Numbered from the stretch's first letter, positions 1-64,000 are shown. The stretch is 64,000 nucleotides of DNA from Candidatus Altimarinota bacterium (GCA_021734785.1 JAIPIF010000005.1:1-64000); one strand, 5' to 3'. The notes: a model not told the origin generated them from the letters alone. Numbers and translations are program-made.

Positions 1-3000
1 GTCCCGATCCCCACGTTTCCTGTCTCGCGATAAATATTTCCCCCAGATTCAACCCAATCCGTGTCCGCGTACGCATTGATCGCTCCCGCCACCGCCGCTG
101 CGGTCGGAATCGCAGTGTCATCCTTGGTCGCGGCGGCCCATTCGGCGGCAGTGAGGACGGCGCTGCCCGCCAGATCCCCCACTTCTAGATTGGAAATGCT
201 GTTGCCCATGCCGTTGGCATCGAAGGTTTTGTTCGTCAGCGTGTCTGTGCTGCTGGCGGTGATAAACCCAGACGTCGTGTTGTCCGCGGTCGAGAGATCC
301 TGACCGGTGATGTCCGTCAGGTACGTGCTCGCCGCTGTCCCAGGGGTGAGGTAATCGGCGTCCGCCACGGCTACAGAAATGTTTCCAACCCCATCCGCTT
401 TGACCAAACCGTTGATTGCTCCCACCACCGGATCCGATTCTGCTGTCAGATAATTTTGCAGATCACTGATCTGTGACTCCGTGATCGTGATCCCAGTACT
501 CTTGTCCCACAGAGAGAAAATAGGATCGGTTTCATCTGCTGTCGTGAAATGATCCAGGTCCGTGATCTGACTCTCCGTCAATCCCGTCAGCCCTGAACCC
601 TCACCAGAAAATGAGGTCGCGGTCAGTGCCCCGGTGATGTCCACCGTCAGCAGACTCGCCCCAGCCGCATCGAGGAAACTGAGAAAGTTCCCGGTCGGTG
701 CTGTGTCCGTCTGGCGCTGGAGTGTCAGCAGGTCAATGCCGTCGGCATTCGCCAGAATCTTTGTCGCACCTGCGACGTTATCGGTGTCAAACACAAATCC
801 TTCCACATCCGCCTCTGTCAGGACATCATCCGTTCCATCACTGTCCAAATATCCCGTCACCCAGCTCCCATCACCACGGAGAAATTCAGTCGCTCCGGGC
901 GTGCCCGTCAGTGCGATTTGCGTGTTCCATTCATTGAAACTGTCCAGCTCCGTGGAGTCCAGATAATCTTTGGTATCCACTGAATATGTCCCCGCACCCG
1001 TGCGCGCAAGCAAGCCCACGCCCGTGGGGAAGACACCGTCCAGCTCAGTCCCATCCACATTGTCATCCACTGCATCCGTCGCACTGCAGCCGATCACACC
1101 GCCATCGTTGTACAGGTGGCTTCCAGCCGGACAGACCGGCAGCGTGTCACCATCGGCCCACGCACTCACAGTGTCGTTCATGTCGTCCACCGTAAAATTG
1201 AGGAGTCCCGTCTCGTCATCGTACGCCACAGCAATCCGTGTCTGGGATCCCACCATCCCACCGACGAAGTCTTCCACTTCTTCCTGCGTCAGCATATCGT
1301 CTGTCGAGCTGATCGTGATGGTGCTGCCATCGGTCTGTGTCACGGTCGTGGCCCCTGAACCCACAATCGACACATCCGACGTCGTGTCAGACAGATCGAG
1401 CGTGGCTCCACCGGTTATGGAAGTCGCCGTCAAGTCTTGCAGCTCATTCGTCGCATCCGCATCCGCATCATCCACTGCATCCGTGCCGTCCGCATCCAGA
1501 TATCCCGCCACCCAGGTCCCGTCTCCCTGAAGGAACGTGTTGACCCCGGGCGTGCCCGTCAGGGCCACCTGCGTATTCCATTCCGAGAAACTGTCGAGTT
1601 CCGTTTCTTCCAGATAATCTGTGACCAACGCCCCCGTCGCATCCAGTGCCGCGGCATTTTCCCAGCTGACAGTGGTGATGATCGCCGTCGCTCCCGTGCC
1701 CGTCACATCGCCGCTCAACGTGATTTCCTCGTTACCCGTCAAGTACGTGTTTGTGTCCACGATCAGCGTCCCATCGCCGGCAGAGGTTTTGAGAAATCCA
1801 TCTGTCGTCAGCGATCCCAGTTTTACGTTTGTCAGTGCTCCACCAGAGAGAGAGGCTGTCCCATCCGTCAGTGTGGTCGCCGAAATAGAGCCAAACCCGG
1901 AAAGATTATTGGAACTCCACGACGCCGTGCCATCGGTCGCAGAAACCAATCCGGTGATGGCGCCTCCAGAAAGGCTTGCCGTGCCATCGGTAAATGAGGT
2001 CGCGGTCACATTTCCACCTTTATCCACAACGAATTTATTCACTCCGTCCCCCGTGTCGAGCGCGAGAAGGTTTGGATCGCTGTACGCCGTCACGCCGGAT
2101 GCGCCGGCGGTGTGCGTCGAATCGAGAGTAAGTGAAGTGTTACTGCCGATCGCAGACACGGTGAAAGTCTCACTTCCAATTTTCACCGCATCCCCGACCG
2201 CCAATTCTGTGCTAAATGCCGTCCCCAGTCCCGTCACCGCGGTGGAAGCCGCCGTCACCGAGACCGTGCCGGTGAGGGCTGTGCTGAGATTTCCCTGCGT
2301 GTGGAGCTGGGCGGTGGGACTCGTCGTCCCGATGCCGACATTCTTGGTCAGCTGGTACACTGTCGTCGAATTTTCTGTCCAATCGGTGTCCCCACCGGAT
2401 TCTGTGATCCGACTGGTGATTTCCGCTGAAATTTGATTCGCACTCCACAGATCCGTCGTGGTATCTCCCGCATCATTGAGCGTGTACCCACCATCGGCCA
2501 GCCCCCCGGCACCAAAGGTCGCGATATTTCCCGTTGTGGGAGCCACCACTAGGTCGTATTTTCCGGACAAGCTGGTGTCAAAATTCTCGAGCACGGTCTG
2601 CACATCCGTCCCGGCAGAGTTGGTGAAATTGTCGGTTGCCGCCACCGTCGCCGCCGTCTGGTCTCCCGTGTTGGTCCCGGTGGCCGTCCCCCCGCCCGTA
2701 GCAAACGTCGCATCGGTCAGCGCGGTGTTAAATTGTGCCAGTGTCCCCGTGATCCCCACGATGGACGTCTGGTCACCGGAGTTGCTTCCAGAAGTTGCCT
2801 GCAAGACAGCCAATTCTGCATCTGTCACGTATCGTCGATCAAGACTATCGGCAATGTCTGCCGTGGTCGCATCCGTCCCCGCCGTCACCAGTCCATCAGT
2901 ATCAAAGGTAATCTTCGTCGCCGTGCCGCCCGTGATCGGGGTGTTGGCATCGAGTTTGGAGGCAAGAGCACTTGTCAGCTCACTGTCCCGCGTGATCGTA

Positions 3001-6000
3001 TCTGCAATCCGCGCATCCGCTACCGTTCCGGTGGTAATTTGTGATCCATTGAGCGCGGTCAAACCAGAGCCATCTCCCGTCAGAGAAGCTGCGGTCAGCG
3101 CCCCGGTGATGTCCACCGTAAAGAGACTCGTCCCCAGGGCGTCTTCAAAGTCGAGAAAATTCCCGGTCGGGGCCGTGTCCGTCTGGCGCTGCAGCGTCAG
3201 CAGGTCGATGCCGTCGGCGTTGGCCAGGATCTTGGTCGCCCCGGCGGTGTTGTCCGTGTCAAACACAAATCCTTCCACCTGAGATTCTGTCAACTGCGTG
3301 TCCGTGTCGGTATCTTCTTCACACGTCACCGTGCCGTCGGCGGCAATCACCCGGATCGAGGATCCCTCCGCGCACGTGCCATCCACCCGCTCCTGAAATC
3401 CGATAATTTCCTGGGTGTTGCCCCCGGAGATTTCCAAAATATTGGTCGCCTCTGTCCACGTCAACGTCTGGTTGTCTGTGTTGGCCTCAAAAGTATCAAT
3501 GTCATCTCCGCAAACCCACCGCGTGTTGAGATTGTCCCATTTCAAGACCTGATCGGCCGCACACGCCACATTGTTTGGCTGGTAGCTCATGTACTCGCCC
3601 GTGTTATTCAAAATGTCACTCCAGTACTCGGTGTCGTCGACGTTGATGGTTCCAATTTCTGTCTGCACAAACGCCGTCGTGGCGATGGAAGTGTCACTGT
3701 CCCCCGCTGTGGCAGTGGGAGCGGTCGGATCCCCCGTCAAAGCCGGAGATGCCAGTGGCGCATACCCGAAGCCGGTGACAAAATCGTAAATCTGATCGCC
3801 GGTGGCAAGGTTGGCAATGTCTCCGTCCGCCACAGCGGCGGTGGGGACGTCGGAAGCAGTATGCGTGTGCGCTGCCGAGGCAAATCCCGTGATGGGGACA
3901 GGCCAATCCGCTCCCGCCTCCGTAATCGTCAGCGTGTTGGTCCCATCATCCCATCCAAAAGCGGTGATCAGCTCATTGGAAATGCTGCCATCGACCTCTG
4001 CGGTCAAATAGGTCCCAGACAAATCCGGAATATCTCCTGCTGTCAAAACGGCGTCCACCCAGGCCGCGCCATCGTACCGGAGGAAGTCCCCCGCAAGGGC
4101 CTGGGTCAACGTCACATCTCCCAAATTTCCTACCGTCGATCCATCAAAATCATCCGTGCTGTCGGTGTCGAGATTGGCAGGAGCTCCGGTCAAACTCGCC
4201 CAGGGGAGACCCGTCAGTCCGGCTCCGGAGCCGGAAAAGGAGGTCGCCGTCACATTTCCATCCGTGTCGAGCGTGTAAAGATTCACCCCCTCGCTGTCTC
4301 GGGCAACAAAAACATTCGTCGTCCCGTCCGCCGAACTCCCCTGCACCACCAGTCGCCCGGCAGCCGGCGTCCCGTCAAAGTCGCTCGTGCCAATGCCGAC
4401 ATTTTTGGTCAGCTGGTACACTACCGTTCCCGTTTCAGCCCAGTCAGTATCGCCGCCCGAAGCGACAATTTCCTCAGAAATTGCTGTCGTGATTTTATTT
4501 GCCGTCCACAGGTCGGCCGTCCCACTCCCAGCGTCATTTACCGCATACCCGCTGTCGACCAGCACTCCGCTGGAAAAAGTGGGGAAATTATTGTCGGTCG
4601 CCGCCGGAACCGTCGGGATCCGGTCACCGATTTCCCCTTGGACAAACGCCGTCGTGGCAATGGACGTATCATTGTCATCTGCCAGCGGTGTCGGCGCGGT
4701 CGGGTCCCCCGTCAACACAGGACTCGCCAGTGGCGCATACGTGCTGGCGGCTGTCCCGGGCGTGAGGTAATCCACATCGACCTGCGCCGCAGAAATGGTC
4801 GTTCCATTTGACTTGATCAACCCGTTGATCGCTGCCACGGCAGGGTCGGTTTCACTCGCGCATACCCACGCCGTCCCCGTCCAGGCGATAAACTCTCCCG
4901 TCCCACACGTCAGTCCATCGGCGATGGTGGTATCCGTGTCGGTGTCTTCTTCACAGGTCACCGTGCCATCGGCATTGATCACCCGGATCGAGGATCCTTC
5001 CACGCACGTGCCATCCACGCGGTCTTGCAGTCCGGAAATTTCAGTCTGCACAAACGCCGTCGTCGCGAGAGACGTGTCATTGTCGTTTTCCAGCGGCGTC
5101 GGGCCCTGTGGGTTACCTGTAAAAATAGGATCGGCCAGCGTCGCATACCCGAGCCCCGTCACAAAATCGTAAATCTGATCGCCCGTGGCAATGTGTGTCG
5201 TGTCCGCATCGGCCACCGCCGCGATGGGCAGATCGCCAACCGCATGGCCGTGACTCGCAGAGGCAAACCCCGTGATCACGGTATCCCAGTTGACCCCCGC
5301 TTCGGTGATGCGAAGCGTGTTGGGCGTTTCGACCGTGTCGATCCAGGACGTGGCGGTGATCAGCTCATTGGAAATACTCCCATCGATTTCCTCCGTCAGG
5401 AAACTGCCGGTCTGGGCTTCCCAGTCATTCAGATCCGCGACTTCGAGAACCGCATTGATCCAGCCGGTTCCTACTTCGTACTGGAGAATCTCTCCGCCCG
5501 CCGCCGTGGTGATGGTTACATCCGACAGGGTCGTCAGCGGATCATCGGTCAGATCATCAGCTGCCAGCTCCGTCGGCGAGTAGGTCGTATTTTCATCGGC
5601 CACACAGCCCCAGGCCGCACCATCCCATTTCAAAATCTCGTTTGAACCACAGGTCAGCCCATCGGCAATGGTCGTGTCATCATCGCCGTCCGCGATATCT
5701 GCTGGGATAGAAGTAATGTCCGTCCACGCTGGCACCCAGCCAATCGCACGGTACAATCCCGCGTGATCCCCCCAGCTGTACGCGGTATTCCATTCCGTGG
5801 AGGTGCCACCCGTGGCCGTGATCACCCCTGCCACATCGAGTTTTGTCGCGGGGGTCGGTGTGCCAATTCCTACGTTTCCACTCTTGTTCACCACAAATTT
5901 GCTCGCCGCATCTCCGGTGTTGAGCGCCAGGAGATTTGGATCCGTGTAAGCGGTTGCATCTGTCGCTCCCGCAGAATGAGCGGAATCAAGTGTAAGACTT

Positions 6001-9000
6001 GTGTCACTGCCGATTGCAGAAACCGTGAAGATTTCACTGCCAATTTTTACAGCATCTCCCACTGCCAATTCTGTATTGAACGCCGTCCCTGAACCCGTTA
6101 CGCTAGCCGAAGCCGCTGTCACCGAAACGGTGCCAGTCAATGCAGCGTCCAATGCTCCACTGACAGCCACCCCCCCCACGGTAATTGCGTCCGTCGTGGT
6201 CGCGCCACGGGCAGTCACAGAAGCCAACGTGTCGGCTTCAGAGACAATTGCACCGGCTGTGGCATTATCAATTTGTGACTGAATCTTGACCGCACTCCAG
6301 AGATCAGACGTCGTGGTCCCGGCGTCATTTTTGGCACCGCCCACCGCATCGATCGCGCGTTGATTGGTAAAATACAAACTCGTCCCCTCGGCCAGGTCGG
6401 TCGTGGTATTGTCCGACAAATCGTCCGCCTGCAGCTGCGTGGAGGAATAACTCACTTCATCCGCCCACGTCGGGACGCCACTGGCGAGTTTTAGGACTTG
6501 TCCGTCGATCCCCGCCGCAAGGAAATCAGTATCATCCGTCGCGGCTTGGAACGGCAACGAACCTGTCGCTCCTCCTGCCAGGTCCGTTGCCTTCGCCGCC
6601 GTTCCTGCGATGTTCGAATCCAGGAACGCAACTGTCTTCCGCTCCGTCTCCGGAGTGAAAAACAACTGCGTGCCGTCGAACTCCAGTGCGCCCGTTTCTG
6701 GGGTGATGAGATTGGTCCCCGCGGTGAGTTTCAGCGGGGCGGTGGAAGTAGTCCCCGCATCCAGGTGCAGCAGCGCGGTGGGAGAAACAACGCCGATCCC
6801 GGTCATCCCGGTGCTGCGGATGGTCAGTCGCGGGGTCGTACCAGTCATAAATTGCAACGCGCCGGCTTCGCCAGCCCCATCCCGTCGAACGTAAATCCGG
6901 GCGGCATTATTGGAGCCACCCGTATCGGCAAGCGTAAAAATCATGCCCCCACCAAATCCGTCCGCCATGGTCCCAGAGGAAGTGGTCTTGAGCTGAAAGC
7001 CACTCGCCAGTCCGGTCGTGTCGATGAAGTTTCCCACGGTCTCCGTCGTGGTGCGTTCAAAAAATCCAACCGGAAACGTGTCCCCCACCACGTGCAAATC
7101 GCCCGCGGGTGTGGCCGTACCGATTCCCACTTCACCCTGCGCGTCTTCGAAGAGGGACGTCGAGCTCACCAGCGCCGAGCCATTCCAAAACGGAATGTAC
7201 CCAAGCGTGTTGGCGCCCACCTGCGGATCGGCCTCGGGGGCGGTGAGTTCCGTGATTCCGCCAGTATCATTCCGAAAATAAAGTTTTGTCTCTCCCCCGT
7301 CTTCCAGAGCGTAGATTTTTCCCTCGCCGCTGTTGTATCCCGGTGTCTGTGCTTGTTCGGGAAGAGAAAGTGCTGAGAGAGAAAATTCTCCAGACACATC
7401 TAGATCGCCGTTGACGTCGATCGTCGGCGCATTCATCCCGATCCGATCCACGGCATACAACTGAATCTGTGCCGAGGCGTTGGCTGAGATGTTGGCTCCG
7501 CTCCCGGCGGTCAAGAGGGAAATGTCCCCGCCACTCATACTTGTCGTCAGGGAAATATCTCCGTTGGGGAGATTGTTGGTGAGGCTGATATTTTTGCTCG
7601 AGAGTCCGGTCCCACTCGGAACCACAAAATTAAGTCCGCTTTCTCCTTTAATATTCATCACGCCACCCTCTCCTCGCGTGCGGATATTCATCACCTGTTC
7701 ATCCGTGGCATAAAAATCCATTTTTTCATCGTCACTCGCCAGCACCGGCTGGCCATTCATGTACAGCGTGCTCGCTCCCAGGTGGATGTCCTGCACCCAG
7801 AGATTTTGAAACCAGGTCTTGGGTCCCCCGATATTTCGCTGCGAGACAACAAAATCTCCCGTTCCTCCATCCTGTACTGCTCCCGTCATTTCCGGTAAAA
7901 TATCTCCCTCGACAAACACGGCGGCTTTGGCACAGGTGTCACCAATAGTAAGCGTCCCACTGGCATCTTCGTCCACGGTCCAAGTGTATCCCGCCGGACA
8001 GCTGGTCGTCGTCGCCAAGACAGAAGGCTCTGCCACCACGTGGAGCTTTCCTTCGTTGGTCGTGCCGGCAGCGTGTCCGATCCCGACGTTGCCGGTGGCG
8101 CGGTACACGTCGCTGCCATTGACGTCCCAGTCGGTGTCGGCGGTGGTGTTGATTTGGGTAATAATTTTGTCGGCACTCCAGAGGTCGGTCGTCCCGGTAC
8201 CGGAATCATTGAGGATCAAACCGCTGTCGGTCAGATCTCCATCTACTGCCAGCGTCGCAAAATTGCCCGTGGCTGCGGGCACGGCTTTGTTGGCTTTGCC
8301 GGTGACGTCTGAGGACGAGAGAAACCCGCTCGTTGCCGAAGTCCAGTCGCTGATCTCGGCCGATTCGATCATCGAGTCCACCCATGCAGCACCATTCCAC
8401 TGGAGGACTTCGCCGGTGGCGGCTTCGGTCACGGTGACATTGCTCAGAGACTGGATCAGATCATCGGTGATATCATCGGCGGCCAGCTCAGTGGGGGTGT
8501 AGGTGGTATTGTCATCGCCATCGTCCAGTCCCGAGGGCACCGAGGTCAGGCTGCTCCAGGGGAGAGAAGTCAAACTCGCTCCCGACCCAGAAAACAGTGT
8601 CGCGGTCACGGTCCCATCCACGTCCAGCGCGGAGGCCGGCACGGCCGTACCGATCCCAACATTTCCGGTCTTGGTCACCACCAGGCCGGTGGCTTGGTCC
8701 CCTGTTTCGACAGAAAGCAGTGTCGGATCCGCGTACGCGGTGGCGTCTGTCGCTCCGGCGGTGTGGGTCGAGTCCAGGGTCAAACTCGTGTCACTGCCGA
8801 TGGCCGACACGGTAAAGACTTCACTGCCAATCTGGATCGCGTCCCCCACCGCGAGCTCGGAGGAGAAGACCGTCCCCGATCCCGTCACCGCATCCGACGC
8901 GGCGGAGACCGAAACCGTCCCGGTCAAGGATTCAGAAAGATTCCCGCGCGCGTGCACGAGAGCCGTCGGGGTCCCCACACCGATGCCCACGTGCTGCGAG

Positions 9001-10490
9001 GCATCCAGGGTCACCACGGCGGTGTTGTTTGTGCTCAGGACAATCGCCCCATCGGTCCCCGTGTCGGTGACCGTGATGGAGCTGTCGTCTTGCAGGATAG
9101 AATTGGCAGCCCCCAGCTGTGTGGTCACGAAATCATAGATCTGATCCGCGGTGGAGAGATGCGTCGTGTCGGCGTCCGACGGCGTGGCAGTCGGCACATC
9201 CCCGATCGCGTCCCAGTCACTCGCATCCGCACTGGAGAGCGCCGCAATGTCCACCCCATCGACGGTGCCGGTGACGGCGAGGTTGCCGGTGACGGTTGTT
9301 GTCCCTCCGGTTCCTTCGATAAAAACTGCCGGAGCACTAAGGGAAATTTCTCCGTTTGAACCGGTTGCCTCCAAAATAATATCGCTATTCGCCTGTTCGT
9401 TTAAAAGATAAATGTTTCTGTTTGTTGCAGGAGGAATTGACATCCCTGTTGGCAAAATATGAAGTTTTAACAGTTGTTGCGATTTCAAAGACAAACTCCC
9501 ATCCGTATCTGAAGTTACAATCTCCATTGCTTGAGTTGGATCAGCTGCAAAACTCATGGTGTCCGCGCTACTCTCCAACACCTTGACCCCATTCATGTAC
9601 AGCGAGCTCTGCCCCAGGTGCAGATCCTGCACCCACAGATGTTTCCACCAGCGATCGGGTCCCCCCAGCGAGTACTGCGAGACCACCGCCGGTCCCACCC
9701 CCGCATCCTGCGTGGCACCCGTCATCTCGGGAAACATACTCCCCTCCAGCTGCACCGCCATGGCCGCACAGGTCTCCCCCTCGTCCGCGACCCCGTTTGC
9801 GTTGGTGTCTACAGAGAGCGAATACCCCGTGGGGCATCCCCCCACCGTGGCCGCTGTGGTGGCAGTAGATTTGACGTGGAGTTTGCCTTCGGGAGACGCC
9901 GTCCCGATCCCAAAGGAATCCGTCCCCGAGTCCCACACCAGATTGGCATCAGCCGACAGCGTCGAGCCGGATTTGAACTGAATCTGCCCGTCACTCGTCC
10001 CCGCCACAGCCAGTCCGCTGGTGGTGACATCCTCCCAAGAAGTGCCATTGAAGAAAAAGAGATCCGTCCCATCGGTATAGATCGATCCAGCGATCCCACT
10101 GGGAGCTGACGGCAGCTGCGAGAGCGTCATCTGCCCGGTGCCCCATTTGATCCCGCGGAAGCAGGGCGTCCCAGCGCCGTTGATCGTGGTGAAATTGGCC
10201 GGACAGCCAGCATTATTGGGGACGATCATCCCGATCCCCACGCTGTCATCTGTCTTGACCAGCGGCGTGCCCCCATCACTGCTGTAGAGCAGCCGGGACA
10301 TGCGCAGCATTTTGTTGAAGTCCGAAACGCTCAGCCGCGACCCCACAGAGTAGTCATCCACATCGTACGGCGTGTGCAGGGTCGTCTGCGCCCAGGCCTG
10401 GCCCCCCGGAAAAATGCCCGAGAAAACAATGCCCCCGATCCCCAGGATCAGCAGTGGTTTTTTGAGCACACGGAGGAGCGTTCTTGGCAT
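1..10490 (-). CDS. Giant secreted repeat protein with phage-tail-fibre-like modules (3' end outside window)
   Basis: Reading from the ATG at 10490 gives about 3,496 codons with no stop, so the gene runs out of the left edge. The N-terminus MPRTLLRVLKKPLLILGIGG followed by a hydrophobic stretch and AWA-Q is a signal peptide, so the product is exported. The rest is Gly/Thr/Asp/Ala-rich, has almost no Cys, and is assembled from recurring modules: NVGIGT(x)SP 'structural' motifs about every 0.5-1 kb, ALTGDPTAPT...IATTAFVQ segments typical of phage tail fibres, DQIYDFVT segments, LWVQDxHLG segments, and LTGTVSVTAAS...AVGDAVKIGSE segments. Such modules in known proteins form long trimeric beta-rich fibres. 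I infer a very long surface fibre or adhesin; the function is unknown. The C-terminus, where a chaperone or anchoring domain would sit, is not visible. No ribosome binding site precedes the ATG. Open plus-strand frames across this region are antisense shadows. Confidence 0.93.
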   Translation of the reverse strand, partial: MPRTLLRVLKKPLLILGIGGIVFSGIFPGGQAWAQTTLHTPYDVDDYSVGSRLSVSDFNKMLRMSRLLYSSDGGTPLVKTDDSVGIGMIVPNNAGCPANFTTINGAGTPCFRGIKWGTGQMTLSQLPSAPSGIAGSIYTDGTDLFFFNGTSWEDVTTSGLAVAGTSDGQIQFKSGSTLSADANLVWDSGTDSFGIGTASPEGKLHVKSTATTAATVGGCPTGYSLSVDTNANGVADEGETCAAMAVQLEGSMFPEMTGATQDAGVGPAVVSQYSLGGPDRWWKHLWVQDLHLGQSSLYMNGVKVLESSADTMSFAADPTQAMEIVTSDTDGSLSLKSQQLLKLHILPTGMSIPPATNRNIYLLNEQANSDIILEATGSNGEISLSAPAVFIEGTGGTTTVTGNLAVTGTVDGVDIAALSSADASDWDAIGDVPTATPSDADTTHLSTADQIYDFVTTQLGAANSILQDDSSITVTDTGTDGAIVLSTNNTAVVTLDASQHVGIGVGTPTALVHARGNLSESLTGTVSVSAASDAVTGSGTVFSSELAVGDAIQIGSEVFTVSAIGSDTSLTLDSTHTAGATDATAYADPTLLSVETGDQATGLVVTKTGNVGIGTAVPASALDVDGTVTATLFSGSGASLTSLPWSSLTSVPSGLDDGDDNTTYTPTELAADDITDDLIQSLSNVTVTEAATGEVLQWNGAAWVDSMIESAEISDWTSATSGFLSSSDVTGKANKAVPAATGNFATLAVDGDLTDSGLILNDSGTGTTDLWSADKIITQINTTADTDWDVNGSDVYRATGNVGIGHAAGTTNEGKLHVVAEPSVLATTTSCPAGYTWTVDEDASGTLTIGDTCAKAAVFVEGDILPEMTGAVQDGGTGDFVVSQRNIGGPKTWFQNLWVQDIHLGASTLYMNGQPVLASDDEKMDFYATDEQVMNIRTRGEGGVMNIKGESGLNFVVPSGTGLSSKNISLTNNLPNGDISLTTSMSGGDISLLTAGSGANISANASAQIQLYAVDRIGMNAPTIDVNGDLDVSGEFSLSALSLPEQAQTPGYNSGEGKIYALEDGGETKLYFRNDTGGITELTAPEADPQVGANTLGYIPFWNGSALVSSTSLFEDAQGEVGIGTATPAGDLHVVGDTFPVGFFERTTTETVGNFIDTTGLASGFQLKTTSSGTMADGFGGGMIFTLADTGGSNNAARIYVRRDGAGEAGALQFMTGTTPRLTIRSTGMTGIGVVSPTALLHLDAGTTSTAPLKLTAGTNLITPETGALEFDGTQLFFTPETERKTVAFLDSNIAGTAAKATDLAGGATGSLPFQAATDDTDFLAAGIDGQVLKLASGVPTWADEVSYSSTQLQADDLSDNTTTDLAEGTSLYFTNQRAIDAVGGAKNDAGTTTSDLWSAVKIQSQIDNATAGAIVSEADTLASVTARGATTTDAITVGGVAVSGALDAALTGTVSVTAASASVTGSGTAFNTELAVGDAVKIGSEIFTVSAIGSDTSLTLDSAHSAGATDATAYTDPNLLALNTGDAASKFVVNKSGNVGIGTPTPATKLDVAGVITATGGTSTEWNTAYSWGDHAGLYRAIGWVPAWTDITSIPADIADGDDDTTIADGLTCGSNEILKWDGAAWGCVADENTTYSPTELAADDLTDDPLTTLSDVTITTAAGGEILQYEVGTGWINAVLEVADLNDWEAQTGSFLTEEIDGSISNELITATSWIDTVETPNTLRITEAGVNWDTVITGFASASHGHAVGDLPIAAVADADTTHIATGDQIYDFVTGLGYATLADPIFTGNPQGPTPLENDNDTSLATTAFVQTEISGLQDRVDGTCVEGSSIRVINADGTVTCEEDTDTDTTIADGLTCGTGEFIAWTGTAWVCASETDPAVAAINGLIKSNGTTISAAQVDVDYLTPGTAASTYAPLASPVLTGDPTAPTPLADDNDTSIATTAFVQGEIGDRIPTVPAATDNNFPTFSSGVLVDSGYAVNDAGSGTADLWTANKITTAISEEIVASGGDTDWAETGTVVYQLTKNVGIGTSDFDGTPAAGRLVVQGSSADGTTNVFVARDSEGVNLYTLDTDGNVTATSFSGSGAGLTGLPWASLTGAPANLDTDSTDDFDGSTVGNLGDVTLTQALAGDFLRYDGAAWVDAVLTAGDIPDLSGTYLTAEVDGSISNELITAFGWDDGTNTLTITEAGADWPVPITGFASAAHTHTASDVPTAAVADGDIANLATGDQIYDFVTGFGYAPLASPALTGDPTAPTATAGDSDTSIATTAFVQTEIGTINVDDTEYWSDILNNTGEYMSYQPNNVACAADQVLKWDNLNTRWVCGDDIDTFEANTDNQTLTWTEATNILEISGGNTQEIIGFQERVDGTCAEGSSIRVIAADGTVTCEEDTDTDTQLTESQVEGFVFDTDNTAGATKILANADGIDLLTLQRQTDTAPTGNFLDFEDALGTSLFTVDITGALTAASLTGDGSGLTALNGSQITTGTVADARIADTITRDSELTSALASKLDANTPITGGTATKITFDTDGLVTAGTDATTADIADSLDRRYVTDAELAVLQATSGSNSGDQTSIVGITGTLAQFNTALTDATFATGGGTATGTNTGDQTAATVAATDNFTNSAGTDVQTVLENFDTSLSGKYDLVVAPTTGNIATFGAGGLADGGYTLNDAGDTTTDLWSANQISAEITSRITESGGDTDWTENSTTVYQLTKNVGIGTTSPTAQLHTQGNLSTALTGTVSVTAASTAVTGLGTAFSTELAVGDAVKIGSETFTVSAIGSNTSLTLDSTHTAGASGVTAYSDPNLLALDTGDGVNKFVVDKGGNVTATSFTDGTASLSGGAITGLVSATDGTASWSSNNLSGFGSISATTLTDGTASLSGGALTNVKLGSLTTDGFLKTSAGDGTLIVDTNTYLTGNEEITLSGDVTGTGATAIITTVSWENAAALDATGALVTDYLEETELDSFSEWNTQVALTGTPGVNTFLQGDGTWVAGYLDADGTDAVDDADADATNELQDLTATSITGGATLDLSDTTSDVSIVGSGATTVTQTDGSTITISSTDDMLTQEEVEDFVGGMVGSQTRIAVAYDDETGLLNFTVDDMNDTVSAWADGDTLPVCPAGSHLYNDGGVIGCSATDAVDDNVDGTELDGVFPTGVGLLARTGAGTYSVDTKDYLDSTELDSFNEWNTQIALTGTPGATEFLRGDGSWVTGYLDSDGTDDVLTEADVEGFVFDTDNVAGATKILANADGIDLLTLQRQTDTAPTGNFLSFLDAAGASLLTVDITGALTATSFSGEGSGLTGLTESQITDLDHFTTADETDPIFSLWDKSTGITITESQISDLQNYLTAESDPVVGAINGLVKADGVGNISVAVADADYLTPGTAASTYLTDITGQDLSTADNTTSGFITASSTDTLTNKTFDANGMGNSISNLEVGDLAGSAVLTAAEWAAATKDDTAIPTAAAVAGAINAYADTDWVESGGNIYRETGNVGIG
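628..820 (-). repeat. Giant-protein module 'VEGFVFDTDN...TVDITGALTA', copy 1
   Basis: In-frame module inside the giant gene. It encodes the VEGFVFDTDN, ILANADGIDLLTLQRQTD and PTGNFL segments and ends in TVDITGALTA. It is nearly the same as the copy at 3095-3300, with differences mainly at synonymous and a few non-synonymous sites. Confidence 0.8.
2030..2290 (-). repeat. Giant-protein module 'LTGTVSVTAAS...AVGDAVKIGSE', copy 1
   Basis: Module of about 85 residues: LTGTVSVTAAS, a variable VTGxGTAF segment, ELAVGDAVKIGSE, FTVSAIGS, TSLTLDSTHTAGA and a closing DPNLLALDTGD. It is repeated at 5890-6150 and 8700-8935, each time directly next to an NVGIGT motif. Confidence 0.8.
3095..3300 (-). repeat. 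Giant-protein module 'VEGFVFDTDN...TVDITGALTA', copy 2
   Basis: Second copy of the module at 628-820, with the same DNA-level skeleton, including the stretch encoding LQRQTDTAPTGNFL. The two copies are 2.5 kb apart in the same frame. Confidence 0.8.
3660..3810 (-). repeat. Phage-tail-fibre-type module, copy 1
   Basis: Encodes DQIYDFVTGFGYAPLASPAL, then TGDPTAPTATAGDSDTSIAT and TAFVQTEI. The 'PLASPxLTGxPTAPT...IATTAFV' pattern is a well-known repeat of tailed-phage fibre proteins. Related copies lie at 4639-4740 and 5038-5195. Confidence 0.85.
4639..4740 (-). repeat. Phage-tail-fibre-type module, copy 2
   Basis: Encodes YAPLASPVLTGDPTAPTPLA followed by DDNDTSIATTAFVQGEI. This copy is shorter than the other two: the DQIYDFVT segment is missing and a TPGTAAST segment takes its place. 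Confidence 0.85.
5038..5195 (-). repeat. Phage-tail-fibre-type module, copy 3
   Basis: Encodes DQIYDFVTGLGYATLADPIF, then TGNPQGPTPLENDNDTSLAT and TAFVQTEI. It is the most diverged of the three copies (PLASP replaced by TLADP). Confidence 0.8.
5890..6150 (-). repeat. Giant-protein module 'LTGTVSVTAAS...AVGDAVKIGSE', copy 2
   Basis: Same module as 2030-2290, here with DPNLLALNTGDAASKFVV at its C-terminal side leading into GNVGIGTPTP. At protein level it differs from the other copies at a limited number of positions. Confidence 0.8.
7736..8013 (-). repeat. Giant-protein module with LWVQDIHLG, copy 1
   Basis: Encodes CPAGYTWTVDEDASG, an ILPEMTGAVQDGG segment, GGPKTWFQNLWVQDIHLGAS and TLYMNGQPVLAS. 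It is paralogous to 9573-9850 and is one of the few modules containing Cys (two per copy). Confidence 0.8.
8700..8935 (-). repeat. Giant-protein module 'LTGTVSVSAAS...AVGDAIQIGSE', copy 3
   Basis: Third copy of the module also seen at 2030-2290 and 5890-6150. It reads AVGDAIQIGSEVFTVSAIGS and then TSLTLDSTHTAGATDATAYA. Confidence 0.8.
9573..9850 (-). repeat. Giant-protein module with LWVQDLHLG, copy 2
   Basis: Encodes CPTGYSLSVDTNANG, FPEMTGATQDAGVG, GGPDRWWKHLWVQDLHLGQS and SLYMNGVKVLES. It is the N-terminal-most of the two copies in the protein. Confidence 0.8.
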
Positions 10491-10931
10491 TGAGGAGGCG
10501 AAGGTTTTGGAGCGAACAAAACTTGTTCCTGCACATTTTCCGTGATTTGACCCTCGGGTTCAAAGAAAAGCCCTTGCGCCAGTGCAAGCAATGTGGGTAA
10601 AAAATATTTGCGCAGCACTTTTGGGCGTCGTTTTGCGGTTTTTCGCGTTTTTTGTATAAAAAATTTGCTCAAAAAAAATGTGTTCGTGTTCACTTTTTTA
10701 TTTCATAAAAATTTTGTGCAAGAAGGGAAATTTTTTGCGATGTTTCAGGGGTTTTTTGAATTCATTTTTTCTTGGTCCAAAAAAAGAGAATTTTTTAGAA
10801 TTTTTGCATTTCATTTCTCCAAAAGTTTTGCACAATTTTGCAAGTTTTTGGCATTTTCTCTTCCCGTGACAAAAAAAATATTGCCATATTGTGTTTTTGT
10901 GGGGAAAGAGAGTTTTGTCATTCCTCCCTCC

Positions 10932-10954
10932 TTCCCCCCTCACTGAGGGGGGAA
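10932..10954. repeat. GC-rich palindrome
   Basis: Perfect 11-bp arms TTCCCCCCTCA / TGAGGGGGGAA around a single C, followed by a run of T. It belongs to the C6/G6 palindrome class that recurs in this window's spacers and could act as a terminator. Confidence 0.75.
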
Positions 10955-10990
10955 TCTTTTTTTATTCGTTTGAAAACAACCCCCCTCCAA

Positions 10991-11012
10991 CTCCCCCCTT
11001 GTCAGGGGGGAG
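10991..11012. terminator. Terminator-like C6/G6 hairpin
   Basis: Arms CTCCCCCC / GGGGGGAG with loop TTGTCA, followed by GGTTTTATTTTC. A strong stem plus a T-rich tract fits an intrinsic terminator, although no plus-strand gene precedes it. Its sequence is nearly the reverse complement of the element at 11042-11063. Confidence 0.5.
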
Positions 11013-11049
11013 GGTTTTATTTTCTTTTTTCCTCTTTTTTTGTCCCCCC

Positions 11050-11097
11050 TGACAAGGGGGGACCGTCCCGCTACAGCGGGACAGGGGGGGTTGTCTG
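11050..11097 (+). repeat. Composite palindromic element, copy A (left of cassette)
   Basis: Order of parts: TGACAAGGGGGG, a GTCCCGC...GCGGGAC hairpin, a G run, then TTGTCTG. The same parts in the same order and orientation occur at 14927-14971, on the other side of the two Bacteroidetes-like genes. The left end overlaps a GTCCCCCC/GGGGGGAC hairpin at 11042-11063. Confidence 0.75.
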
Positions 11098-11300
11098 TCA
11101 AGGAGAGGGTGTTATTGAAATCCCCCACTCCAACGGGACGGGGTTTTGCCGTAAAAAAGGGCACTCCTTTCCCATACAAAAAATCATTTGACATTTTTTG
11201 TCAAATATGCGACAAATCCGGTGTCTTTTGGTTCTTTTTTGACCAAAAAAACGAGCCAGAAGCGTTCTTTGACAACATCGGACAATCCAATCAACCAAAC

Positions 11301-11364
11301 TCGTTCTAGATCGAGCGGCTGAGTGCAGAGCTGATCTGCTTTTTGGCGCTTGATCGGAGAACGA
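11301..11364 (+). promoter_or_regulatory. Long imperfect inverted repeat, possible structured leader
   Basis: The 5' arm TCGTTCTAGATCGAGCG pairs with CGCTTGATCGGAGAACGA with few mismatches, and an inner GCAGA...TCTGC hairpin lies inside. It is 57 bp upstream of the ATG at 11421, so it may form an RNA structure in the leader or be an operator. I recognise no known riboswitch. Confidence 0.4.
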
Positions 11365-11420
11365 TAGAAGGGAAGAAATAAAAAAATTTAATTTAGTAAT
11401 CACAAAAAACAAAAAACGAT

Positions 11421-14258
11421 ATGAAAAATTTAATCACAATTTTGCTGATCCTGCTCGGGATGAGTGGGATGGCACAGGAACACACGACAAACATGTCGCA
11501 ATTCAGTACGGAAATTGATCCGTACTCGGATGCCCTGACTGCTGCAGGAGAATATTCTGCAGTGGTTTCTGGAAACATTGATGAATTCGGATATAGCAAC
11601 AGTGAGATTGATGTTTTCTTAAGTGAAAATCTTGAGTGGAGTGGAACCATTTCTGGTCAATCTGGCATTGGCCAAAGAGGAGTACCAGCAATCGATACAG
11701 ATGGAAATCTATATGTCGCTTGTTATGCCTACGGAGAAACAACTTTACCCGACGGCTCAACTGTTTCTCTTTCCACCACGTGGTATTCATTCTTGCTGGC
11801 AAAATTTGATGCCAGTGGGAATACTATTTGGACTCAAGATTTTTTAATTAGCGGATCATCAACCATTCGTGACCTTGAGGTAAATGGAAATAAAATTACT
11901 ACTGAGGGAATCCTTAATGGAGAATTTTTTGCCAGCACAGATTCAACGATCTCGAGCAATTCTCAAGACTTCTTTACCGTAGTGTACGACACTGCTGGCA
12001 ACTACCAGTGGGCAAATGTACACGGAAGCAGTAATGGATCTGAGCAAGGGGTAGAAAGCTTCATTCTCGGAAGCAGTGTGTATGCCACCGGAAGTTTCCG
12101 TGACACTGCAAGCTTTGGAACGATTAACAAGACAGCTGTGTACGGAAATGATTACTACATCGCAAGCTATGGTTTGAGTGATGGAAGTACAAACTGGGTG
12201 GCTACCCCTGGCGGACTCTGGGATAATGAAAATTATCTTTTTTCCACCGGCTACGGTAGTGGAATCTATGTTGCAGGATCATTGCAAAGTGATCTTGACC
12301 TGAAAGACAAAGATGACAATGTTTTTACCACACTGCAGAATTACAGTGGCGAAGACATTTTCCTTGCCAGTTACAACACTTCTAGCAGCGTCCTCTGGGG
12401 CAAATCCTACAAATGCTCTGGAACCCCAAAACTTCGCTCTATCGCATACATCGACAATGGAACGGTATTTGTTGGGGGGTCAATTCAGGATACATTTTAT
12501 CTGAATGATGCCCGGACCGCGTATTTTTACGCTGCAAATGAAGATCCATTTATGATGATGTGCGATGCCAGCAATGGCGACATTGTATGGGCTCAGCACT
12601 TTCCTGGCAGCGGAACACAAGAAGTACTTGCAAGCGTAAAAGTGGCAAATAACAAGCTGTTTACGTTGGGACAAATGTCGACAAATTCCACTGCGATGGA
12701 CATGGATCCATCACAGACAGGCACTGCAAATCTGAATGGAAGCAATGGACAATCTTTTGTTATTGTCTATGAAAACCACAACGCCTACATGGGCGGAAGC
12801 AGTGATCCCTCTGACAGTGCAAACTGGTCGGGCAATCACTTGCCAGTAGACTTGGAGAATTTGCTGATTCCTGCGGGACTTAGCAACAATCCAACATTCA
12901 CATCTGCTGCCAGCTGTGATGAAATCACCATCGAAGATGGTGCATCGCTGATCGGACAGGGAAACCTGACGCATACGACAGCGTACGTCCAAAAAGAGAT
13001 CACCGGATGGACCAATTCAAACGACGGCTGGCACTTTTTGTCGGCTCCTGTCGCAAGTATGACCATCTCCGGATCGCCATTTGCCCCTGGGGCAAGTGAT
13101 GATCTGTATCGTTTTAGTGAGTCAGATCATGTCTGGCTCAATTATAAAGATGGAACCAACCCTCCGGGGACGTTTTCTACCTTTGAAACGATGGTGGGAT
13201 ATCTGGTTGCGCGGGCAAGTACGGAGACGCTTTCTTTTGAAGGCTCTTTGAATGTAAACTCGAGCTACCAAAAAAACCTCACCAATTCCAACTCCGGTTG
13301 GAACCTGGTAGGCAATCCATATTCTTCAAAAATCGACTGGTCTGAAGTGAGTCTGGTCAATGCCGACTCACCCAAGACAATTGATAAAACTACCGGAGCG
13401 TACAACGATCTAGGTGTAGATCTGGATGTGTGCGAAGGGATCTTTTTGTATGCAAGTGGTGCTGGAGCCTCACTGACCATCGAGTCAGCGGACCAGACGC
13501 ACGGAAGTGTCGCAAAAAAAGACGGCAGCCTAAATCAAGCCAGGCTTTTTGCCGGCTTTGGAGTGCTTTCCGTGCACACCACTCTGGTAGTCGATCCTGC
13601 GGCAGCGATCTCTTTTGATCCACCGCACGATGCACGCTACCTGACACCATTCACGGAGATTCCGTGGCTTTGTCACTATCTCGAGGGAGATGATGTATTT
13701 GTGTCAAAGTTTGCTTTTTCGGAAGCAGATCAGCCGCAAAAAATCCGGACATATTTCAAAATTCCGGACAACTCCCGTGATATCCTGATGATCCACGGCG
13801 CTCCGGTAAATTCCGAAGCCATCGTGGCAAATCGCGAGGTCACCAACGAGATGGAGATCACCTTCTCACTCGAGGGCGAACTGCTTGCTGGCGATGTTTT
13901 CTTGAAAGACAATGCCACCGGCACAGAGACCGACCTCAGTGAAGGCGAAACCTACACATTCACTGCAAGCAGTGAAGATGATCCCTGGCGATTCACGCTC
14001 CTCTTTTCCCCAGTGGAAGTGGAGGAAGTGGAATCTGATGAACCGGAAATTTCCATTTTTCCGAACCCCGTCCAAGACGTGATGACGATCGAATCTGAAT
14101 CAAGCGATATTTTTCAGATCGTCTCTCTGTCGGGACAGGTGATGCGGGAATTTGAAGTGGATGGTTCGACTCAGGTAAATCTGTCGGATCTGCCGAGTGG
14201 GATGTACCTGCTAAAAAGTAAAACGAATGTTAAATCTACAAAAATCATAAAACGATGA
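11421..14258 (+). CDS. Secreted beta-propeller-like protein with T9SS (Por) C-terminal sorting domain
   Basis: 945 aa. MKNLITILLILLGMSGMAQ is a signal peptide. Residues about 70-450 hold repeated segments of the type DTDGNLYVACYAYG and LLAKFDASGNTIWTQDF, resembling SBBP-type beta-propeller repeats common in Bacteroidetes surface proteins. Residues about 455-530 contain a SANWSGNHLPVDLENLLIPA segment seen in similar Bacteroidetes proteins. Residues about 876-945 (EISIFPNPVQDVMTIES ... LPSGMYLLKSKTNVKSTKII-KR) match the type A sorting domain of the type IX secretion system: an 'FPNP' start, a GMYLL strand and a basic end. T9SS is known from the Bacteroidetes group, so this gene is out of place here. 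The leader is A-rich without a Shine-Dalgarno sequence, and codon use is more AT-rich than in the giant gene. It overlaps the next gene by 4 bp (ATGA). Horizontal transfer is the simplest reading. Confidence 0.85.
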   Translation: MKNLITILLILLGMSGMAQEHTTNMSQFSTEIDPYSDALTAAGEYSAVVSGNIDEFGYSNSEIDVFLSENLEWSGTISGQSGIGQRGVPAIDTDGNLYVACYAYGETTLPDGSTVSLSTTWYSFLLAKFDASGNTIWTQDFLISGSSTIRDLEVNGNKITTEGILNGEFFASTDSTISSNSQDFFTVVYDTAGNYQWANVHGSSNGSEQGVESFILGSSVYATGSFRDTASFGTINKTAVYGNDYYIASYGLSDGSTNWVATPGGLWDNENYLFSTGYGSGIYVAGSLQSDLDLKDKDDNVFTTLQNYSGEDIFLASYNTSSSVLWGKSYKCSGTPKLRSIAYIDNGTVFVGGSIQDTFYLNDARTAYFYAANEDPFMMMCDASNGDIVWAQHFPGSGTQEVLASVKVANNKLFTLGQMSTNSTAMDMDPSQTGTANLNGSNGQSFVIVYENHNAYMGGSSDPSDSANWSGNHLPVDLENLLIPAGLSNNPTFTSAASCDEITIEDGASLIGQGNLTHTTAYVQKEITGWTNSNDGWHFLSAPVASMTISGSPFAPGASDDLYRFSESDHVWLNYKDGTNPPGTFSTFETMVGYLVARASTETLSFEGSLNVNSSYQKNLTNSNSGWNLVGNPYSSKIDWSEVSLVNADSPKTIDKTTGAYNDLGVDLDVCEGIFLYASGAGASLTIESADQTHGSVAKKDGSLNQARLFAGFGVLSVHTTLVVDPAAAISFDPPHDARYLTPFTEIPWLCHYLEGDDVFVSKFAFSEADQPQKIRTYFKIPDNSRDILMIHGAPVNSEAIVANREVTNEMEITFSLEGELLAGDVFLKDNATGTETDLSEGETYTFTASSEDDPWRFTLLFSPVEVEEVESDEPEISIFPNPVQDVMTIESESSDIFQIVSLSGQVMREFEVDGSTQVNLSDLPSGMYLLKSKTNVKSTKIIKR

Positions 14259-14506
14259 AGAAATATTTTGTAATTTTAATTTTAGGAATGACGCTCGCAC
14301 TCGGCACAGCCGACGTGCTGGCCCAGGATCCACCACCACCGCCACCGGATCACGGCTACGGAAGCAACCGTGACAGCGGCGGCGGCGCCCCCATCGAAGG
14401 GGGGCACTGGATCCTTTTGGGTCTGGGGGGTGCTTACTTGCTCTACAAAGTAGGAGAGCAAAGCTACAAAAGCTACCAGGAGAAGAAGAAAAGTCTGCTG
14501 GACTAA
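14255..14506 (+). CDS. Small signal-peptide protein with C-terminal membrane anchor (PID-CTERM-like)
   Basis: 83 aa. An N-terminal signal peptide (MKKYFVILILGMTLALG...LAQ) is followed by a run of six prolines and a Gly-rich linker. The C-terminal part has APIEGGHWILLGLGGAYLLY, then a basic tail YKSYQEKKKS. The 'P-I-(D/E)-G-G' motif, one hydrophobic helix and a basic end resemble the small Bacteroidetes proteins called PID-CTERM, a putative protein-sorting signal; this is from memory of the family and is tentative. It overlaps the T9SS-sorted gene by 4 bp, so the two are co-transcribed and were probably acquired together. A CCCCGATCGGGG hairpin follows directly. Confidence 0.7.
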   Translation: MKKYFVILILGMTLALGTADVLAQDPPPPPPDHGYGSNRDSGGGAPIEGGHWILLGLGGAYLLYKVGEQSYKSYQEKKKSLLD

Positions 14507-14513
14507 AATATTT

Positions 14514-14525
14514 CCCCGATCGGGG
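14514..14525 (+). terminator. Short palindromic hairpin after the Bacteroidetes-like pair
   Basis: A perfect CCCCGATCGGGG palindrome begins 7 bp after the stop codon, with an AT-rich stretch containing T runs 15-20 bp downstream. It probably ends the two-gene transcript, but there is no immediate T tract. Confidence 0.4.
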
Positions 14526-14926
14526 AGATTAATCATAATTTTAGTTTTTGAAGGTGAAATCTTCCACGCTCCCCCCTCACGCAAAAGTGAGGGTCTTGGC
14601 GACGTACATGATTGATACTGCCCCTCTCTGAGAAGTCGGAGAGGCTGCTGCATTTAATTTTGGTTTGGTTTTTGGAAACTGCCCCTCGCGGGATTCAACT
14701 CCCCGCGAGGTACTCAGTGAAGTCTGATGTTTTCAATGTTGAAGGGCGAGTACAGAAATGTACCGCCCTTTTTTCTTTTTTGTCATTCCGGCTTTTCTTT
14801 TTTGTCATTCCGACCTCCGACCCGGAATCTTCCCCCTCCTCATTCCCATGAAAATGGGAATCCATTCCTTTCCCCCTCATTCCCGACCCCGATCGGGAAT
14901 CCATTCCGTTTCAAAAAAAACCCCCT

Positions 14927-14971
14927 TGACAAGGGGGGTGTCCCGCTCCGTCGGGACGGGGGGTTTGTCTG
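14927..14971 (+). repeat. Composite palindromic element, copy B (right of cassette)
   Basis: TGACAAGGGGGG, a GTCCCG...CGGGAC hairpin, a G run and TTTGTCTG, in the same order and orientation as copy A at 11050-11097. Together the copies form direct repeats about 3.9 kb apart around the T9SS-type gene pair. Confidence 0.75.
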
Positions 14972-15014
14972 AAGTGACAAAGGGTTCTTTCAAAAAAACC
15001 CCGCCTTTCGGGAT

Positions 15015-15062
15015 TCTTTCGGCCTTTCGACTTTTCAGCTTTTGAACTCTTTGGCTTTTCTC
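15015..15062. repeat. 8-bp periodic micro-repeat array (6 units)
   Basis: Consecutive octamers read TCTTTCGG, CCTTTCGA, CTTTTCAG, CTTTTGAA, CTCTTTGG, CTTTTCTC. The consensus is CTTTTNNN with strict 8-bp spacing. Related arrays occur at 19563-19602, 19742-19853, 20966-21005 and 23570-23609. Confidence 0.75.
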
Positions 15063-15094
15063 ACCCCCCTTTTTCAAAGGGGAATGGGGGGATT

Positions 15095-15625
15095 TCAGCT
15101 CTTCATCTTCTCCAAATTCCCCTGAATCGTCTTCCAGTCATACGAAAACTTCCGATTTTCACTCGCCCGCACCAGCGCCGCCACCAGCGACCAGCGATGC
15201 CCCGGCTCAAACGTAAATCCCGCGCCGGTCTCGCGCTGCGCATCAAAATTCAGCACGCCGCATTCCTCTGGGAGGACAGGCACCACCGCTTTTGAAATTA
15301 TTTTCTGCAGTAATTTTTTGTCAGGACTGGCACAAAAAAGTGCCACATCCGCACGATCCAAAACCCGATCGACCACCCCGGGCACCGACTCCAAAACTTC
15401 ACACTGCTCTGGATATTTTTCTGCCAGATCCATGCACTGCTTGCCAGCAGCTGTGTCCCCCACCGACAGCACCTGCACGCGAAATCCCAGCTCACAGGCA
15501 GCTTCTACCGCACTCAAAAAGATTGCCGCATCGTCTGCGTCAATCGGCGCAATCGAGCCAATGGTAAAATATTTTTTCTGCGAACGAGACGCGGTGCCGG
15601 GTGCTTGTGCAATTTTTGTGTTCAT
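15095..15625 (-). CDS. Glycogen/starch-synthase-like C-terminal glycosyltransferase domain protein
   Basis: 176 aa from the ATG at 15625. A longer reading of this frame would run through the opposite-strand exonuclease gene, so the internal ATG is preferred. KKYFTIGSIAPIDADDAAIF, RVQVLSVGDTAAGKQ, a VVDRVLDRADVALFCAS segment, VPVLPEECGVLNFDAQRETG and GAGFTFEPGHRWSLVAALVR follow the order of the GT-B C-terminal Rossmann domain of family-5 glycogen synthases, which end in 'GTGFxFxxxxxxxLxxAxxRA'. Full glycogen synthases are about 480 aa, so only the nucleotide-sugar-binding half is present. The N-terminal acceptor domain and its KTGGL motif are missing, so activity as a synthase is unlikely. Divergent from the exonuclease gene (78 bp apart). 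Confidence 0.5.
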   Translation of the reverse strand: MNTKIAQAPGTASRSQKKYFTIGSIAPIDADDAAIFLSAVEAACELGFRVQVLSVGDTAAGKQCMDLAEKYPEQCEVLESVPGVVDRVLDRADVALFCASPDKKLLQKIISKAVVPVLPEECGVLNFDAQRETGAGFTFEPGHRWSLVAALVRASENRKFSYDWKTIQGNLEKMKS

Positions 15626-15703
15626 TTGTAAATCGATCAAATCCGGGTATGATACCAGAAAGAAAGCAAAAAATCGAGCGTTTTTCCTTTTTCTTTTGTC
15701 TGA

Positions 15704-16675
15704 ATGTTGGAAAATAAATCTTCCCCAAAAACCCTCATCCTCCTGGACGGCAATGCCCTGATGCACCGGGCGTACCACGGGCTCAATAAACACTTCGTGC
15801 CCGTGCTGGATGGCGAGCCGGTGGGGATGGTGTACGGCTTTGCCTCCACGCTGCTCAATGCCATCAACTATTTCCAGCCAGATTTGCTGGTGGTGACCTT
15901 CGACACCAAGGAAAAAACCTTTCGCCACGAAATGGACCACGAGTACAAAGCCCACCGCGTCGCTGCACCGGATGATTTTTATGCGCAGATCCCGCGGGTG
16001 TTTGCGCTGCTCGAGAGTTTCGAACTCCCCGTGCTCAAGGCTCCGGGATTTGAATCTGATGATCTGATCGGCACCCTGACGCTGCAGGCAGTGGATCGAA
16101 ATTTTGACGTGAAAATTTTGAGCGGCGATCTGGATTTTACGCAGCTGGTGAGTGATCGGGTCAAGCTCGTAAAATTGAACGGCAAAATCGAAGCCGCTCC
16201 CGTCTACGGCCCAGAGGAAGTCGAGAGCCGGTACGGATTGAAGCCGGAGCAGATGGTCGATTTCAAAGCCATCGTCGGCGACAGCTCGGACAACTACGCC
16301 GGCGTCCCGGGCATCGGACCCAAAACCGCCGAGAAACTCTTGCAGCAGTTTGGCACGCTCCAAAATGTGTGGCAGCAGATTGAATCCGTCGAGCCCGCAT
16401 CGCTCCAAAAAAAACTCCTCCAGCACAAAGACCAGGTCGAACACTGCCAATCGCTCGCCGGCATCCACACCGATGTCCCCGTGGAGTTTGACTGGGAGGC
16501 TGCTTTTCATTTTGCAGAAGAAAAAACCGATGCGTTTTTTGAGAAAATGAAGTTCCATTCCCTGCGCAATCGATACCAAAAACTGATCAAAAAATATGAT
16601 CAGAAAAAAAACTCCGTTCCAAAAAAGAGTTCAGGCAAACCTTCTCCTGAAGAGCAGATGTCGCTTTTTGGATAA
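15704..16675 (+). CDS. Stand-alone 5'-3' exonuclease (PolI-type FEN domain)
   Basis: 323 aa. Matches the N-terminal exonuclease domain of DNA polymerase I: TLILLDGNALMHRAYHGL at the N-terminus, VVTFDTKEKTFRHEMDHEYK (helical arch), GFESDDLIGTL and KILSGDLDFTQLV (acidic metal ligands), then GDSSDNYAGVPGIGPKTAEK (helix-hairpin-helix DNA binding). No polymerase domain follows; the protein ends with a basic linker and PEEQMSLFG. QMSLF fits the QxxLF sliding-clamp binding motif. Expected role: removal of RNA primers and flaps during lagging-strand maturation and repair. No Shine-Dalgarno sequence; GGTATGATACC about 50 bp upstream may contain a -10 element. Confidence 0.9.
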   Translation: MLENKSSPKTLILLDGNALMHRAYHGLNKHFVPVLDGEPVGMVYGFASTLLNAINYFQPDLLVVTFDTKEKTFRHEMDHEYKAHRVAAPDDFYAQIPRVFALLESFELPVLKAPGFESDDLIGTLTLQAVDRNFDVKILSGDLDFTQLVSDRVKLVKLNGKIEAAPVYGPEEVESRYGLKPEQMVDFKAIVGDSSDNYAGVPGIGPKTAEKLLQQFGTLQNVWQQIESVEPASLQKKLLQHKDQVEHCQSLAGIHTDVPVEFDWEAAFHFAEEKTDAFFEKMKFHSLRNRYQKLIKKYDQKKNSVPKKSSGKPSPEEQMSLFG

Positions 16676-16932
16676 AAAATTAGACGAAAAGATTTCTGCA
16701 ACGATGGGTTTTTTGAGACCCAGGCCAAATACAAACCAAAAACAAGGCATTTCTTTGAACACATTTTTTGTTTCTTTGACTTTTTTTTTCGTGAAAGCTT
16801 TGTCTGGGAAGGCGCATTTTTGCGGCACAAAATTGTTCAAAAAAACAGTTCAGAAGCGGCTTTCTCGAGAAAAACATTTGCGCAGAAAAAAGACATTGGG
16901 TAGGCTGTGTGCTGAAGTGATATCCCAAAAAC
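16676..16932. other. Spacer upstream of ftsA, nothing recognised
   Basis: 257 bp, T/A-rich with homopolymer runs similar in style to 10590-10920. No gene, hairpin terminator or clear promoter is visible. Confidence 0.5.
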
Positions 16933-18162
16933 ATGCCTCATTCAAAAGTCCTCGCCGCACTCGACATCGGATCCTCCAAAATCCGCACGGTTGTCGGCGT
17001 TGTTGAGGAAAAGAAACCGCTGATCAATATCATTGGCGTGGGGGTCTCCCCTTCGGCCGGCATTCGCAAAGGCATCATTTCTGATCTGGACGAAGCGGTC
17101 GCCAACATCACCGCGTCCCTCGAAGAAGCCGAACGCATGAGCGGCGAAGCGCTGCATCGAGTGTTTGTAAGTTTTTCGGGTCCCAGCCTGGAGACCTATG
17201 ATTCCAAAGGCGTCATCGCCATCAGCGGGAGCAATGCCGAAATATCAGAGGATGATGTGGATCGCGTGCTGGATGCAGCGCGAGCGGTCAGCCTCCCGGC
17301 CAATCGAGAAATCTTGAGAATCATTCCCAAAAGCTTCACGGTCGATTCCCAGCACCACGTCCGCTACCCTGTCGGGATGAGCGGGATCCGTCTGGAGGTC
17401 GAAGCGCACATTTTGGCGGGCCAGACGTCCGCTGTCAAAAACCTGGAAAAATGTCTGTATCAGACCGGCATCGACATTGAAGACATTGTCCCCTCTCAGC
17501 TGGCCTGCGCCGAGGCCGTCCTCACGCGGAGGCAAAAGGAACTCGGAGTCGTGCTGATTGAAATCGGGGCTTCTTCGACCAGTCTTGCCGTGTTTGAAGA
17601 AGGCACCGTCATTTATTCCGCCGTCCTCCCGGTGGGGGGCGAACACGTGACCAATGATCTGGCCATCGGTGCCCGCGCGGCGATCGACACCGCCGAAAAA
17701 ATTAAAATCGAATACGGCACCTGTCTGCCAAAAGAAGTCAACGAGCGAGAAGAGATTGATCTTTCGCAGATTTCCAAATCGGATACCCATTCTGTCAACA
17801 AAAAACACGTGGCAGAGGTGATCGAAGCCCGGTACCACGAAATATTTCTCATGGTGCACGATGAGCTGGTCAAGATCGGACGAGCCGGCATGCTTCCCGC
17901 TGGAGCAATCCTCTGTGGCGCGGCAAGCAAGACACCCGGTGTCACGGATCTGGCACGGGAGGTCCTCGGACTGCCGGTGCAGATGGGATTTCCCACGCAG
18001 GTCGAAGGCATCGTCGATCGGGTCGATGACCCGGGGTTTTCGACCGCCGTTGGCTTGCTGCATTTTGGCAATCGTTACGGATCCAGTCGATCCCTGCTCA
18101 ATCTCAACTTTGGCAATCTCGGTAATTCCATTCTCGACTTTTTTCGCAAACTCATTCCCTAA
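16933..18162 (+). CDS. ftsA: Cell division protein FtsA
   Basis: 409 aa. Actin-like ATPase that tethers FtsZ to the membrane and recruits the divisome. The phosphate-1 loop is ALDIGSSKIRTVVGVV (residues about 9-24). The SHS2-like 1C domain follows, and later LGVVLIEIGASSTSLAVFEE (phosphate 2) and AGAILCGAASKTPGVTDLAR (adenosine motif). The C-terminus LGNSILDFFRKLIP is the expected amphipathic membrane-targeting helix, preceded by a Ser/Asn-rich linker. Length is normal. ftsZ follows 9 bp downstream. There is no Shine-Dalgarno sequence before the ATG, as for most genes in this window. Confidence 0.97.
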   Translation: MPHSKVLAALDIGSSKIRTVVGVVEEKKPLINIIGVGVSPSAGIRKGIISDLDEAVANITASLEEAERMSGEALHRVFVSFSGPSLETYDSKGVIAISGSNAEISEDDVDRVLDAARAVSLPANREILRIIPKSFTVDSQHHVRYPVGMSGIRLEVEAHILAGQTSAVKNLEKCLYQTGIDIEDIVPSQLACAEAVLTRRQKELGVVLIEIGASSTSLAVFEEGTVIYSAVLPVGGEHVTNDLAIGARAAIDTAEKIKIEYGTCLPKEVNEREEIDLSQISKSDTHSVNKKHVAEVIEARYHEIFLMVHDELVKIGRAGMLPAGAILCGAASKTPGVTDLAREVLGLPVQMGFPTQVEGIVDRVDDPGFSTAVGLLHFGNRYGSSRSLLNLNFGNLGNSILDFFRKLIP

Positions 18163-18171
18163 ATTTTCTGG

Positions 18172-19356
18172 ATGAAAGATCTTCTCCAATCGGCTATCGA
18201 ACACAGTAACAAAAAACGGGGTGCCCAGCACTCTGCCACCTCTGCGCGGACGGGCTCGTCCTCACGGACCACGCCTGCCAGCGAGTCTCAGCAGGTAGCA
18301 CCAAACATCGGGCCCGTGGCCAACATCAAAGTCGTGGGTATCGGTGGCGGCGGCTGCAATGCCGTCAATCGAATGGCCGATTCTGATTTTGAAAATGTCG
18401 AATTTGTCGCCATCAATACAGACGCCCAAAGCCTGTACCACTCCAAAGCCGACACAAAAGTCCATGTCGGAATGGATGCCACTCGTGGTCTCGGAGCAGG
18501 TGCCAATCCGGATATTGGCAAAAGTGCCGCCGAGGAGTCGATCGAAGAAATCAAAAATGCGCTCAAAGGATCCGACATGGTGTTTGTCACCTGCGGCATG
18601 GGCGGAGGGACCGGCACGGGCGGTTCGCCCGTGGTGGCCCAGATCGCGCGCGAGCTCGGCGCACTCACCGTCGCTGTGGTGACGCGTCCGTTTTCTTTTG
18701 AAGGACAGCAACGCACCAAAAAGGCCGAAGCCGGTCTGGAGGACCTGCGCGGAACGGTTGATACGCTGATCACTATTCCCAACGACCGAATCCTCTCGAT
18801 CATTGACCGCCAAACCCCCATCACGGATGCCTTTAGCGTGGTGGATGAAGTGTTGCGCCAAGGAGTTCAGGGTATCGCAGATCTGATCACAATGCACGGA
18901 TTGATTAATGTCGATTTTGCGGATATCCGATCGGTGATGAAAGATGCAGGCACCGCACTGATGGGAATCGGGTACGGCGCTGGAGAAAACCGTGCCGTCG
19001 AAGCCGCCAAAGCTGCCATCGAGTCTCCGCTCTTGGATCAATCAATCCACGGGGCAAAGGGAGTGCTGTTCAACATTACCGGCGGATCCGATCTCTCGAT
19101 GTACGAGGTGGATGAAGCCGCCAAAACCATCACCGAAGCCGCCGACCCAGATGCCAACATCATCTTTGGAGCGGTCATCAATGAAAACTACACCGGTGAA
19201 ATGAAGATCACCGTGATCGCGACCGGGTTTTCTGGCGAGGGAAAAAAGAAACCGGGCCACTCCACACTCACGCGGAAATTTTTCAACGCCGAAGGCGAAG
19301 AAGACTCCACCAGCGAGCTGGACACACCGGCGTTCTTGCGGAAGAAATTGCGATAA
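18172..19356 (+). CDS. ftsZ: Cell division protein FtsZ
   Basis: 394 aa tubulin-like GTPase forming the Z ring. A Ser/Thr-rich N-terminal extension (about 45 residues) precedes [15 protein letters not shown] (nucleotide binding). The tubulin signature GGGTGTG is at about residue 143, and [14 protein letters not shown] and the T7 loop [11 protein letters not shown] are present. The C-terminal peptide [11 protein letters not shown] is the conserved FtsA-binding tail. It follows ftsA by 9 bp in an evident operon with no other division genes beside it. The start ATG at 18172 lacks a Shine-Dalgarno sequence. Confidence 0.98.
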
Positions 19357-19441
19357 TTCTCTTCCCTTTTTTCAAAGCCTCTCCGTCATTGCGAGGAATG
19401 CCGTGACGAAGCAACCCCCCATTCTTTTTCTTTTTGAGTAC

Positions 19442-19461
19442 GGGCAAGATATATCTTGCCC
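19442..19461. repeat. Perfect 20-bp palindrome
   Basis: Each arm is GGGCAAGATA read on its own strand, with no loop. It can form a cruciform or hairpin; no T tract suited to termination follows. Confidence 0.8.
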
Positions 19462-19532
19462 CTCCAATTCTTTCTTTTTTCTTTGTCTTTGTGAAAAAAC
19501 AACCCCCAAACCCCCTTGTCAGGGGGCTGTAC

Positions 19533-19552
19533 GGGACGCAGATCTGCGTCCC
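19533..19552. repeat. Perfect 20-bp palindrome
   Basis: Each arm is GGGACGCAGA read on its own strand. It lies 71 bp after the previous 20-bp palindrome and has the same length but a different sequence. Confidence 0.8.
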
Positions 19553-19562
19553 CTTCTTTTTT

Positions 19563-19602
19563 CTTCAGCACTTCAAAACTTCTCTTCTTCAAAACTCCCC
19601 CC
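19563..19602. repeat. 8-bp periodic micro-repeat array (5 units)
   Basis: Octamers CTTCAGCA, CTTCAAAA, CTTCTCTT, CTTCAAAA, CTCCCCCC. They run into a C-rich palindromic element, as also happens at 23602. Confidence 0.7.
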
Positions 19603-19697
19603 TTTTCAAAACCTGCCCGTCATTGCGAGATTCCTGCGAAGCGGGAAACGAAGCAATCTTTCCCCCCTTTTTCAAAGGGGGACGGGGGGATTTCCTC

Positions 19698-19725
19698 ATT
19701 TGTAATCTGTAATTTTTAATTTTTA
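19698..19725. repeat. 7-bp periodic micro-repeat array (4 units)
   Basis: Heptamers ATTTGTA, ATCTGTA, ATTTTTA, ATTTTTA. The same family occurs at 23643-23677 and 50395-50429. Confidence 0.7.
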
Positions 19726-19741
19726 TTTCCCCTTCTTTTTC

Positions 19742-19853
19742 CTTCAAAACTTCCCTACTTCCCTCCTTCTCAACTTCTCAGCCTTTTAACTTTTGGACTT
19801 TTAAACTTTTCAGCTTTTGAGCTTTTTAACTTTTAAACTTTTCAACTTTTTTG
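19742..19853. repeat. 8-bp periodic micro-repeat array (14 units) inside the prfB promoter
   Basis: Fourteen consecutive octamers start with CTTCAAAA, CTTCCCTA, CTTCCCTC, CTTCTCAA, CTTCTCAG, CCTTTTAA and continue as CTTTTNNN to CTTTTTTG. The phase is unbroken over 112 bp. The array ends 1 bp before the putative prfB -10 hexamer, so it supplies the -35 region. Confidence 0.8.
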
Positions 19854-19854
19854 C

Positions 19855-19860
19855 TACCCT
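19855..19860 (+). promoter_or_regulatory. prfB -10 hexamer, leaderless-type spacing
   Basis: TACCCT with an upstream TGC (extended -10), then 7 nt (TTCCCCG) to the ATG at 19868. Initiation about 7 nt after the hexamer would put the RNA start at or next to the start codon. Confidence 0.5.
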
Positions 19861-19867
19861 TTCCCCG

Positions 19868-20953
19868 ATGGAAAAAAACGAACTCCTAGAAAAAATCGCC
19901 GATCTGAGCGAGCAATTCAAAAAAATCGAACCGACCCTCGATCTGGAGAAAAAATCAGCTGAAATCGAACAGCTGCAGAAAAAAATGGCCGAACCAACTT
20001 TTTGGGATGATCCAGACGGGGCACAAAAGATTTCTCAAAAAGCCGCCGCGCTGGAACAGTTTGTCACGCGCTGGAAAACCATTGCCAGTACTCTCCAAGA
20101 TCTGCCCGAACTCGTAGACATGGCGACCGAAAAAGAACTGCCCGATATTGAACAAGAATTTTATTCAATAAAGAGAGACTTTTCTGCCGGTGAATCCGAG
20201 ACACTCCTGTCAGGGACGCACGATGGAAAGTCTGTGATTTTGAAAATTTCCACCGGCACGGGCGGACAGGATGCGGAGGATTTCAGTAAAATTTTGCTGC
20301 GGATGTACCTGCGATTTGCAGAAAACAAGGGCTGGAAAACACAAATTCTTGATGAATCCGATTCAGATGTGGGGGTCAAATCCGCCACTGTGGAGATCAA
20401 CGGCACCAATGCGTACGGACTGTTGCAATCAGAGCACGGCGTGCACCGACTGATTCGCCTCTCGCCGTTTAATGCCAAAAACCTGCGCCAGACTTCTTTT
20501 TCGCGAGTGGAAATTTTGCCAGAGATCGAACAAGACACCGACGTGGAAATCGAGGAAAATGATCTGCGCGTGGACGTATTTCGTGCCTCTGGACACGGCG
20601 GCCAGAGTGTCAACACCACCGACTCTGCCGTCCGACTTACGTACCTGCCGCTGAATCTGTCCGTGACGTGCCAGAATGAAAAATCGCAGCTGCAAAACAA
20701 AGCCGCCGCAATGAAAGTCCTCAAATCGAGACTCCTCCAGCTCAAACTCGAGCAAAATGCCGAAAAGCTCGACCAGCTCCGCGGCGATCTGATGGAAAAC
20801 ACTTTTGGCTCACAGATCCGCACCTACACCCTCCAACCGTACAAACTCGTCAAAGACCATCGCACCGACGCCGAGCACAGCAATCCTGATAAAGTCTTCG
20901 ACGGGGATCTCGACGTCTTCATCGAGGCTTTTTTGCGGAGTGAAAAAAAATAA
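19868..20953 (+). CDS. prfB: Peptide chain release factor 2
   Basis: 361 aa. Terminates translation at UGA and UAA. The GGQ motif that triggers peptidyl-tRNA hydrolysis is in SGHGGQSVNTTDSAVR, and the stop-reading tripeptide SPF (not PxT as in RF1) is in HRLIRLSPFNAKNLRQTSF. The start ATG at 19868 is preferred over upstream codons because the protein then begins MEKNELLEKIAD, as family members do, and a -10 hexamer lies just before it. The frame is continuous, so there is no programmed +1 frameshift. Its presence shows that UGA is a stop codon here, which argues against the UGA-glycine code of Gracilibacteria and Absconditabacteria. Confidence 0.96.
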   Translation: MEKNELLEKIADLSEQFKKIEPTLDLEKKSAEIEQLQKKMAEPTFWDDPDGAQKISQKAAALEQFVTRWKTIASTLQDLPELVDMATEKELPDIEQEFYSIKRDFSAGESETLLSGTHDGKSVILKISTGTGGQDAEDFSKILLRMYLRFAENKGWKTQILDESDSDVGVKSATVEINGTNAYGLLQSEHGVHRLIRLSPFNAKNLRQTSFSRVEILPEIEQDTDVEIEENDLRVDVFRASGHGGQSVNTTDSAVRLTYLPLNLSVTCQNEKSQLQNKAAAMKVLKSRLLQLKLEQNAEKLDQLRGDLMENTFGSQIRTYTLQPYKLVKDHRTDAEHSNPDKVFDGDLDVFIEAFLRSEKK

Positions 20954-20965
20954 TCGTTCTTTTCT

Positions 20966-21005
20966 CTTCATTGCTTCACTTCTTCTCTCCTTCAAAGCTT
21001 TTTCT
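20966..21005. repeat. 8-bp periodic micro-repeat array (5 units)
   Basis: Octamers CTTCATTG, CTTCACTT, CTTCTCTC, CTTCAAAG, CTTTTTCT directly downstream of prfB. Together with the array at 19742-19853, prfB is bracketed by two arrays of this family. Confidence 0.65.
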
Positions 21006-21171
21006 ATTCCTCGTCAATTTCTTCCTCTTCTTTGGGCTGTTTGGGTTCGACACGGAACCGCGGATCGGCGGTGGGATCTGCCACGGACTCACCGGGAAAC
21101 TCTGTTTTGTCCACTGGAAAATCCTCTAATGCCTCATCGCCCCAAAATCCGTTTTGTGGGTCTGTCATCAT
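21004..21171 (-). CDS. Small acidic protein of unknown function
   Basis: 55 aa from the ATG at 21171 to TAG. The sequence begins MMTDPQNGFWGDEALEDFPV and ends in an acidic tail EEEEIDEE. It has no hydrophobic segment and no known motif. It lies 35 bp downstream of rlmH on the same strand, so the two are probably co-transcribed. Its support is the clean frame, skewed acidic composition and operon position; it has not been matched to a family. Confidence 0.5.
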   Translation of the reverse strand: MMTDPQNGFWGDEALEDFPVDKTEFPGESVADPTADPRFRVEPKQPKEEEEIDEE

Positions 21172-21206
21172 CTTGAGAGTATCCAGGCTGTTCTTTTCCT
21201 GTCAAA

Positions 21207-21662
21207 TTATTTTTTATGAAAATTGGATCCCCCTTCGATCTCAAGGGCACGATATATTTGCTCCAAGGCCATCTGACGAAAGAGATTTCGGGTCCAGACC
21301 ATCGCCCCAAAACTGAGCACAAAATTTGCACGTGAAATAATTTTTTGATCAAGTCCATGCGCGCCCCCGATGAGAAAATGCACGGTTTGTTTTTGCTCTA
21401 ACCACTGGCGGAGCTGGTGCGCAAATTCGACGGAATTTTGTTTCTTTCCGTGCTCGTCAAAGACCACCAGGAAATCTGTTTCCGAAATTTTCGAGAGAAG
21501 TTTTTCTGCTTCTTTTTTCTTGGCCGCCGCGGGATCGTCAATGCCGGCTTGCAAAAGTGGGTGCAGGGAAACGTCACAACGAAATTCGATCCGACGAAGC
21601 ATTTCCCGCTCGAAATCCGTGATTTCTGATTTCTTTCCAAAAAACCAAATTTTGATTTTCAT
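21207..21662 (-). CDS. rlmH: 23S rRNA pseudouridine-1915 N3-methyltransferase RlmH
   Basis: 151 aa from the ATG at 21662 (the frame runs further upstream but the family starts here: MKIKIWFFGK). It is a small SPOUT-class methyltransferase that methylates pseudouridine 1915 in helix 69 of 23S rRNA using S-adenosylmethionine. Diagnostic parts are FLVVFDEHGKKQNSVEFAHQ, the SAM-knot segment VHFLIGGAHGLD, and the C-terminal ALEQIYRALEIEGGSNFHKK (canonical 'EQIYRAxxIxxGxPYHK'). Divergent from the lipoprotein gene, with only 29 bp between them. Confidence 0.9.
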   Translation of the reverse strand: MKIKIWFFGKKSEITDFEREMLRRIEFRCDVSLHPLLQAGIDDPAAAKKKEAEKLLSKISETDFLVVFDEHGKKQNSVEFAHQLRQWLEQKQTVHFLIGGAHGLDQKIISRANFVLSFGAMVWTRNLFRQMALEQIYRALEIEGGSNFHKK

Positions 21663-21673
21663 CTCATCCAGCG

Positions 21674-21679
21674 TACAAT
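21674..21679 (+). promoter_or_regulatory. -10 hexamer upstream of lipoprotein gene
   Basis: TACAAT with TTTGAT 17 bp upstream as a possible -35 (21651-21656, inside the first codons of rlmH). It leaves a leader of only about 5 nt before the ATG at 21692. Confidence 0.5.
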
Positions 21680-21691
21680 TTTTCCTGAAAA

Positions 21692-22204
21692 ATGAAAAAA
21701 ATATTTTTGGCGGCAGCAATCTTTTTTTTGGGCGGATGCTCCGGCCCCTCCCTCCCCCTGGAGGAAACCAGTGGCACCACCCACCAGGTCCAGGTCGGTG
21801 AGCACCAGTGGGAGTTTGTCCTGCCCGAAGGATGGGAAATCATTCCGGTGCCGCAGAGCGTCGAAGCACTCTTTTTTGCCCGGAGTGGCCATGAAAATTT
21901 TGTCATCACCCGTCATCGCGGCGCAGGAGAAAATCTGATGGACCAGATCATGCAGGACGCGGACAAGGGGTTTTATACCTTTGAAGAAATCAGTCGAGAC
22001 GAAGTCTCGTCGCAGTTTCGGGCAAAGCTCTCGGTCACCGAGCCCCAGCGCGACGTCTGGCAAAAAATATCGCCCATCCCAGAGACGGAGGAGTTTTTGC
22101 TCGCCAGCTGCAGTCTCGAGACATCCCAGGGCAGTACCGGCGCGTGCGAGACCCTCATCCCGTCCTTTGAAATTTTGGTGGACAACGACAAAGAAAACGA
22201 CTAA
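21692..22204 (+). CDS. Putative lipoprotein
   Basis: 170 aa. The N-terminus MKKIFLAAAIFFLGGCSGPS contains a lipobox (LGGC), so Cys16 should be lipidated and the protein tethered to the outer face of the membrane. The mature part (QVQVGEHQWEFVLPEGWEII, HENFVITRHRGAGENLMDQI) resembles in layout the small PsbP/DUF-type 'peak after signal' lipoproteins of CPR bacteria, with a WEFxLPEGW strand, but I cannot assign a family. Three Cys in the last third may form a disulfide. Divergent from rlmH. Confidence 0.75.
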   Translation: MKKIFLAAAIFFLGGCSGPSLPLEETSGTTHQVQVGEHQWEFVLPEGWEIIPVPQSVEALFFARSGHENFVITRHRGAGENLMDQIMQDADKGFYTFEEISRDEVSSQFRAKLSVTEPQRDVWQKISPIPETEEFLLASCSLETSQGSTGACETLIPSFEILVDNDKEND

Positions 22205-22468
22205 AGTCCGCGCTGCTTTTTGACGCAGAGGATTCTTGTTTTGAGAAAACCTCCGAGTCCCGACAAGTCGGGACGAAGAAGAAGGGGCGATGGTGAAATC
22301 CCTTTTGGCCTCCTTTCTGGGGCCCCCGTGAAATCGCAGATTTCGTGGGAAAATTCCTCCCCAAATTCAAGCAAAGCCACAGGTTTTGCGCGAAGGGAGG
22401 AGTCGTGACGAAACTCAGTGCGAGTCCCGATAGATCGGGACGAGCCACGAGAGAAGTCGCGACGACGA
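22205..22468. other. Spacer with GTCCCG/CGGGAC palindromes before tRNA-Cys
   Basis: No gene. Two short inverted repeats of the GTCCCG...CGGGAC class lie near 22257-22274 and 22423-22441. The ten bases just before the tRNA (GCGACGACGA) are shared with the sequence just before tRNA-Leu(UAG) at 23202-23211. Confidence 0.55.
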
Positions 22469-22542
22469 GGCGCCATGGCGGAGTGGTTACGCAGAGGCCT
22501 GCAAAGCCTTGTACCCCGGTTCGATTCCGGGTGGCGCCTCCA
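22469..22542 (+). tRNA. tRNA-Cys (GCA)
   Basis: Cloverleaf: acceptor GGCGCCA/TGGCGCC, anticodon stem GAGGC/GCCTT with loop CTGCAAA (anticodon GCA), T arm CCCGG-TTCGATT-CCGGG, discriminator T. CCA is encoded at 22540-22542. Confidence 0.95.
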
Positions 22543-22564
22543 AAACAAATTGCAAAAAGCAAAA

Positions 22565-22909
22565 ATGGAAAAAGATATCTTGAAAACCAAAAGTTTTGCT
22601 TTTGCCGTGCGAATTGTGAAATTCGCACTGCTTCTTCAAAAAGAGAAGAAAGAATTCACGCTTTCTCAACAGATTCTCAAAAGTGGAACCTCCATCGGCG
22701 CAAATGTTGCTGAGGCACATGCCGCTATTTCAAGGGCAGATTTTTCCGCAAAAATTTCCATCGCTCACAAAGAAACGATGTACTGGCTCACACTGCTCAA
22801 AGAAACCGATTTTCTCGAAGAAAATTTATTTCAGTCTCTTTTTTCCGATGCAGAAGAGCTGGCCAAAATAACCTTTTCTGTGCTAAAAACAACGCGGCTC
22901 AAAAAATAA
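22565..22909 (+). CDS. Four-helix bundle protein (S23/IVS family)
   Basis: 114 aa from the ATG at 22565, 22 bp after tRNA-Cys. FAVRIVKFALLLQKEKKEFT, LSQQILKSGTSIGANVAEAH, an ADFSAKISIAHKETMYWLTL segment and a closing ELAKITFSVLKTTRLKK match the 'four helix bundle' family (TIGR02436), first found as ORFs inside 23S rRNA intervening sequences and common in CPR and Bacteroidetes. The family is thought to form pentameric helical bundles; its function is unknown. Here it sits between tRNA-Cys and tRNA-Leu rather than in an rRNA. Confidence 0.88.
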   Translation: MEKDILKTKSFAFAVRIVKFALLLQKEKKEFTLSQQILKSGTSIGANVAEAHAAISRADFSAKISIAHKETMYWLTLLKETDFLEENLFQSLFSDAEELAKITFSVLKTTRLKK

Positions 22910-22959
22910 GTGCTCTTTGTTCTTTGCTCTTTGTGACCTACAAAGTCCTTGCCGACGAC

Positions 22960-23047
<88 letters not shown>

Positions 23048-23211
23048 CAGATTTGCTCTTTTTTAAAAAAGGTCCCGCTATAAGAAAACGAAAAATATCT
23101 TTTTTTGGGGCCCCCGTCCCGCCGTGGCGGGATGGGGAGAGGAGGAGCGGATGAAGTGTGCCGAGCTGCTGGCGAAGCCAGCCGCGAGGACAACGAAATC
23201 CGCGACGACGA

Positions 23212-23296
23212 GCGCGGGTGGTGAAATTGGTAGACACGCTGGCCTTAGGAGCCAGTGCCGCAAGGCTTGGAGGTTCGAGTCCTCTCCCGCGCACCA
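23212..23296 (+). tRNA. tRNA-Leu (UAG)
   Basis: Acceptor GCGCGGG/CCCGCGC, anticodon loop CTTAGGA (anticodon TAG), class II variable arm GCCGCAAGGC, discriminator A, CCA encoded at 23294-23296. Its last 16 bases, CCTCTCCCGCGCACCA, recur exactly at 23411 and 23686. Confidence 0.95.
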
Positions 23297-23410
23297 GCGC
23301 GAAATGCTGATGTCCCTGCAGGGGGCAGCAGTATTTTGCCATTGGCACGAGAGGACGAGAACCTCGCAGGTTCGTGCGAAGCCCTGACCCCGCCCTGGCG
23401 GGGGAAGTTT

Positions 23411-23426
23411 CCTCTCCCGCGCACCA
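23411..23426 (+). repeat. Copy of tRNA-Leu 3' end, second copy
   Basis: CCTCTCCCGCGCACCA, identical to tRNA bases 23281-23296 (3' half of the T stem, acceptor 3' strand and CCA). The bases upstream are unrelated, so identity starts abruptly in the T arm. Confidence 0.85.
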
Positions 23427-23569
23427 CCATACTTGCCCACGAACGTGTGAGTGGCTGCAAGTATGAGTGCCTCGCCGAAGTCTTGACGAAGGCGGGCAAA
23501 TTTTTTTACAGATCTCAAATCTCAATTTTTGAACATTTGTTCTTCGCTTTTTCTTCTTCTCTTTTCTCA

Positions 23570-23609
23570 CTTCGAAACTTCCCTGCTTCCCTTCTTCAAA
23601 ACTCCACCC
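23570..23609. repeat. 8-bp periodic micro-repeat array (5 units)
   Basis: Octamers CTTCGAAA, CTTCCCTG, CTTCCCTT, CTTCAAAA, CTCCACCC, merging into a C-rich palindrome exactly as at 19563-19602. Confidence 0.7.
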
Positions 23610-23642
23610 CCCCTTTTCAAAGGGGGACGGGGGGATTTTCCC

Positions 23643-23677
23643 ATTTATCATTTATCATTTGTAATCTGTAATTGTTC
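23643..23677. repeat. 7-bp periodic micro-repeat array (5 units)
   Basis: Heptamers ATTTATC, ATTTATC, ATTTGTA, ATCTGTA, ATTGTTC. It lies directly after the 'AAAGGGGGACGGGGGGATTT' element, the same order as at 19670-19725. Confidence 0.7.
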
Positions 23678-23685
23678 TTTGCCTT

Positions 23686-23701
23686 CCTCTCCCGCGCACC
23701 A
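23686..23701 (+). repeat. Copy of tRNA-Leu 3' end, third copy
   Basis: CCTCTCCCGCGCACCA again, 405 bp from the tRNA copy and 50 bp upstream of the argS start codon. Confidence 0.85.
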
Positions 23702-23737
23702 GGAAAAAAGCACACTGGTCTTTTCCCAAAAAATTGG

Positions 23738-23743
23738 TACGAT
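23738..23743 (+). promoter_or_regulatory. argS -10 hexamer, leaderless-type spacing
   Basis: TGG-TACGAT (extended -10), then 7 nt TTTCGCG, then the ATG. Nearly the same string (TACAATTTCGCGATG) precedes the gene starting at 38304 on the other strand. Confidence 0.6.
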
Positions 23744-23750
23744 TTTCGCG

Positions 23751-25430
23751 ATGCAATCTCTCGTCCTCTCACATCTTCAGCAAAATATTGATCAAGAATT
23801 TTGTTCAAAAATTCAGTTCAGCCCGGTCCCCCGCGGCCAGTCGGGGGATCTGGCGCTGAGTTTCTTTGCGCTAGCAAAGTCAGAGAAACAAGCCCCCCCT
23901 GTGCTCGCAGCGGAAGTTGCAAAAAAACTAAAAAACGCAGACTTCCTGGAAAAAACGGAAATCGTGGGTCCGTACCTCAACCTCTTTTTCAGACCGGAAG
24001 TGCTGATGAAAGAGGCACTCGCAGCCCCCCTGGAGGGCAAAAGTCTGGCGGGAAAAACGATCGTCCTGGAATTTTCGGGGCCAAACACAAACAAGCCCCT
24101 GCATCTGGGGCACATGCGAAACCACGCCCTGGGGATTTCGATGGCAAATATTTTGGAAGCCGTCGGGGCCCAGGTCCATCGCGTCAACATCATCAACGAC
24201 CGCGGCGTCCACATTTGCAAATCCATGCTCGCCTACCAAAAATGGGGAAATGGCGAAACCCCGCAACAAAGCGGGGAAGCGCCGGATGCTTTTGTGGGAC
24301 GGTACTACGTTCGATTTGAAACCGAGGCCAAAAAAGATGAATCGCTCAAAAATGAAATCCAGACGATGCTCCAAAAATGGGAATCCGGCGATCCCGAGAT
24401 CCGCGCGCTCTGGGAAAAGATGAATCAGTGGGCACTGTCAGGACATGCCAAAACCTACAAACGTCAGGGCATCGAATTTGAAAAAAACTACATCGAGTCC
24501 GAGACCTATCAGCTGGGAAAAGAGTTTGTGCAGGAGGGGGTCAAAAAAGGAGTCTTCCAAAAACGCGACGACGGAGCCATCGCCATCGACCTGACAAAGG
24601 AAGGGCTTGATGAAAAAGTCGTCCTGCGGCCAGATGGAACCAGTGTGTACCTCACGCAGGACATCGCTGTTGCGAAATTACGATACCAGGACTTTGATCC
24701 GGACGAACTGGTGTACGTGGTCGCCGACGAGCAAAATTATCATTTCAAGGTTCTTTTCTTGTGTTTGGAAAAATTGGGGCTCATTGAGAGTAAGAAATGT
24801 GTTCATCTTGGGTACGGCCTGGTGCACCTCCCCGATGGACGGATGAAGTCCAGAGAAGGCACGGTCGTCGACGCAGACACGTTGATGGACACGCTTAAAA
24901 ACTTGGCAGCCGCAGAGATCAAGGCGCGTCACGACGACTGGACGGAGGAGCAAATATCCGAAACCGCGGAAAAAATTCAGGACGCAGCATGGAAATTTTT
25001 TCTCCTCTCCACTGCGCCAAAAAAAGCCATCACATTCGATGCACAAAAATCGATTCAGTTTGAAGGCGCCACCGGTCCGTACCTGCAGTACGCGGGAGTC
25101 CGGATTCAGTCGATTCTCCGAAAAGCAGGCGGCGTTCCGGATGAAGATTTTTTAAGTCATTTCGGAGAAGCAGAAAAAAAACTCGGGGGAAAAGTTCTGG
25201 AGTTTGCGCCAGTGCTCGAGCGCGCCGCAGAGACGATGAATCCCACCTACCTCGTCACCTACCTGCTGGAGCTCGCCCAAGACTGGTCGAGTTTTTACGC
25301 GGGAAATTCTGTCCTGAAGGCGGACACAGGCGGACAAAAAGATGCCCGTCTGCAGCTGGCGGAGAAAGTCTTGGCAGTGCTGAAACGCGGCATTGAAATC
25401 CTCGGATTTCAGTTGCCAGAGCGGATGTAG
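23751..25430 (+). CDS. argS: Arginyl-tRNA synthetase
   Basis: 559 aa class I synthetase that charges tRNA-Arg. The start at 23751 is chosen because the frame upstream runs through repeat DNA and a -10 hexamer ends 7 nt before this ATG. The N-terminal Add1 domain leads to EFSGPNTNKPLHLGHMRNHA (HIGH-type motif at about residue 117). INDRGVHICKSMLAYQKWG follows, then YLTQDIAVAKLRY, and RMKSREGTVVDADTL, the family's substitute for KMSKS, at about residue 364. The DALR anticodon-binding domain is at the C-terminus (TYLLELAQDWSSFYAGNSVL). Length is normal. It converges on the ATP-grasp fusion gene. Confidence 0.96.
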   Translation: MQSLVLSHLQQNIDQEFCSKIQFSPVPRGQSGDLALSFFALAKSEKQAPPVLAAEVAKKLKNADFLEKTEIVGPYLNLFFRPEVLMKEALAAPLEGKSLAGKTIVLEFSGPNTNKPLHLGHMRNHALGISMANILEAVGAQVHRVNIINDRGVHICKSMLAYQKWGNGETPQQSGEAPDAFVGRYYVRFETEAKKDESLKNEIQTMLQKWESGDPEIRALWEKMNQWALSGHAKTYKRQGIEFEKNYIESETYQLGKEFVQEGVKKGVFQKRDDGAIAIDLTKEGLDEKVVLRPDGTSVYLTQDIAVAKLRYQDFDPDELVYVVADEQNYHFKVLFLCLEKLGLIESKKCVHLGYGLVHLPDGRMKSREGTVVDADTLMDTLKNLAAAEIKARHDDWTEEQISETAEKIQDAAWKFFLLSTAPKKAITFDAQKSIQFEGATGPYLQYAGVRIQSILRKAGGVPDEDFLSHFGEAEKKLGGKVLEFAPVLERAAETMNPTYLVTYLLELAQDWSSFYAGNSVLKADTGGQKDARLQLAEKVLAVLKRGIEILGFQLPERM

Positions 25431-25438
25431 CCCCCCTC

Positions 25439-25458
25439 ATTCCCGCGAAAGCGGGAAT
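25439..25458. repeat. Palindrome between convergent genes
   Basis: Arms ATTCCCGC / GCGGGAAT around GAAA, in the 37-bp gap between argS and the convergent gene's stop. Same class as the 'CATTCCC...GGGAATCC' elements near 14840-14905. It may serve as a two-way terminator, though it has no T tract. Confidence 0.6.
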
Positions 25459-25467
25459 CCGCGTTCC

Positions 25468-27768
25468 TCACGGCACAAATTTTGCGGGCCTGAGCTCATC
25501 AAATTTTTTGAGAATCTTGAGATCTTTATGAGAAATCTTTCCCACGTACAGCTCGGGCAGTGTCCCACCACTACTGAGAAATCGATCCACCTCCTGCTCC
25601 CCACGGAAATAAATGGAATCTTTGGTAAACGCCCCGGATTTGGACGTTTTGGAAACACCGCGCTTGGATTTGACACAGAGCTTCCAGACTAAATCTTCGG
25701 AAATGTCGTAGGTACTCCGGAGAAAATCAAAGAGATCCCGAAAAGACATCTTTCCCGCGAGAAAGATTGCCACCATCAAGAGCGCCGGCGTGATAAATTT
25801 TTCCCCGAGATTTAATCCCAGTGCGTTTTGGTTGTGGACCGCCAGTCCTTCTTCTGTGAGCAAATAGCCCGCTGTCCCCCGCCGGAAAATTTGAAAGGGC
25901 TGCTGCTTCCCATTTTCGTTTCGAAACACATGGGTCCCCAGCTCGTGGACAAGCAACGCCTGCAGGCGATTTTCACGAAATGTCGCTCCTTTTCGGACGA
26001 GAATACTTCCATTTTTGGTGACCTGTACATCCGCCACAGACTCTTCCAATAATTTCACTTTCCAGTGAGAAAGATGGTGTGTTTTTAAGTACGCCTGAAG
26101 CTGCTCGACGGCTGCACGGCTGTCGAGCTCTGGACTGTCGTCGGGAGCCACTTCTGGATGTTTTTTGAGAAACTCCACCGCTTTGCGATACCGTATCTCT
26201 GTCACGCCGCCAAACACCCGTTCGGAAAAGTGCGGAAAATCATCCGTGCCCACCGATTCGATGAGTGAGGCACGATCCGAAAGTTCCTGAATTTTTTTGG
26301 AAAAGAGTGGATACAGCACGTGATCCACTTCCGGAATTTTTTTGAGTTCTCGCTGAATGTGATCCAGATCCAGTTCACATTCCCGGTACAAAAACCGTGG
26401 CACAAAGTCCCCGTGCACAAGAAAGAGCTCTTTTTGTTCTTCCAGATTTCGAGGATTGATGTACGTGAGAAGCTTGAGCTGCTCGTCGATGCGGCAGATT
26501 TTTTCATCCACATTTTTTATCTTTCGTTCATCCACATGGGAAGCGATGACCGCTGGAGCAGATTCGAATTTTTTGTTGGGATCGACGAGAAAGTCTGTCA
26601 GGAATTTTCCTGCGAGCAAAATGTCGGCGTCTTGTACGGTTCCCTTTTTGACGGGCAACTTCATTCGCTGTCCTCCGATCGTGATGTCCAAAAGTGATTG
26701 CTCGGGATGGTGGCGGTTGGGCGCAATTAAATTTTCCGAAGCGGTCAGATCGATTTTTGCCACGATGTGTTCTGGAGGCTCTCCGTTGAGAAGAACGTTT
26801 TCGTACACACCGAGAATGGGTTTTTTCTTGAGGGATTCCTCGAGGCTCGATTTATCAGAAAACAGTGTTTTGCTCACATTGACGCCATCTTCAACCGAAA
26901 GAATTTTGAGATCAGCTATTTTTTTGAGTCGCTGTTTGAGCGGCACACGATTGGCAATCTGGATCTTGAGCCCCGCACGAGCATTGAGCTCTAGGACTTT
27001 TACTCCCGCATTGGTGACCACAAAATCGATGCCGAGATAGCCAATTTTGGTCGTCTTTTGGATTCGGGCTGCTGATTCGAGGATTTCATCCCAAAAGGGA
27101 ATCTGAAACCCCACTGCTGACTCTCCATTTGGAAGCTTTCGGAGAAACTGGGAGTGGTACGCTGCTCCGATGGTCTTGCCGGTTCCCAGGTCGATGCCCA
27201 TACCATACGCCCCCAGCTCCATGTTGGCTTTGCCGTCCGATTCATGCGTCGGCACACGAAGCATCGCCATCACGGGAACAAGGTTAAAGACAATCACTCG
27301 CACATCACAGAGTCCGGCTTCGGTCAGGCGCGCAAAATCTGGATGGGGCTGGAGATGTTCTTCAAAAATAACCGAATCTCGGATGCCGGAGATTGAATAC
27401 TTTCCGTCCAAAATATCAATGCAGTGACGATACATGTCCTCCTGATACAGGCGATGTCCCCCGGCCGTCCGCCAGGAGTGTTTTTTGCGTTCAGTGACAA
27501 CTAGAATTCCCGCTCCGCCGTATCCGTGGTTTGGCTTGAGGACAAAAGAATCCGGCAGCGCATCAAAAAACTCCGGCGTGAGCTCTGTGTGGCGTCGTAT
27601 CACGTGGAAGAGTTTTGCCGCTCCGATACCACGAGAGGCGAGAAACTGCTTGGTAAAAATTTTATTATCGGCAAACTTTTTATTGGCATGCGAGTTGTGC
27701 CGCGCGATGTATTCAAGATTTCGCGCGTTCATCCCCAAGATCTGTCCGGATCGTTTCCACCAGTTCAT
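25468..27768 (-). CDS. RimK-like ATP-grasp ligase / retropepsin-like / DUF1704 HExxxH peptidase fusion
   Basis: 766 aa with three domains. Residues about 25-275 are an ATP-grasp ligase of the alpha-L-glutamate-ligase-like type: FVLKPNHGYGGAGILVV (ATP loop), LCDVRVIVFNLVPVMAMLRV and DFVVTNAGVKVLELNARAGL (Mg2+ ligands). Residues about 315-405 resemble the retropepsin-like RimK-associated protease: ILGVYENVLLNGEPPEHIVA, KIDLTASENLI in place of the catalytic K(I/V)DTGA, and ILLAGKFLTDFLVDPNKKF. The catalytic Asp remains but Thr-Gly is lost, so it is probably degenerate. Residues about 420-766 are a DUF1704/QEGLA (MATCAP-like) metallopeptidase with HELGTH at about residue 608 and EEGLA at about 638. 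It lies 9 bp downstream of a 7TM gene. Inferred role: adding and removing amino-acid tags on a peptide or protein; the substrate is unknown. Confidence 0.82.
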   Translation of the reverse strand: MNWWKRSGQILGMNARNLEYIARHNSHANKKFADNKIFTKQFLASRGIGAAKLFHVIRRHTELTPEFFDALPDSFVLKPNHGYGGAGILVVTERKKHSWRTAGGHRLYQEDMYRHCIDILDGKYSISGIRDSVIFEEHLQPHPDFARLTEAGLCDVRVIVFNLVPVMAMLRVPTHESDGKANMELGAYGMGIDLGTGKTIGAAYHSQFLRKLPNGESAVGFQIPFWDEILESAARIQKTTKIGYLGIDFVVTNAGVKVLELNARAGLKIQIANRVPLKQRLKKIADLKILSVEDGVNVSKTLFSDKSSLEESLKKKPILGVYENVLLNGEPPEHIVAKIDLTASENLIAPNRHHPEQSLLDITIGGQRMKLPVKKGTVQDADILLAGKFLTDFLVDPNKKFESAPAVIASHVDERKIKNVDEKICRIDEQLKLLTYINPRNLEEQKELFLVHGDFVPRFLYRECELDLDHIQRELKKIPEVDHVLYPLFSKKIQELSDRASLIESVGTDDFPHFSERVFGGVTEIRYRKAVEFLKKHPEVAPDDSPELDSRAAVEQLQAYLKTHHLSHWKVKLLEESVADVQVTKNGSILVRKGATFRENRLQALLVHELGTHVFRNENGKQQPFQIFRRGTAGYLLTEEGLAVHNQNALGLNLGEKFITPALLMVAIFLAGKMSFRDLFDFLRSTYDISEDLVWKLCVKSKRGVSKTSKSGAFTKDSIYFRGEQEVDRFLSSGGTLPELYVGKISHKDLKILKKFDELRPAKFVP

Positions 27769-27777
27769 GCAAAAAAA

Positions 27778-29343
27778 TTATTCTTCTTTGGTGTCGTCCC
27801 CAAACAACGCCGAAAATTTAAAATATTCAGACAGCCGCAGCCCGGTAAATCGCCCGAGCCACACGGTAGCCAAAATCGGAAGCAGGATGATCTCTGGCAC
27901 AGAAAGAATGCGGGTTTCCATCCAGTTCCACTCGACAAACACAAAACCAATGAGCGACACCAAAACCGTTTCTCCCGCAACAATCAGCGCCGTACGAAGG
28001 CCCCCTTCGGTTTGCGCAGAGAGAAATTTTTCCGAAATGGTCGACATCACCAGCATGGGAAAGATTGCAAGCGTCAGATTGATCGACGTGTCGAAATACA
28101 GAGCCAGTCCCAGCACGAGAAAAAACGAAAGTGCCAGCACCGAGAGCAGCAGAGAAACTCGTGGAATGTAGAGCAGCTCCACATGGTCAAAAAGCAGACG
28201 AATGAGATAGCTCACCACCAGCACCAGCGCAAAAACAAGAAATCCAAACTCCAGTCCCAGCAGGATAAAGCTGAGCGTCAGCATGAGCGGCGCAAAAACT
28301 CCAAAGGTCCGTAGTCCCACAAACTGGCGGAAAAATGCGATAACAAAAGTCACAAACGGTACGGCAAGAAGGAGAAAAATCACATTCTGAGAAATGCCGT
28401 GCGAGACGAAGTACGTCGTCAGCCGTGAGAGCGGCAGCCAGGTACTCATCCGTGCATCGAGAATTTTGAATTCAATCGCGCGCTCCTGCAGATCATCCGT
28501 GATGGTTTCGGTCGGATTTTGAAACAGCAGATCCAGTGCCTCTGGCCGGGTCAAAAGGATGGACCCTGGATCAAGAATGACAAAGACCGGTTGCAGTAAT
28601 TTGGCAATCTGATCAAGCGATCCTTCCGAGATCTGCACCAGCTGTTTTTGTCGAAAAGAGATCTGCGACTCAGGAGAAATTTTTTGCCACCACTGTGCAA
28701 AATTTTGAAAGGCAGTCGCGGAGCGAGTGTAAAAAAGAATCATTTCCGCTTCCTGAAGAAACCCTACATTTTCTTGGAGACGTCGCTGAAACGTTTCATC
28801 CGCGGCAATGCCGGTTTCGGATTTTTGAAAAGAAAGTGTTCTGAGCCAAATCCCGCGGTCTCCCGCACGCTCGATGAGCCCCTCCACGGGCACCTCTGAG
28901 TCTCTGACAAGTACCATTTTTTGGCTGTAGACTTTGACGGAAAAAATCCGGGATTCTCGAAGCTGTCCCTGACGCACGCTGAGTTTGACTTCGTAGCGAC
29001 CGGGGTCAGCAAAAGTATGGCGCACTTTTCCCCCCCACTGCACCTGACTCCCATCGCCGAAATCCCACCAGTACACCGGCGGACCAAATTCTTCTTCCGA
29101 AAGCAGTTCCGAGCTCATCGCATCAAACACGGTCTCCTGTCCGGGCGCAATAAATTCATCGTACTCGGCCTGGGGACGGATACGGAGTGGTTCTTTTTCG
29201 GGGGAAACGGATTCTGCCGCTCGATCAGGACTGGCCGCTGGCAAAATGGTGGCCTCCGGGACGGAGGGAGAATCGGGAGATTGTGCCATCACCAGGCTGG
29301 TCAAAAGCAGTCCCCCTGCGAATGCCAAAAACAGACGTTTCAT
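27778..29343 (-). CDS. PKD-domain 7TM membrane protein (7TM_transglut family)
   Basis: 521 aa. A signal peptide (MKRLFLAFAGGLLLTSLVMA) is followed by a Pro/Ser-rich linker and a PKD domain (VYWWDFGDGSQVQWGGKVRH, TFADPGRYEVKLSVRQGQ; residues about 85-155). A soluble region (about 155-300) comes next, then six to seven membrane helices (about 300-510) beginning NVIFLLLAVPFVTFVIAFFR. GLRTFGVFAPLMLTLSFILL and LLYIPRVSLLLSVLALSF match the 7TM module that in Proteobacteria is fused to an inactive transglutaminase and encoded next to an alpha-L-glutamate-ligase-like ATP-grasp gene. Here the transglutaminase part is replaced by PKD plus an unrecognised domain. The start ATG at 29343 gives the signal peptide. 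It is first in the operon with the ATP-grasp fusion and probably anchors or senses for it. Confidence 0.8.
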   Translation of the reverse strand: MKRLFLAFAGGLLLTSLVMAQSPDSPSVPEATILPAASPDRAAESVSPEKEPLRIRPQAEYDEFIAPGQETVFDAMSSELLSEEEFGPPVYWWDFGDGSQVQWGGKVRHTFADPGRYEVKLSVRQGQLRESRIFSVKVYSQKMVLVRDSEVPVEGLIERAGDRGIWLRTLSFQKSETGIAADETFQRRLQENVGFLQEAEMILFYTRSATAFQNFAQWWQKISPESQISFRQKQLVQISEGSLDQIAKLLQPVFVILDPGSILLTRPEALDLLFQNPTETITDDLQERAIEFKILDARMSTWLPLSRLTTYFVSHGISQNVIFLLLAVPFVTFVIAFFRQFVGLRTFGVFAPLMLTLSFILLGLEFGFLVFALVLVVSYLIRLLFDHVELLYIPRVSLLLSVLALSFFLVLGLALYFDTSINLTLAIFPMLVMSTISEKFLSAQTEGGLRTALIVAGETVLVSLIGFVFVEWNWMETRILSVPEIILLPILATVWLGRFTGLRLSEYFKFSALFGDDTKEE

Positions 29344-29377
29344 CACTGTGGATTTTGCCAGATCTGAGGAAAAATGC

Positions 29378-29383
29378 TACTTT
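29378..29383 (+). promoter_or_regulatory. dut -10 hexamer, leaderless-type spacing
   Basis: TGC-TACTTT (extended -10), 7 nt TTCCGCG, then the ATG at 29391. Same geometry as argS, prfB, cca and miaA. Confidence 0.5.
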
Positions 29384-29390
29384 TTCCGCG

Positions 29391-29825
29391 ATGAACATCC
29401 CTCTCCACCGCATCGACAAATCGCTCCCCCTGCCCCAGTACGAAACTGCGGGGAGTTTTGCGTTTGATTTTGTGGCACGAGAGCGGACGGAAATCGGACC
29501 AAAAGACGTGGGCTTTGTCCCGGGAAATGTCATAATCGAGTGCCCCCCAAATCTGGCACTCCTGATCCTCCCGAGAAGCTCTCTGTTTCGCAAAAAATCA
29601 CTTCTGATCCCAAATGCCCCCGGATTGGTCGATCAAGACTACTGCGGAAAAGATGATGAAATTCTGATTCAGGTGCTCAACTTGTCTGAGGAAACGGTGG
29701 TGGTCGACCGCGGAGAAAAAATCGCTCAGGGGCTGTTTGTGCGAACAGAGCGAGCAGCCTTTGAAGAGCACGATTCGCCCAGAGAAAAAAGTCGCGGAGG
29801 ATTTGGCAGTACCGATACCCCATGA
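29391..29825 (+). CDS. dut: dUTP diphosphatase
   Basis: 144 aa trimeric dUTPase: hydrolyses dUTP to dUMP and pyrophosphate, keeping uracil out of DNA. Motif 1 is ETAGSFAFDFVARERTEI. Motifs 2 and 3 run together as LPRSSLFRKKSLLIPNAPGL and VDQDYCGKDDEI (substrate binding; the catalytic Asp of motif 3 is in LVDQDY). Motif 4 is DRGEKIAQGLF, and the C-terminal motif 5 is SRGGFGSTDTP, which closes over the active site. It overlaps tilS by 4 bp (ATGA). Ung elsewhere in the window acts on uracil that escapes this enzyme. Confidence 0.92.
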   Translation: MNIPLHRIDKSLPLPQYETAGSFAFDFVARERTEIGPKDVGFVPGNVIIECPPNLALLILPRSSLFRKKSLLIPNAPGLVDQDYCGKDDEILIQVLNLSEETVVVDRGEKIAQGLFVRTERAAFEEHDSPREKSRGGFGSTDTP

Positions 29826-30712
29826 AAAATCTGGAAACGGTGTTTCGGGATTTTTTGAAACGGGAAAATCTCGAGGACCAAAAATTGCTGCTCCTGGTCT
29901 CGGGCGGAATCGATTCGATGACCCTCCTGCATGTGGCGGTGCAAACGATGGATCCGACGAATATTTTTGTCCTGCATGTAAATCATAAAACCCGCTCCCA
30001 GTGTGAGAAAGAGCAAGTTTTTGTGGAAAAAGTGTGCGAGCAATACGGGGCAAATTTTTTGGGGAAAACCCTTGCAAAAAAGCCGCAAAAAAACCGAGAA
30101 TCTTTCTGGCGCGCCGAACGGGAACGGTGCAAAACCTGGGCGATAAAAAAAACCGGAGCAAAACGAGCCCTCAGCGCCCATCATGCCACTGATCTGGTGG
30201 AAACGATGCTCTGGCGACTGGTGAAGGGCACCGGCGTGTCCGGGCTCTCGCCGTTTGAGACGGAGACGAAACCGTTTTGGACCGTGTCAAAAGCAGAAAT
30301 AGAAAAATACGCACGAGAGAAAAAGCTGCAATGGTGGGAAGATGCCAGCAACTTGAATACAAATTTTGATCGAAATTTAATTCGCCAGGAGGTGCTTCCC
30401 GAGCTTCGGAACATCACGCCAAATCTGGAAAAGGTCTTTGTCGCAGAGGCCCGGCACTTTTCTTCAGTGGAAACATTTTTGCGCTCCCGGCTGCCCTCCC
30501 CCCTTGAGAAAAAAATGTCACTCAAGACGTTTCTCACACTCCCCGAAATTTTACAGACAGAATTTTTGCGATCCATTGCACGACAAACACCCAGTTCTTC
30601 TGAAATTGACGACTGCCTTCGCTGGCTGCGGGGCACTCCTCCTGGGGGATCGGCGAAAAAGATCGGCGGGACTCCCCTCCGCCTAGAGCAAAACAAACTC
30701 CGCTGGGATTAA
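29822..30712 (+). CDS. tilS: tRNA(Ile)-lysidine synthase
   Basis: 296 aa. Converts cytidine 34 of tRNA-Ile2 to lysidine so that it reads AUA. The PP-loop LLLVSGGIDSMTLLHVAVQ (SGGxDS at residues about 27-32) binds ATP. HVNHKTRSQCEKEQVFVEKV, FWRAERERCKTWA and SAHHATDLVETMLWRLVKGT are the family's N-terminal segments, and EDASNLNTNFDRNLIRQEVL is the signature that follows. It is at the short end for the family, which has a C-terminal domain in many bacteria that is mostly missing here. Start overlaps dut; 3' end overlaps the convergent NUDIX gene by 4 bp. Confidence 0.93.
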   Translation: MKNLETVFRDFLKRENLEDQKLLLLVSGGIDSMTLLHVAVQTMDPTNIFVLHVNHKTRSQCEKEQVFVEKVCEQYGANFLGKTLAKKPQKNRESFWRAERERCKTWAIKKTGAKRALSAHHATDLVETMLWRLVKGTGVSGLSPFETETKPFWTVSKAEIEKYAREKKLQWWEDASNLNTNFDRNLIRQEVLPELRNITPNLEKVFVAEARHFSSVETFLRSRLPSPLEKKMSLKTFLTLPEILQTEFLRSIARQTPSSSEIDDCLRWLRGTPPGGSAKKIGGTPLRLEQNKLRWD

Positions 30713-31140
30713 GAAACAAACGATTTGACCACCCGCCAGTACACCGGCTCGACCAGGATGCGAATTTCCTCGGCATTGCACCAGCGAGATTCCACAATCT
30801 CCTGACCATCGATTTCAATGGTGCCGTCCTGCCATTCCGCAGGAAAAAATAACACATGCGCACCAGCAAATCCCGGATGCTGTTTTTGAAATTCTGCTGG
30901 AAATCGATATTTATACTCCCCGATTGGAGCACGAGACACGAGCGTGATGTGTGCTGCCGAACCACACTCCTCGTGAAATTCCCGCTCAGCGGCCGTAGAA
31001 TGGGATTCCTCTGTCGCGACCCCTCCCTGGGGAAACTGCCACGCATGGCGGGATCGTGGTTTTTTGACAAGAAGAAACTCTTTTTTTCTTCCCTCTCCCC
31101 GAGAAACCACCACTGAAGCCACCGGGCGAAAGTGTTCCAT
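30709..31140 (-). CDS. NUDIX hydrolase
   Basis: 143 aa from the ATG at 31140. The Nudix box is GGVATEESHSTAAEREFHEE followed by CGS (GX5EX7REUXEEXGU), with the metal-binding glutamates in REFHEE. WQFPQGGVA just before it and the 'FLLVKKPR' strand fit enzymes that hydrolyse nucleoside diphosphate-linked compounds such as diadenosine polyphosphates or damaged NTPs. The substrate cannot be told from sequence. It sits between tilS (convergent, 4-bp overlap) and greA (same strand, 53 bp upstream), and may be the last gene of the pheS-rpoD-greA transcript. Confidence 0.88.
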   Translation of the reverse strand: MEHFRPVASVVVSRGEGRKKEFLLVKKPRSRHAWQFPQGGVATEESHSTAAEREFHEECGSAAHITLVSRAPIGEYKYRFPAEFQKQHPGFAGAHVLFFPAEWQDGTIEIDGQEIVESRWCNAEEIRILVEPVYWRVVKSFVS

Positions 31141-31193
31141 CAAAAACAGGGTACTCTAAAAAATATATTTTGAAAAGATTCGCAAAGCGGGAC

Positions 31194-31688
31194 CTAGGAG
31201 ACTTTGAGAATTTTGTAGGTAAATTCTCCTCCGGGCGCCTGGATTTTGACCGAATCCCCTTCTTTTTTCCCCAAAATAGCCTCCCCAACAGGCGATTCAT
31301 TGGAAATTTTATGGGCGATAGAGTCCGCCTCTGTGGACCCGACAATCGTATACTCATGCTTTTCTTCTTTGGAACCCACTCGCTGCAGGGTCGCTTTTGA
31401 GCCAATCTGCACCGTGCCCGAAGCACTTTCTTCAATTATTTCTGCATTTTTGATCTGTTCCTCAAGCTCAGAAATACGCGCCTCGACAAATGCCTGTTGA
31501 TTCTTGGCCTCATCGTACTCCGCGTTTTCAGACAGATCTCCATACGAAATGGCTTCCTTGAGCCGCTGAGCTACTTCTTTTCGCCCATGCGTCCGCAGAT
31601 CTTCCAGTTCGTCTTTGAGCTTTTGGAGACCCGCTGCGGTGAGCAACACTTTTTTCTTGGTGGAGGAATCTGATGATTTTGGAGGCAT
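31194..31688 (-). CDS. greA: Transcription elongation factor GreA
   Basis: 164 aa from the ATG at 31688 (MPPKSSDSSTKKKVLLTAAG). GreA binds the secondary channel of RNA polymerase and stimulates cleavage of backtracked RNA. The coiled-coil tip has the acidic catalytic pair in AISYGDLSENAEYDEAKNQQ, and the C-terminal FKBP-like domain holds YTIVGSTEADSIAHKISNES and SPVGEAILGKKEGD. The start is set by the family N-terminus plus an 8-residue Ser/Lys extension. TACAAT 33 bp upstream on this strand may be its own -10. It is third after pheS and rpoD. Confidence 0.95.
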   Translation of the reverse strand: MPPKSSDSSTKKKVLLTAAGLQKLKDELEDLRTHGRKEVAQRLKEAISYGDLSENAEYDEAKNQQAFVEARISELEEQIKNAEIIEESASGTVQIGSKATLQRVGSKEEKHEYTIVGSTEADSIAHKISNESPVGEAILGKKEGDSVKIQAPGGEFTYKILKVS

Positions 31689-31741
31689 ACGAAAAGAGAT
31701 GAAAGAATGCGGCGGGAATTGTACCGCCGAAAAGAAAAAAA

Positions 31742-33394
31742 TCAACTATTGATTTTGACAGACATGGGGTGATTGCGAAGTTTTTCGAGCACTTTCCCTT
31801 CGATCTGGCGGATGCGCTCACGCGTGACGTTAAAATCTCGGCCAACTTCTTCCAGGGTGTGCGGCACGCCGTCTTCGAGCCCAAACCGCATTTTGATGAT
31901 TTTCTGCTCACGGGCGGAGAGGTACTGCAAGAGGTCGTCTATGTTTTCTTTGATCAGCTGTCGGTGCGTGGTTTCAAAGGGAGAGAGCATGCCCTCGTCT
32001 TCGATAAAGTCCGAGAGCTTGGAATCCTCCTCGGTCCCCACGGGTGCCTCCAGAGAAACGATATCCTGGGAGATCTTGAGAATGTAGTTTACTTTTTTGA
32101 GCTCCAGTCCCATCTCGACAGCAATTTCCTCCGGCAAAGGATCGCGCCCCAGTTCTTGCTGAAGTCGTCGCTGAGTGTAGCGGAGTTTGTTTATGGTTTC
32201 GACCATGTGCACCGGAATGCGGATGGTACGAGCCTGATCTGCGATCGCACGGGTGATGGCCTGTCGGATCCACCAGGTAGCATACGTGGAAAATTTAAAT
32301 CCTTTGCGATAGTCGAATTTTTCAACCGCGCGAAGCAGTCCCAAATTTCCTTCTTGCATCAAGTCAAGAAATGCCAGGCCCCGTCCGATGTACCGTTTGG
32401 CAATGGAGACGACCAAACGCAGGTTACACTCAGCCAATCGTTGCTTGGCAGCGAGATCACCCTTCTCAATCGCTTTGGCCAGATTCACCTCCTGCTGGGC
32501 CGTGAGGAGCGGCACTCGTCCGATTTCATTCAGATACATCCGCACCGAATCATTGGAGATTTCAGACAAATCCAGTTCTTTGGGTTCTTCGGCTTCATCA
32601 TCTGTTTCTTCCTTGTCCTCGTCTTCTTTGGAGTCGTCGACTTCGACGACGACCTCCTTTTTGCCTTCTTTTTTCTCCTCCTTTTCGGCTTCCTGTTTTT
32701 GCTTTTCTTTCCAGATTTTCTCATCACGCACTTCCACCACCTCGACACCGAGATCAAGCAACAATTCGTACAATTCATCCAGCTGATCCAGATTTTCTTC
32801 TACATCCGGCAGCGCACGAAAAAGCTCCTGCTCGGTAATAAATTTTTGCTCTCGCCCCTTTTGGACCAGGTGCTGGACCTCTGGATCAAAGCCCTGGATC
32901 TGCTGCTGAACTCGTGGTGGCAAAATGGGCGCCATTTTTTTATTTCCGCCAATCCCAATCTGAGCGGTCGGTTTTTTCTTGTTTTGAACATTTTTTTTGT
33001 TCAATCTTTTTCTGTCATTTTTTGCGGATGGAGCACTGGTCTTTTTCTGTTTGGGAGGCGGTGAAGCCGCACGCTTTTCTGCCTTTTTTGATGCAGCGGA
33101 AGTCCTTTTTTTGGGGGTGGGTTTCTGTTGCTGAACGGAAGATTTTGGGGAGGTTTTCTTGACTGACTTTTTCATTTTTTTCGCTGGTTTAGAAAGGTTC
33201 TTTTCCGTCTTTTTGGCTGCTTTTTTGGGAGACTTTGACGCGGATTTTGTTTTTTTCACTCCCGTTTTGACTGCCGGGGACGCTGACTTCTTTTGGGTCT
33301 CCTTTTTCACTGGTTTGGAAGAACTCGTTTTTTTCAGCGTTTTTTTTGCTGAAGTTGTTCCTTTTTTGGTCTGCTTTTTTTTGGAATCTGCCAT
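31742..33394 (-). CDS. rpoD: Primary RNA polymerase sigma factor (RpoD) with long lysine-rich N-terminus
   Basis: 550 aa. The first ~150 residues are almost entirely Lys/Ala/Ser/Pro/Thr, resembling histone-like tails. A short region 1.1-like part ([20 protein letters not shown]) and an acidic stretch follow. Sigma-70 region 1.2-2 then begins [15 protein letters not shown] and includes [20 protein letters not shown] (2.1-2.2) and [20 protein letters not shown] (2.3-2.4, -10 recognition). Region 3 is [20 protein letters not shown], and region 4 is [20 protein letters not shown] (helix-turn-helix, -35 recognition). This should be the housekeeping sigma; TTGACN/TACAAT-type promoters in the window fit it. 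It lies 9 bp downstream of pheS. Confidence 0.95.
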
Positions 33395-33403
33395 GGAAAA
33401 AAA

Positions 33404-34450
33404 TTAAAACTGAGAAAGAAAATCGATTTTTTGACTGGAAAGCAGTCGGATATCGTCAATACCAAATTTCATCATTGCCAGGCGGGTCAGTCCAAATCCA
33501 AAAGCAAAGCCGGAAAATTTCTCAGGATCTACGCCCGCATTTTTGAGCACATTTCGATGGACCATGCCCGCCCCCATAAATTCAATCCAGCCGGTTTGTT
33601 TGCAGGTTTTACAGCCTTTTCCGCGGCACAGTGTACACTGAAAATCCACTTCGAGTCCCGGCTCCACAAAGGGAAAGTATCCCGGCCGAAAACGAATGCA
33701 CGTGTCCGTCTCAAAGAGATGTCCTAGCATCGTTTCGATGGTCCCCTTGAGATGAGCCAGAGAAATATCTTCGTCCACAAGCAGTCCTTCGACTTGATAA
33801 AATACCGCATCATGACTGGCATCCACATCTTCATTGCGAAACACGCGTCCTGGAGCAATAACTCGAAGGGGAGCCCCCTGCTCCTGCATCGTGTGGATCT
33901 GTACATCGGATGTCTGTGTTCGAAGAACAAAATTTTTGTTCGGATTGTCACCTTTTCGTTGAATCCAAAAGGTATCCTGCATATCTCGCGCCGGATGTGA
34001 TGCCGGGATATTGAGGGCATCAAAATTATACCATTCATTTTCAATGTGGTTTCCGTCTGCAACGGCAAATCCCATCGACTGGAAAATCTCCTCCACTCGC
34101 TCCTGAACCCGGCTGATGGGGTGGAGTGAGCCGCAATTTGCAGGAGCAGGCTTGGTCACATCAATCCATTCCGATTCCCATTTCTGTTTCTGCATTGCCC
34201 CTGCGAGTTCTTTCTTTTTTTGCAGAGACAGGTCCGTCAATTGCTGACGAAGCGCTCCAACCGCCTTTCCTGCTTCCTTTTTTTGGTCGGCAGGAAGTTC
34301 TTTGAGTTGTTTGGAAAGTACCGAAAGCGCCGATTTTTTTCCAAAAAATTCTGATTCAAACCGCTCTATATCTGATGCATTCTGAATCTTCTCCGCCGTG
34401 TCTCGGGCAGAGTTCAAAATTTTTGGAATGCGGGAAATGACATCTTCCAC
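33404..34450 (-). CDS. pheS: Phenylalanyl-tRNA synthetase alpha subunit
   Basis: 348 aa if started at the GTG at 34450 (VEDVISRIPKIL); an ATG at 34552 in the same frame would add 34 poorly conserved residues. Class II catalytic subunit. Motif 2 is in PLRVIAPGRVFRNEDVDASH, motif 3 in FAFGFGLTRLAMMKFGIDDI, and RFRPGYFPFVEPGLEVD is the Phe-binding region. A four-Cys knuckle, CTLCRGKGCKTC, is inserted before GWIEFMGAGMVH, as in a subset of PheS proteins. The beta subunit gene pheT, usually adjacent, is not in this window. It leads an operon with rpoD and greA. Confidence 0.93.
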   Translation of the reverse strand: MEDVISRIPKILNSARDTAEKIQNASDIERFESEFFGKKSALSVLSKQLKELPADQKKEAGKAVGALRQQLTDLSLQKKKELAGAMQKQKWESEWIDVTKPAPANCGSLHPISRVQERVEEIFQSMGFAVADGNHIENEWYNFDALNIPASHPARDMQDTFWIQRKGDNPNKNFVLRTQTSDVQIHTMQEQGAPLRVIAPGRVFRNEDVDASHDAVFYQVEGLLVDEDISLAHLKGTIETMLGHLFETDTCIRFRPGYFPFVEPGLEVDFQCTLCRGKGCKTCKQTGWIEFMGAGMVHRNVLKNAGVDPEKFSGFAFGFGLTRLAMMKFGIDDIRLLSSQKIDFLSQF

Positions 34451-34566
34451 GGAAAAGGCGGGGGAAAAATTTGCTTTCAGCTTTAAATTCCTGTAAAATG
34501 TGGGGAATTTTGGAGAAAAAGTCAAACTTTTCTCTCGCAAAATGCATCTCAAAAAAACAGAAAAAA

Positions 34567-35955
34567 ATGGTAAATTTCAATTTCGGTCTCGGCGGCAAAA
34601 AGGACGATCACACATCGCAGGACGACGCCCAGAAAAATGCCACTCCGCAAAAAGACACGCCCCCAACTACGGATCAAAAAACACCTCCCGTAGCTGACAC
34701 GCAGTCACAGCAAGAGGCAAAAGAGCCGGTTGAGCAAAAACCAGTAGAAAAAACCGCGGAGAAACCGGAAGAAAAAAAAGAAGTCCCCGCGGCAAAAGAG
34801 ACCAAACAAGACAGCGGCTCGACGGCGTCGATCCCCAATCCCTTTGCCGGCGCCCAAACGGAGGAAAAAACGGAGACAAAAGAGAGCGCTCCTGTGCCGA
34901 CACAGGAATCCCAAACAGAAGACGGAAAAAATCCGATTGCTCCTCCCACAACACAAAACAAAACCGATTCCCCAAAAGCGACCGAAGACAAAAAAGAAAA
35001 CGGTCCTTTTTCTGCAGACAATCCTTTTGCTACCGCGACCGAGCCAAAGACTCCTGTCGGTGTGGAAACGAAAGAAGGTCCCAAAAAAGAATCGGAAGAG
35101 AAGTCTCTCCCAAAACCCAAAGACACTTCCAATCCGTTTGCTATGCCAGAAGAGGCCACCCTCAATGCGGATGTGCCGGAGATCAGCCCTAAAGAAAAAG
35201 AGGAACAAAAAGACACCACGCCTCCCCCGATTCCTCCAAGTGCTCCCGCTCCTCAAACAGACACGCCATCTGATGGAGGACAAACATCGGGCACGCCGTC
35301 CGCGGAAAAATCGTCCGAGCCAAAAACGACCGAAGAAAAGCCGAGCTCCAGTACATCGATAAAAGAGGTTCCCAATGCTCAAAAACCCCCATCCCCCGTC
35401 GTCCCTACCTTTGAACCGGAAAAAGCACGCGAGGTCGAAAAAGACATTGCTGTAAACGAGCCGTCGAAATCAAAAAGCGGCGAGCAAAAGGCATCCGAGA
35501 AAACACCAGAAAACAGTTCCTCAGAGAGTCCATTTCATTTCTCTCTGGGAGAGCAAAAAAAAGACACACCACCAAACAGAGAATCGAACGAGAAAAAGCA
35601 GGACACGGAAGCCAAGCCGGAAAACTCTCTCGGAAATAACGGCGGACAAGACACTTCTCCAAAGCAAACAGCCGATGGAAATGATCCACTCGCGACACTC
35701 AAAAAGCTGAAAGCCGACATCGAAGGCTTTGTCCAATCACACAAGGCCCAGATCAAAAAATATCAAGACCAGATCAGCGATCTCGAGGGAAAAATTGAAG
35801 CGGAAAAGAAAGCGCTCAGAGAAAAACAAAACTCTTTTGCACAGATGGCTGACGAAATTCAGTCACTGACCCAGCGTTTTGGTGGAGGAAACGGACAGAA
35901 AAAAGGAAGCAATAACTCCAATCACACACCACACAACGGAAAAGGGAAACAATAA
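34567..35955 (+). CDS. Low-complexity Pro/Glu/Lys-rich protein with NPFA repeats and a coiled coil
   Basis: 462 aa from the ATG at 34567. After MVNFNFGLGGKKDD the chain is a disordered, highly charged P/E/K/T/S-rich region. Three repeats contain NPFA (IPNPFAGAQ, DNPFATATE, SNPFAMPEE), and an SPFHFSLGEQ variant follows. The C-terminus (residues about 375-450) is a coiled coil, LATLKKLKADIEGFVQSHKA to KALREKQNSFAQMADEIQ, then a Gly/Asn-rich tail. It has no signal peptide or membrane helix. The motif 'NPF' and the coil suggest a scaffold or interaction protein; I do not recognise a family. Divergent from pheS; a strong terminator follows. Confidence 0.75.
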   Translation: MVNFNFGLGGKKDDHTSQDDAQKNATPQKDTPPTTDQKTPPVADTQSQQEAKEPVEQKPVEKTAEKPEEKKEVPAAKETKQDSGSTASIPNPFAGAQTEEKTETKESAPVPTQESQTEDGKNPIAPPTTQNKTDSPKATEDKKENGPFSADNPFATATEPKTPVGVETKEGPKKESEEKSLPKPKDTSNPFAMPEEATLNADVPEISPKEKEEQKDTTPPPIPPSAPAPQTDTPSDGGQTSGTPSAEKSSEPKTTEEKPSSSTSIKEVPNAQKPPSPVVPTFEPEKAREVEKDIAVNEPSKSKSGEQKASEKTPENSSSESPFHFSLGEQKKDTPPNRESNEKKQDTEAKPENSLGNNGGQDTSPKQTADGNDPLATLKKLKADIEGFVQSHKAQIKKYQDQISDLEGKIEAEKKALREKQNSFAQMADEIQSLTQRFGGGNGQKKGSNNSNHTPHNGKGKQ

Positions 35956-35974
35956 TCCGGGTTAAAAAACGTTT

Positions 35975-36008
35975 AAAAAAAGCCCGCCCCGAGAGGCGAG
36001 CTTTTTTC
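35975..36008. terminator. Bidirectional intrinsic terminator
   Basis: AAAAAAGCCCGCC - CCGAGA - GGCGAGCTTTTTT: a GC-rich stem flanked by A6 and T6, between the convergent 34567 gene and hup. It should end transcripts from both sides. Confidence 0.85.
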
Positions 36009-36026
36009 TTTTGATTGCAACTACAA

Positions 36027-36305
36027 TTATTTGACGGCGTCTTTGAGGCCTTTTCCTGCTTTGAAAGTTGGAACTTTTCGTGCAGGGATTTTGATTTTGG
36101 CGCCGGTCTGAGGGTTGACACCGGTGCGTGCTGCACGGGCGGACACCTTAAACGTACCAAATCCTGTCAGGGTGACAGATCCTCCTTTTTTGAGCTCTTT
36201 GGTCACCGAAGTGATCATTGCGTCGAGCGCGTCAGCGGCGGCTTTTTTGGTGACGCCAGCACCTGCTGCCATGGCAGCAACGAGATCGCCTTTTGAGTAG
36301 GCCAT
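36027..36305 (-). CDS. HU family DNA-binding protein
   Basis: 92 aa histone-like protein that bends and compacts [23 protein letters not shown] begins the helical dimerisation body. The signature is [20 protein letters not shown] followed by [20 protein letters not shown], including the beta-arm 'RxGxNPxT' and the P of the DNA-intercalating tip. Length matches HU (about 90 aa). It has its own promoter (36345-36374) and a terminator behind it, so it is monocistronic. Confidence 0.96.
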
Positions 36306-36344
36306 TTTTGTAGGGGGTTAAAAAATACAAAAAAGTCTGGCCGA

Positions 36345-36374
36345 ATTGTAAACAGGGGTTTTGTGCGATTGCAA
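36345..36374 (-). promoter_or_regulatory. Promoter of the HU gene
   Basis: On the minus strand: -35 TTGCAA (36374-36369), an 18-bp spacer, -10 TACAAT (36350-36345). The RNA would start about 33 nt before the ATG at 36305. Confidence 0.65.
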
Positions 36375-36487
36375 GGGCTTTTTGCGAAAATCGCATTGCG
36401 GAAAACTTTTTTTTGTTTCAAAGATAAATATGCAAAAGAGTCGCATCTGGAGCGATTTCCTGAGTATTTTTTGTGAACGTGGAAAAT

Positions 36488-37957
36488 TTACGCCATCACA
36501 TACTCTTCGAAGTCTGCTTTGCTAATTTCTGTTTTATACCCCTTTCCAATGCGATTGAGAATGCCTTTATTTGCCTCTGTCACTGTAGCTACATAATCTG
36601 CTCCCTTTTCAGATCCAATGATATAGTCATCAGACTTATTTAGTGCGTATGGATAAAAAGTCGCCATATAAAGATCAGCTACTGAGTTTAGCTTTCCTGC
36701 ATACGCAGCATAATATTTCTCAACATACTCCAATTGTTCAACTCCCGACATAATTCGCAATGCATCAACCGTTGTTCCTAATCCTTCAGCCGTTCTCGGC
36801 ATAAACTGAATAAGTCCCGTCGCTCCTCCATTCGGATTCCGTGCTTGAGGGTTGATGCCAGATTCTTTTTGCATAACAAGGACAAGATGTTCTCTTTGAA
36901 TTCCCAAATTCTTACATATTTCATCTAGCTTTTGAGAGAATTCCCTGTTTTCCAATAATTCTTGCCCCTTCAAAATTTCTATTTCTCCTCGAGCTTCCCT
37001 TTCTTCAAGAACTTTTTTTGTTTTCGCATCTAATTTTCCTGATTTTCGAATTCGTTTTTTCTCTGCTTTCTCATTGTTTTTCACGCTTTTTTGAAAATCT
37101 TCCTTCACCTCCAATTCCTCGCCCAGAGAAAGGGTGGCAAAATCCGCAGTGGCCGTTTTAAATTGATCGAATTCCGTCTGTTGCACAGGTGTTTCAAACT
37201 GCTGATCGTCAGAAAGAAGTTCTATTTTTTCTCCGCCGTACACGGGCAAATATCTCCCTGCAGAATTGAGGTACCCTACTTTTCCATTCCGAGGATTGAT
37301 CGAGCGTTTTCCCAAAATACCATTGACTCGAACATACTCCTGTGTGTGAGGAATCAAGTCTCCGAGTCCCACGTATTTCAGTGCCCCGTAATTTCCACGG
37401 AATTTGACGATCCGCTCTGCACCATTCACATCGAGGAATAATTTAGAAAGAAGTCCTGGATGATCGAGACTTTCAGCCAAGAGATCGGATCCACTGGTGG
37501 AGGCAATCAGCTGGGAAATTTTCTCATTTTGAAAGGGAATTGAATCTACATCTGCTTTCATCACCAGTTCTGAAAGCGCTTGAAAGTTTTTTACTTTTTC
37601 CCATTCTGCTTCCTCGATCACCTCTCCCGTTTGTTCAAAGGATTCATACTGATCCAGCGCCACCTGCAGATCTTCAAGATAATCCTTGAGCTCTCTCATT
37701 TCCAATTTTTTATCCCCATCTTCATCCTGCATCTGGATCTGCAACTGATCCAGCAATGCTGCGGAAAGATCCGTTTCAGCATTTTTTTCGACAAATTTTT
37801 CGATTTTTCTCTGATATCGACGTTTTTCCAGTTTTGAGGTGTCATCAAAATTTTCCTGCGCCTCCTCCGCCACAACATCGTGAAACGACGGCTTCTCTGC
37901 TTGCTGCCACACAAACCGTCCCCAAGAACTCTCGAAAGTGTGAAACAGATGTTTCAT
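36488..37957 (-). CDS. Lytic transglycosylase-like (SLT) domain protein with EF-hand-like loop
   Basis: 489 aa. Residues about 360-460 form a goose-lysozyme/SLT-type domain: HLVLVMQKESGINPQARNPN (catalytic Glu in KES), GGATGLIQFMPRTAEGLG and LYMATFYPYAL. Such domains cleave peptidoglycan glycan strands. Residues about 77-88 (DEDGDKKLEMRE) look like an EF-hand calcium loop. The N-terminal half is charged and helical, with no domain I recognise. There is no signal peptide (MKHLFHTFESSWGRFVWQQA), so export must use another route or the protein stays inside, which is odd for a wall hydrolase. It overlaps the preceding gene by 4 bp, forming a two-gene operon. Confidence 0.75.
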   Translation of the reverse strand: MKHLFHTFESSWGRFVWQQAEKPSFHDVVAEEAQENFDDTSKLEKRRYQRKIEKFVEKNAETDLSAALLDQLQIQMQDEDGDKKLEMRELKDYLEDLQVALDQYESFEQTGEVIEEAEWEKVKNFQALSELVMKADVDSIPFQNEKISQLIASTSGSDLLAESLDHPGLLSKLFLDVNGAERIVKFRGNYGALKYVGLGDLIPHTQEYVRVNGILGKRSINPRNGKVGYLNSAGRYLPVYGGEKIELLSDDQQFETPVQQTEFDQFKTATADFATLSLGEELEVKEDFQKSVKNNEKAEKKRIRKSGKLDAKTKKVLEEREARGEIEILKGQELLENREFSQKLDEICKNLGIQREHLVLVMQKESGINPQARNPNGGATGLIQFMPRTAEGLGTTVDALRIMSGVEQLEYVEKYYAAYAGKLNSVADLYMATFYPYALNKSDDYIIGSEKGADYVATVTEANKGILNRIGKGYKTEISKADFEEYVMA

Positions 37958-38304
37958 TGTTTGGAATCGTTAAAAAAGGATTCAATCTCCGCCAGTTCTT
38001 CTTTTTCTTTTTGACGCAGAGATTCTTCTCGCTGCAGCAGTTCTTTGAGCTTCCCCTGCGAAACAGCCCGCTCGAGATCCTCGAGAAAGTGTGGATTTTT
38101 CTCGAGTGCCGAGGACAAAATCGAATTTTGCTTTTCGAGAATCCGCTCGAGCTGTGCCTGCAGGTGTTCTTTTTGAAAATCTGAAACGGCTGGATTTTGA
38201 AAAAGCGTTCGAATTTTTTCTCGGGTCTGAGGCGACAGCAGCAGCTGTCCCTTGAGGAGATTGTGCACGGTGTGCTCTGTCGATGCAGAGAGAGTTTGAT
38301 CCAT
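37954..38304 (-). CDS. Small helical protein of unknown function
   Basis: 116 aa from the ATG at 38304; upstream codons are ignored because a -10 hexamer ends 6 nt before this ATG. The chain is Gln/Glu/Leu-rich and predicted helical (SPQTREKIRTLFQNPAVSDF, KEHLQAQLERILEKQ, LKELLQREESLRQKEKEELA), with no signal peptide and no known domain. It overlaps the SLT-domain gene by 4 bp, so the two proteins are made together and may act together. Confidence 0.7.
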   Translation of the reverse strand: MDQTLSASTEHTVHNLLKGQLLLSPQTREKIRTLFQNPAVSDFQKEHLQAQLERILEKQNSILSSALEKNPHFLEDLERAVSQGKLKELLQREESLRQKEKEELAEIESFFNDSKQ

Positions 38305-38310
38305 CGCGAA

Positions 38311-38316
38311 ATTGTA
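38311..38316 (-). promoter_or_regulatory. -10 hexamer with leaderless-type spacing
   Basis: On the minus strand TACAAT, then TTCGCG (6 nt), then the ATG at 38304. It is the clearest example in the window of a consensus -10 placed directly before a start codon. Confidence 0.65.
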
Positions 38317-38364
38317 CCAAAAAATACGGGAAAAAGCAAGCCCCTTCTGATCTCGCTGCAACTT

Positions 38365-38679
38365 TCAAGACGAAGTATCGAACAATTTCAAGAGAACTGC
38401 CCGATCATCATCCTCGGCAATTTTATTTTTACCTGTGTGCCCGCATTTTTCGCAGTGAAACCGGATCGATACCATTTCCCCACTCCGAGTTTCGACAGAC
38501 ACCGGGCGCAAAATCCCACCGCACCCCGAAGCCCGATCGCCCGGAGAGATATCCACGTGCAAAGAGTGCAAGCACTTCCGGCAATGATTGCGACAGGTTT
38601 TGGGCGCGGGCGGATTGTGATGCCCGCAGACCGTGCAGACAAATTCTTCGTTGATTTTCTGAAAGGATTTCGCCATCAT
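38365..38679 (-). CDS. RNHCP-domain zinc-binding protein
   Basis: 104 aa (a second ATG at 38676 is equally possible). FVCTVCGHHNPPAPKTCRNH starts the domain, followed by CRKCLHSLHVDISPGDRAS, CGGILRPVSVETRSGEMVSI and FHCEKCGHTGKNKIAEDDD. Three CxxC-type pairs and the R-N-H-C-x-x-C-L-x-S-x-H-V-D core match the RNHCP family, a small probable zinc ribbon of unknown function often encoded near ribosomal or RNA genes. Only six bases separate it from the divergent glycosyltransferase gene. Confidence 0.85.
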   Translation of the reverse strand: MMAKSFQKINEEFVCTVCGHHNPPAPKTCRNHCRKCLHSLHVDISPGDRASGCGGILRPVSVETRSGEMVSIRFHCEKCGHTGKNKIAEDDDRAVLLKLFDTSS

Positions 38680-38685
38680 CTGCGC

Positions 38686-39414
38686 GTGAAAACGTTGAAA
38701 CTACTCGGCGTCCGCATTGATTCTGTCCCGCGGAAGGATCTCGAAGGAATTTTTACAGAGATGCTGAATGGACGCAAGTTTCAGCACATTGCGACCGTCA
38801 ATCCGGAGTTTCTCGTCGCGGCGCATCGGGATCCAGTTTTTCGAAAAATTCTGAATAAAACCGATCTCAATCTCTGTGATGGTGCAGGAATTTCGCTGAT
38901 GGCAAAACTGTTGTACGGCCGAAAAATCCACCGCACCACCGGTGTGGACGTGGCAGAAATCCTCTGTCGTACCGCCGCCAAGCAGGGAAAATCCGTATAC
39001 TTTTTGGGCGGATTTGGGGTGGCACACCTCGCAGCGGTACGGATGCAAAAAAAATTTCCAAACCTCCGCGTCGCCGGAGCAGAAGATGGCGACCCGGAAG
39101 CCTGTTCCAAACTGCTGAAGTCTGCAAACCCAGATGTCATTCTCGTCGCATTTGGAGCGCCAAAACAGGAATTTTGGTTGAACGAGTTTGGTGATCAAAT
39201 TCCGGGGCTGAAGCTCGGAGGCGGCTTTGGGGGAACTTTTGATTTTTGGGCAGGCAAACTCCGGCGCGCTCCAGGCTTTTTTCAAAAAATAGGACTCGAG
39301 TGGTGCTGGCGACTGGGGCAGGAACCGCGAAAAAGAGCTCCGCGCATCTGGCGTGCAGTCTGTGTGTTTCCCTTTCTGGCGATTCGGGAGCGATTTGAAA
39401 AAAAAGAAAACTAG
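38686..39414 (+). CDS. WecG/TagA/CpsF family glycosyltransferase
   Basis: 242 aa from a GTG at 38686 (VKTLKLLGVRIDSVPRKDLE), chosen because the frame further upstream is antisense to the RNHCP gene. Family members move N-acetylmannosamine or a related sugar onto lipid-linked intermediates for teichoic acid or capsule. Matching parts are FQHIATVNPEFLVAAHRDP, LCDGAGISLMAKLLYGRKIH, RTTGVDVAEIL, GKSVYFLGGFGVAHLAAVRM, DVILVAFGAPKQEFW and GGGFGGTFDFWAGKLRRAP, all typical of TagA, ending in the usual GLEWCWRLGQEPRKR. Role: cell-surface polysaccharide synthesis at the inner membrane face. Confidence 0.92.
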   Translation: MKTLKLLGVRIDSVPRKDLEGIFTEMLNGRKFQHIATVNPEFLVAAHRDPVFRKILNKTDLNLCDGAGISLMAKLLYGRKIHRTTGVDVAEILCRTAAKQGKSVYFLGGFGVAHLAAVRMQKKFPNLRVAGAEDGDPEACSKLLKSANPDVILVAFGAPKQEFWLNEFGDQIPGLKLGGGFGGTFDFWAGKLRRAPGFFQKIGLEWCWRLGQEPRKRAPRIWRAVCVFPFLAIRERFEKKEN

Positions 39415-39851
39415 AGCTCTTCGAGTTCAGAGAGAATCTCCTCTTCTTTTTCTTCTTCTTCTGCCTCCTGTTCTCGGCGCCGAAGCTCGGCCTGTTTGGC
39501 TTTTCGCTTTTTCTCAATCTCTGCGTTGCGACGAGCGATTTCTTCTTTCGAAAGTGTGTCTTTTGCTGGGGGGGCATATTTTTCTTCAATTTCGGCGAGT
39601 TTCTTTCGCTCGCGGGTGAGAATTCCTCGCAGTTTTTCCATTTGCTCCGAGTTCATGACTTTCGTCAGATTAAACCAGTACTGGCGCTCTTCATCATTCA
39701 TAGACTCTGACCGCATCACGAGATCGACGATTTCTGGATCTTCCTTCAAAATCTTTTCCGGAATATCAAAATCCTGAATCGTTTTTCCCGAAGGGGTTTT
39801 GAGAGTGGAAAGATCCACCACTGCCGAGTCTGTTTGGTTTGTGTGTGTCAT
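39411..39851 (-). CDS. Charged coiled-coil protein of unknown function
   Basis: 146 aa. The N-terminal half (KTIQDFDIPEKILKEDPEIV, DEERQYWFNLTKVMNSEQM) is folded-looking; the C-terminal half is a continuous charged helix rich in Glu, Lys and Arg (EEIARRNAEIEKKRKAKQAE), ending in an acidic run. It has no signal peptide. GATAAT 12 nt before the ATG may be its -10. Convergent with the glycosyltransferase (4-bp overlap) and 16 bp downstream of the next gene on the same strand. No family recognised. Confidence 0.7.
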   Translation of the reverse strand: MTHTNQTDSAVVDLSTLKTPSGKTIQDFDIPEKILKEDPEIVDLVMRSESMNDEERQYWFNLTKVMNSEQMEKLRGILTRERKKLAEIEEKYAPPAKDTLSKEEIARRNAEIEKKRKAKQAELRRREQEAEEEEKEEEILSELEEL

Positions 39852-39867
39852 GTTTCAGCAAAAATTA

Positions 39868-41586
39868 TCATTCATTTTGTTTTTTTTGCAACCAACCAAA
39901 GAAGGTGTCTTCACTGTCATTGACCGTCCCTACTTTTTCAAACCGTTCATTGCTGCCCAAAAACCAGCCCTTGGTGCCCGTGACTTTGAATTTCTTCCCT
40001 TTATCCTCAACCGGGCCAAATGCCTCTCCGGAGTAAAAAGCAAAAAGCTCGAGTTCCTTTTCTCCGAGCGGAGATTTGAAGTGATCTGAGTCCAAAGAAC
40101 TGAGAAATTGCAAAAAATCCTCATGTTTTGCTCCTCCCTCCAAGAGGGTTGGTGGGAGCGGTGCCTTGGGATCAAGTTTTGCTTTGTCAATGGCATCGGC
40201 AAAGGCTTCCATGTCTTCGGCAAGAATTTGTTCTGAGGTTTCTTCTTCTTCCGAAATTTCTTCGTTTTCCCCAGATAAAATTTTCTCATACACTTCTTGT
40301 TTTTCACTGATAGCTCCTTCTTCAATTTTGAGGCCGGGCATAAATGCCGCCAGCATTTTGAGCAGCCATTTCCCGACAAGCGGGATCCCCGCAAGGGTTT
40401 TTTTCAGGTTATACCCACTCAAAAATCCACCGGCTTTTTCCTTTGGAAACTGATCTGTATTTTGCCAGGTTTCAAACTCGAGCTTTCCCCCCTGCTGGAG
40501 ATATTCATCGTACGCTTCCACAATTTCTGTTTCATTGGCCGCCCAATCCGGCATAGTCTTGTGCATTTCGATAATGAACGCAAGATCCCCTTTGTTTTCT
40601 GGGCTTGGGTTGAGGTTTCGGGTCAGGGTTTGCAAGGATTCCAGTGAGGTATTGGCCAAAAGTGGCTGGAGTTTTTCGCGGACGAGACTTTCGACCGATC
40701 CTTCTTTTGCAAGTTCTTTTTGGGAAATTCCCAGCACTTCGAGTGGACCAGAAACTTTATCAAAATTTTTGTTGTAGCCAAACGCAATTTTATTCAAAAA
40801 CCCTCCTCCCTTTTTGGTGGCTTTTTCCGCCGTTTTTTCGTCGCCGACAACTTTGAGCATGTATGGTCCCAATGCCGAAACAATTCGATCTGTCGCAATG
40901 GAGCGGAAATCGTCCTCGGCCACGAGATCACTGAAATCCAATGCAGGCAGATGTCCAAACAGCTCACTCAGATGCGGATGATTTGTGACCGTTTCTGATA
41001 TCAATGGACCGGTTTCCACCGTTTCTCCTGGCGTGGTATCCGCGTGTTCCAAACCTTTTCCGGGATTTCGAATGGTTTCGTATTCACTCTGAAGTTCGGA
41101 AGCATTGGCCATAAATTCTTTGATATCGGTTTTGAGTGACTCTTTCTTTTCTTCGCTCAAAAACGTTTTTTCCACGCCGGACAAAGAGCTCTCAATCGCC
41201 GAAAGCACCAGCAGCTCAAGTCCACTTCCCCACGCGGGAAGCGAGAGTCCTTTCTCAATTTTTTGTCGCAAGCTCGTGATGAAATTTTGAGAAATTGTTG
41301 GCACTTTGTCCTGCATCTCAGCAGACACCATCGAAGAATTTCGAAGCGCTTGCTCGATGTGCGTTTGAAAATCGGGCAATTTCTTCAGTGTCATTTCTTT
41401 TTTCACCTCCGCGCTGAGCGCTTCTGTTTCTTCTTTTGATTTTTTGGTTTCTTTCTCCTTTTTTTCTTCGTACACCTCCGCCCCCAAATTCTCCGTTTCT
41501 GCGGAAGTGGCTTGGTTCACCTGCTCTTTCTTTTCTGCATCAGAAAGAGTTTCTAGCGTTTTGGAAGTGTTTTCTGGATCAGCCAT
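39868..41586 (-). CDS. Large acidic cytoplasmic protein of unknown function
   Basis: 572 aa, strongly acidic and helical, with no signal peptide or convincing membrane segment. The N-terminal 90 residues are low complexity (EKKEKETKKSKEETEALSAE). Middle segments include LPDFQTHIEQALRNSSMVSA and LSLPAWGSGLELLVLSAIES; the C-terminal third has AGGFLSGYNLKKTLAGIPLV and KVTGTKGWFLGSNERFEKVG. I recognise no domain. It lies in a run of minus-strand lineage-specific genes (36488-42094). TAGAAT about 20 nt upstream of the ATG could be its -10. Confidence 0.75.
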   Translation of the reverse strand: MADPENTSKTLETLSDAEKKEQVNQATSAETENLGAEVYEEKKEKETKKSKEETEALSAEVKKEMTLKKLPDFQTHIEQALRNSSMVSAEMQDKVPTISQNFITSLRQKIEKGLSLPAWGSGLELLVLSAIESSLSGVEKTFLSEEKKESLKTDIKEFMANASELQSEYETIRNPGKGLEHADTTPGETVETGPLISETVTNHPHLSELFGHLPALDFSDLVAEDDFRSIATDRIVSALGPYMLKVVGDEKTAEKATKKGGGFLNKIAFGYNKNFDKVSGPLEVLGISQKELAKEGSVESLVREKLQPLLANTSLESLQTLTRNLNPSPENKGDLAFIIEMHKTMPDWAANETEIVEAYDEYLQQGGKLEFETWQNTDQFPKEKAGGFLSGYNLKKTLAGIPLVGKWLLKMLAAFMPGLKIEEGAISEKQEVYEKILSGENEEISEEEETSEQILAEDMEAFADAIDKAKLDPKAPLPPTLLEGGAKHEDFLQFLSSLDSDHFKSPLGEKELELFAFYSGEAFGPVEDKGKKFKVTGTKGWFLGSNERFEKVGTVNDSEDTFFGWLQKKQNE

Positions 41587-41633
41587 GACAAAATATTCTG
41601 ACTATTCTACCAAAAAATACTGATTGTTTCAAG

Positions 41634-41899
41634 CTATTTCTCGATTTCTCTTCGGAGAAACTCCGCGGTTTTTTGGATGAGAAATTTTCGATCCCATTTT
41701 TTATCGTTTTTTTGTTCTTTTTCTAGTGTCCCCCTCTGCTGCAAAACACTCTGATTCTTCTGATTTTGAGACACCTCCAGCGACAATTTCTTTCCGGCCA
41801 AACTGAGAGAAAACACCGCCTGTTCTTTTTCTAGGTCTGCTTTCAACGCCAACTCTGTGGCCGTTTTTTCTCGGTTCCGTTTTTCAAAAATTTCAATGC

Positions 41900-41903
<4 letters not shown>
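41634..41903 (-). CDS. Small charged protein of unknown function
   Basis: 89 aa, Lys/Glu-rich and helical (MSIEIFEKRNREKTATELAL, KKWDRKFLIQKTAEFLRREI). No motif recognised. Its ATG overlaps the stop of the preceding gene by 4 bp (41900-41903), so the pair is translationally coupled. It is 47 bp upstream of the 572-aa gene on the same strand. Confidence 0.6.
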
Positions 41904-44193
<2,290 letters not shown>

Positions 44194-44253
44194 CCCATTC
44201 CCTTGACTCCTTTTGACAAAGTAGTAAAAGGTTTTTGTTTTTGAAAAATTTGA

Positions 44254-45123
44254 ATGCGAAATCTCAAAATAACAGAAAGCATCACGCGTCGCACTCCAAC
44301 ACTTGAAAAATATCTTCAAGAAATTGGGAAAGAGCCACTCATATCGGTAGATGAGGAAGTGGAGCTCGCCCAGAGAATCAAGCAGGGAGATGCCGCCGCG
44401 CTTGAAAAAATGGTGAAGGCAAATCTCCGCTTTTCCATCTCTGTCGCCAAGCAGTACCAAAACCAAGGACTCTCTCTCTCCGACCTGATCAATGAAGGCA
44501 ACCTTGGCCTTGTCAAAGCCGCCCAGCGTTTTGAAGCAACCCGTGGATTTAAATTTATCTCGTACGCTGTCTGGTGGATTCGACAGAGGATTCTCCAGAG
44601 CCTTGCCAATAATGCTCGTCTGGTGCGACTTCCACTCAATAAAGTCGGAGAATTGAACAAAATAACAAAAGTCTCTTCCAGACTAGAACAGGACCACGAA
44701 AGGGTTCCTTCTGTCGATGAAATCGCCGAGATCGTCGATATAACTTCCGAAAAAGCAAAGGAACTTCTCCCGTTTTCTCAGGGAAATATCCCCCTCGATG
44801 CTCCCGCCAGTGCTGACGATGAAATGGTCAAGGTTCGTGACAACTTCGAAGATCCAGACTCTCCCACTCCCGATAAAAAATCACTCCAAAAGTCTCTCCA
44901 AATCGAAATTGATCGAGTCCTCAAGACACTCCCTGAAAAAGAAGCCGACGTGCTTCGCATGCACTTTGGTCTTGGGGGAAAGCACGATCCCATGACCTTA
45001 TCTGAAGTTGGAGAAAAATTTGGCCTCACCCGAGAACGCGTCCGCCAGATCAGAGAAACGGCCATTCGAAGACTCAAAAACGGTCCGGGGAAAAACCTGC
45101 TAAAAAAATATCTCGGGGAATAA
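44254..45123 (+). CDS. Second sigma-70 factor, Bacteroidetes primary-sigma type
   Basis: 289 aa. It starts MRNLKITESITRRTPTLEKYLQEIGKEPL, close to the 'MRxLKITxSITxRxxxSLEKYLQEIGK' beginning of the Bacteroidetes housekeeping sigma. NLRFSISVAKQYQNQGLSLS (2.1-2.2), GFKFISYAVWWIRQRILQSL (2.3-2.4), VRLPLNKVGELNKITKVSSR (region 3) and LSEVGEKFGLTRERVRQIRE (region 4 helix-turn-helix) are present. There is no region 1.1, as in that family. It is a full second group 1/2-type factor beside rpoD at 31742-33394. Bacteroidetes sigma factors read TTTG/TAnnTTTG promoters; which promoters this one reads is unknown. Monocistronic, 60 bp after ligA. Horizontal origin is inferred from similarity only. Confidence 0.88.
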   Translation: MRNLKITESITRRTPTLEKYLQEIGKEPLISVDEEVELAQRIKQGDAAALEKMVKANLRFSISVAKQYQNQGLSLSDLINEGNLGLVKAAQRFEATRGFKFISYAVWWIRQRILQSLANNARLVRLPLNKVGELNKITKVSSRLEQDHERVPSVDEIAEIVDITSEKAKELLPFSQGNIPLDAPASADDEMVKVRDNFEDPDSPTPDKKSLQKSLQIEIDRVLKTLPEKEADVLRMHFGLGGKHDPMTLSEVGEKFGLTRERVRQIRETAIRRLKNGPGKNLLKKYLGE

Positions 45124-45300
45124 TCAGTTTTTATAAATTCTTTGATACACCGAAACCTCCGGCAGCGTATTCCCCAAAATTTCACTCACTCGTTTGGGCT
45201 CATCTTTTCCGATGATACCGAGTTCAACCGCTAAGCGGAAATGACCCTCGCGGTTTGGCGGTCGTTTTTCTCCTTCGTGCCCAGGATTCTCCTTTTCCAT
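45124..45300 (-). CDS. Small protein of unknown function
   Basis: 58 aa from the ATG at 45300 (MEKENPGHEGEKRPPNREGH). It is basic and Pro/Glu-rich at the start; the second half (LGIIGKDEPKRVSEILGNTL) could form one or two helices. No family recognised. It follows the 142-aa gene by 9 bp on the same strand and ends right against the stop of the convergent sigma gene. Confidence 0.5.
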   Translation of the reverse strand: MEKENPGHEGEKRPPNREGHFRLAVELGIIGKDEPKRVSEILGNTLPEVSVYQRIYKN

Positions 45301-45309
45301 CTTCAAAAA

Positions 45310-45738
45310 TCACTGCTCCAACTCAGAGAACATTACGCCCACATTTTCTGATCGTTCTTTCACGTCCTGCTTAATTTCTTGCATTAAAAATTCTTCTTTT
45401 GATAGACCATTTCGAATCGCTTCCCGTGCCTCTTCAAAGGTCTGAATTTCTCCTGGAGCTTTGAGACAAAATTGAGCACTGGGAAAAGCGATTCTTTCAA
45501 CTTCTCCTGTTCCGGGCCTAAGATGTTTTTGAAAAGGCGCTCGCTGCTCCAAAAGATCAAAAACCTGAACATCGATATTTTGCTTTTTGGACACTGCCAC
45601 AGGCGTTTCCTCTTGTGCTCTCTTTTTTGCAGCAAGCTCTGCTGCTGTTGACCGCGCTTCCTTGTTTTGCACCGTATACCCGACAATGCTGCGATTTGTG
45701 TACTGATCCAGTCCGGATTTGTTTTTCCTGTTTCCCAT
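45310..45738 (-). CDS. Protein of unknown function
   Basis: 142 aa. MGNRKNKSGLDQYTNRSIVG is a basic start; AAELAAKKRAQEETPVAVSK and EEAREAIRNGLSKEEFLMQE are helical. No signal peptide and no recognised domain. With the 58-aa gene behind it, it forms a small two-gene unit between the second sigma factor and secD. Confidence 0.6.
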   Translation of the reverse strand: MGNRKNKSGLDQYTNRSIVGYTVQNKEARSTAAELAAKKRAQEETPVAVSKKQNIDVQVFDLLEQRAPFQKHLRPGTGEVERIAFPSAQFCLKAPGEIQTFEEAREAIRNGLSKEEFLMQEIKQDVKERSENVGVMFSELEQ

Positions 45739-45805
45739 TGCTTAGAATTTTAAAATTAATTTTCAAAAGGCTTTTTAGTCTATTTTAAACATCTTGTCAA
45801 ACCTT

Positions 45806-45833
45806 TTGACAGAAAAAAAAGTTCGAGTACTGT
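45806..45833 (+). promoter_or_regulatory. secD promoter
   Basis: -35 TTGACA (45806-45811), a 16-bp spacer, -10 TACTGT (45828-45833), giving an RNA start near 45840, 19 nt before the ATG at 45859. It sits outside the proposed coding region, supporting that start over a GTG at 45832. Confidence 0.7.
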
Positions 45834-45858
45834 GTGCACAGCTTTTTGGAAAGATTTC

Positions 45859-48000
45859 ATGCGAAAAACCATCATCAATCGTTTTCTGTTTGTGGTGCTC
45901 ATCACCGTCGTCGCGGGAATAATCGCGACCCCGCACCATTATTTTGGGGACACGCTGGTCGGAAAAAAACTCGAACATTTCCGCATCACCCTGGGGCTGG
46001 ATCTGGCGGGAGGGACCGAGCTGGATTACAAAATTGATCTCTCGGATGCTCGCGCACAAAACAATGACGATGATCCGGAAAATGATGTCAATGTCGATGC
46101 CATCGCTGAGTCTGTCCGCGATGCGCTGGAGCAGCGCGTCAACCCCGCAGGAGTCGGGGAAATCGTGGTCAAGCGATCTGAGGTGGATGACCAGCAGCAC
46201 GTGCTCATCCAGATGCCCCCCAGCTCCAATGTTACCGAAGCCAAAGAAAGTGCCGAACGGGACAACCGGCTGGAGTTTTTTGAAGAGGATCCCGCACTCG
46301 GTGAAGCATTTGAACAAAAGGTGCAGGAAGAACGAGACAAAATCACGTCCAAAAATTGGGAAGCCCGTCTCAAGACACTGCAAGCAGAAGAAGACGTGAC
46401 CGTGCAAACCTTTGATCCCCCACGGTTTGAAAGCGAAATGCACGACCCCCAATTGGCAGAGAAACTGTTTGCTGCCGCAGAGGGAGAAATCCTGGAGGGG
46501 GTGGTAGAAACCATGACCGAGGCGGAATACACAATAAGTGAAGATGGACAGGTGGAGATCCAAAAAATGCCCACACCGCTGTTGGCGATCGTTCGGGTAA
46601 CAGAAAAAACAACCGAAGAACGAGAAAAAAAGATTTCACCAAAAGTCGAGGCTCGACATATTTTGTTTGCCTATCCCGGCGCCACTCGTGCTCCCGAGGA
46701 TCTCCCGTACGAGTCCGAAGAAGAAGCGCGTACTGAAGCGGAAAAAATGCTCGAACGACTGCAGACAGAGGGGACGGATAATTTTGCGGAGTTGGCAAAA
46801 GAATTTTCTACTGAACCCGCCGCCCAGCAATCAGGTGGAAGTCTGGGAGAATTTGGTCCTGGGCAAATGGTGGCCGAGTTTGATGAAGCCGTGTTTGGTC
46901 TCGAAGAGCCACAGCTGATTGATGAAGTGGTGACCACGGACTTTGGATTTCATGTGATCGAAGTCACGAGCGTCACCCCCGAGGCAGTAGAAACGACCAC
47001 CGACCCCAAAGTAGCGTATGAAATCATCGGCTGGAATCGGTCAGAGCTCGGGTGGAAAGAGACCGAATTGGGGGGAAAGCATCTCGAAAGTGCCAACGTC
47101 GGTTTTGACGAAGTGGGCAATCCATTTGTGGGGCTCTTGTTCAACAGTGAAGGCGGTGATCTGTTTGCCGAAATCACCGATCGCGTGTCAAAACGAAGGT
47201 GTGAAGGTGGTCCCTGCCGAATAGGAATTAAAGTCGGTGGGCAGTGGATCAGTACCCCCACTGTGCGCGAAAAAATCGTCGGACGTCGAGCACAGATTTC
47301 TGGAAATTTTACGTTCGAAAGTGCCAAAGACCTCGCAGACGGACTCAATCTCGGTGCCATCGATGCCCCCGTGATCCTGAGCGGACAAATGACCATCGAG
47401 CCGGCTCTGGGGGAAATCCAGCTGGACAAAAGTCTCAAAGCAGGTGCCATCGGACTCTTGGCAACCATGCTGTTTATGATGCTGAGCTATCGCTTCCCTG
47501 GAGTGGTGGCAACTTTCTCTCTCGCCCTGTACACGGGGCTGTTTGTCTCGGTCTTGAAAGTATGGACCGCGCTCCCCAGCAGCTTCGGAGGGCCGATCGT
47601 GCTCTCGCTCGCAGGAATCGCTGGTGTGGCATTATCCATCGGACTCGCGGTGGACGGGAATATTCTGATTTTTGAGCGGATGAAAGAAGAACTGCGGAAA
47701 GGCAAAAGCCTGCATCAATCACTTGATCTTGGGTTTGAACGTGCCTGGAGTGCCATCCGAGACTCCAATCTGACCACGCTGATCACCGCACTGATTTTGT
47801 ATAACCTGGGAAGCTCCATGATCAAAGGATTTGCGATTACGCTGATCATCGGGACAATTCTCTCCATGTTTACCGCGATCACCATCTCCCGACACATCTT
47901 GCACTTTGCGCTGCTGTCGAAATGGTTTCAAAAACGCTCCTGGTTTGGCGTCCCTGCTGATGAGGTCGTCAAAAAAGCTCCTTCCAAAAAATCTCGTTAA
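45859..48000 (+). CDS. secD: Protein translocase subunit SecD with inserted parvulin domain
   Basis: 713 aa from the ATG at 45859. SecD with SecF uses proton motive force to help release exported proteins. The first membrane helix is FLFVVLITVVAGIIATP. ITLGLDLAGGTELDYKIDL and VDAIAESVRDALEQRVNPAG start the P1 domain. At residues about 258-377 a PpiC/parvulin-type peptidyl-prolyl isomerase is inserted: KVEARHILFAYPG, FAELAKEFSTEPAAQQSGGS and LGEFGPGQMVAEFDEAVFGL, ending in TDFGFHVIEVTSV. SecD then resumes with ISGNFTFESAKDLADGLNLG, ALGEIQLDKSLKAGAIGLLA and five C-terminal helices including VALSIGLAVDGNILIFERMK. Ordinary SecD proteins are 400-620 aa and lack this insertion. secF follows 9 bp downstream. 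Confidence 0.93.
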   Translation: MRKTIINRFLFVVLITVVAGIIATPHHYFGDTLVGKKLEHFRITLGLDLAGGTELDYKIDLSDARAQNNDDDPENDVNVDAIAESVRDALEQRVNPAGVGEIVVKRSEVDDQQHVLIQMPPSSNVTEAKESAERDNRLEFFEEDPALGEAFEQKVQEERDKITSKNWEARLKTLQAEEDVTVQTFDPPRFESEMHDPQLAEKLFAAAEGEILEGVVETMTEAEYTISEDGQVEIQKMPTPLLAIVRVTEKTTEEREKKISPKVEARHILFAYPGATRAPEDLPYESEEEARTEAEKMLERLQTEGTDNFAELAKEFSTEPAAQQSGGSLGEFGPGQMVAEFDEAVFGLEEPQLIDEVVTTDFGFHVIEVTSVTPEAVETTTDPKVAYEIIGWNRSELGWKETELGGKHLESANVGFDEVGNPFVGLLFNSEGGDLFAEITDRVSKRRCEGGPCRIGIKVGGQWISTPTVREKIVGRRAQISGNFTFESAKDLADGLNLGAIDAPVILSGQMTIEPALGEIQLDKSLKAGAIGLLATMLFMMLSYRFPGVVATFSLALYTGLFVSVLKVWTALPSSFGGPIVLSLAGIAGVALSIGLAVDGNILIFERMKEELRKGKSLHQSLDLGFERAWSAIRDSNLTTLITALILYNLGSSMIKGFAITLIIGTILSMFTAITISRHILHFALLSKWFQKRSWFGVPADEVVKKAPSKKSR

Positions 48001-48009
48001 TTTTTCTTG

Positions 48010-48918
48010 ATGAAGATCAACATTACCGCTCACCGTCACATCTGGCTCAGCATCTCCGGCGCACTCATTGCCCTTTCTGTCGCGCTGGTGAGCATTTTTG
48101 GGTTCAACCTTGGCCTGGATTTTCTCGGCGGCATCCGCTGGACCGTTCATTTTGAAGAACCCGTGGAGCTGCAAGAAATGGTTGCTTTTTTTGAAACCCA
48201 AGACCTCGAAAAAAGCGCACAAATTCAACCAGCCGCGGACAACGATTTTTTGATCACACTGGAGGAAGTTTCTGATACAAAACTGGAGAATATTTCAACG
48301 ACGATGAAAGCCGAGGTCGGGGCATTTGAAGAAAAAAGTTTTCGGCGAGTCGACAGCTCGATTGGGGCTCATTTTCAGCAAAAGGCCTTTACGGCGATCG
48401 TTACGGCTCTCCTGGGGATTATCATTTTCATTGCCATTGCCTTTCGCAAGATCCCCAAAAGCGTCAATCCCTGGCGGTTTGGCGGAGCCGCAATCATTGC
48501 GCTCTTTCACGACGTGCTGATTATCTTGGCGATTTTTACCGTCCTGGGAGCCGTAGCCGATGTGGAGCTCGACTTGCAATTTATTACGGCCGTGTTGGCA
48601 ACGCTTGGGTTTTCGGTCAATGATACAATTGTGATTCTTGACCGCGTGCGAGAAAATCTCCGACTGCAAAAAGCCCACGAAGATTTTCAGGATACGATTG
48701 AAAAATCCGTCCAGCAGACGCTCCGTCGCTCGATCAACACCTCTGTTTCGACCCTCTTGCCGCTTCTGGGGCTTCTCTTTTTTGGAGCTGATTCGCTGTT
48801 TTATTTCATTCTTGCTCTGGTCATCGGAATCACGATTGGAACCTACTCCTCGATCTTTCTCGCCGCACCGGTGCTGGTCACGTGGAAAAAATGGGCTGAC
48901 CGTCGATACCAGAAATAA
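48010..48918 (+). CDS. secF: Protein translocase subunit SecF
   Basis: 302 aa from the ATG at 48010. The N-terminus HIWLSISGALIALSVALVSI is the first helix, followed by FNLGLDFLGGIRWTVHFEE (P1 start) and the RVDSSIGAHFQQKAFTAIV signature. The C-terminal helices follow, with DVLIILAIFTVLGAVADVEL, TLGFSVNDTIVILDRVRENL (the D-R-V-R-E-N motif) and TLRRSINTSVSTLLPLLGLL. It forms a complex with SecD in the inner membrane. No partner gene such as yajC is adjacent. Confidence 0.96.
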   Translation: MKINITAHRHIWLSISGALIALSVALVSIFGFNLGLDFLGGIRWTVHFEEPVELQEMVAFFETQDLEKSAQIQPAADNDFLITLEEVSDTKLENISTTMKAEVGAFEEKSFRRVDSSIGAHFQQKAFTAIVTALLGIIIFIAIAFRKIPKSVNPWRFGGAAIIALFHDVLIILAIFTVLGAVADVELDLQFITAVLATLGFSVNDTIVILDRVRENLRLQKAHEDFQDTIEKSVQQTLRRSINTSVSTLLPLLGLLFFGADSLFYFILALVIGITIGTYSSIFLAAPVLVTWKKWADRRYQK

Positions 48919-48995
48919 AGGGACAAAAATCCGGCAGGCAAAAGAAAGTATTCTTTTTGCATTGAACACTTTTTGTATCCGGACAAAGAAAAGAG

Positions 48996-49024
48996 TTGAC
49001 CACACACAAAAGGCATTCTAGAAT
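48996..49024 (+). promoter_or_regulatory. Promoter of the 49046 aminotransferase gene
   Basis: -35 TTGACC (48996-49001), a 17-bp spacer, -10 TAGAAT (49019-49024). The expected RNA start is 12-15 nt before the ATG at 49046. Confidence 0.7.
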
Positions 49025-49045
49025 TCCGAAAATTGATTCTTTGCC

Positions 49046-50395
49046 ATGCCCAATCCCCAGGCAACCCGGCTCAACGATCTGCTCTCGCAGGCGAATCCTT
49101 CTCTGTTGGAACTTCTCTCGAAACGGGGAAAAGATATTTTCTGGCCTGCGGAGGGGATTTTGAAACAGTCTGCTGAAGCAAAGGATACTCGGTACAATGC
49201 CACCGTCGGTATTGCCACAGAGGACGACCGATCGGCCATGACCACCCCCTCGCTCGGGAAAGAATTTGGCAATGATCCGGGACTGTTTCCGTACGCTCCC
49301 AGTTTTGGATTGCAGCCCCTGCGGGAAAAATGGCAGGAACAAATGCTGGCTAAGAATCCCTCGTTGGAAGCGGAAAAAATCACACTCCCCGTCGTCACGG
49401 GTGGCCTCACCCACGGCCTCTCGGTCGCGGCATCTCTGCTGATGGATCCGGGAGAAACGCTGATACTGCCCGATAAATTCTGGGGCAATTATAAACTGAT
49501 TTTTCAGCATGGATTTGGAGCGGAGTTTGTTCCGTTTTCGTTTTTGAAACCAGATGTCTCAAAAGAAGATGGAGCCTTTGATCTCGAAGCATTTGAAACA
49601 ACGCTCGTGCAAACTCCTGGGAAAAAGATCGTCCTGCTGAATACCCCCAATAATCCCACCGGCTACTCTCCCACGACAGGAGAAGCGACAGAAATCGTGG
49701 AGATTCTCAAACGCTCCGCGGAAAAAGAACCCCTCGCGGTCATCTGTGATGATGCGTACTGGGGACTGGTGTACGAAGAGGGCATTCAACGGGAATCGCT
49801 TTTTTCGGCCCTGGCAAGCGCTCATCCAAATCTACTGGCCGTCAAAATCGATGGCGCCACCAAAGAAGAGTTTTCGTGGGGACTGCGCGTCGGGTTTGTC
49901 ACCGTGGGAAATGCTGCCATGAACCCCCTCGCTGCTGACGCGATAGAACAAAAACTCGGCGGCACCGTCCGCAGCCAAGTGTCCAACTGCTCTCGGCCGG
50001 GACAAACCGCTATTCTCAAAGCCCTGAATTCCCCCACCTACGAACGGGAAAAACAGCGCAACTTTGACGTGTTGAAAACGCGTGCAAAACGCTGTCGTGA
50101 GGTACTGGAGCAGGGGGCAGAAACATTTGATCCATATTTCAAACCGCTCCCGTTTAATTCCGGGTACTTTCTGTGCGTGGAACTACAGGAAGGATTGAAC
50201 GCGGAAAACGTGCGGCAGAAGCTTTTGAAAGAGTTTGACACGGGCGTGATCGCGACCGGAAATCTGCTGCGGATTGCCTTCTCCTCTGTGGCAGAGTCCG
50301 AGATTGAAACCATTTTTGAAAACATTTCCCAGGCCTGTCAGGCACTCGCCAACACGTCTGGCAAACCAGATGAGCGTCAAAACTCCCTCTTTTAA
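49046..50395 (+). CDS. Fold type I PLP-dependent aminotransferase
   Basis: 449 aa. PLP-dependent transaminase of the aspartate aminotransferase superfamily. VVTGGLTHGLSVAASLLMDP is the cofactor phosphate region, LLNTPNNPTGYSPTTGE the N-P-x-x-P-T-G motif, AVICDDAYWGLVYEE holds the Asp/Tyr pair, and KIDGATKEEFSWGLRVGFVT contains the expected Schiff-base Lys (DGATK) and the phosphate-binding Arg. It differs from the second aminotransferase at 61476 and its substrate cannot be stated. It ends DERQNSLF, a sliding-clamp-like motif unexpected for a metabolic enzyme. pckA follows 38 bp later. Confidence 0.88.
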   Translation: MPNPQATRLNDLLSQANPSLLELLSKRGKDIFWPAEGILKQSAEAKDTRYNATVGIATEDDRSAMTTPSLGKEFGNDPGLFPYAPSFGLQPLREKWQEQMLAKNPSLEAEKITLPVVTGGLTHGLSVAASLLMDPGETLILPDKFWGNYKLIFQHGFGAEFVPFSFLKPDVSKEDGAFDLEAFETTLVQTPGKKIVLLNTPNNPTGYSPTTGEATEIVEILKRSAEKEPLAVICDDAYWGLVYEEGIQRESLFSALASAHPNLLAVKIDGATKEEFSWGLRVGFVTVGNAAMNPLAADAIEQKLGGTVRSQVSNCSRPGQTAILKALNSPTYEREKQRNFDVLKTRAKRCREVLEQGAETFDPYFKPLPFNSGYFLCVELQEGLNAENVRQKLLKEFDTGVIATGNLLRIAFSSVAESEIETIFENISQACQALANTSGKPDERQNSLF

Positions 50396-50429
50396 TTTGT
50401 CATCTGTCATTTGTAATTTTTAATTGTTC
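50395..50429. repeat. 7-bp periodic micro-repeat array (5 units)
   Basis: Heptamers ATTTGTC, ATCTGTC, ATTTGTA, ATTTTTA, ATTGTTC fill the gap between the aminotransferase stop and the pckA start. Third array of this family in the window. Confidence 0.7.
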
Positions 50430-50433
50430 TCCC

Positions 50434-52047
50434 ATGTCCCTGCTCGACCAGCTGCAAACCGCCCTCCAGTCGCACACAAATGTGCAGGAAAACCTGTCAC
50501 GAGAAGAACTGATCCAAAGGGTGCTCGATCAAAAAGAGGCCGTAGAAACGCCTTCAGGCGCCCTCCTCACCTGGACCCCGCCGGAGTCGACCGGACGAAG
50601 CCCCAAAGACACCTTTATCGTCCAGCATGGCGACGCAGCGGAAAATGTCGACTGGACCTCTCCTGCCGCCAATCCAATGAATCCACAGGATTTTGACGAA
50701 CTCTGGGAAACGGCGGTCACCTCACTCAAAGAAAAAGAAAAACTGTTTGTCCTCGACCGAGTCATCGGCGCAGATGCCAAAACCGCACTGCCTGTCAGCG
50801 TCGTGACCGACAAATCTCTCCCCTGTGTGTTTGGGGATAACATGTTTCGTCCGGTGCCGGAGGGGGTCGGAAATTCGGTGCTCGCGGAGAAAAAATTTAC
50901 CGTGCTCTCGCTCCCGTACGACAAAATCCCGGTGGGGCGACTACGGGAAAATTCTGACATTTGTGTCGCGATGGATTTTGAGCGAAATCTGGGGCTGATC
51001 ATCGGCTCAGCGTACCAGGGGACCTTGAAAAAAATGATGTTTACCGTGATGAATTATTTTTTGCCAGAGGAAGGTGTCTTGCCCCTGCACTGCTCGGGAA
51101 ATGAAGGGAGCGACGGAGACACGGCGTTGATCCTCGGACTGTCGGGGACGGGCAAAACGACGCTGTCGGCCGACCCCTCTCGGGCACTGCTTGGCGACGA
51201 TGAGCACAGCTGGAGCGACGAGGGCGTGGCCAATTTTGAAAACGGCTGCTACGCCAAACTGATTGACTTGAATCCTGCCAAGGAACCCGAGATCCACCGG
51301 ATCGTATTTGCGGAGAAAAAGCCCGTGCTGGAAAACGGGGTCATCATCGAAAATGCATTGATGTATCCAGACGGAACCTTTGATTTAACGGATGATCGCC
51401 TCACGGCAAACTCGCGCACGTCCTACAAATTGGATCGGCTCAAAAATTTCAAGCCTTCAAGCGTGGGAGACCATCCCAAAACAATCCTCTTCCTCACCGC
51501 CGACGCAAACGGCGTCCTCCCGCCGGTGTCCAAGCTCGATCCCAATCAGGCGATGCTGTGGTTTCTCATGGGGTACACGAGTAAACTCGCGGGAACCGAG
51601 ACCGGCATCACCACCCCGAAATCCACTTTCTCCCGATTTTTTGGGGAACCGTTTATGCCGCGGAAACCCGAGCACTACACGGATTTGTTGAAAGAAAAAA
51701 TGCAGACCCACGGCGCCAGTGTGTACTTGATCAACACCGGCTGGAGCGGCGGCGCGTACGGCGAGGGCGCGCGAATGGACATCGCGATCACCAGAAATAT
51801 TGTCGATGCGGCCCTGTCAGGAAAACTGGAAAATGTTGAGTACCGCACGGATGGACGATTTCACGTGCAGGTGCCGGAAACGTGTCCCGGAGTGGAACGG
51901 GAAATTTTGGATCCCAAAAGCACTTGGGCAGACCCAGATGCGTTTGAAAAAAGAGCCGACCAGCTCGCTGCTGATTTTGCGGCACATTTTGACCGAAACT
52001 TCAGCCATCTGCCAGAAGAAATTCGACGCGAGTGCCCGGGGAAATAA
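50434..52047 (+). CDS. pckA: Phosphoenolpyruvate carboxykinase (ATP)
   Basis: 537 aa. Converts oxaloacetate plus ATP to phosphoenolpyruvate and CO2. The P-loop (kinase-1a) is LGLSGTGKTTLSADPSRAL at about residue 236, and LLGDDEHSWSDEGVANFENG is kinase-2/metal site. CSGNEGSDGDTALI precedes it. NSRTSYKLDRL and the adenine-binding INTGWSGGAYGEGARMDIAI are typical of the ATP-dependent family, while GTP enzymes differ there. Length is normal. With pyruvate phosphate dikinase at the right end and two aminotransferases, it suggests gluconeogenic flux from amino-acid carbon. Confidence 0.96.
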   Translation: MSLLDQLQTALQSHTNVQENLSREELIQRVLDQKEAVETPSGALLTWTPPESTGRSPKDTFIVQHGDAAENVDWTSPAANPMNPQDFDELWETAVTSLKEKEKLFVLDRVIGADAKTALPVSVVTDKSLPCVFGDNMFRPVPEGVGNSVLAEKKFTVLSLPYDKIPVGRLRENSDICVAMDFERNLGLIIGSAYQGTLKKMMFTVMNYFLPEEGVLPLHCSGNEGSDGDTALILGLSGTGKTTLSADPSRALLGDDEHSWSDEGVANFENGCYAKLIDLNPAKEPEIHRIVFAEKKPVLENGVIIENALMYPDGTFDLTDDRLTANSRTSYKLDRLKNFKPSSVGDHPKTILFLTADANGVLPPVSKLDPNQAMLWFLMGYTSKLAGTETGITTPKSTFSRFFGEPFMPRKPEHYTDLLKEKMQTHGASVYLINTGWSGGAYGEGARMDIAITRNIVDAALSGKLENVEYRTDGRFHVQVPETCPGVEREILDPKSTWADPDAFEKRADQLAADFAAHFDRNFSHLPEEIRRECPGK

Positions 52048-52086
52048 ATTTGCGTTCGATCGAATTTTTTTGAACAATCGCAGGCG

Positions 52087-52830
52087 ATGCCCCAGCCCAA
52101 TCTCTTCACATCTCCCGATGAAATTGCGGAGATACAGAAACAAGAAGAATCCACACAGAGCGTGAAAATCCACGACAGCTGGAAACAGGTGTTGCGGGAA
52201 GAATTTGGCAAGCCGTATTTTCTCGAGTTGCGGGAATTTTTAAAAATAGAACGCCAAAACGGGCAAGAAATCTATCCCCCCGGAAATCAAATTTTTGCAG
52301 CGTTTGACCGCTGTCCGTTTGAAAAAATAAAGGTCGTGATCTTGGGCCAGGATCCGTATCATGGAAAAGGCCAGTGTCACGGCCCGTGTTTTTCGGTCAA
52401 TCCAGGGGTAAAAATTCCACCGAGTCTGCAAAATATTTTTCAGGAGTTGAAACGAGAGTTTCCCGATTTTGAAATTCCAAAAAGTGGCGACCTCCGCGCC
52501 TGGTGTGACCAGGGGGTGCTCATGCTCAATGCCACCCTCACCGTCCGCGCTCGACAACCCATGAGTCACGCCGGACACGGCTGGGAGGAGTTTACCGATG
52601 CGGCCATCGGAGCCGTGAATGAAAAACTGGAGAATGTGGTGTTTCTTCTCTGGGGACGGCATGCACGAGCGAAAAAAAATCTGATCGATACAAAAAAGCA
52701 CCACATCCTGGAAGCCGCGCATCCCTCCCCTTTCTCGGCAAACAACGGATTCTTTGGCTGCAATCATTTCAAAAAGACCAACGAAATCCTGGAGTCGTGT
52801 GGCAAAGAAAAAATAGTCTGGCAAACTTGA
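52087..52830 (+). CDS. ung: Uracil-DNA glycosylase (family 1)
   Basis: 247 aa. Removes uracil from DNA. Catalytic motif VVILGQDPYHGKGQCHGPCF (Asp in GQDPYHG, about residue 88; canonical GQDPYHGPGQAHGL), PPSLQNIFQELKREF, LMLNATLTVRARQPMSHAGH (uracil-binding Asn), LLWGRHARAKKNLI and AAHPSPFSANNGFFGCNHF (HPSP loop with catalytic His). The very N-terminus MPQPNLFTSPDE contains QPNLF, which fits a sliding-clamp binding motif like that at the N-terminus of nuclear UNG2. It follows pckA by 39 bp. Confidence 0.95.
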   Translation: MPQPNLFTSPDEIAEIQKQEESTQSVKIHDSWKQVLREEFGKPYFLELREFLKIERQNGQEIYPPGNQIFAAFDRCPFEKIKVVILGQDPYHGKGQCHGPCFSVNPGVKIPPSLQNIFQELKREFPDFEIPKSGDLRAWCDQGVLMLNATLTVRARQPMSHAGHGWEEFTDAAIGAVNEKLENVVFLLWGRHARAKKNLIDTKKHHILEAAHPSPFSANNGFFGCNHFKKTNEILESCGKEKIVWQT

Positions 52831-52863
52831 TTTTTGTTTGAAAATATGTTTTAAGAGGTGTCG

Positions 52864-53763
52864 ATGCTGAAAATAAAGCTCCACCCCGAAGAAACAGGAC
52901 GATTTCGAGAGTTTTGTGATGGTCTCAAAAAATTCATAGAGCAAGGGAAACAACCAGAGGAAGAAATCAAAAATCAAGCGATGATTGATGATCTTTTTCG
53001 CACTACACGAGAAGATATTTTTGTCTTGATGGGGACAGAGTTTAACGAGGAAAATGCCCCATTTGTGTATTCTTCAGCTCTGGAGGCTTCTTTTGATCGA
53101 TCGTTGGAAAAAATAAAAAAGATCCGCCTTCCGTATAGACTCACCAATAAAAATTCCTGGTATCTGAGATCAGATGCAGGAAAACATCGAGAAAAACTTA
53201 ATATTCCGCCGGAAAAGGCTTTTACCGTTGTGGGGCACAGCTTTCCGGCGAAACACATCATGGCCCTTGATCTCTCTCATCGATCATTGTCCGTGAGCCC
53301 AGAGTTCCGAGGGCGGGGTATTGCCTCCCTCCTTTTTGCGACACTCAATCGGGTATACGGAGTACTCAAAGAAGACTGTGCACAAGCCTGCTCTCTTCAA
53401 AAATTCCTCACTTTGCATGATTATTCTCCGCGAGAAATACGAGCAGGACGACAAACTATAAGAATTCATCCTTCAAAAATTGCTGATATTTGTTCTGCTC
53501 TGACGGTAAATTATCCAGAACGGAATTTTGATGATCGAAATCCTCTCCTTCACGAGACAAAATACTTTCACCCGAAAGCCCCTTTTTTGGTGCGTTTCGA
53601 GCACGCTCCGGAGGAAAACCAGAGACGTATTTCTACCAGTCCGATTGCCCAAGAATTGGCCGATTTTATTCGTGATGCAAATACATCTGCGGAGCATTTT
53701 GAATCGGCCAGGAAAAATATTGATTTTTTTGAAAAACTAAAAGCCCATTTCGAGACCGATTGA
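52864..53763 (+). CDS. GNAT-like acetyltransferase-domain protein
   Basis: 299 aa from the ATG at 52864. This is one of the few genes with a Shine-Dalgarno-like AGAGG 5 nt before the start. The centre contains HIMALDLSHRSLSVSPEFRG followed by RGIASLLFATLNRVY, the motif A (V-x-P-x-F-R-G-x-G-I/V-A) acetyl-CoA site of GNAT enzymes. The flanking 120-residue N-terminal and C-terminal parts are not recognised. The acceptor is unknown. Its AT-richer codons differ from pckA and ung upstream. Confidence 0.6.
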   Translation: MLKIKLHPEETGRFREFCDGLKKFIEQGKQPEEEIKNQAMIDDLFRTTREDIFVLMGTEFNEENAPFVYSSALEASFDRSLEKIKKIRLPYRLTNKNSWYLRSDAGKHREKLNIPPEKAFTVVGHSFPAKHIMALDLSHRSLSVSPEFRGRGIASLLFATLNRVYGVLKEDCAQACSLQKFLTLHDYSPREIRAGRQTIRIHPSKIADICSALTVNYPERNFDDRNPLLHETKYFHPKAPFLVRFEHAPEENQRRISTSPIAQELADFIRDANTSAEHFESARKNIDFFEKLKAHFETD

Positions 53764-53794
53764 TTTTTTTTGAAAAACCAGGAAAATCACAGTG

Positions 53795-54199
53795 ATGAAA
53801 AAATTCATGATCGGTCTCGTGTGTGCATTTTTGCTTGCTGGATGTTCGCTCCCCTGGGGAGGCAGTGAAACAACTGGGCCGGATACAGAGATGCCGATGG
53901 GGCAAGAAAATTCTGAAAAAAATGAAGCCGAAATCGATGCTGTCGCGCCGGAGGAAATGGGACAGCCTGCATTTGAGGGGGAAATTTCGGTGGACGGATT
54001 TTTTATTGATTATGGTGAAAATGGTCTGATCCTGAGCCACGAGGCAAATGAGGAATTCCAGCAAGTGCTGAGCACCAACCCAATTTTGTCGGCCGAAATT
54101 GACGATGGCATTCTGCGATTTACCGAGGTGACCGAAAATATGGAGGAAATAAAAATGGTCAATCTCCAGGCCTTTGTGGAGTTTTTGAATCAGGAATGA
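53795..54199 (+). CDS. Putative lipoprotein
   Basis: 134 aa from the ATG at 53795. MKKFMIGLVCAFLLAGCSLP holds a lipobox (LAGC), so the product should be lipid-anchored outside the membrane. A Pro/Glu-rich linker follows, then a small domain with ISVDGFFIDYGENGLILSHE and AEIDDGILRFTEVTENMEEI. No family recognised. It lies 13 bp upstream of cca, whose own -10 element overlaps this gene's end. Confidence 0.72.
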   Translation: MKKFMIGLVCAFLLAGCSLPWGGSETTGPDTEMPMGQENSEKNEAEIDAVAPEEMGQPAFEGEISVDGFFIDYGENGLILSHEANEEFQQVLSTNPILSAEIDDGILRFTEVTENMEEIKMVNLQAFVEFLNQE

Positions 54200-54205
54200 T
54201 ACCAT
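54200..54205 (+). promoter_or_regulatory. cca -10 hexamer, leaderless-type spacing
   Basis: TGA-TACCAT (extended -10), 7 nt CGCGGTG, then the ATG at 54213. It starts right after the upstream gene's TGA stop (54197-54199). Confidence 0.5.
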
Positions 54206-54212
54206 CGCGGTG

Positions 54213-55544
54213 ATGAAACCCACGGCAAAACAGCTGGTCAAAAAACTGCAGGATGCTGGACACCGGGCCTTTTGGGTGGGCGGATGTGTGCGGGATTTGG
54301 TATTGAAACAAGAACCAAAAGACTTCGACATCGCCACCTCAGCCAAGCCGGAGGAGATTGAGACACTCTTTGAAAAATCCTATCCGATCGGAAAAAAATT
54401 CGGCGTGATTTTGATCGAAGAAAATGGCCACCATTTCGAAGTCGCGACCTTTCGCTCGGACAGTGAGTATTCCGATGGACGCCGCCCCGACGCGGTACTG
54501 TTTTCGAGTGCGGAGGAGGATGCCGCACGGCGCGATTTCACGATCAATGCGATTTTCTTTGATCCGGTGAAGGAGGAATTTTTTGATCCCCAGGGCGGAC
54601 GCAGTGATCTCAAAAAAGGACTGCTCAAATTTATCGGCGACCCGGAAAAACGTATTCGGGAAGATTTTTTACGCCCGCTGCGAGCCGTGCGATTTCGCAA
54701 CCGATTTGGCCTGGAGTACGATCGGAAAACGAAGGAGGCGCTCATCAAACACGCTTCGCTGGTGGTAGATGTGAGTGGCGAACGCATTCGTGATGAGCTG
54801 AACAAAATTATTGAACATAAATCAAGGGTCTCGGCACTCCGAGATTTGAAAAAATTTGAAATGCTGGACAATCTGATCCCGGAGCTAGATCAGCTAGAAA
54901 AGGTCCCCCAGTCACCCAATCATCATTCCGAAGGAAATGTCTGGGAGCACACGCTCCTGGTGCAGGAGACTCTCGATTCTGATGCAAGCCCGGAGCTCCG
55001 ATGGGCTGCACTGCTGCACGATCTGGGAAAAGCCAAAACAATCACGTATGAAGGAACGCGCATTCGTTTTCCCGATCACCAGGAGCACAGTGAGGCACTG
55101 GCAAAACAGGTCTGTGAGCGACTGAAATTCAGCAAAAAATCCACGGACAAAATTATCTGGCTCATTGCCCACCACCACCTCTTCGATCAGTGGGACGCGA
55201 TGAAGCTCGTGACGAAACTCGAATATTTTGACCACCCGCATTTTCTCGATTTGATGGAATTGCATCAAGCGGACTTAAAAGGGTCCGTCCCCGAGGAGGA
55301 GACCACCAAAAAACGGGACGCACAACAGGTAGAAAAACTCGAGAATGACTACCAGTACGCCCTGCAAAATAAACTGCTCCCCTCACACAAAAACGAACTC
55401 CTCTCCGGCGATGAAATTGTGAAAATTTCTGGACAAAAGCCGGGGCCAAAAATTGGCAAGATCAAGGACGCACTCCGAAAACTCCAGCTCGAGGGAACGA
55501 TCTCCTCCCGAGCCGAAGCTCTCGATTGGTTGCGAAATCGGTAA
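54213..55544 (+). CDS. cca: CCA-adding enzyme / poly(A) polymerase family nucleotidyltransferase
   Basis: 443 aa. Adds or repairs the 3' CCA end of tRNAs. The nucleotidyltransferase head has FWVGGCVRDLVLKQEPKDFD (GGxVRD and DxD metal site), FEVATFRSDSEYSDGRRPDA, ARRDFTINAIFFDPVKEEFF (RRDxxxNA) and EDFLRPLRAVRFRNRFGLEY. A C-terminal HD domain follows (EGNVWEHTLLVQETL, ALLHDLGKAKTI, IAHHHLFDQWDA), as in class II bacterial enzymes with added phosphohydrolase activity. All four tRNA genes in the window already encode CCA, so the enzyme's role here may be mainly repair. Confidence 0.92.
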   Translation: MKPTAKQLVKKLQDAGHRAFWVGGCVRDLVLKQEPKDFDIATSAKPEEIETLFEKSYPIGKKFGVILIEENGHHFEVATFRSDSEYSDGRRPDAVLFSSAEEDAARRDFTINAIFFDPVKEEFFDPQGGRSDLKKGLLKFIGDPEKRIREDFLRPLRAVRFRNRFGLEYDRKTKEALIKHASLVVDVSGERIRDELNKIIEHKSRVSALRDLKKFEMLDNLIPELDQLEKVPQSPNHHSEGNVWEHTLLVQETLDSDASPELRWAALLHDLGKAKTITYEGTRIRFPDHQEHSEALAKQVCERLKFSKKSTDKIIWLIAHHHLFDQWDAMKLVTKLEYFDHPHFLDLMELHQADLKGSVPEEETTKKRDAQQVEKLENDYQYALQNKLLPSHKNELLSGDEIVKISGQKPGPKIGKIKDALRKLQLEGTISSRAEALDWLRNR

Positions 55545-55546
55545 AA

Positions 55547-55843
55547 CTACCAGCGGTTTCCACCACCGTGAGAATCACGGCGAGGAGGTCGCTCTTCTTT
55601 TGGTCGAGCAAGGTTGACGCGCATTTCACGTCCCAGCAGGTCGGCTCCGTCCCCCAGTTTGATAGCTTCCTGAGCTTGATCTTCATCGGCCATCTCCACG
55701 AAACCAAAGCCTTTTGATCGGCCGGTATCGCGCTCCATGATTACCGTGACGGAAGTGACTTCACCCGCTTGAGAAAAAAATTGTCGCAGGTCGTCATCCC
55801 GGACAGCGTAGGCAAGATTGCCAATGTACAGTCTGTTTTGCAT
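55547..55843 (-). CDS. RNA-binding protein with one RRM
   Basis: 98 aa. A single RNA-recognition motif: RNP2 RLYIGNLAYAVRDDDLRQFF and RNP1 GRSKGFGFVEMADEDQAQEA (aromatics at the usual RNA-contact positions). A short Arg/Gly/Pro tail PPRRDSHGGGNRW follows. Such single-RRM proteins occur in cyanobacteria, Bacteroidetes and some CPR; they probably bind single-stranded RNA. A TACACT -10 lies 29 bp upstream on this strand. It ends 2 bp from the stop of convergent cca. Confidence 0.9.
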   Translation of the reverse strand: MQNRLYIGNLAYAVRDDDLRQFFSQAGEVTSVTVIMERDTGRSKGFGFVEMADEDQAQEAIKLGDGADLLGREMRVNLARPKEERPPRRDSHGGGNRW

Positions 55844-55905
55844 GAGAAAAGTTAAAAAATGTACTCGCGAAGTGTAGCGATCTATTGGAGAAAAGCAAAA
55901 GATTT

Positions 55906-56553
55906 TTATTTTTGCTCACATCCCACCGCAAAACGTTCCCCGTTTTGTGCAGCGGTCGCCTCTGTCGCGAGAAAAAACAAACTCTCTGCCACCTCTTCTG
56001 GAAGATCTGGCCTTCCTTTTGGCAGTCGATCGCACAGCATCTTCAGTCGCTCAGCGGGAATCTGGTGAAGCATATCTGTCTGGACTGGCCCCGGCGTGAG
56101 ACACACGGAAATTAATTTGGGAAAGAGGAGTGCAAAAGATTGGGTCACGTTTACAAGTGCTGCTTTTGTCGCTCCGTACCAGATGTCTGGATGTCCGGTG
56201 TCTGCTGCCACAGAAGCAACTGAAACAATCCGTCCCCCCGCTGACATTCTGAGGGCAAATGCTTTGGTTAGTTCCACGGGGGCGATCAAATTGACAGCCA
56301 ATTCAAACTCCCGCTCGGCGTTCATCACTCCCGCGTTGTTGATGAGGACATCGATGGCACCGATTTTTTGAGCAAATGCTGGAATGTCTGAAACCTGAGA
56401 GAGGTCAAATATCTCTGCTATAAAATTCGGATGGTCGATTTTATTTTCAAAATGTCGCGCCACCCCGATGACTTTCCATCCCTCGGCAAGAAATTTTTTG
56501 GCCGTTTCTCGACCAATCCCCCGGCTGGCACCGGTGATAAATGCGGTTTTCAT
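55906..56553 (-). CDS. Short-chain dehydrogenase/reductase
   Basis: 215 aa Rossmann-fold oxidoreductase. MKTAFITGASRGIGRETAKK contains the TGxxxGIG NAD(P)-binding motif. DVLINNAGVMNAE holds the NNAG motif, and IVSVASVAADTGHPDIWYGA plus TKAALVNVTQ holds the catalytic Ser and YxxxK. The substrate is unknown; the family acts on alcohols, sugars and acyl carriers. It overlaps the serS stop by 4 bp, so it is expressed with serS. Confidence 0.93.
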   Translation of the reverse strand: MKTAFITGASRGIGRETAKKFLAEGWKVIGVARHFENKIDHPNFIAEIFDLSQVSDIPAFAQKIGAIDVLINNAGVMNAEREFELAVNLIAPVELTKAFALRMSAGGRIVSVASVAADTGHPDIWYGATKAALVNVTQSFALLFPKLISVCLTPGPVQTDMLHQIPAERLKMLCDRLPKGRPDLPEEVAESLFFLATEATAAQNGERFAVGCEQK

Positions 56554-57836
56554 TTTTTCACCTCAATCACCTCAAACCCACAGTACGGCTGCAGGGCTTT
56601 TGGGATCTGAACCGAGCCATCCTCCTGCTGAAAATTTTCGTAGATCGCCACGATGGCCCGCTGGATCGCGATCGCTGTGGCATTCAGCGTGTGGACGAGT
56701 TCTTTTTCTCCGGAAGAGTTTTGAAATTTCGTGCGTGTCCGACGGGACTGAAAGTCCGTACAGTTGCTGCAACTCGTGACCTCGCGGTACTTCTTTTGCG
56801 ATGGAATCCACGCCTCGATATCAAACATTTTCGCATCCGACCAGGCGATGTCTCCGGTGCAGTTTTGGACCACGCGGTACGGGATTTTCAGGTCGTTCCA
56901 AATCTCTTTTTGGAGCTCGAGCATCCGCTGATGCTCCTCCTCGGATTTTTCAGGGTGGGAAAAGAGAAACATTTCGAGTTTTTCAAACTGATGCACCCGG
57001 ATGATGCCGTGGGTGTCCTTGCCGGCGGCCCCCGCCTCCCGACGAAAACACGACGACCACCCGCAGTACCGCAGCGGGAGCCTTTTTTCGGGGAGAACTT
57101 CTTGCCGGTGAAAACTACACAGCACATGCTCCGCCGTCCCGATCATCGACAGATCATCGTCGGGGAAGGTAAATTTTTCTGGTGCGTCGAGCGCGTTGGC
57201 AAGTGTCCCCGCGGACTTCCCCGCCTCGTGCACGGTCTGGCCGCGGATCATCATCGGCGGGATCACTGGGGTAAAACCGGCTTTTTGAAGTTTTTCGAGG
57301 GCAAATCGCTGCAGCGCCCACTCCAGGAGCGCTCCCTTGCCCCGGAGAACAGCAAACCGTGCGCCGCTCGTCTGCCGGGCCGTCTCGATATCGATCGTGC
57401 CCGTGAGCGAACCAATTTCCACGTGATCACGCGGGGAAAATTTAAATTTCGGAGGGGTACCAACTTTTTCCAGTTCTTGGTTCGACGTTTCATCTTTTCC
57501 AACAGGAACATCCTCGAACGGCAGATTTGGGAGAGAGTACAAAAGTTGTTCGAATTTTGCCTCCACCTGCTCCAATTCTTGCTCCGCTTCCTTTCGTCTT
57601 TCGGAAACTGATTTCATCTGCGTGAGAAGCGCTTCTTTTTCTGCACCGGTCAAATTTGGAATTTTTTTGGACACTTCGTTTTGAGTGGCTTTGTCCGACT
57701 CGGTCTGCTGAATTAACTCCCGGCGACGTTCATCTGTAGCAAGAAGATCCTCGATTTGTGAGGCCGAGATTCCCTTTTTGGAGAGCGCCTTTTTGAAGAA
57801 GTCAGGATCGTGACGAATGGATTTGAAGTCAAGCAT
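56550..57836 (-). CDS. serS: Seryl-tRNA synthetase
   Basis: 428 aa from the ATG at 57836 (MLDFKSIRHDPDFFKKALSK), the usual family start. An upstream frame extension would cover the promoter. The N-terminal antiparallel coiled-coil arm that clasps tRNA-Ser runs to about residue 105 (SVSERRKEAEQELEQVEAKF). Class II motifs: motif 1 FTPVIPPMMIRGQTVHEAGK, motif 2 YCGWSSCFRREAGAAGKDTH and GIIRVHQFEKLEM, motif 3 LNATAIAIQRAIVAIYENFQ. It heads a two-gene operon with the SDR. Confidence 0.96.
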   Translation of the reverse strand: MLDFKSIRHDPDFFKKALSKKGISASQIEDLLATDERRRELIQQTESDKATQNEVSKKIPNLTGAEKEALLTQMKSVSERRKEAEQELEQVEAKFEQLLYSLPNLPFEDVPVGKDETSNQELEKVGTPPKFKFSPRDHVEIGSLTGTIDIETARQTSGARFAVLRGKGALLEWALQRFALEKLQKAGFTPVIPPMMIRGQTVHEAGKSAGTLANALDAPEKFTFPDDDLSMIGTAEHVLCSFHRQEVLPEKRLPLRYCGWSSCFRREAGAAGKDTHGIIRVHQFEKLEMFLFSHPEKSEEEHQRMLELQKEIWNDLKIPYRVVQNCTGDIAWSDAKMFDIEAWIPSQKKYREVTSCSNCTDFQSRRTRTKFQNSSGEKELVHTLNATAIAIQRAIVAIYENFQQEDGSVQIPKALQPYCGFEVIEVKK

Positions 57837-57861
57837 GAGAATGGCTACAATAACGTCTCGC

Positions 57862-57890
57862 AGTGTACGGCTTCTGATGGGGAGGGTCAA
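57862..57890 (-). promoter_or_regulatory. serS promoter
   Basis: Minus strand: -35 TTGACC (57890-57885), a 17-bp spacer, -10 TACACT (57867-57862), giving a leader of about 20 nt to the ATG at 57836. Confidence 0.75.
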
Positions 57891-57917
57891 CTTTGTTGGA
57901 AAAGTTGACACAAAAAC

Positions 57918-57946
57918 TTGATTGTTTTAAAAAAATGTTGTACAAT
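57918..57946 (+). promoter_or_regulatory. Promoter of the DHH-like gene
   Basis: -35 TTGATT (57918-57923), a 17-bp spacer, -10 TACAAT (57941-57946) preceded by TTG. It lies back to back with the serS promoter, 28 bp away. Confidence 0.75.
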
Positions 57947-57969
57947 GCCCCCTTGCCTTCAAGAAATCA

Positions 57970-59352
57970 ATGAAACATTCTCCCAAAAGCCAAGCCCGGA
58001 CCCTGCTCTCACATGCAGAAAAAGTCCTGATCGTCGGATCCACCGAGCCTGCCATCGACCACGTAGCGGGCATGCTGGCACTGCAGACACTTCTCAAAGT
58101 ACAAAAAAAAGAAGTCCATTCTGTCCTGCCGGCTTCCCTGCCTGAGGGCAGTGATTTTTTGCCGGAGGTGAAATCTATTCAAAAAGAACTTGTGGATTCG
58201 GGCAATCTGATCGTTTCGCTCTCAACCAAAAATGCTCAGGTCGCAGACGTGCGTCAGGAGCACCGCGAAGGAGTGATGGATCTGGTGATCTCCGCCAAAA
58301 ATGGAAAATTTTCGCTCGACTGCGTGGATGTGCGTCCGCACACAGGAAATTTTGATGCCATTGTCATTATCGGAGCTGACAGCTTGGAAGATTGCGGAGA
58401 AATCTTTTCAAAAAATCCGGAACTTTTTTCTGATGTACCGGTAATCAATATTTCTGTCTCCGCGGGCAATGAATTCTTTGGAAAAGTAAATCTCGTGGAT
58501 GCGGCGGCCTCATCGGTGTGTGAAGTACTCGCTGATCTCGCCCTGGCAGACGAGACGTGGGCCAAGACGATTGACAAAAATCTAGCCACTACCCTCCTGA
58601 CAGGCATTCTTGGGGAAACAGAAAGTTTTCTCTCGGGCAGTACATCGGCTCGATCGTTTGAGCTCGCGGCAGTACTCCAAGAACTCGGCGGCGATCAGGC
58701 AAAAGTCATCGAGCATCTTTTCAAAGAAAAAACCCTCAAAAATCTGCGCGTCCTCTCGCGCCTGCTCAATACCCTCAATGTCGATGAAACTCACCGCCTG
58801 GGCTGGACACGGGTCAACCAATCTGATTTTGAGCTGATCGATGCCAAACCTGGCGACATCGATGGCTGGATCGACCAGCTGCTGCGGCATGTCAACGGCA
58901 CGGATTTCGTCGCGATGTTTGTCGAGGAGGAAGACAAAACCACCGTCCTGATTCGCAGCAACGCGGATGCTTTTGACCTCTCCGAGCTAAAAACGCTGGA
59001 AATGGGACAGTGGAAACGCGTGCGCCGCGGGGTCAATCTGGAATTTCCCGGCCAATCAATCGCCGATATCCAAAGTTCCCTGCTCCGAGAACTTGCCAAT
59101 TTTCAGGAAGCGAGACTCTCGCTGGAGCGCGGGCAGCCGATCGAAAAAAAGAAGTGTATTCCCACCCCGCCCACTCCCCCGACACTGCCGCTGAAAGCAG
59201 AAGAAAAACCGGGCGAACCCATCGCACCCAAAAATGTGCCGTTTGAGACCCAGGGAAGCGAAAAGAATTCAGCGGGAAAAGAGCCCGGCGAAAAACCAGA
59301 GACCAAAAAACCAGTCGAGAAAACCTCCCCCGGCCCCAGCTGGCTGAAGTAG
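57970..59352 (+). CDS. Degenerate DHH-family phosphoesterase-like protein
   Basis: 460 aa. The layout follows the DHH/DHHA1 family (NrnA, RecJ-like). VLIVGSTEPAIDHVAGMLAL stands where active members have HxxPDGDAxGSxLAL. DAIVIIGADSLEDCGEIF is the second Asp motif. VPVINISVSAGNEFFGKVNL replaces the DHH motif (D-H-H is now N-I-S) but keeps the N-x-x-F-G that follows, then VDAAASSVCEVLADLAL. Most metal ligands are therefore lost and the protein is probably not a standard nuclease. The C-terminus (about 390-460) is a Pro/Lys/Glu-rich disordered tail. Preceded by a strong consensus promoter. Confidence 0.65.
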   Translation: MKHSPKSQARTLLSHAEKVLIVGSTEPAIDHVAGMLALQTLLKVQKKEVHSVLPASLPEGSDFLPEVKSIQKELVDSGNLIVSLSTKNAQVADVRQEHREGVMDLVISAKNGKFSLDCVDVRPHTGNFDAIVIIGADSLEDCGEIFSKNPELFSDVPVINISVSAGNEFFGKVNLVDAAASSVCEVLADLALADETWAKTIDKNLATTLLTGILGETESFLSGSTSARSFELAAVLQELGGDQAKVIEHLFKEKTLKNLRVLSRLLNTLNVDETHRLGWTRVNQSDFELIDAKPGDIDGWIDQLLRHVNGTDFVAMFVEEEDKTTVLIRSNADAFDLSELKTLEMGQWKRVRRGVNLEFPGQSIADIQSSLLRELANFQEARLSLERGQPIEKKKCIPTPPTPPTLPLKAEEKPGEPIAPKNVPFETQGSEKNSAGKEPGEKPETKKPVEKTSPGPSWLK

Positions 59353-59371
59353 AAATTAATTATTTCCAAAC

Positions 59372-60067
59372 ATGAGATTCCTTATCCTCTTTGCTCAACA
59401 AAAAAACTTTCACGGCCCACTAGTAGAAAAACCAAAGTCGACAGAGAGCGTTTCTGGTAGTCCAGAAGCAAGTATTGAATCTTCCGAGTACCAAAAAATT
59501 GCGAATGATTTTACAAAAAACTTTTCCAAAATTTTGCACACTGCAAATGACCTCAAGACAATGTCTCCTGAGACGGAAAAGGAAACATTCCCTGCTGTTC
59601 TTTTTGAAAGTGAAAACAAAGAATTAAAAATCCAGCAAATTCGAGATCCAAAAGGATATGAATCTTGGGAAACGGATACTCGCGTGCGAACGATGATTTC
59701 TGTCCCCAATGTTTCTCTTTTGCTTCATTCGGTAGAATTTCCCACCGGATCGGGCAAAGAGGTTCTTTTTGGTGAATGCGAAGTAACTGGAGAATCAGAA
59801 ACTATTAAATCAAATCTAATTCAAATCGAAGGAACTTGGTATATATTTGCTGATTATGAAACTCCAAATGAGATACTAAAAAAACTCTCTACGGATCCAG
59901 ATCCACTGCATTCTACTTGGGGACCACTTGACAAGGAGCTGGAAATGTATGAAAAAGGTGATCTGGAATGGTTTTTTCGGACACCGGCTGAAAATCTGAA
60001 TCAGTTATTGGAAAGTGTGCAAAAAAAGAAATGGGAATCCGCAGAAAAAGATTTTTCAGATACTTAA
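59372..60067 (+). CDS. Protein of unknown function
   Basis: 231 aa, acidic and clearly more AT-rich than its neighbours. It starts MRFLILFAQQKNFHGPLVEK; the first residues are hydrophobic but too short for a clear signal peptide. A helical part (YQKIANDFTKNFSKILHTAN) is followed by a beta-rich domain (VPNVSLLLHSVEFPTGSGKE, LIQIEGTWYIFADYETPNEI) and an acidic helical end. No family recognised. Base composition suggests recent acquisition or relaxed constraint. Confidence 0.65.
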   Translation: MRFLILFAQQKNFHGPLVEKPKSTESVSGSPEASIESSEYQKIANDFTKNFSKILHTANDLKTMSPETEKETFPAVLFESENKELKIQQIRDPKGYESWETDTRVRTMISVPNVSLLLHSVEFPTGSGKEVLFGECEVTGESETIKSNLIQIEGTWYIFADYETPNEILKKLSTDPDPLHSTWGPLDKELEMYEKGDLEWFFRTPAENLNQLLESVQKKKWESAEKDFSDT

Positions 60068-60544
60068 TATTTTTTTGCTTGCTCGAGTCAAACACTTTTT
60101 GCCTCTGCTCTTAGGCAGTTAAACGAAATCTGGCATCCCCGCCTTGGAGCCCTCCTTTCTGTTTTCAAAAAACACCTCTCCTTTTCGTCCCTGCGCAGGA
60201 GCCGTTTCACAGTGGAAAAAAATACGTTGTGAAACCACGTGTCTGAGTCCCGCCAGGGCGGGACGAGTTGTGGTGAAACAGTATTTTTTTGCTCCTGTGA
60301 TCGGCGACGAGCACTGGGACTCGATTTTTTGGTTCTTTTTTGTCGACCAAAAAAGAACAATGCTTCTACAAAAACTGTATGTCCTCAACAATCAGCAACG
60401 CTGACCGCGAGAAAAACGCAGTCCCTGACGACGACGTGGATTGCCGAGCTGAAGCTCCGTCCGCCTTCGCCAAGGCTTCGGCGAGACAGCCTCTGCTCAT
60501 CCCATCACTTCGTCGCTCCGCTCCTCATTCTGGGGAGCGAAGGC
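60068..60544. other. Spacer with palindromes before the tRNA-Arg gene
   Basis: No gene. A GTCCCGCC...GGCGGGAC palindrome lies near 60247-60264, an 11-bp-arm hairpin at 60332-60358, and a GCCTTCGCCAAGGCTTCGGCG element near 60469-60489. Only the tRNA at its right end is functional as far as I can see. Confidence 0.55.
60332..60358. terminator. Hairpin with A/T arms
   Basis: Arms GTTCTTTTTTG / CAAAAAAGAAC around TCGAC. A related string GGTTCTTTTTTGACCAAAAAAA occurs at 11228-11250. It could end transcription leftward from the tRNA-Arg gene, but this is uncertain. Confidence 0.35.
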
Positions 60545-60618
60545 TGGTATCCCCGCCTGGGATCGAACCAGGGTCCCAAACTTAGGAGGTTTGTGTTCTT
60601 CCACTGAACTACGGGGAC
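60545..60618 (-). tRNA. tRNA-Arg (CCU)
   Basis: Minus strand: acceptor GTCCCCG/CGGGGAT (with a G-U pair), anticodon stem CAAAC/GTTTG with loop CTCCTAA (anticodon CCT), T arm CCTGG-TTCGATC-CCAGG, discriminator A, CCA encoded at 60547-60545. It reads AGG codons. Divergent from miaA. Confidence 0.93.
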
Positions 60619-60640
60619 TTTTCAAATTTCCGAAATCACG

Positions 60641-60646
60641 TACATT
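60641..60646 (+). promoter_or_regulatory. miaA -10 hexamer, leaderless-type spacing
   Basis: TACATT, 7 nt GTAGCCG, then the ATG at 60654. Same geometry as argS, prfB, dut and cca. Confidence 0.5.
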
Positions 60647-60653
60647 GTAGCCG

Positions 60654-61427
60654 ATGCAGCTTTTTTCTGAAACAGAAATCCGCCAGAGAGTTCAAACCTG
60701 GATCGCAGAAAATCCGGACGGCGTGATCGAAGTCCTCGGCCCCACGGGATCGGGAAAATCTAGCTTCGCGGTACAAATTGCGATCTTTTTGCAGGAAAAA
60801 TGTGGAAAAAATGCGGAAATTATTTCTGCTGATTCGCGACAGATTTTTCGAGAGCTAACGGTGTCCTCGGCAAAGATTTCCAAAAAAGAAATGGGCGGCA
60901 TCCCCCACCACGGGCTGGATCTGATCGACCCCGGGGAAAAAATGACCGTGTTTGATTTCCAGCAGTTTGCGTTTGCCAAAATCGAGGAAATCCACGCCCG
61001 CGGCAATGTCCCCATCCTCTGCGGCGGCACGATGCTCTGGCTGGACGCGGTGAGCGAAAACTATGTTTTTCCAGATGATCCAGATCAGAAATCAAATGAA
61101 CGAGGAGCCCCTCGCTGGGAGTTTCTCAAAATCGGGATTCACTGGGATCGGGAGAAGCTGTACCAGCGGCTCGATGCGCGAGCAGCGAAACAATTTGAAT
61201 CGGGACTGATCAAAGAAACGCAGGCAGTGCTGAAAAAATACGATCTCTCGCACAATGCCCGCACGAGTTTTGGCCTGGAGGAAGTGGCACAGTTTTTGGA
61301 TGGCAAAATCTCTCGCGAAGAGGCCCTCCAGCAAAACCAAAAACGCAACCGAAACTACGCCAAGCGACAGCTCACCTGGTGGCGCGGCAGAGACGATATC
61401 CACTGGGTGGAGGGGAAAAGTCTGTGA
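60654..61427 (+). CDS. miaA: tRNA dimethylallyltransferase
   Basis: 257 aa, shorter than the usual ~300. Transfers a dimethylallyl group to A37 of tRNAs reading U-starting codons. P-loop VIEVLGPTGSGKSSFAVQIA (about residues 30-37), SADSRQIFRELTVSSAKISK (canonical SADSxQVYxxMDIGTAK), GIPHHGLDLIDPGEKMTVFD (canonical xPHHxID), NVPILCGGTMLWLDAVSEN, and the C-terminal NRNYAKRQLTWWRGRDDIHW (canonical RRYAKRQxTWFR). The shortening falls in the middle insertion domain. A tRNA gene lies just upstream on the other strand. Confidence 0.93.
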   Translation: MQLFSETEIRQRVQTWIAENPDGVIEVLGPTGSGKSSFAVQIAIFLQEKCGKNAEIISADSRQIFRELTVSSAKISKKEMGGIPHHGLDLIDPGEKMTVFDFQQFAFAKIEEIHARGNVPILCGGTMLWLDAVSENYVFPDDPDQKSNERGAPRWEFLKIGIHWDREKLYQRLDARAAKQFESGLIKETQAVLKKYDLSHNARTSFGLEEVAQFLDGKISREEALQQNQKRNRNYAKRQLTWWRGRDDIHWVEGKSL

Positions 61428-61445
61428 TTTTTTGAAATTCTCGAG

Positions 61446-61451
61446 TACACT
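61446..61451 (+). promoter_or_regulatory. -10 hexamer upstream of the 61476 aminotransferase
   Basis: TACACT, 24 nt before the ATG. No good -35 at normal spacing. Confidence 0.35.
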
Positions 61452-61475
61452 CAACCCCGACTTCATTTTTTTGAA

Positions 61476-62666
61476 ATGCAAAAAATCATTCCTTCTGATC
61501 GATCTCGAGAAATAAAATATGCTGTCCGCGACATTGTCGTCCTGGCCAAACAGACCGAAGCCACCGGCAAAAAAATGCTGTACCTCAATATCGGCGACCC
61601 AAATCTCTTTGATTTTGAGACACCGCCGGAGATGATAAGCGCCTGTCATGAGGCGATGCAACGCAATAAAAATGGGTACGCTCCTTCCTCGGGAGTAGAG
61701 GAAGCCCGAGAGGCCATCCGGCGGGAGGCAGAGCAAAAAGGGATTGAAAACATTCAGGATATTTTTGTTTCCTCCGGCGGCAGTGAGGCGATCGATGTGT
61801 GCCTGGGAGCCCTGGTCAACCGGGGAGAAAACTTCCTGACCCCCACCCCGGGCTATCCACTCTACACGGCGATTTCGAGTAAATTGGAAGCGGAGCTCAA
61901 TCCGTATTTTTTGGATGAAGACAACGGCTGGCAACCCGATCCCGCTGATATCCGGGCAAAAATCAATGACAAAACACGTGCCATCGTCCTGATCAATCCC
62001 AACAATCCCACCGGGTCAAACTGCAATCGGGAGACACTGTTGGAAATTATCGAAATCGCCCGGGAAAAAAATCTCGTGATTTTGTCCGATGAAATCTACG
62101 ACAAACTTCTCTTTGACGGCGAAGAACACGTCGCCATCGCGTCTCTCGCCCCAGACGTGCCCGTGATCACCTTTGGCGGACTGTCCAAAAATTACATGGC
62201 TCCGGGCTGGCGCATCGGCTGGGGGGTGGTGAGTGGACCGGAGGAAATGCTGAAGGATTTCGTTGAGGCAATGAATAAATTTCTCCGCGCACGACTTTCG
62301 GCCAACCATCCCGAGCAGTACGCCATCGCGCCGATGCTGGATGGAGACGATGCACATTTACAAGAAGCCCTCCCCAAGCTCCAACGCCGCCGAGACAAAA
62401 CCTTTGAAATGCTGAATGCGATTCCGGGAATTTCATGTGTCAAACCGACCGGCGCATTTTACGCATTCCCGCGGATTGAGACCAACAAACCCGACACAGG
62501 GTTTGTCAAAGCGTTGATTCAAGAAACCGGTGTCGTAGTCGTCCCGGGTAGTGGATTTGGCCAAAAACCCGGCACCCAGCACTTCCGCGTGGTATTTTTG
62601 CCACAAGACGATGTCCTCACCGAAGCCTACCAAAACATTGGAAATTTTTGGAAGGACTGGGCGTAG
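61476..62666 (+). CDS. Class I/II aminotransferase (alanine/aspartate aminotransferase-like)
   Basis: 396 aa PLP enzyme. LYLNIGDPNLFDFETPPEMI and GYAPSSGVEEAREAIRREAE are the substrate-side N-terminal motifs. IFVSSGGSEAIDVCLGALVN is the cofactor-phosphate segment, AIVLINPNNPTGSNCNRETL the NPxNPTG motif, and VILSDEIYDKLLF the D-x-x-Y pair. VITFGGLSKNYMAPGWRIGW contains the Schiff-base Lys (SKNY) and the phosphate-binding Arg. The closest family pattern is the AlaA/AlaC-type glutamate-pyruvate aminotransferase, which would link amino acids to pyruvate for the dikinase next door. Confidence 0.92.
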   Translation: MQKIIPSDRSREIKYAVRDIVVLAKQTEATGKKMLYLNIGDPNLFDFETPPEMISACHEAMQRNKNGYAPSSGVEEAREAIRREAEQKGIENIQDIFVSSGGSEAIDVCLGALVNRGENFLTPTPGYPLYTAISSKLEAELNPYFLDEDNGWQPDPADIRAKINDKTRAIVLINPNNPTGSNCNRETLLEIIEIAREKNLVILSDEIYDKLLFDGEEHVAIASLAPDVPVITFGGLSKNYMAPGWRIGWGVVSGPEEMLKDFVEAMNKFLRARLSANHPEQYAIAPMLDGDDAHLQEALPKLQRRRDKTFEMLNAIPGISCVKPTGAFYAFPRIETNKPDTGFVKALIQETGVVVVPGSGFGQKPGTQHFRVVFLPQDDVLTEAYQNIGNFWKDWA

Positions 62667-62696
62667 TTTTCAGCAAAAAATTATAGAAAGAGCCGC

Positions 62697-64000
62697 TCAG
62701 CCAAACTTCCGCAGATGACTCTGTGCCGCTGCGACCCGTGCCACGGGCACGCGAAAGGGCGAGCAGGAGACGTACTGAAAGTCCTGGTGAAAGCAGAATT
62801 CGATGGAAGATGGGTCTCCGCCGTGCTCTCCACAGATGCCGATTTTGAGATCGGGTTTGACCGTCCGGGCTTTTTCCACCGCCTGGACAATCAACTGCCC
62901 AACCCCCTCCTGATCGAGGGTTTGAAAGGGATCGTCCGAGAGAATGCGCTCGGACACGTAGTACGGGAGAAATTTTCCCGCATCGTCTCGCGAGTACCCG
63001 AAGGTCATCTGTGTCAGATCATTCGTGCCAAAAGAGAAAAAATCCGCGTGCTCGGCAATTTTGTCCGCAATCAGACACGCTCGTGGGATCTCGATCATAG
63101 TCCCGATTTTGACCGGAACCGTGGTCTTTTGTTCGGCAAAAACAGAGTCCACGACCTGCTCGATTTCCTCACGGAGCACGGTAAACTCCGCCACCGCTCC
63201 CACCAACGGAATCATAATTTCGGGCAGAGCCTTGATGCCCTTTTTGTGGCATTCACATGCCGCCTCCACGATCGCCCGTGCCTGCATGCGCGCCACCTCC
63301 GGATGCGTGATCAGAAGCCGACAGCCACGATGCCCCAGCATCGGATTTTGTTCTTGGAGCGAGGAAACGAGTGAGCGCACTTCTGATTCTTTGAGATCAA
63401 AAGACTGAGCCAGCTCCGCGATGTCCTTTTTTTCGTGCGGGAGAAATTCGTGGAGGGGCGGGTCAAGCAAACGAATGGTGACCGGCAATCCGTCCATGGC
63501 GTTGAAAATGCCGATGAAGTCTTCTTTTTGGAAGGGCAACAGCTTGGCAAGCGCTTTTTCACGCTGTTTTTCCGTTTGGGAGAGAATCATTTCCTGCACT
63601 ACCCGGATGCGCTCGGGCGCAAAAAACATGTGCTCCGTGCGACAGAGACCGATCCCCTTGGCGCCAAATTCACGTGCCTTGGCACTGTCGTCGGGGGTGT
63701 CGGCATTGGTCCGCACACGAAAGGACGGCGTCAACTCCTCCGCCCAATCGAGTATCGTTTGGAAATTGCCGGACAGCGTCGGTTTTTTTGTTTTACACGC
63801 TCCACGAAGCACTTCTCCGCTCGCTCCATCGAGGGTCAAATCATCGCCCTCAGAAAAGGTGTCCTTGCCGATCGTCATTTTGCCCGTGTCCTCGTCGATG
63901 GAAATCGATCCCGCACCAGCCACACAGGGCTTGCCCATGCCTCGAGCGACCACCGCTGCATGCGAGGTCATTCCACCGCAGGAGGTGAGAATCCCCTCTG
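62697..64000 (-). CDS. ppdK: Pyruvate phosphate dikinase, C-terminal part (5' end outside window)
   Basis: The last 434 residues are visible; the frame is open at the right edge. The swivelling phosphohistidine domain reads GILTSCGGMTSHAAVVARGM (His in TSHA). DGASGEVLRG and SFRVRTNADTPDDSAKAREF follow, and then the PEP/pyruvate-binding barrel: GIGLCRTEHMFFAPERIRVV, LPVTIRLLDPPLHEFLPH, NPMLGHRGCRLLITHPEVAR, KIGTMIEIPRACLIADKIAE, FFSFGTNDLTQMTFGYSRDD and ICGEHGGDPSSIEFCFHQDF with the catalytic Cys replaced in order by the usual C-G-E-H-G-G motif. It interconverts pyruvate and phosphoenolpyruvate with ATP and phosphate. PPi-linked glycolysis/gluconeogenesis enzymes like this are common in CPR bacteria. 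Confidence 0.96.
   Translation of the reverse strand, partial: EGILTSCGGMTSHAAVVARGMGKPCVAGAGSISIDEDTGKMTIGKDTFSEGDDLTLDGASGEVLRGACKTKKPTLSGNFQTILDWAEELTPSFRVRTNADTPDDSAKAREFGAKGIGLCRTEHMFFAPERIRVVQEMILSQTEKQREKALAKLLPFQKEDFIGIFNAMDGLPVTIRLLDPPLHEFLPHEKKDIAELAQSFDLKESEVRSLVSSLQEQNPMLGHRGCRLLITHPEVARMQARAIVEAACECHKKGIKALPEIMIPLVGAVAEFTVLREEIEQVVDSVFAEQKTTVPVKIGTMIEIPRACLIADKIAEHADFFSFGTNDLTQMTFGYSRDDAGKFLPYYVSERILSDDPFQTLDQEGVGQLIVQAVEKARTVKPDLKIGICGEHGGDPSSIEFCFHQDFQYVSCSPFRVPVARVAAAQSHLRKFG

Follow-up and report, generated by a model that had tools for sequence, protein, structure and literature searches.

A candidate membrane-linked C-terminal tagging cycle encoded by a ligase-peptidase fusion and a seven-helix membrane protein in Patescibacteria

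Two adjacent genes of a tiny, uncultured bacterium, both on the minus strand and separated by 9 bp, encode a membrane protein and a three-domain enzyme. They lie in a 64,000-nucleotide stretch of DNA from Candidatus Altimarinota bacterium (GCA_021734785.1, JAIPIF010000005.1:1-64000), which we refer to as the window. The upstream gene (27778–29346) encodes a 522-residue RloB-like protein with a signal peptide, a PKD domain, an alpha/beta domain and a 7TM_transglut module; the downstream gene (25468–27768) encodes a 766-residue fusion of an ATP-grasp ligase, a retropepsin-like domain and a MATCAP (DUF1704/QEGLA) metallopeptidase. Both reading frames and their spacing agree with an earlier note made from the sequence, which had proposed a membrane-tied system that adds and trims amino-acid tags. 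We assigned domains with Pfam and NCBIfam profiles and with AlphaFold models searched by Foldseek. A phage origin of the locus was ruled out by a search of 50,697 phage records, which returned 0 matches.

The ligase domain of the fusion (residues 8–291; 26896–27747, minus strand) has PF14397 as its best Pfam family (E = 4e-55) and matches TIGR02291 (“alpha-L-glutamate ligase-like”) over nearly its whole length at 8e-72, though at 242 bits it stays under the curated cutoff of 314 bits. By this match we class it as RloC-type, and the same profile also finds RloC-like loci in proteobacteria. The RimK subfamily profile TIGR00768 scores 42.9 bits against a cutoff of 143.4, and we read the domain as a relative of that family rather than a member. 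An ATP-binding Lys-Pro/Gly-rich loop occupies residues 75–87 and the motif LELNARAG residues 259–266, with its metal site ELNARAG at 260–266; K78, D248, E260, N262 and R264 do not vary among the 25 fusions compared. The AlphaFold model of the whole chain (mean pLDDT 87.6; placement of the domains relative to each other is unsure because pTM is 0.51) matches RimK (5zct) and the RimK-RpsF complex (5zk6) in the PDB at 3e-8, and ArgX/LysX also rank near the top.

The C-terminal MATCAP domain (residues 454–758; 25495–26409, minus strand) matches PF08014 with an E-value of 1e-43 (149.8 bits; cutoff 27), and human MATCAP (7z5g) is recovered both by Foldseek (9e-14) and by phmmer (2.5e-16). It carries HELGTH at residues 608–613 (25930–25947) and EEGLA at 639–643 (25840–25854), which supply the family’s HExxxH motif and the xEG third ligand; H608, E609, H613 and E640 are shared by all 25 fusions compared. 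Both motifs are preserved in 104 of 106 MATCAPs, the exceptions being one frameshifted gene (L071) and one short ORF (L098). The domain is thus intact by its residues and is predicted to be a carboxypeptidase or deglutamylase; characterized MATCAP/TMCP enzymes trim C-terminal residues, shorten glutamate chains and deglutamylate (PMC10499314). The ligase and DUF1704 assignments of the earlier note therefore hold, and neither of the findings it had set against its own reading was made: the ATP-grasp and MATCAP folds are both present in the model, and relatives have kept the catalytic residues of both.

The domain between them (about residues 314–401; 26566–26829, minus strand) had been described as retropepsin-like, with KIDLTA in place of DTGA. 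None of the fusions (0/25) has a PF05618 match in this region, and the window protein has no Pfam match there at all. The structural comparison that recovered RimK and MATCAP did not extend to it: no retropepsin stood among the 50 listed Foldseek matches of the whole-chain model, so the assignment rests on profile comparison. Relatives in which the ligase and middle domains form a gene of their own match PF05618 in 8 of 14 cases (best 1.5e-9), and a profile of these split-form domains matches 9g58 (2.9e-9), 9g59 (1.4e-8) and also 2pma. Fused and split-form middle domains align by hhalign with 99.6% probability and an E-value of 4e-24, and control comparisons of the middle domain with the ligase and MATCAP profiles gave 0.1%. 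The FLVDP end motif is retained (FLVDPNKKF, residues 393–401). Within KIDLTA (residues 338–343; 26740–26757, minus strand) the aspartate of the D[TS]G signature remains and the following Thr-Gly is lost. These comparisons, which link the domain indirectly to RimB and RloA through the split forms, identify it as a RimB/RloA-type retropepsin that is predicted to be catalytically degraded in this protein: the family reading was right, and the active site has decayed.

In the membrane protein, the profiles identify a PKD domain (PF18911, 4e-12), whose fold is confirmed on the model, and a 7TM_transglut module (PF14402, 4e-28), as had been described. The AlphaFold model places an alpha/beta domain (about residues 140–300) between the two, for which Foldseek gave weak, unconvincing matches only. 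We found no transglutaminase domain with Pfam or NCBIfam, so that the RloB layout of an inactive transglutaminase plus 7TM module is represented here by the 7TM module with PKD and alpha/beta domains outside. The earlier note had the transglutaminase swapped for PKD, which is correct for the presence of the one and the absence of the other but incomplete, since there is a second outer domain and many relatives lack extracytoplasmic domains entirely. From the N-terminal signal peptide, the outer PKD domain and the seven helices, the C-terminal tail should be cytosolic, on the same side as the ligase, which has no signal peptide.

To place the locus among its relatives we searched 380 genomes of the phylum, 126 of which contain a match to the window protein, and, in an enlarged sample, grouped ligases at 90% identity into 216 clusters. 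The fusion occurs in 45 distinct patescibacterial clusters, with a 7TM gene adjoining almost always; far from being an oddity, this arrangement is conserved as a system across the class. Fusions come from Candidatus Gracilibacteria, Peregrinibacteria, Peribacteria and Magasanikbacteria and from one record named Parcubacteria. A ligase-retropepsin form is found in Moranbacteria, Kerfeldbacteria, Shapirobacteria and others, and the ligase alone in Gammaproteobacteria, Nitrosomonas and Omnitrophota. Most other sampled Patescibacteria have a 7TM gene beside a ligase-retropepsin fusion with DTG intact and no adjoining MATCAP. In nearly all loci with sufficient flank the 7TM gene lies immediately upstream of the ligase; two code-25 Gracilibacteria that carry the fusion (L095, L100) have it downstream. 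Several proteobacterial loci begin with a separate retropepsin gene, giving the order rloA-rloB-rloC and bearing out the suggested parallel to proteobacterial ligase/retropepsin/7TM operons.

The state of the retropepsin motif follows the presence of MATCAP. It is degraded in 44 of the 45 clusters with a fused MATCAP and in 39 of the 42 with MATCAP in the same operon (83/87 coupled clusters), versus 5 of 112 clusters that have a middle domain and either a MATCAP elsewhere nearby or none nearby. When the genomes behind these five (L241, L243, L248, L253 and L254) were searched, four yielded a MATCAP at another site; the remaining one, with a truncated ligase on its contig, yielded none. In the ligase tree, fused ligases fall in one large clade and in a further pair (L045/L046) that adjoins the unfused L049, so the fusion probably arose at least twice. 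Since the retropepsin has decayed where MATCAP is coupled, with the MATCAP motifs preserved, it seems that MATCAP took over as eraser from the aspartic protease.

A feature of the locus that the earlier note did not mention is the end of the 7TM protein. Its predicted cytosolic tail (...FGDDTKEE; 27781–27804, minus strand) is a candidate acceptor and ends in KFSALFGDDTKEE. The terminal Glu-Glu occurs in 76 of 87 MATCAP-coupled clusters (42/45 fused; 34/42 operonic) versus 8 of 129 others (7/93 with no MATCAP nearby, 1/19 with one elsewhere nearby, 0/17 ligase-only). Among fusion clusters the last residue is glutamate in 44 of 45, and positions -3 to -12 are variable; where the retropepsin is live and no MATCAP is coupled, the commonest last residue is lysine. 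Chance acidic ends are ruled out: a Glu-Glu end is rare among control ORFs (2 of 704) and absent from the window's 45 other ORFs. Three observations also speak against a Shine-Dalgarno sequence for the next gene as the source of the glutamate codons: all four GAA/GAG combinations occur, with GAGGAG in only 6 of 76, the gap from the 7TM stop to the ligase start exceeds 40 bp in 12 fusion clusters, and the tails end in REEE and NEEEEE in L095 and L100, where the gene order is reversed.

The association is not strict. Glu-Glu also ends the tail in six clusters whose retropepsin is intact and which have no MATCAP alongside, and is missing from eight coupled clusters whose retropepsin is dead; in an enlarged sample, such cases included family f159 and L217 on the one side and L237 and L244-L247, among others, on the other. 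These exceptions in both directions rule out a strict coupling, and the Glu-Glu tail is best described as one that recurs within the 7TM family and is enriched with MATCAP without marking it absolutely. A Fisher test of dead retropepsin against Glu-Glu gave 3e-31 in the first sample of 153 clusters, whose genomes are not independent of one another. On the tree of the larger sample, 5 changes are needed for the retropepsin state, 9 for Glu-Glu and 10 for MATCAP coupling; the independent pairs that differ are nearly all concordant, at a number (fewer than 6) that cannot reach significance. Of all the observations, the tail points most clearly to a substrate. The established RimK substrate, RpsF, has a C-terminus other than Glu-Glu in 15 genomes (that of the window and relatives), which argues against it as the target here.

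These data suggest a model, to which we give a little less than even weight, in which both genes together specify a C-terminal tagging cycle linked to the membrane: the ligase extends and MATCAP trims the tail of the 7TM protein. The ATP-grasp domain would add residues, of which L-glutamate is the most likely, to a protein C-terminus, and the MATCAP domain of the same polypeptide would remove them singly as a carboxypeptidase; the retropepsin domain, once the eraser, would be retained solely as a dead structural or dimerization module. The likely substrate would be the cytosolic tail of the neighboring 7TM protein, with the genome-encoded Glu-Glu as both primer and end point, and the outer PKD and alpha/beta domains could sense the state of the envelope or surface and set tail length. 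The idea that ligation and trimming are joined in one membrane-tied polypeptide is well supported by the evolutionary pattern, with the amendment that the eraser would be MATCAP alone, because the retropepsin is degraded. In the characterized precedent, RimK extends the RpsF C-terminus with glutamates, which are taken off again by RimB, an endopeptidase that requires about 5-6 contiguous glutamates (PMC11957791). A carboxypeptidase may need no such minimum chain length, which would suit the short encoded end. The fuller proposal, that a receptor-like 7TM protein is reversibly polyglutamylated at its cytosolic C-terminus by one bifunctional polypeptide that writes and erases, and that its eraser changed from retropepsin to MATCAP more than once, is more tentative still.

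The strongest competing explanation, which we consider rather unlikely, is that the enzyme makes and recycles free polyglutamate or a glutamate-capped small molecule or peptide, such as an osmolyte or envelope precursor, with the 7TM protein as transporter or regulator and the acidic tail as a docking site only. RimK also makes free poly-alpha-glutamate, the authors of the RloA study consider free polyglutamate and osmolyte roles (PMC12239564), and the 7TM-ligase pair is the most conserved part of the system, often lacking any outer domain. This explanation does not predict Glu-Glu at the extreme C-terminus with variable flanks, rather than any acidic patch, and known MATCAP members are carboxypeptidases of protein C-termini (PMC10499314). 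Less probable again is that the substrates of ligase and peptidase are other proteins of the cell or envelope and that the tail serves only to recruit or autoinhibit the fusion by filling the MATCAP cleft: the Glu-Glu end does resemble the product end of MATCAP substrates, and a few clusters without a nearby MATCAP share it, but no other shared candidate substrate was found once RpsF had been set aside. We think it improbable that the ATP-grasp domain is a sugar- or lipid-associated ligase that ligates no glutamate to protein, its fusion to MATCAP reflecting envelope precursor processing, since the “sugar-transfer associated” name of PF14397 and the sub-cutoff score to TIGR02291, a hypothetical equivalog, are set against the near-complete TIGR02291 match, the high rank of RimK and ArgX/LysX, whose substrates are peptides and carrier proteins, and the repeated joining of this domain to polyglutamate-type peptidases.

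The tagging-cycle model has precedents in several known systems. The rloABC operon of P. aeruginosa likewise sets an RloC-type cytoplasmic ATP-grasp ligase beside a 7TM_transglut protein and a RimB/RloA-type retropepsin, with a writer/eraser logic that is supported there by genetics: deleting either rloB or rloC compensates for loss of the polyglutamate-cleaving RloA proteases (PMC12239564). In the system described here a degraded retropepsin lies within a cytosolic fusion and the predicted eraser is the fused MATCAP, while the outer region is PKD plus alpha/beta instead of an inactive transglutaminase and the 7TM tail ends in Glu-Glu. RloA is secreted in Pseudomonas, so the substrate there may be elsewhere, which counts against the tail model. 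RimK-RimB shares ATP-grasp C-terminal polyglutamylation, removal by a retropepsin and a similar ligase fold, but has no membrane partner and acts on RpsF (PMC11957791). By its predicted action the system resembles both RimK-RimB and RloABC, yet it falls outside RloABC, since it lacks the transglutaminase domain and has a retropepsin that is not exported and whose active site is degraded. The eukaryotic MATCAP/TMCP tubulin carboxypeptidases (PMC10499314; 7z5g) have the same HExxxH and EEG domain, alignable in sequence and fold; they act on tubulin tails, are unfused to a ligase, and work alongside TTL/TTLL ligases that are separate proteins. In proteobacterial DUF1704/QEGLA neighborhoods, such as that of the Aminobacter plasmid pAA02, a MATCAP gene also adjoins an ATP-grasp gene; there the latter is annotated as glutathione synthetase, an N-formylglutamate amidohydrolase lies on the other side, and the stretch we read contains no 7TM or retropepsin gene. 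Our literature search found no description of a DUF1704/ATP-grasp link and nothing relevant on glutamate ligases in Patescibacteria.

Poly-alpha-glutamylation of a protein C-terminus has so far been reported in bacteria only for RpsF (PMC11957791). If the model is correct, bacteria would have an equivalent of the tubulin tail code in which one chain both writes and erases on a membrane protein, and such a system would hint at the context in which MATCAP enzymes originated. It would also provide a substrate hypothesis for the uncharacterized RloB/RloC pair of Pseudomonas and Vibrio, and, as the tail is a short synthesizable peptide, one that is directly testable.

We found that in many Patescibacteria the 7TM protein is bare, being 210-245 aa long and lacking an outer domain (relatives' loci L037, L043-L050 and L098-L209), and the putative sensor part of the 7TM protein is therefore dispensable. 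In the window's 7TM protein, an alpha/beta domain lies between the PKD and 7TM domains (28447-28929; aa about 140-300), for which the only resemblance detected by Foldseek was a weak one, to the C-terminal domain of Nir2. In ligase clusters L275, L276, L277, L281, L283 and L217, the 7TM protein ends in DDDEE, DEEE or TEEE despite a live retropepsin; MATCAP was not found in the corresponding genomes, save one (G454).

At two other loci, a ligase-retropepsin protein of 854-921 aa carries a second ATP-grasp-like region as an extension (L041:1411-4173; L042:2719-5280). At L043, L044, L050, L175 and L196, a second ATP-grasp gene lies immediately downstream. On Aminobacter plasmid pAA02 (L212), a MATCAP gene is flanked by genes for an N-formylglutamate amidohydrolase and a glutathione-synthetase-like ATP-grasp protein; this proteobacterial arrangement is a second MATCAP-ATP-grasp pairing, separate from the patescibacterial fusion.

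Pfam searches revealed no convincing domain in an ORF of about 3,496 aa that extends to the window edge (3-10490, minus strand).

One fusion gene is divided into two ORFs of 578 aa and 299 aa by an apparent frameshift (L071:3761-6152). Fusions from Magasanikbacteria/Parcubacteria, outside the window's class (L053, L054 and L074-L076), share 42-45% identity with the window protein. Because these are nearer to it than are most fusions from its own class, sequence comparison suggests lateral transfer.
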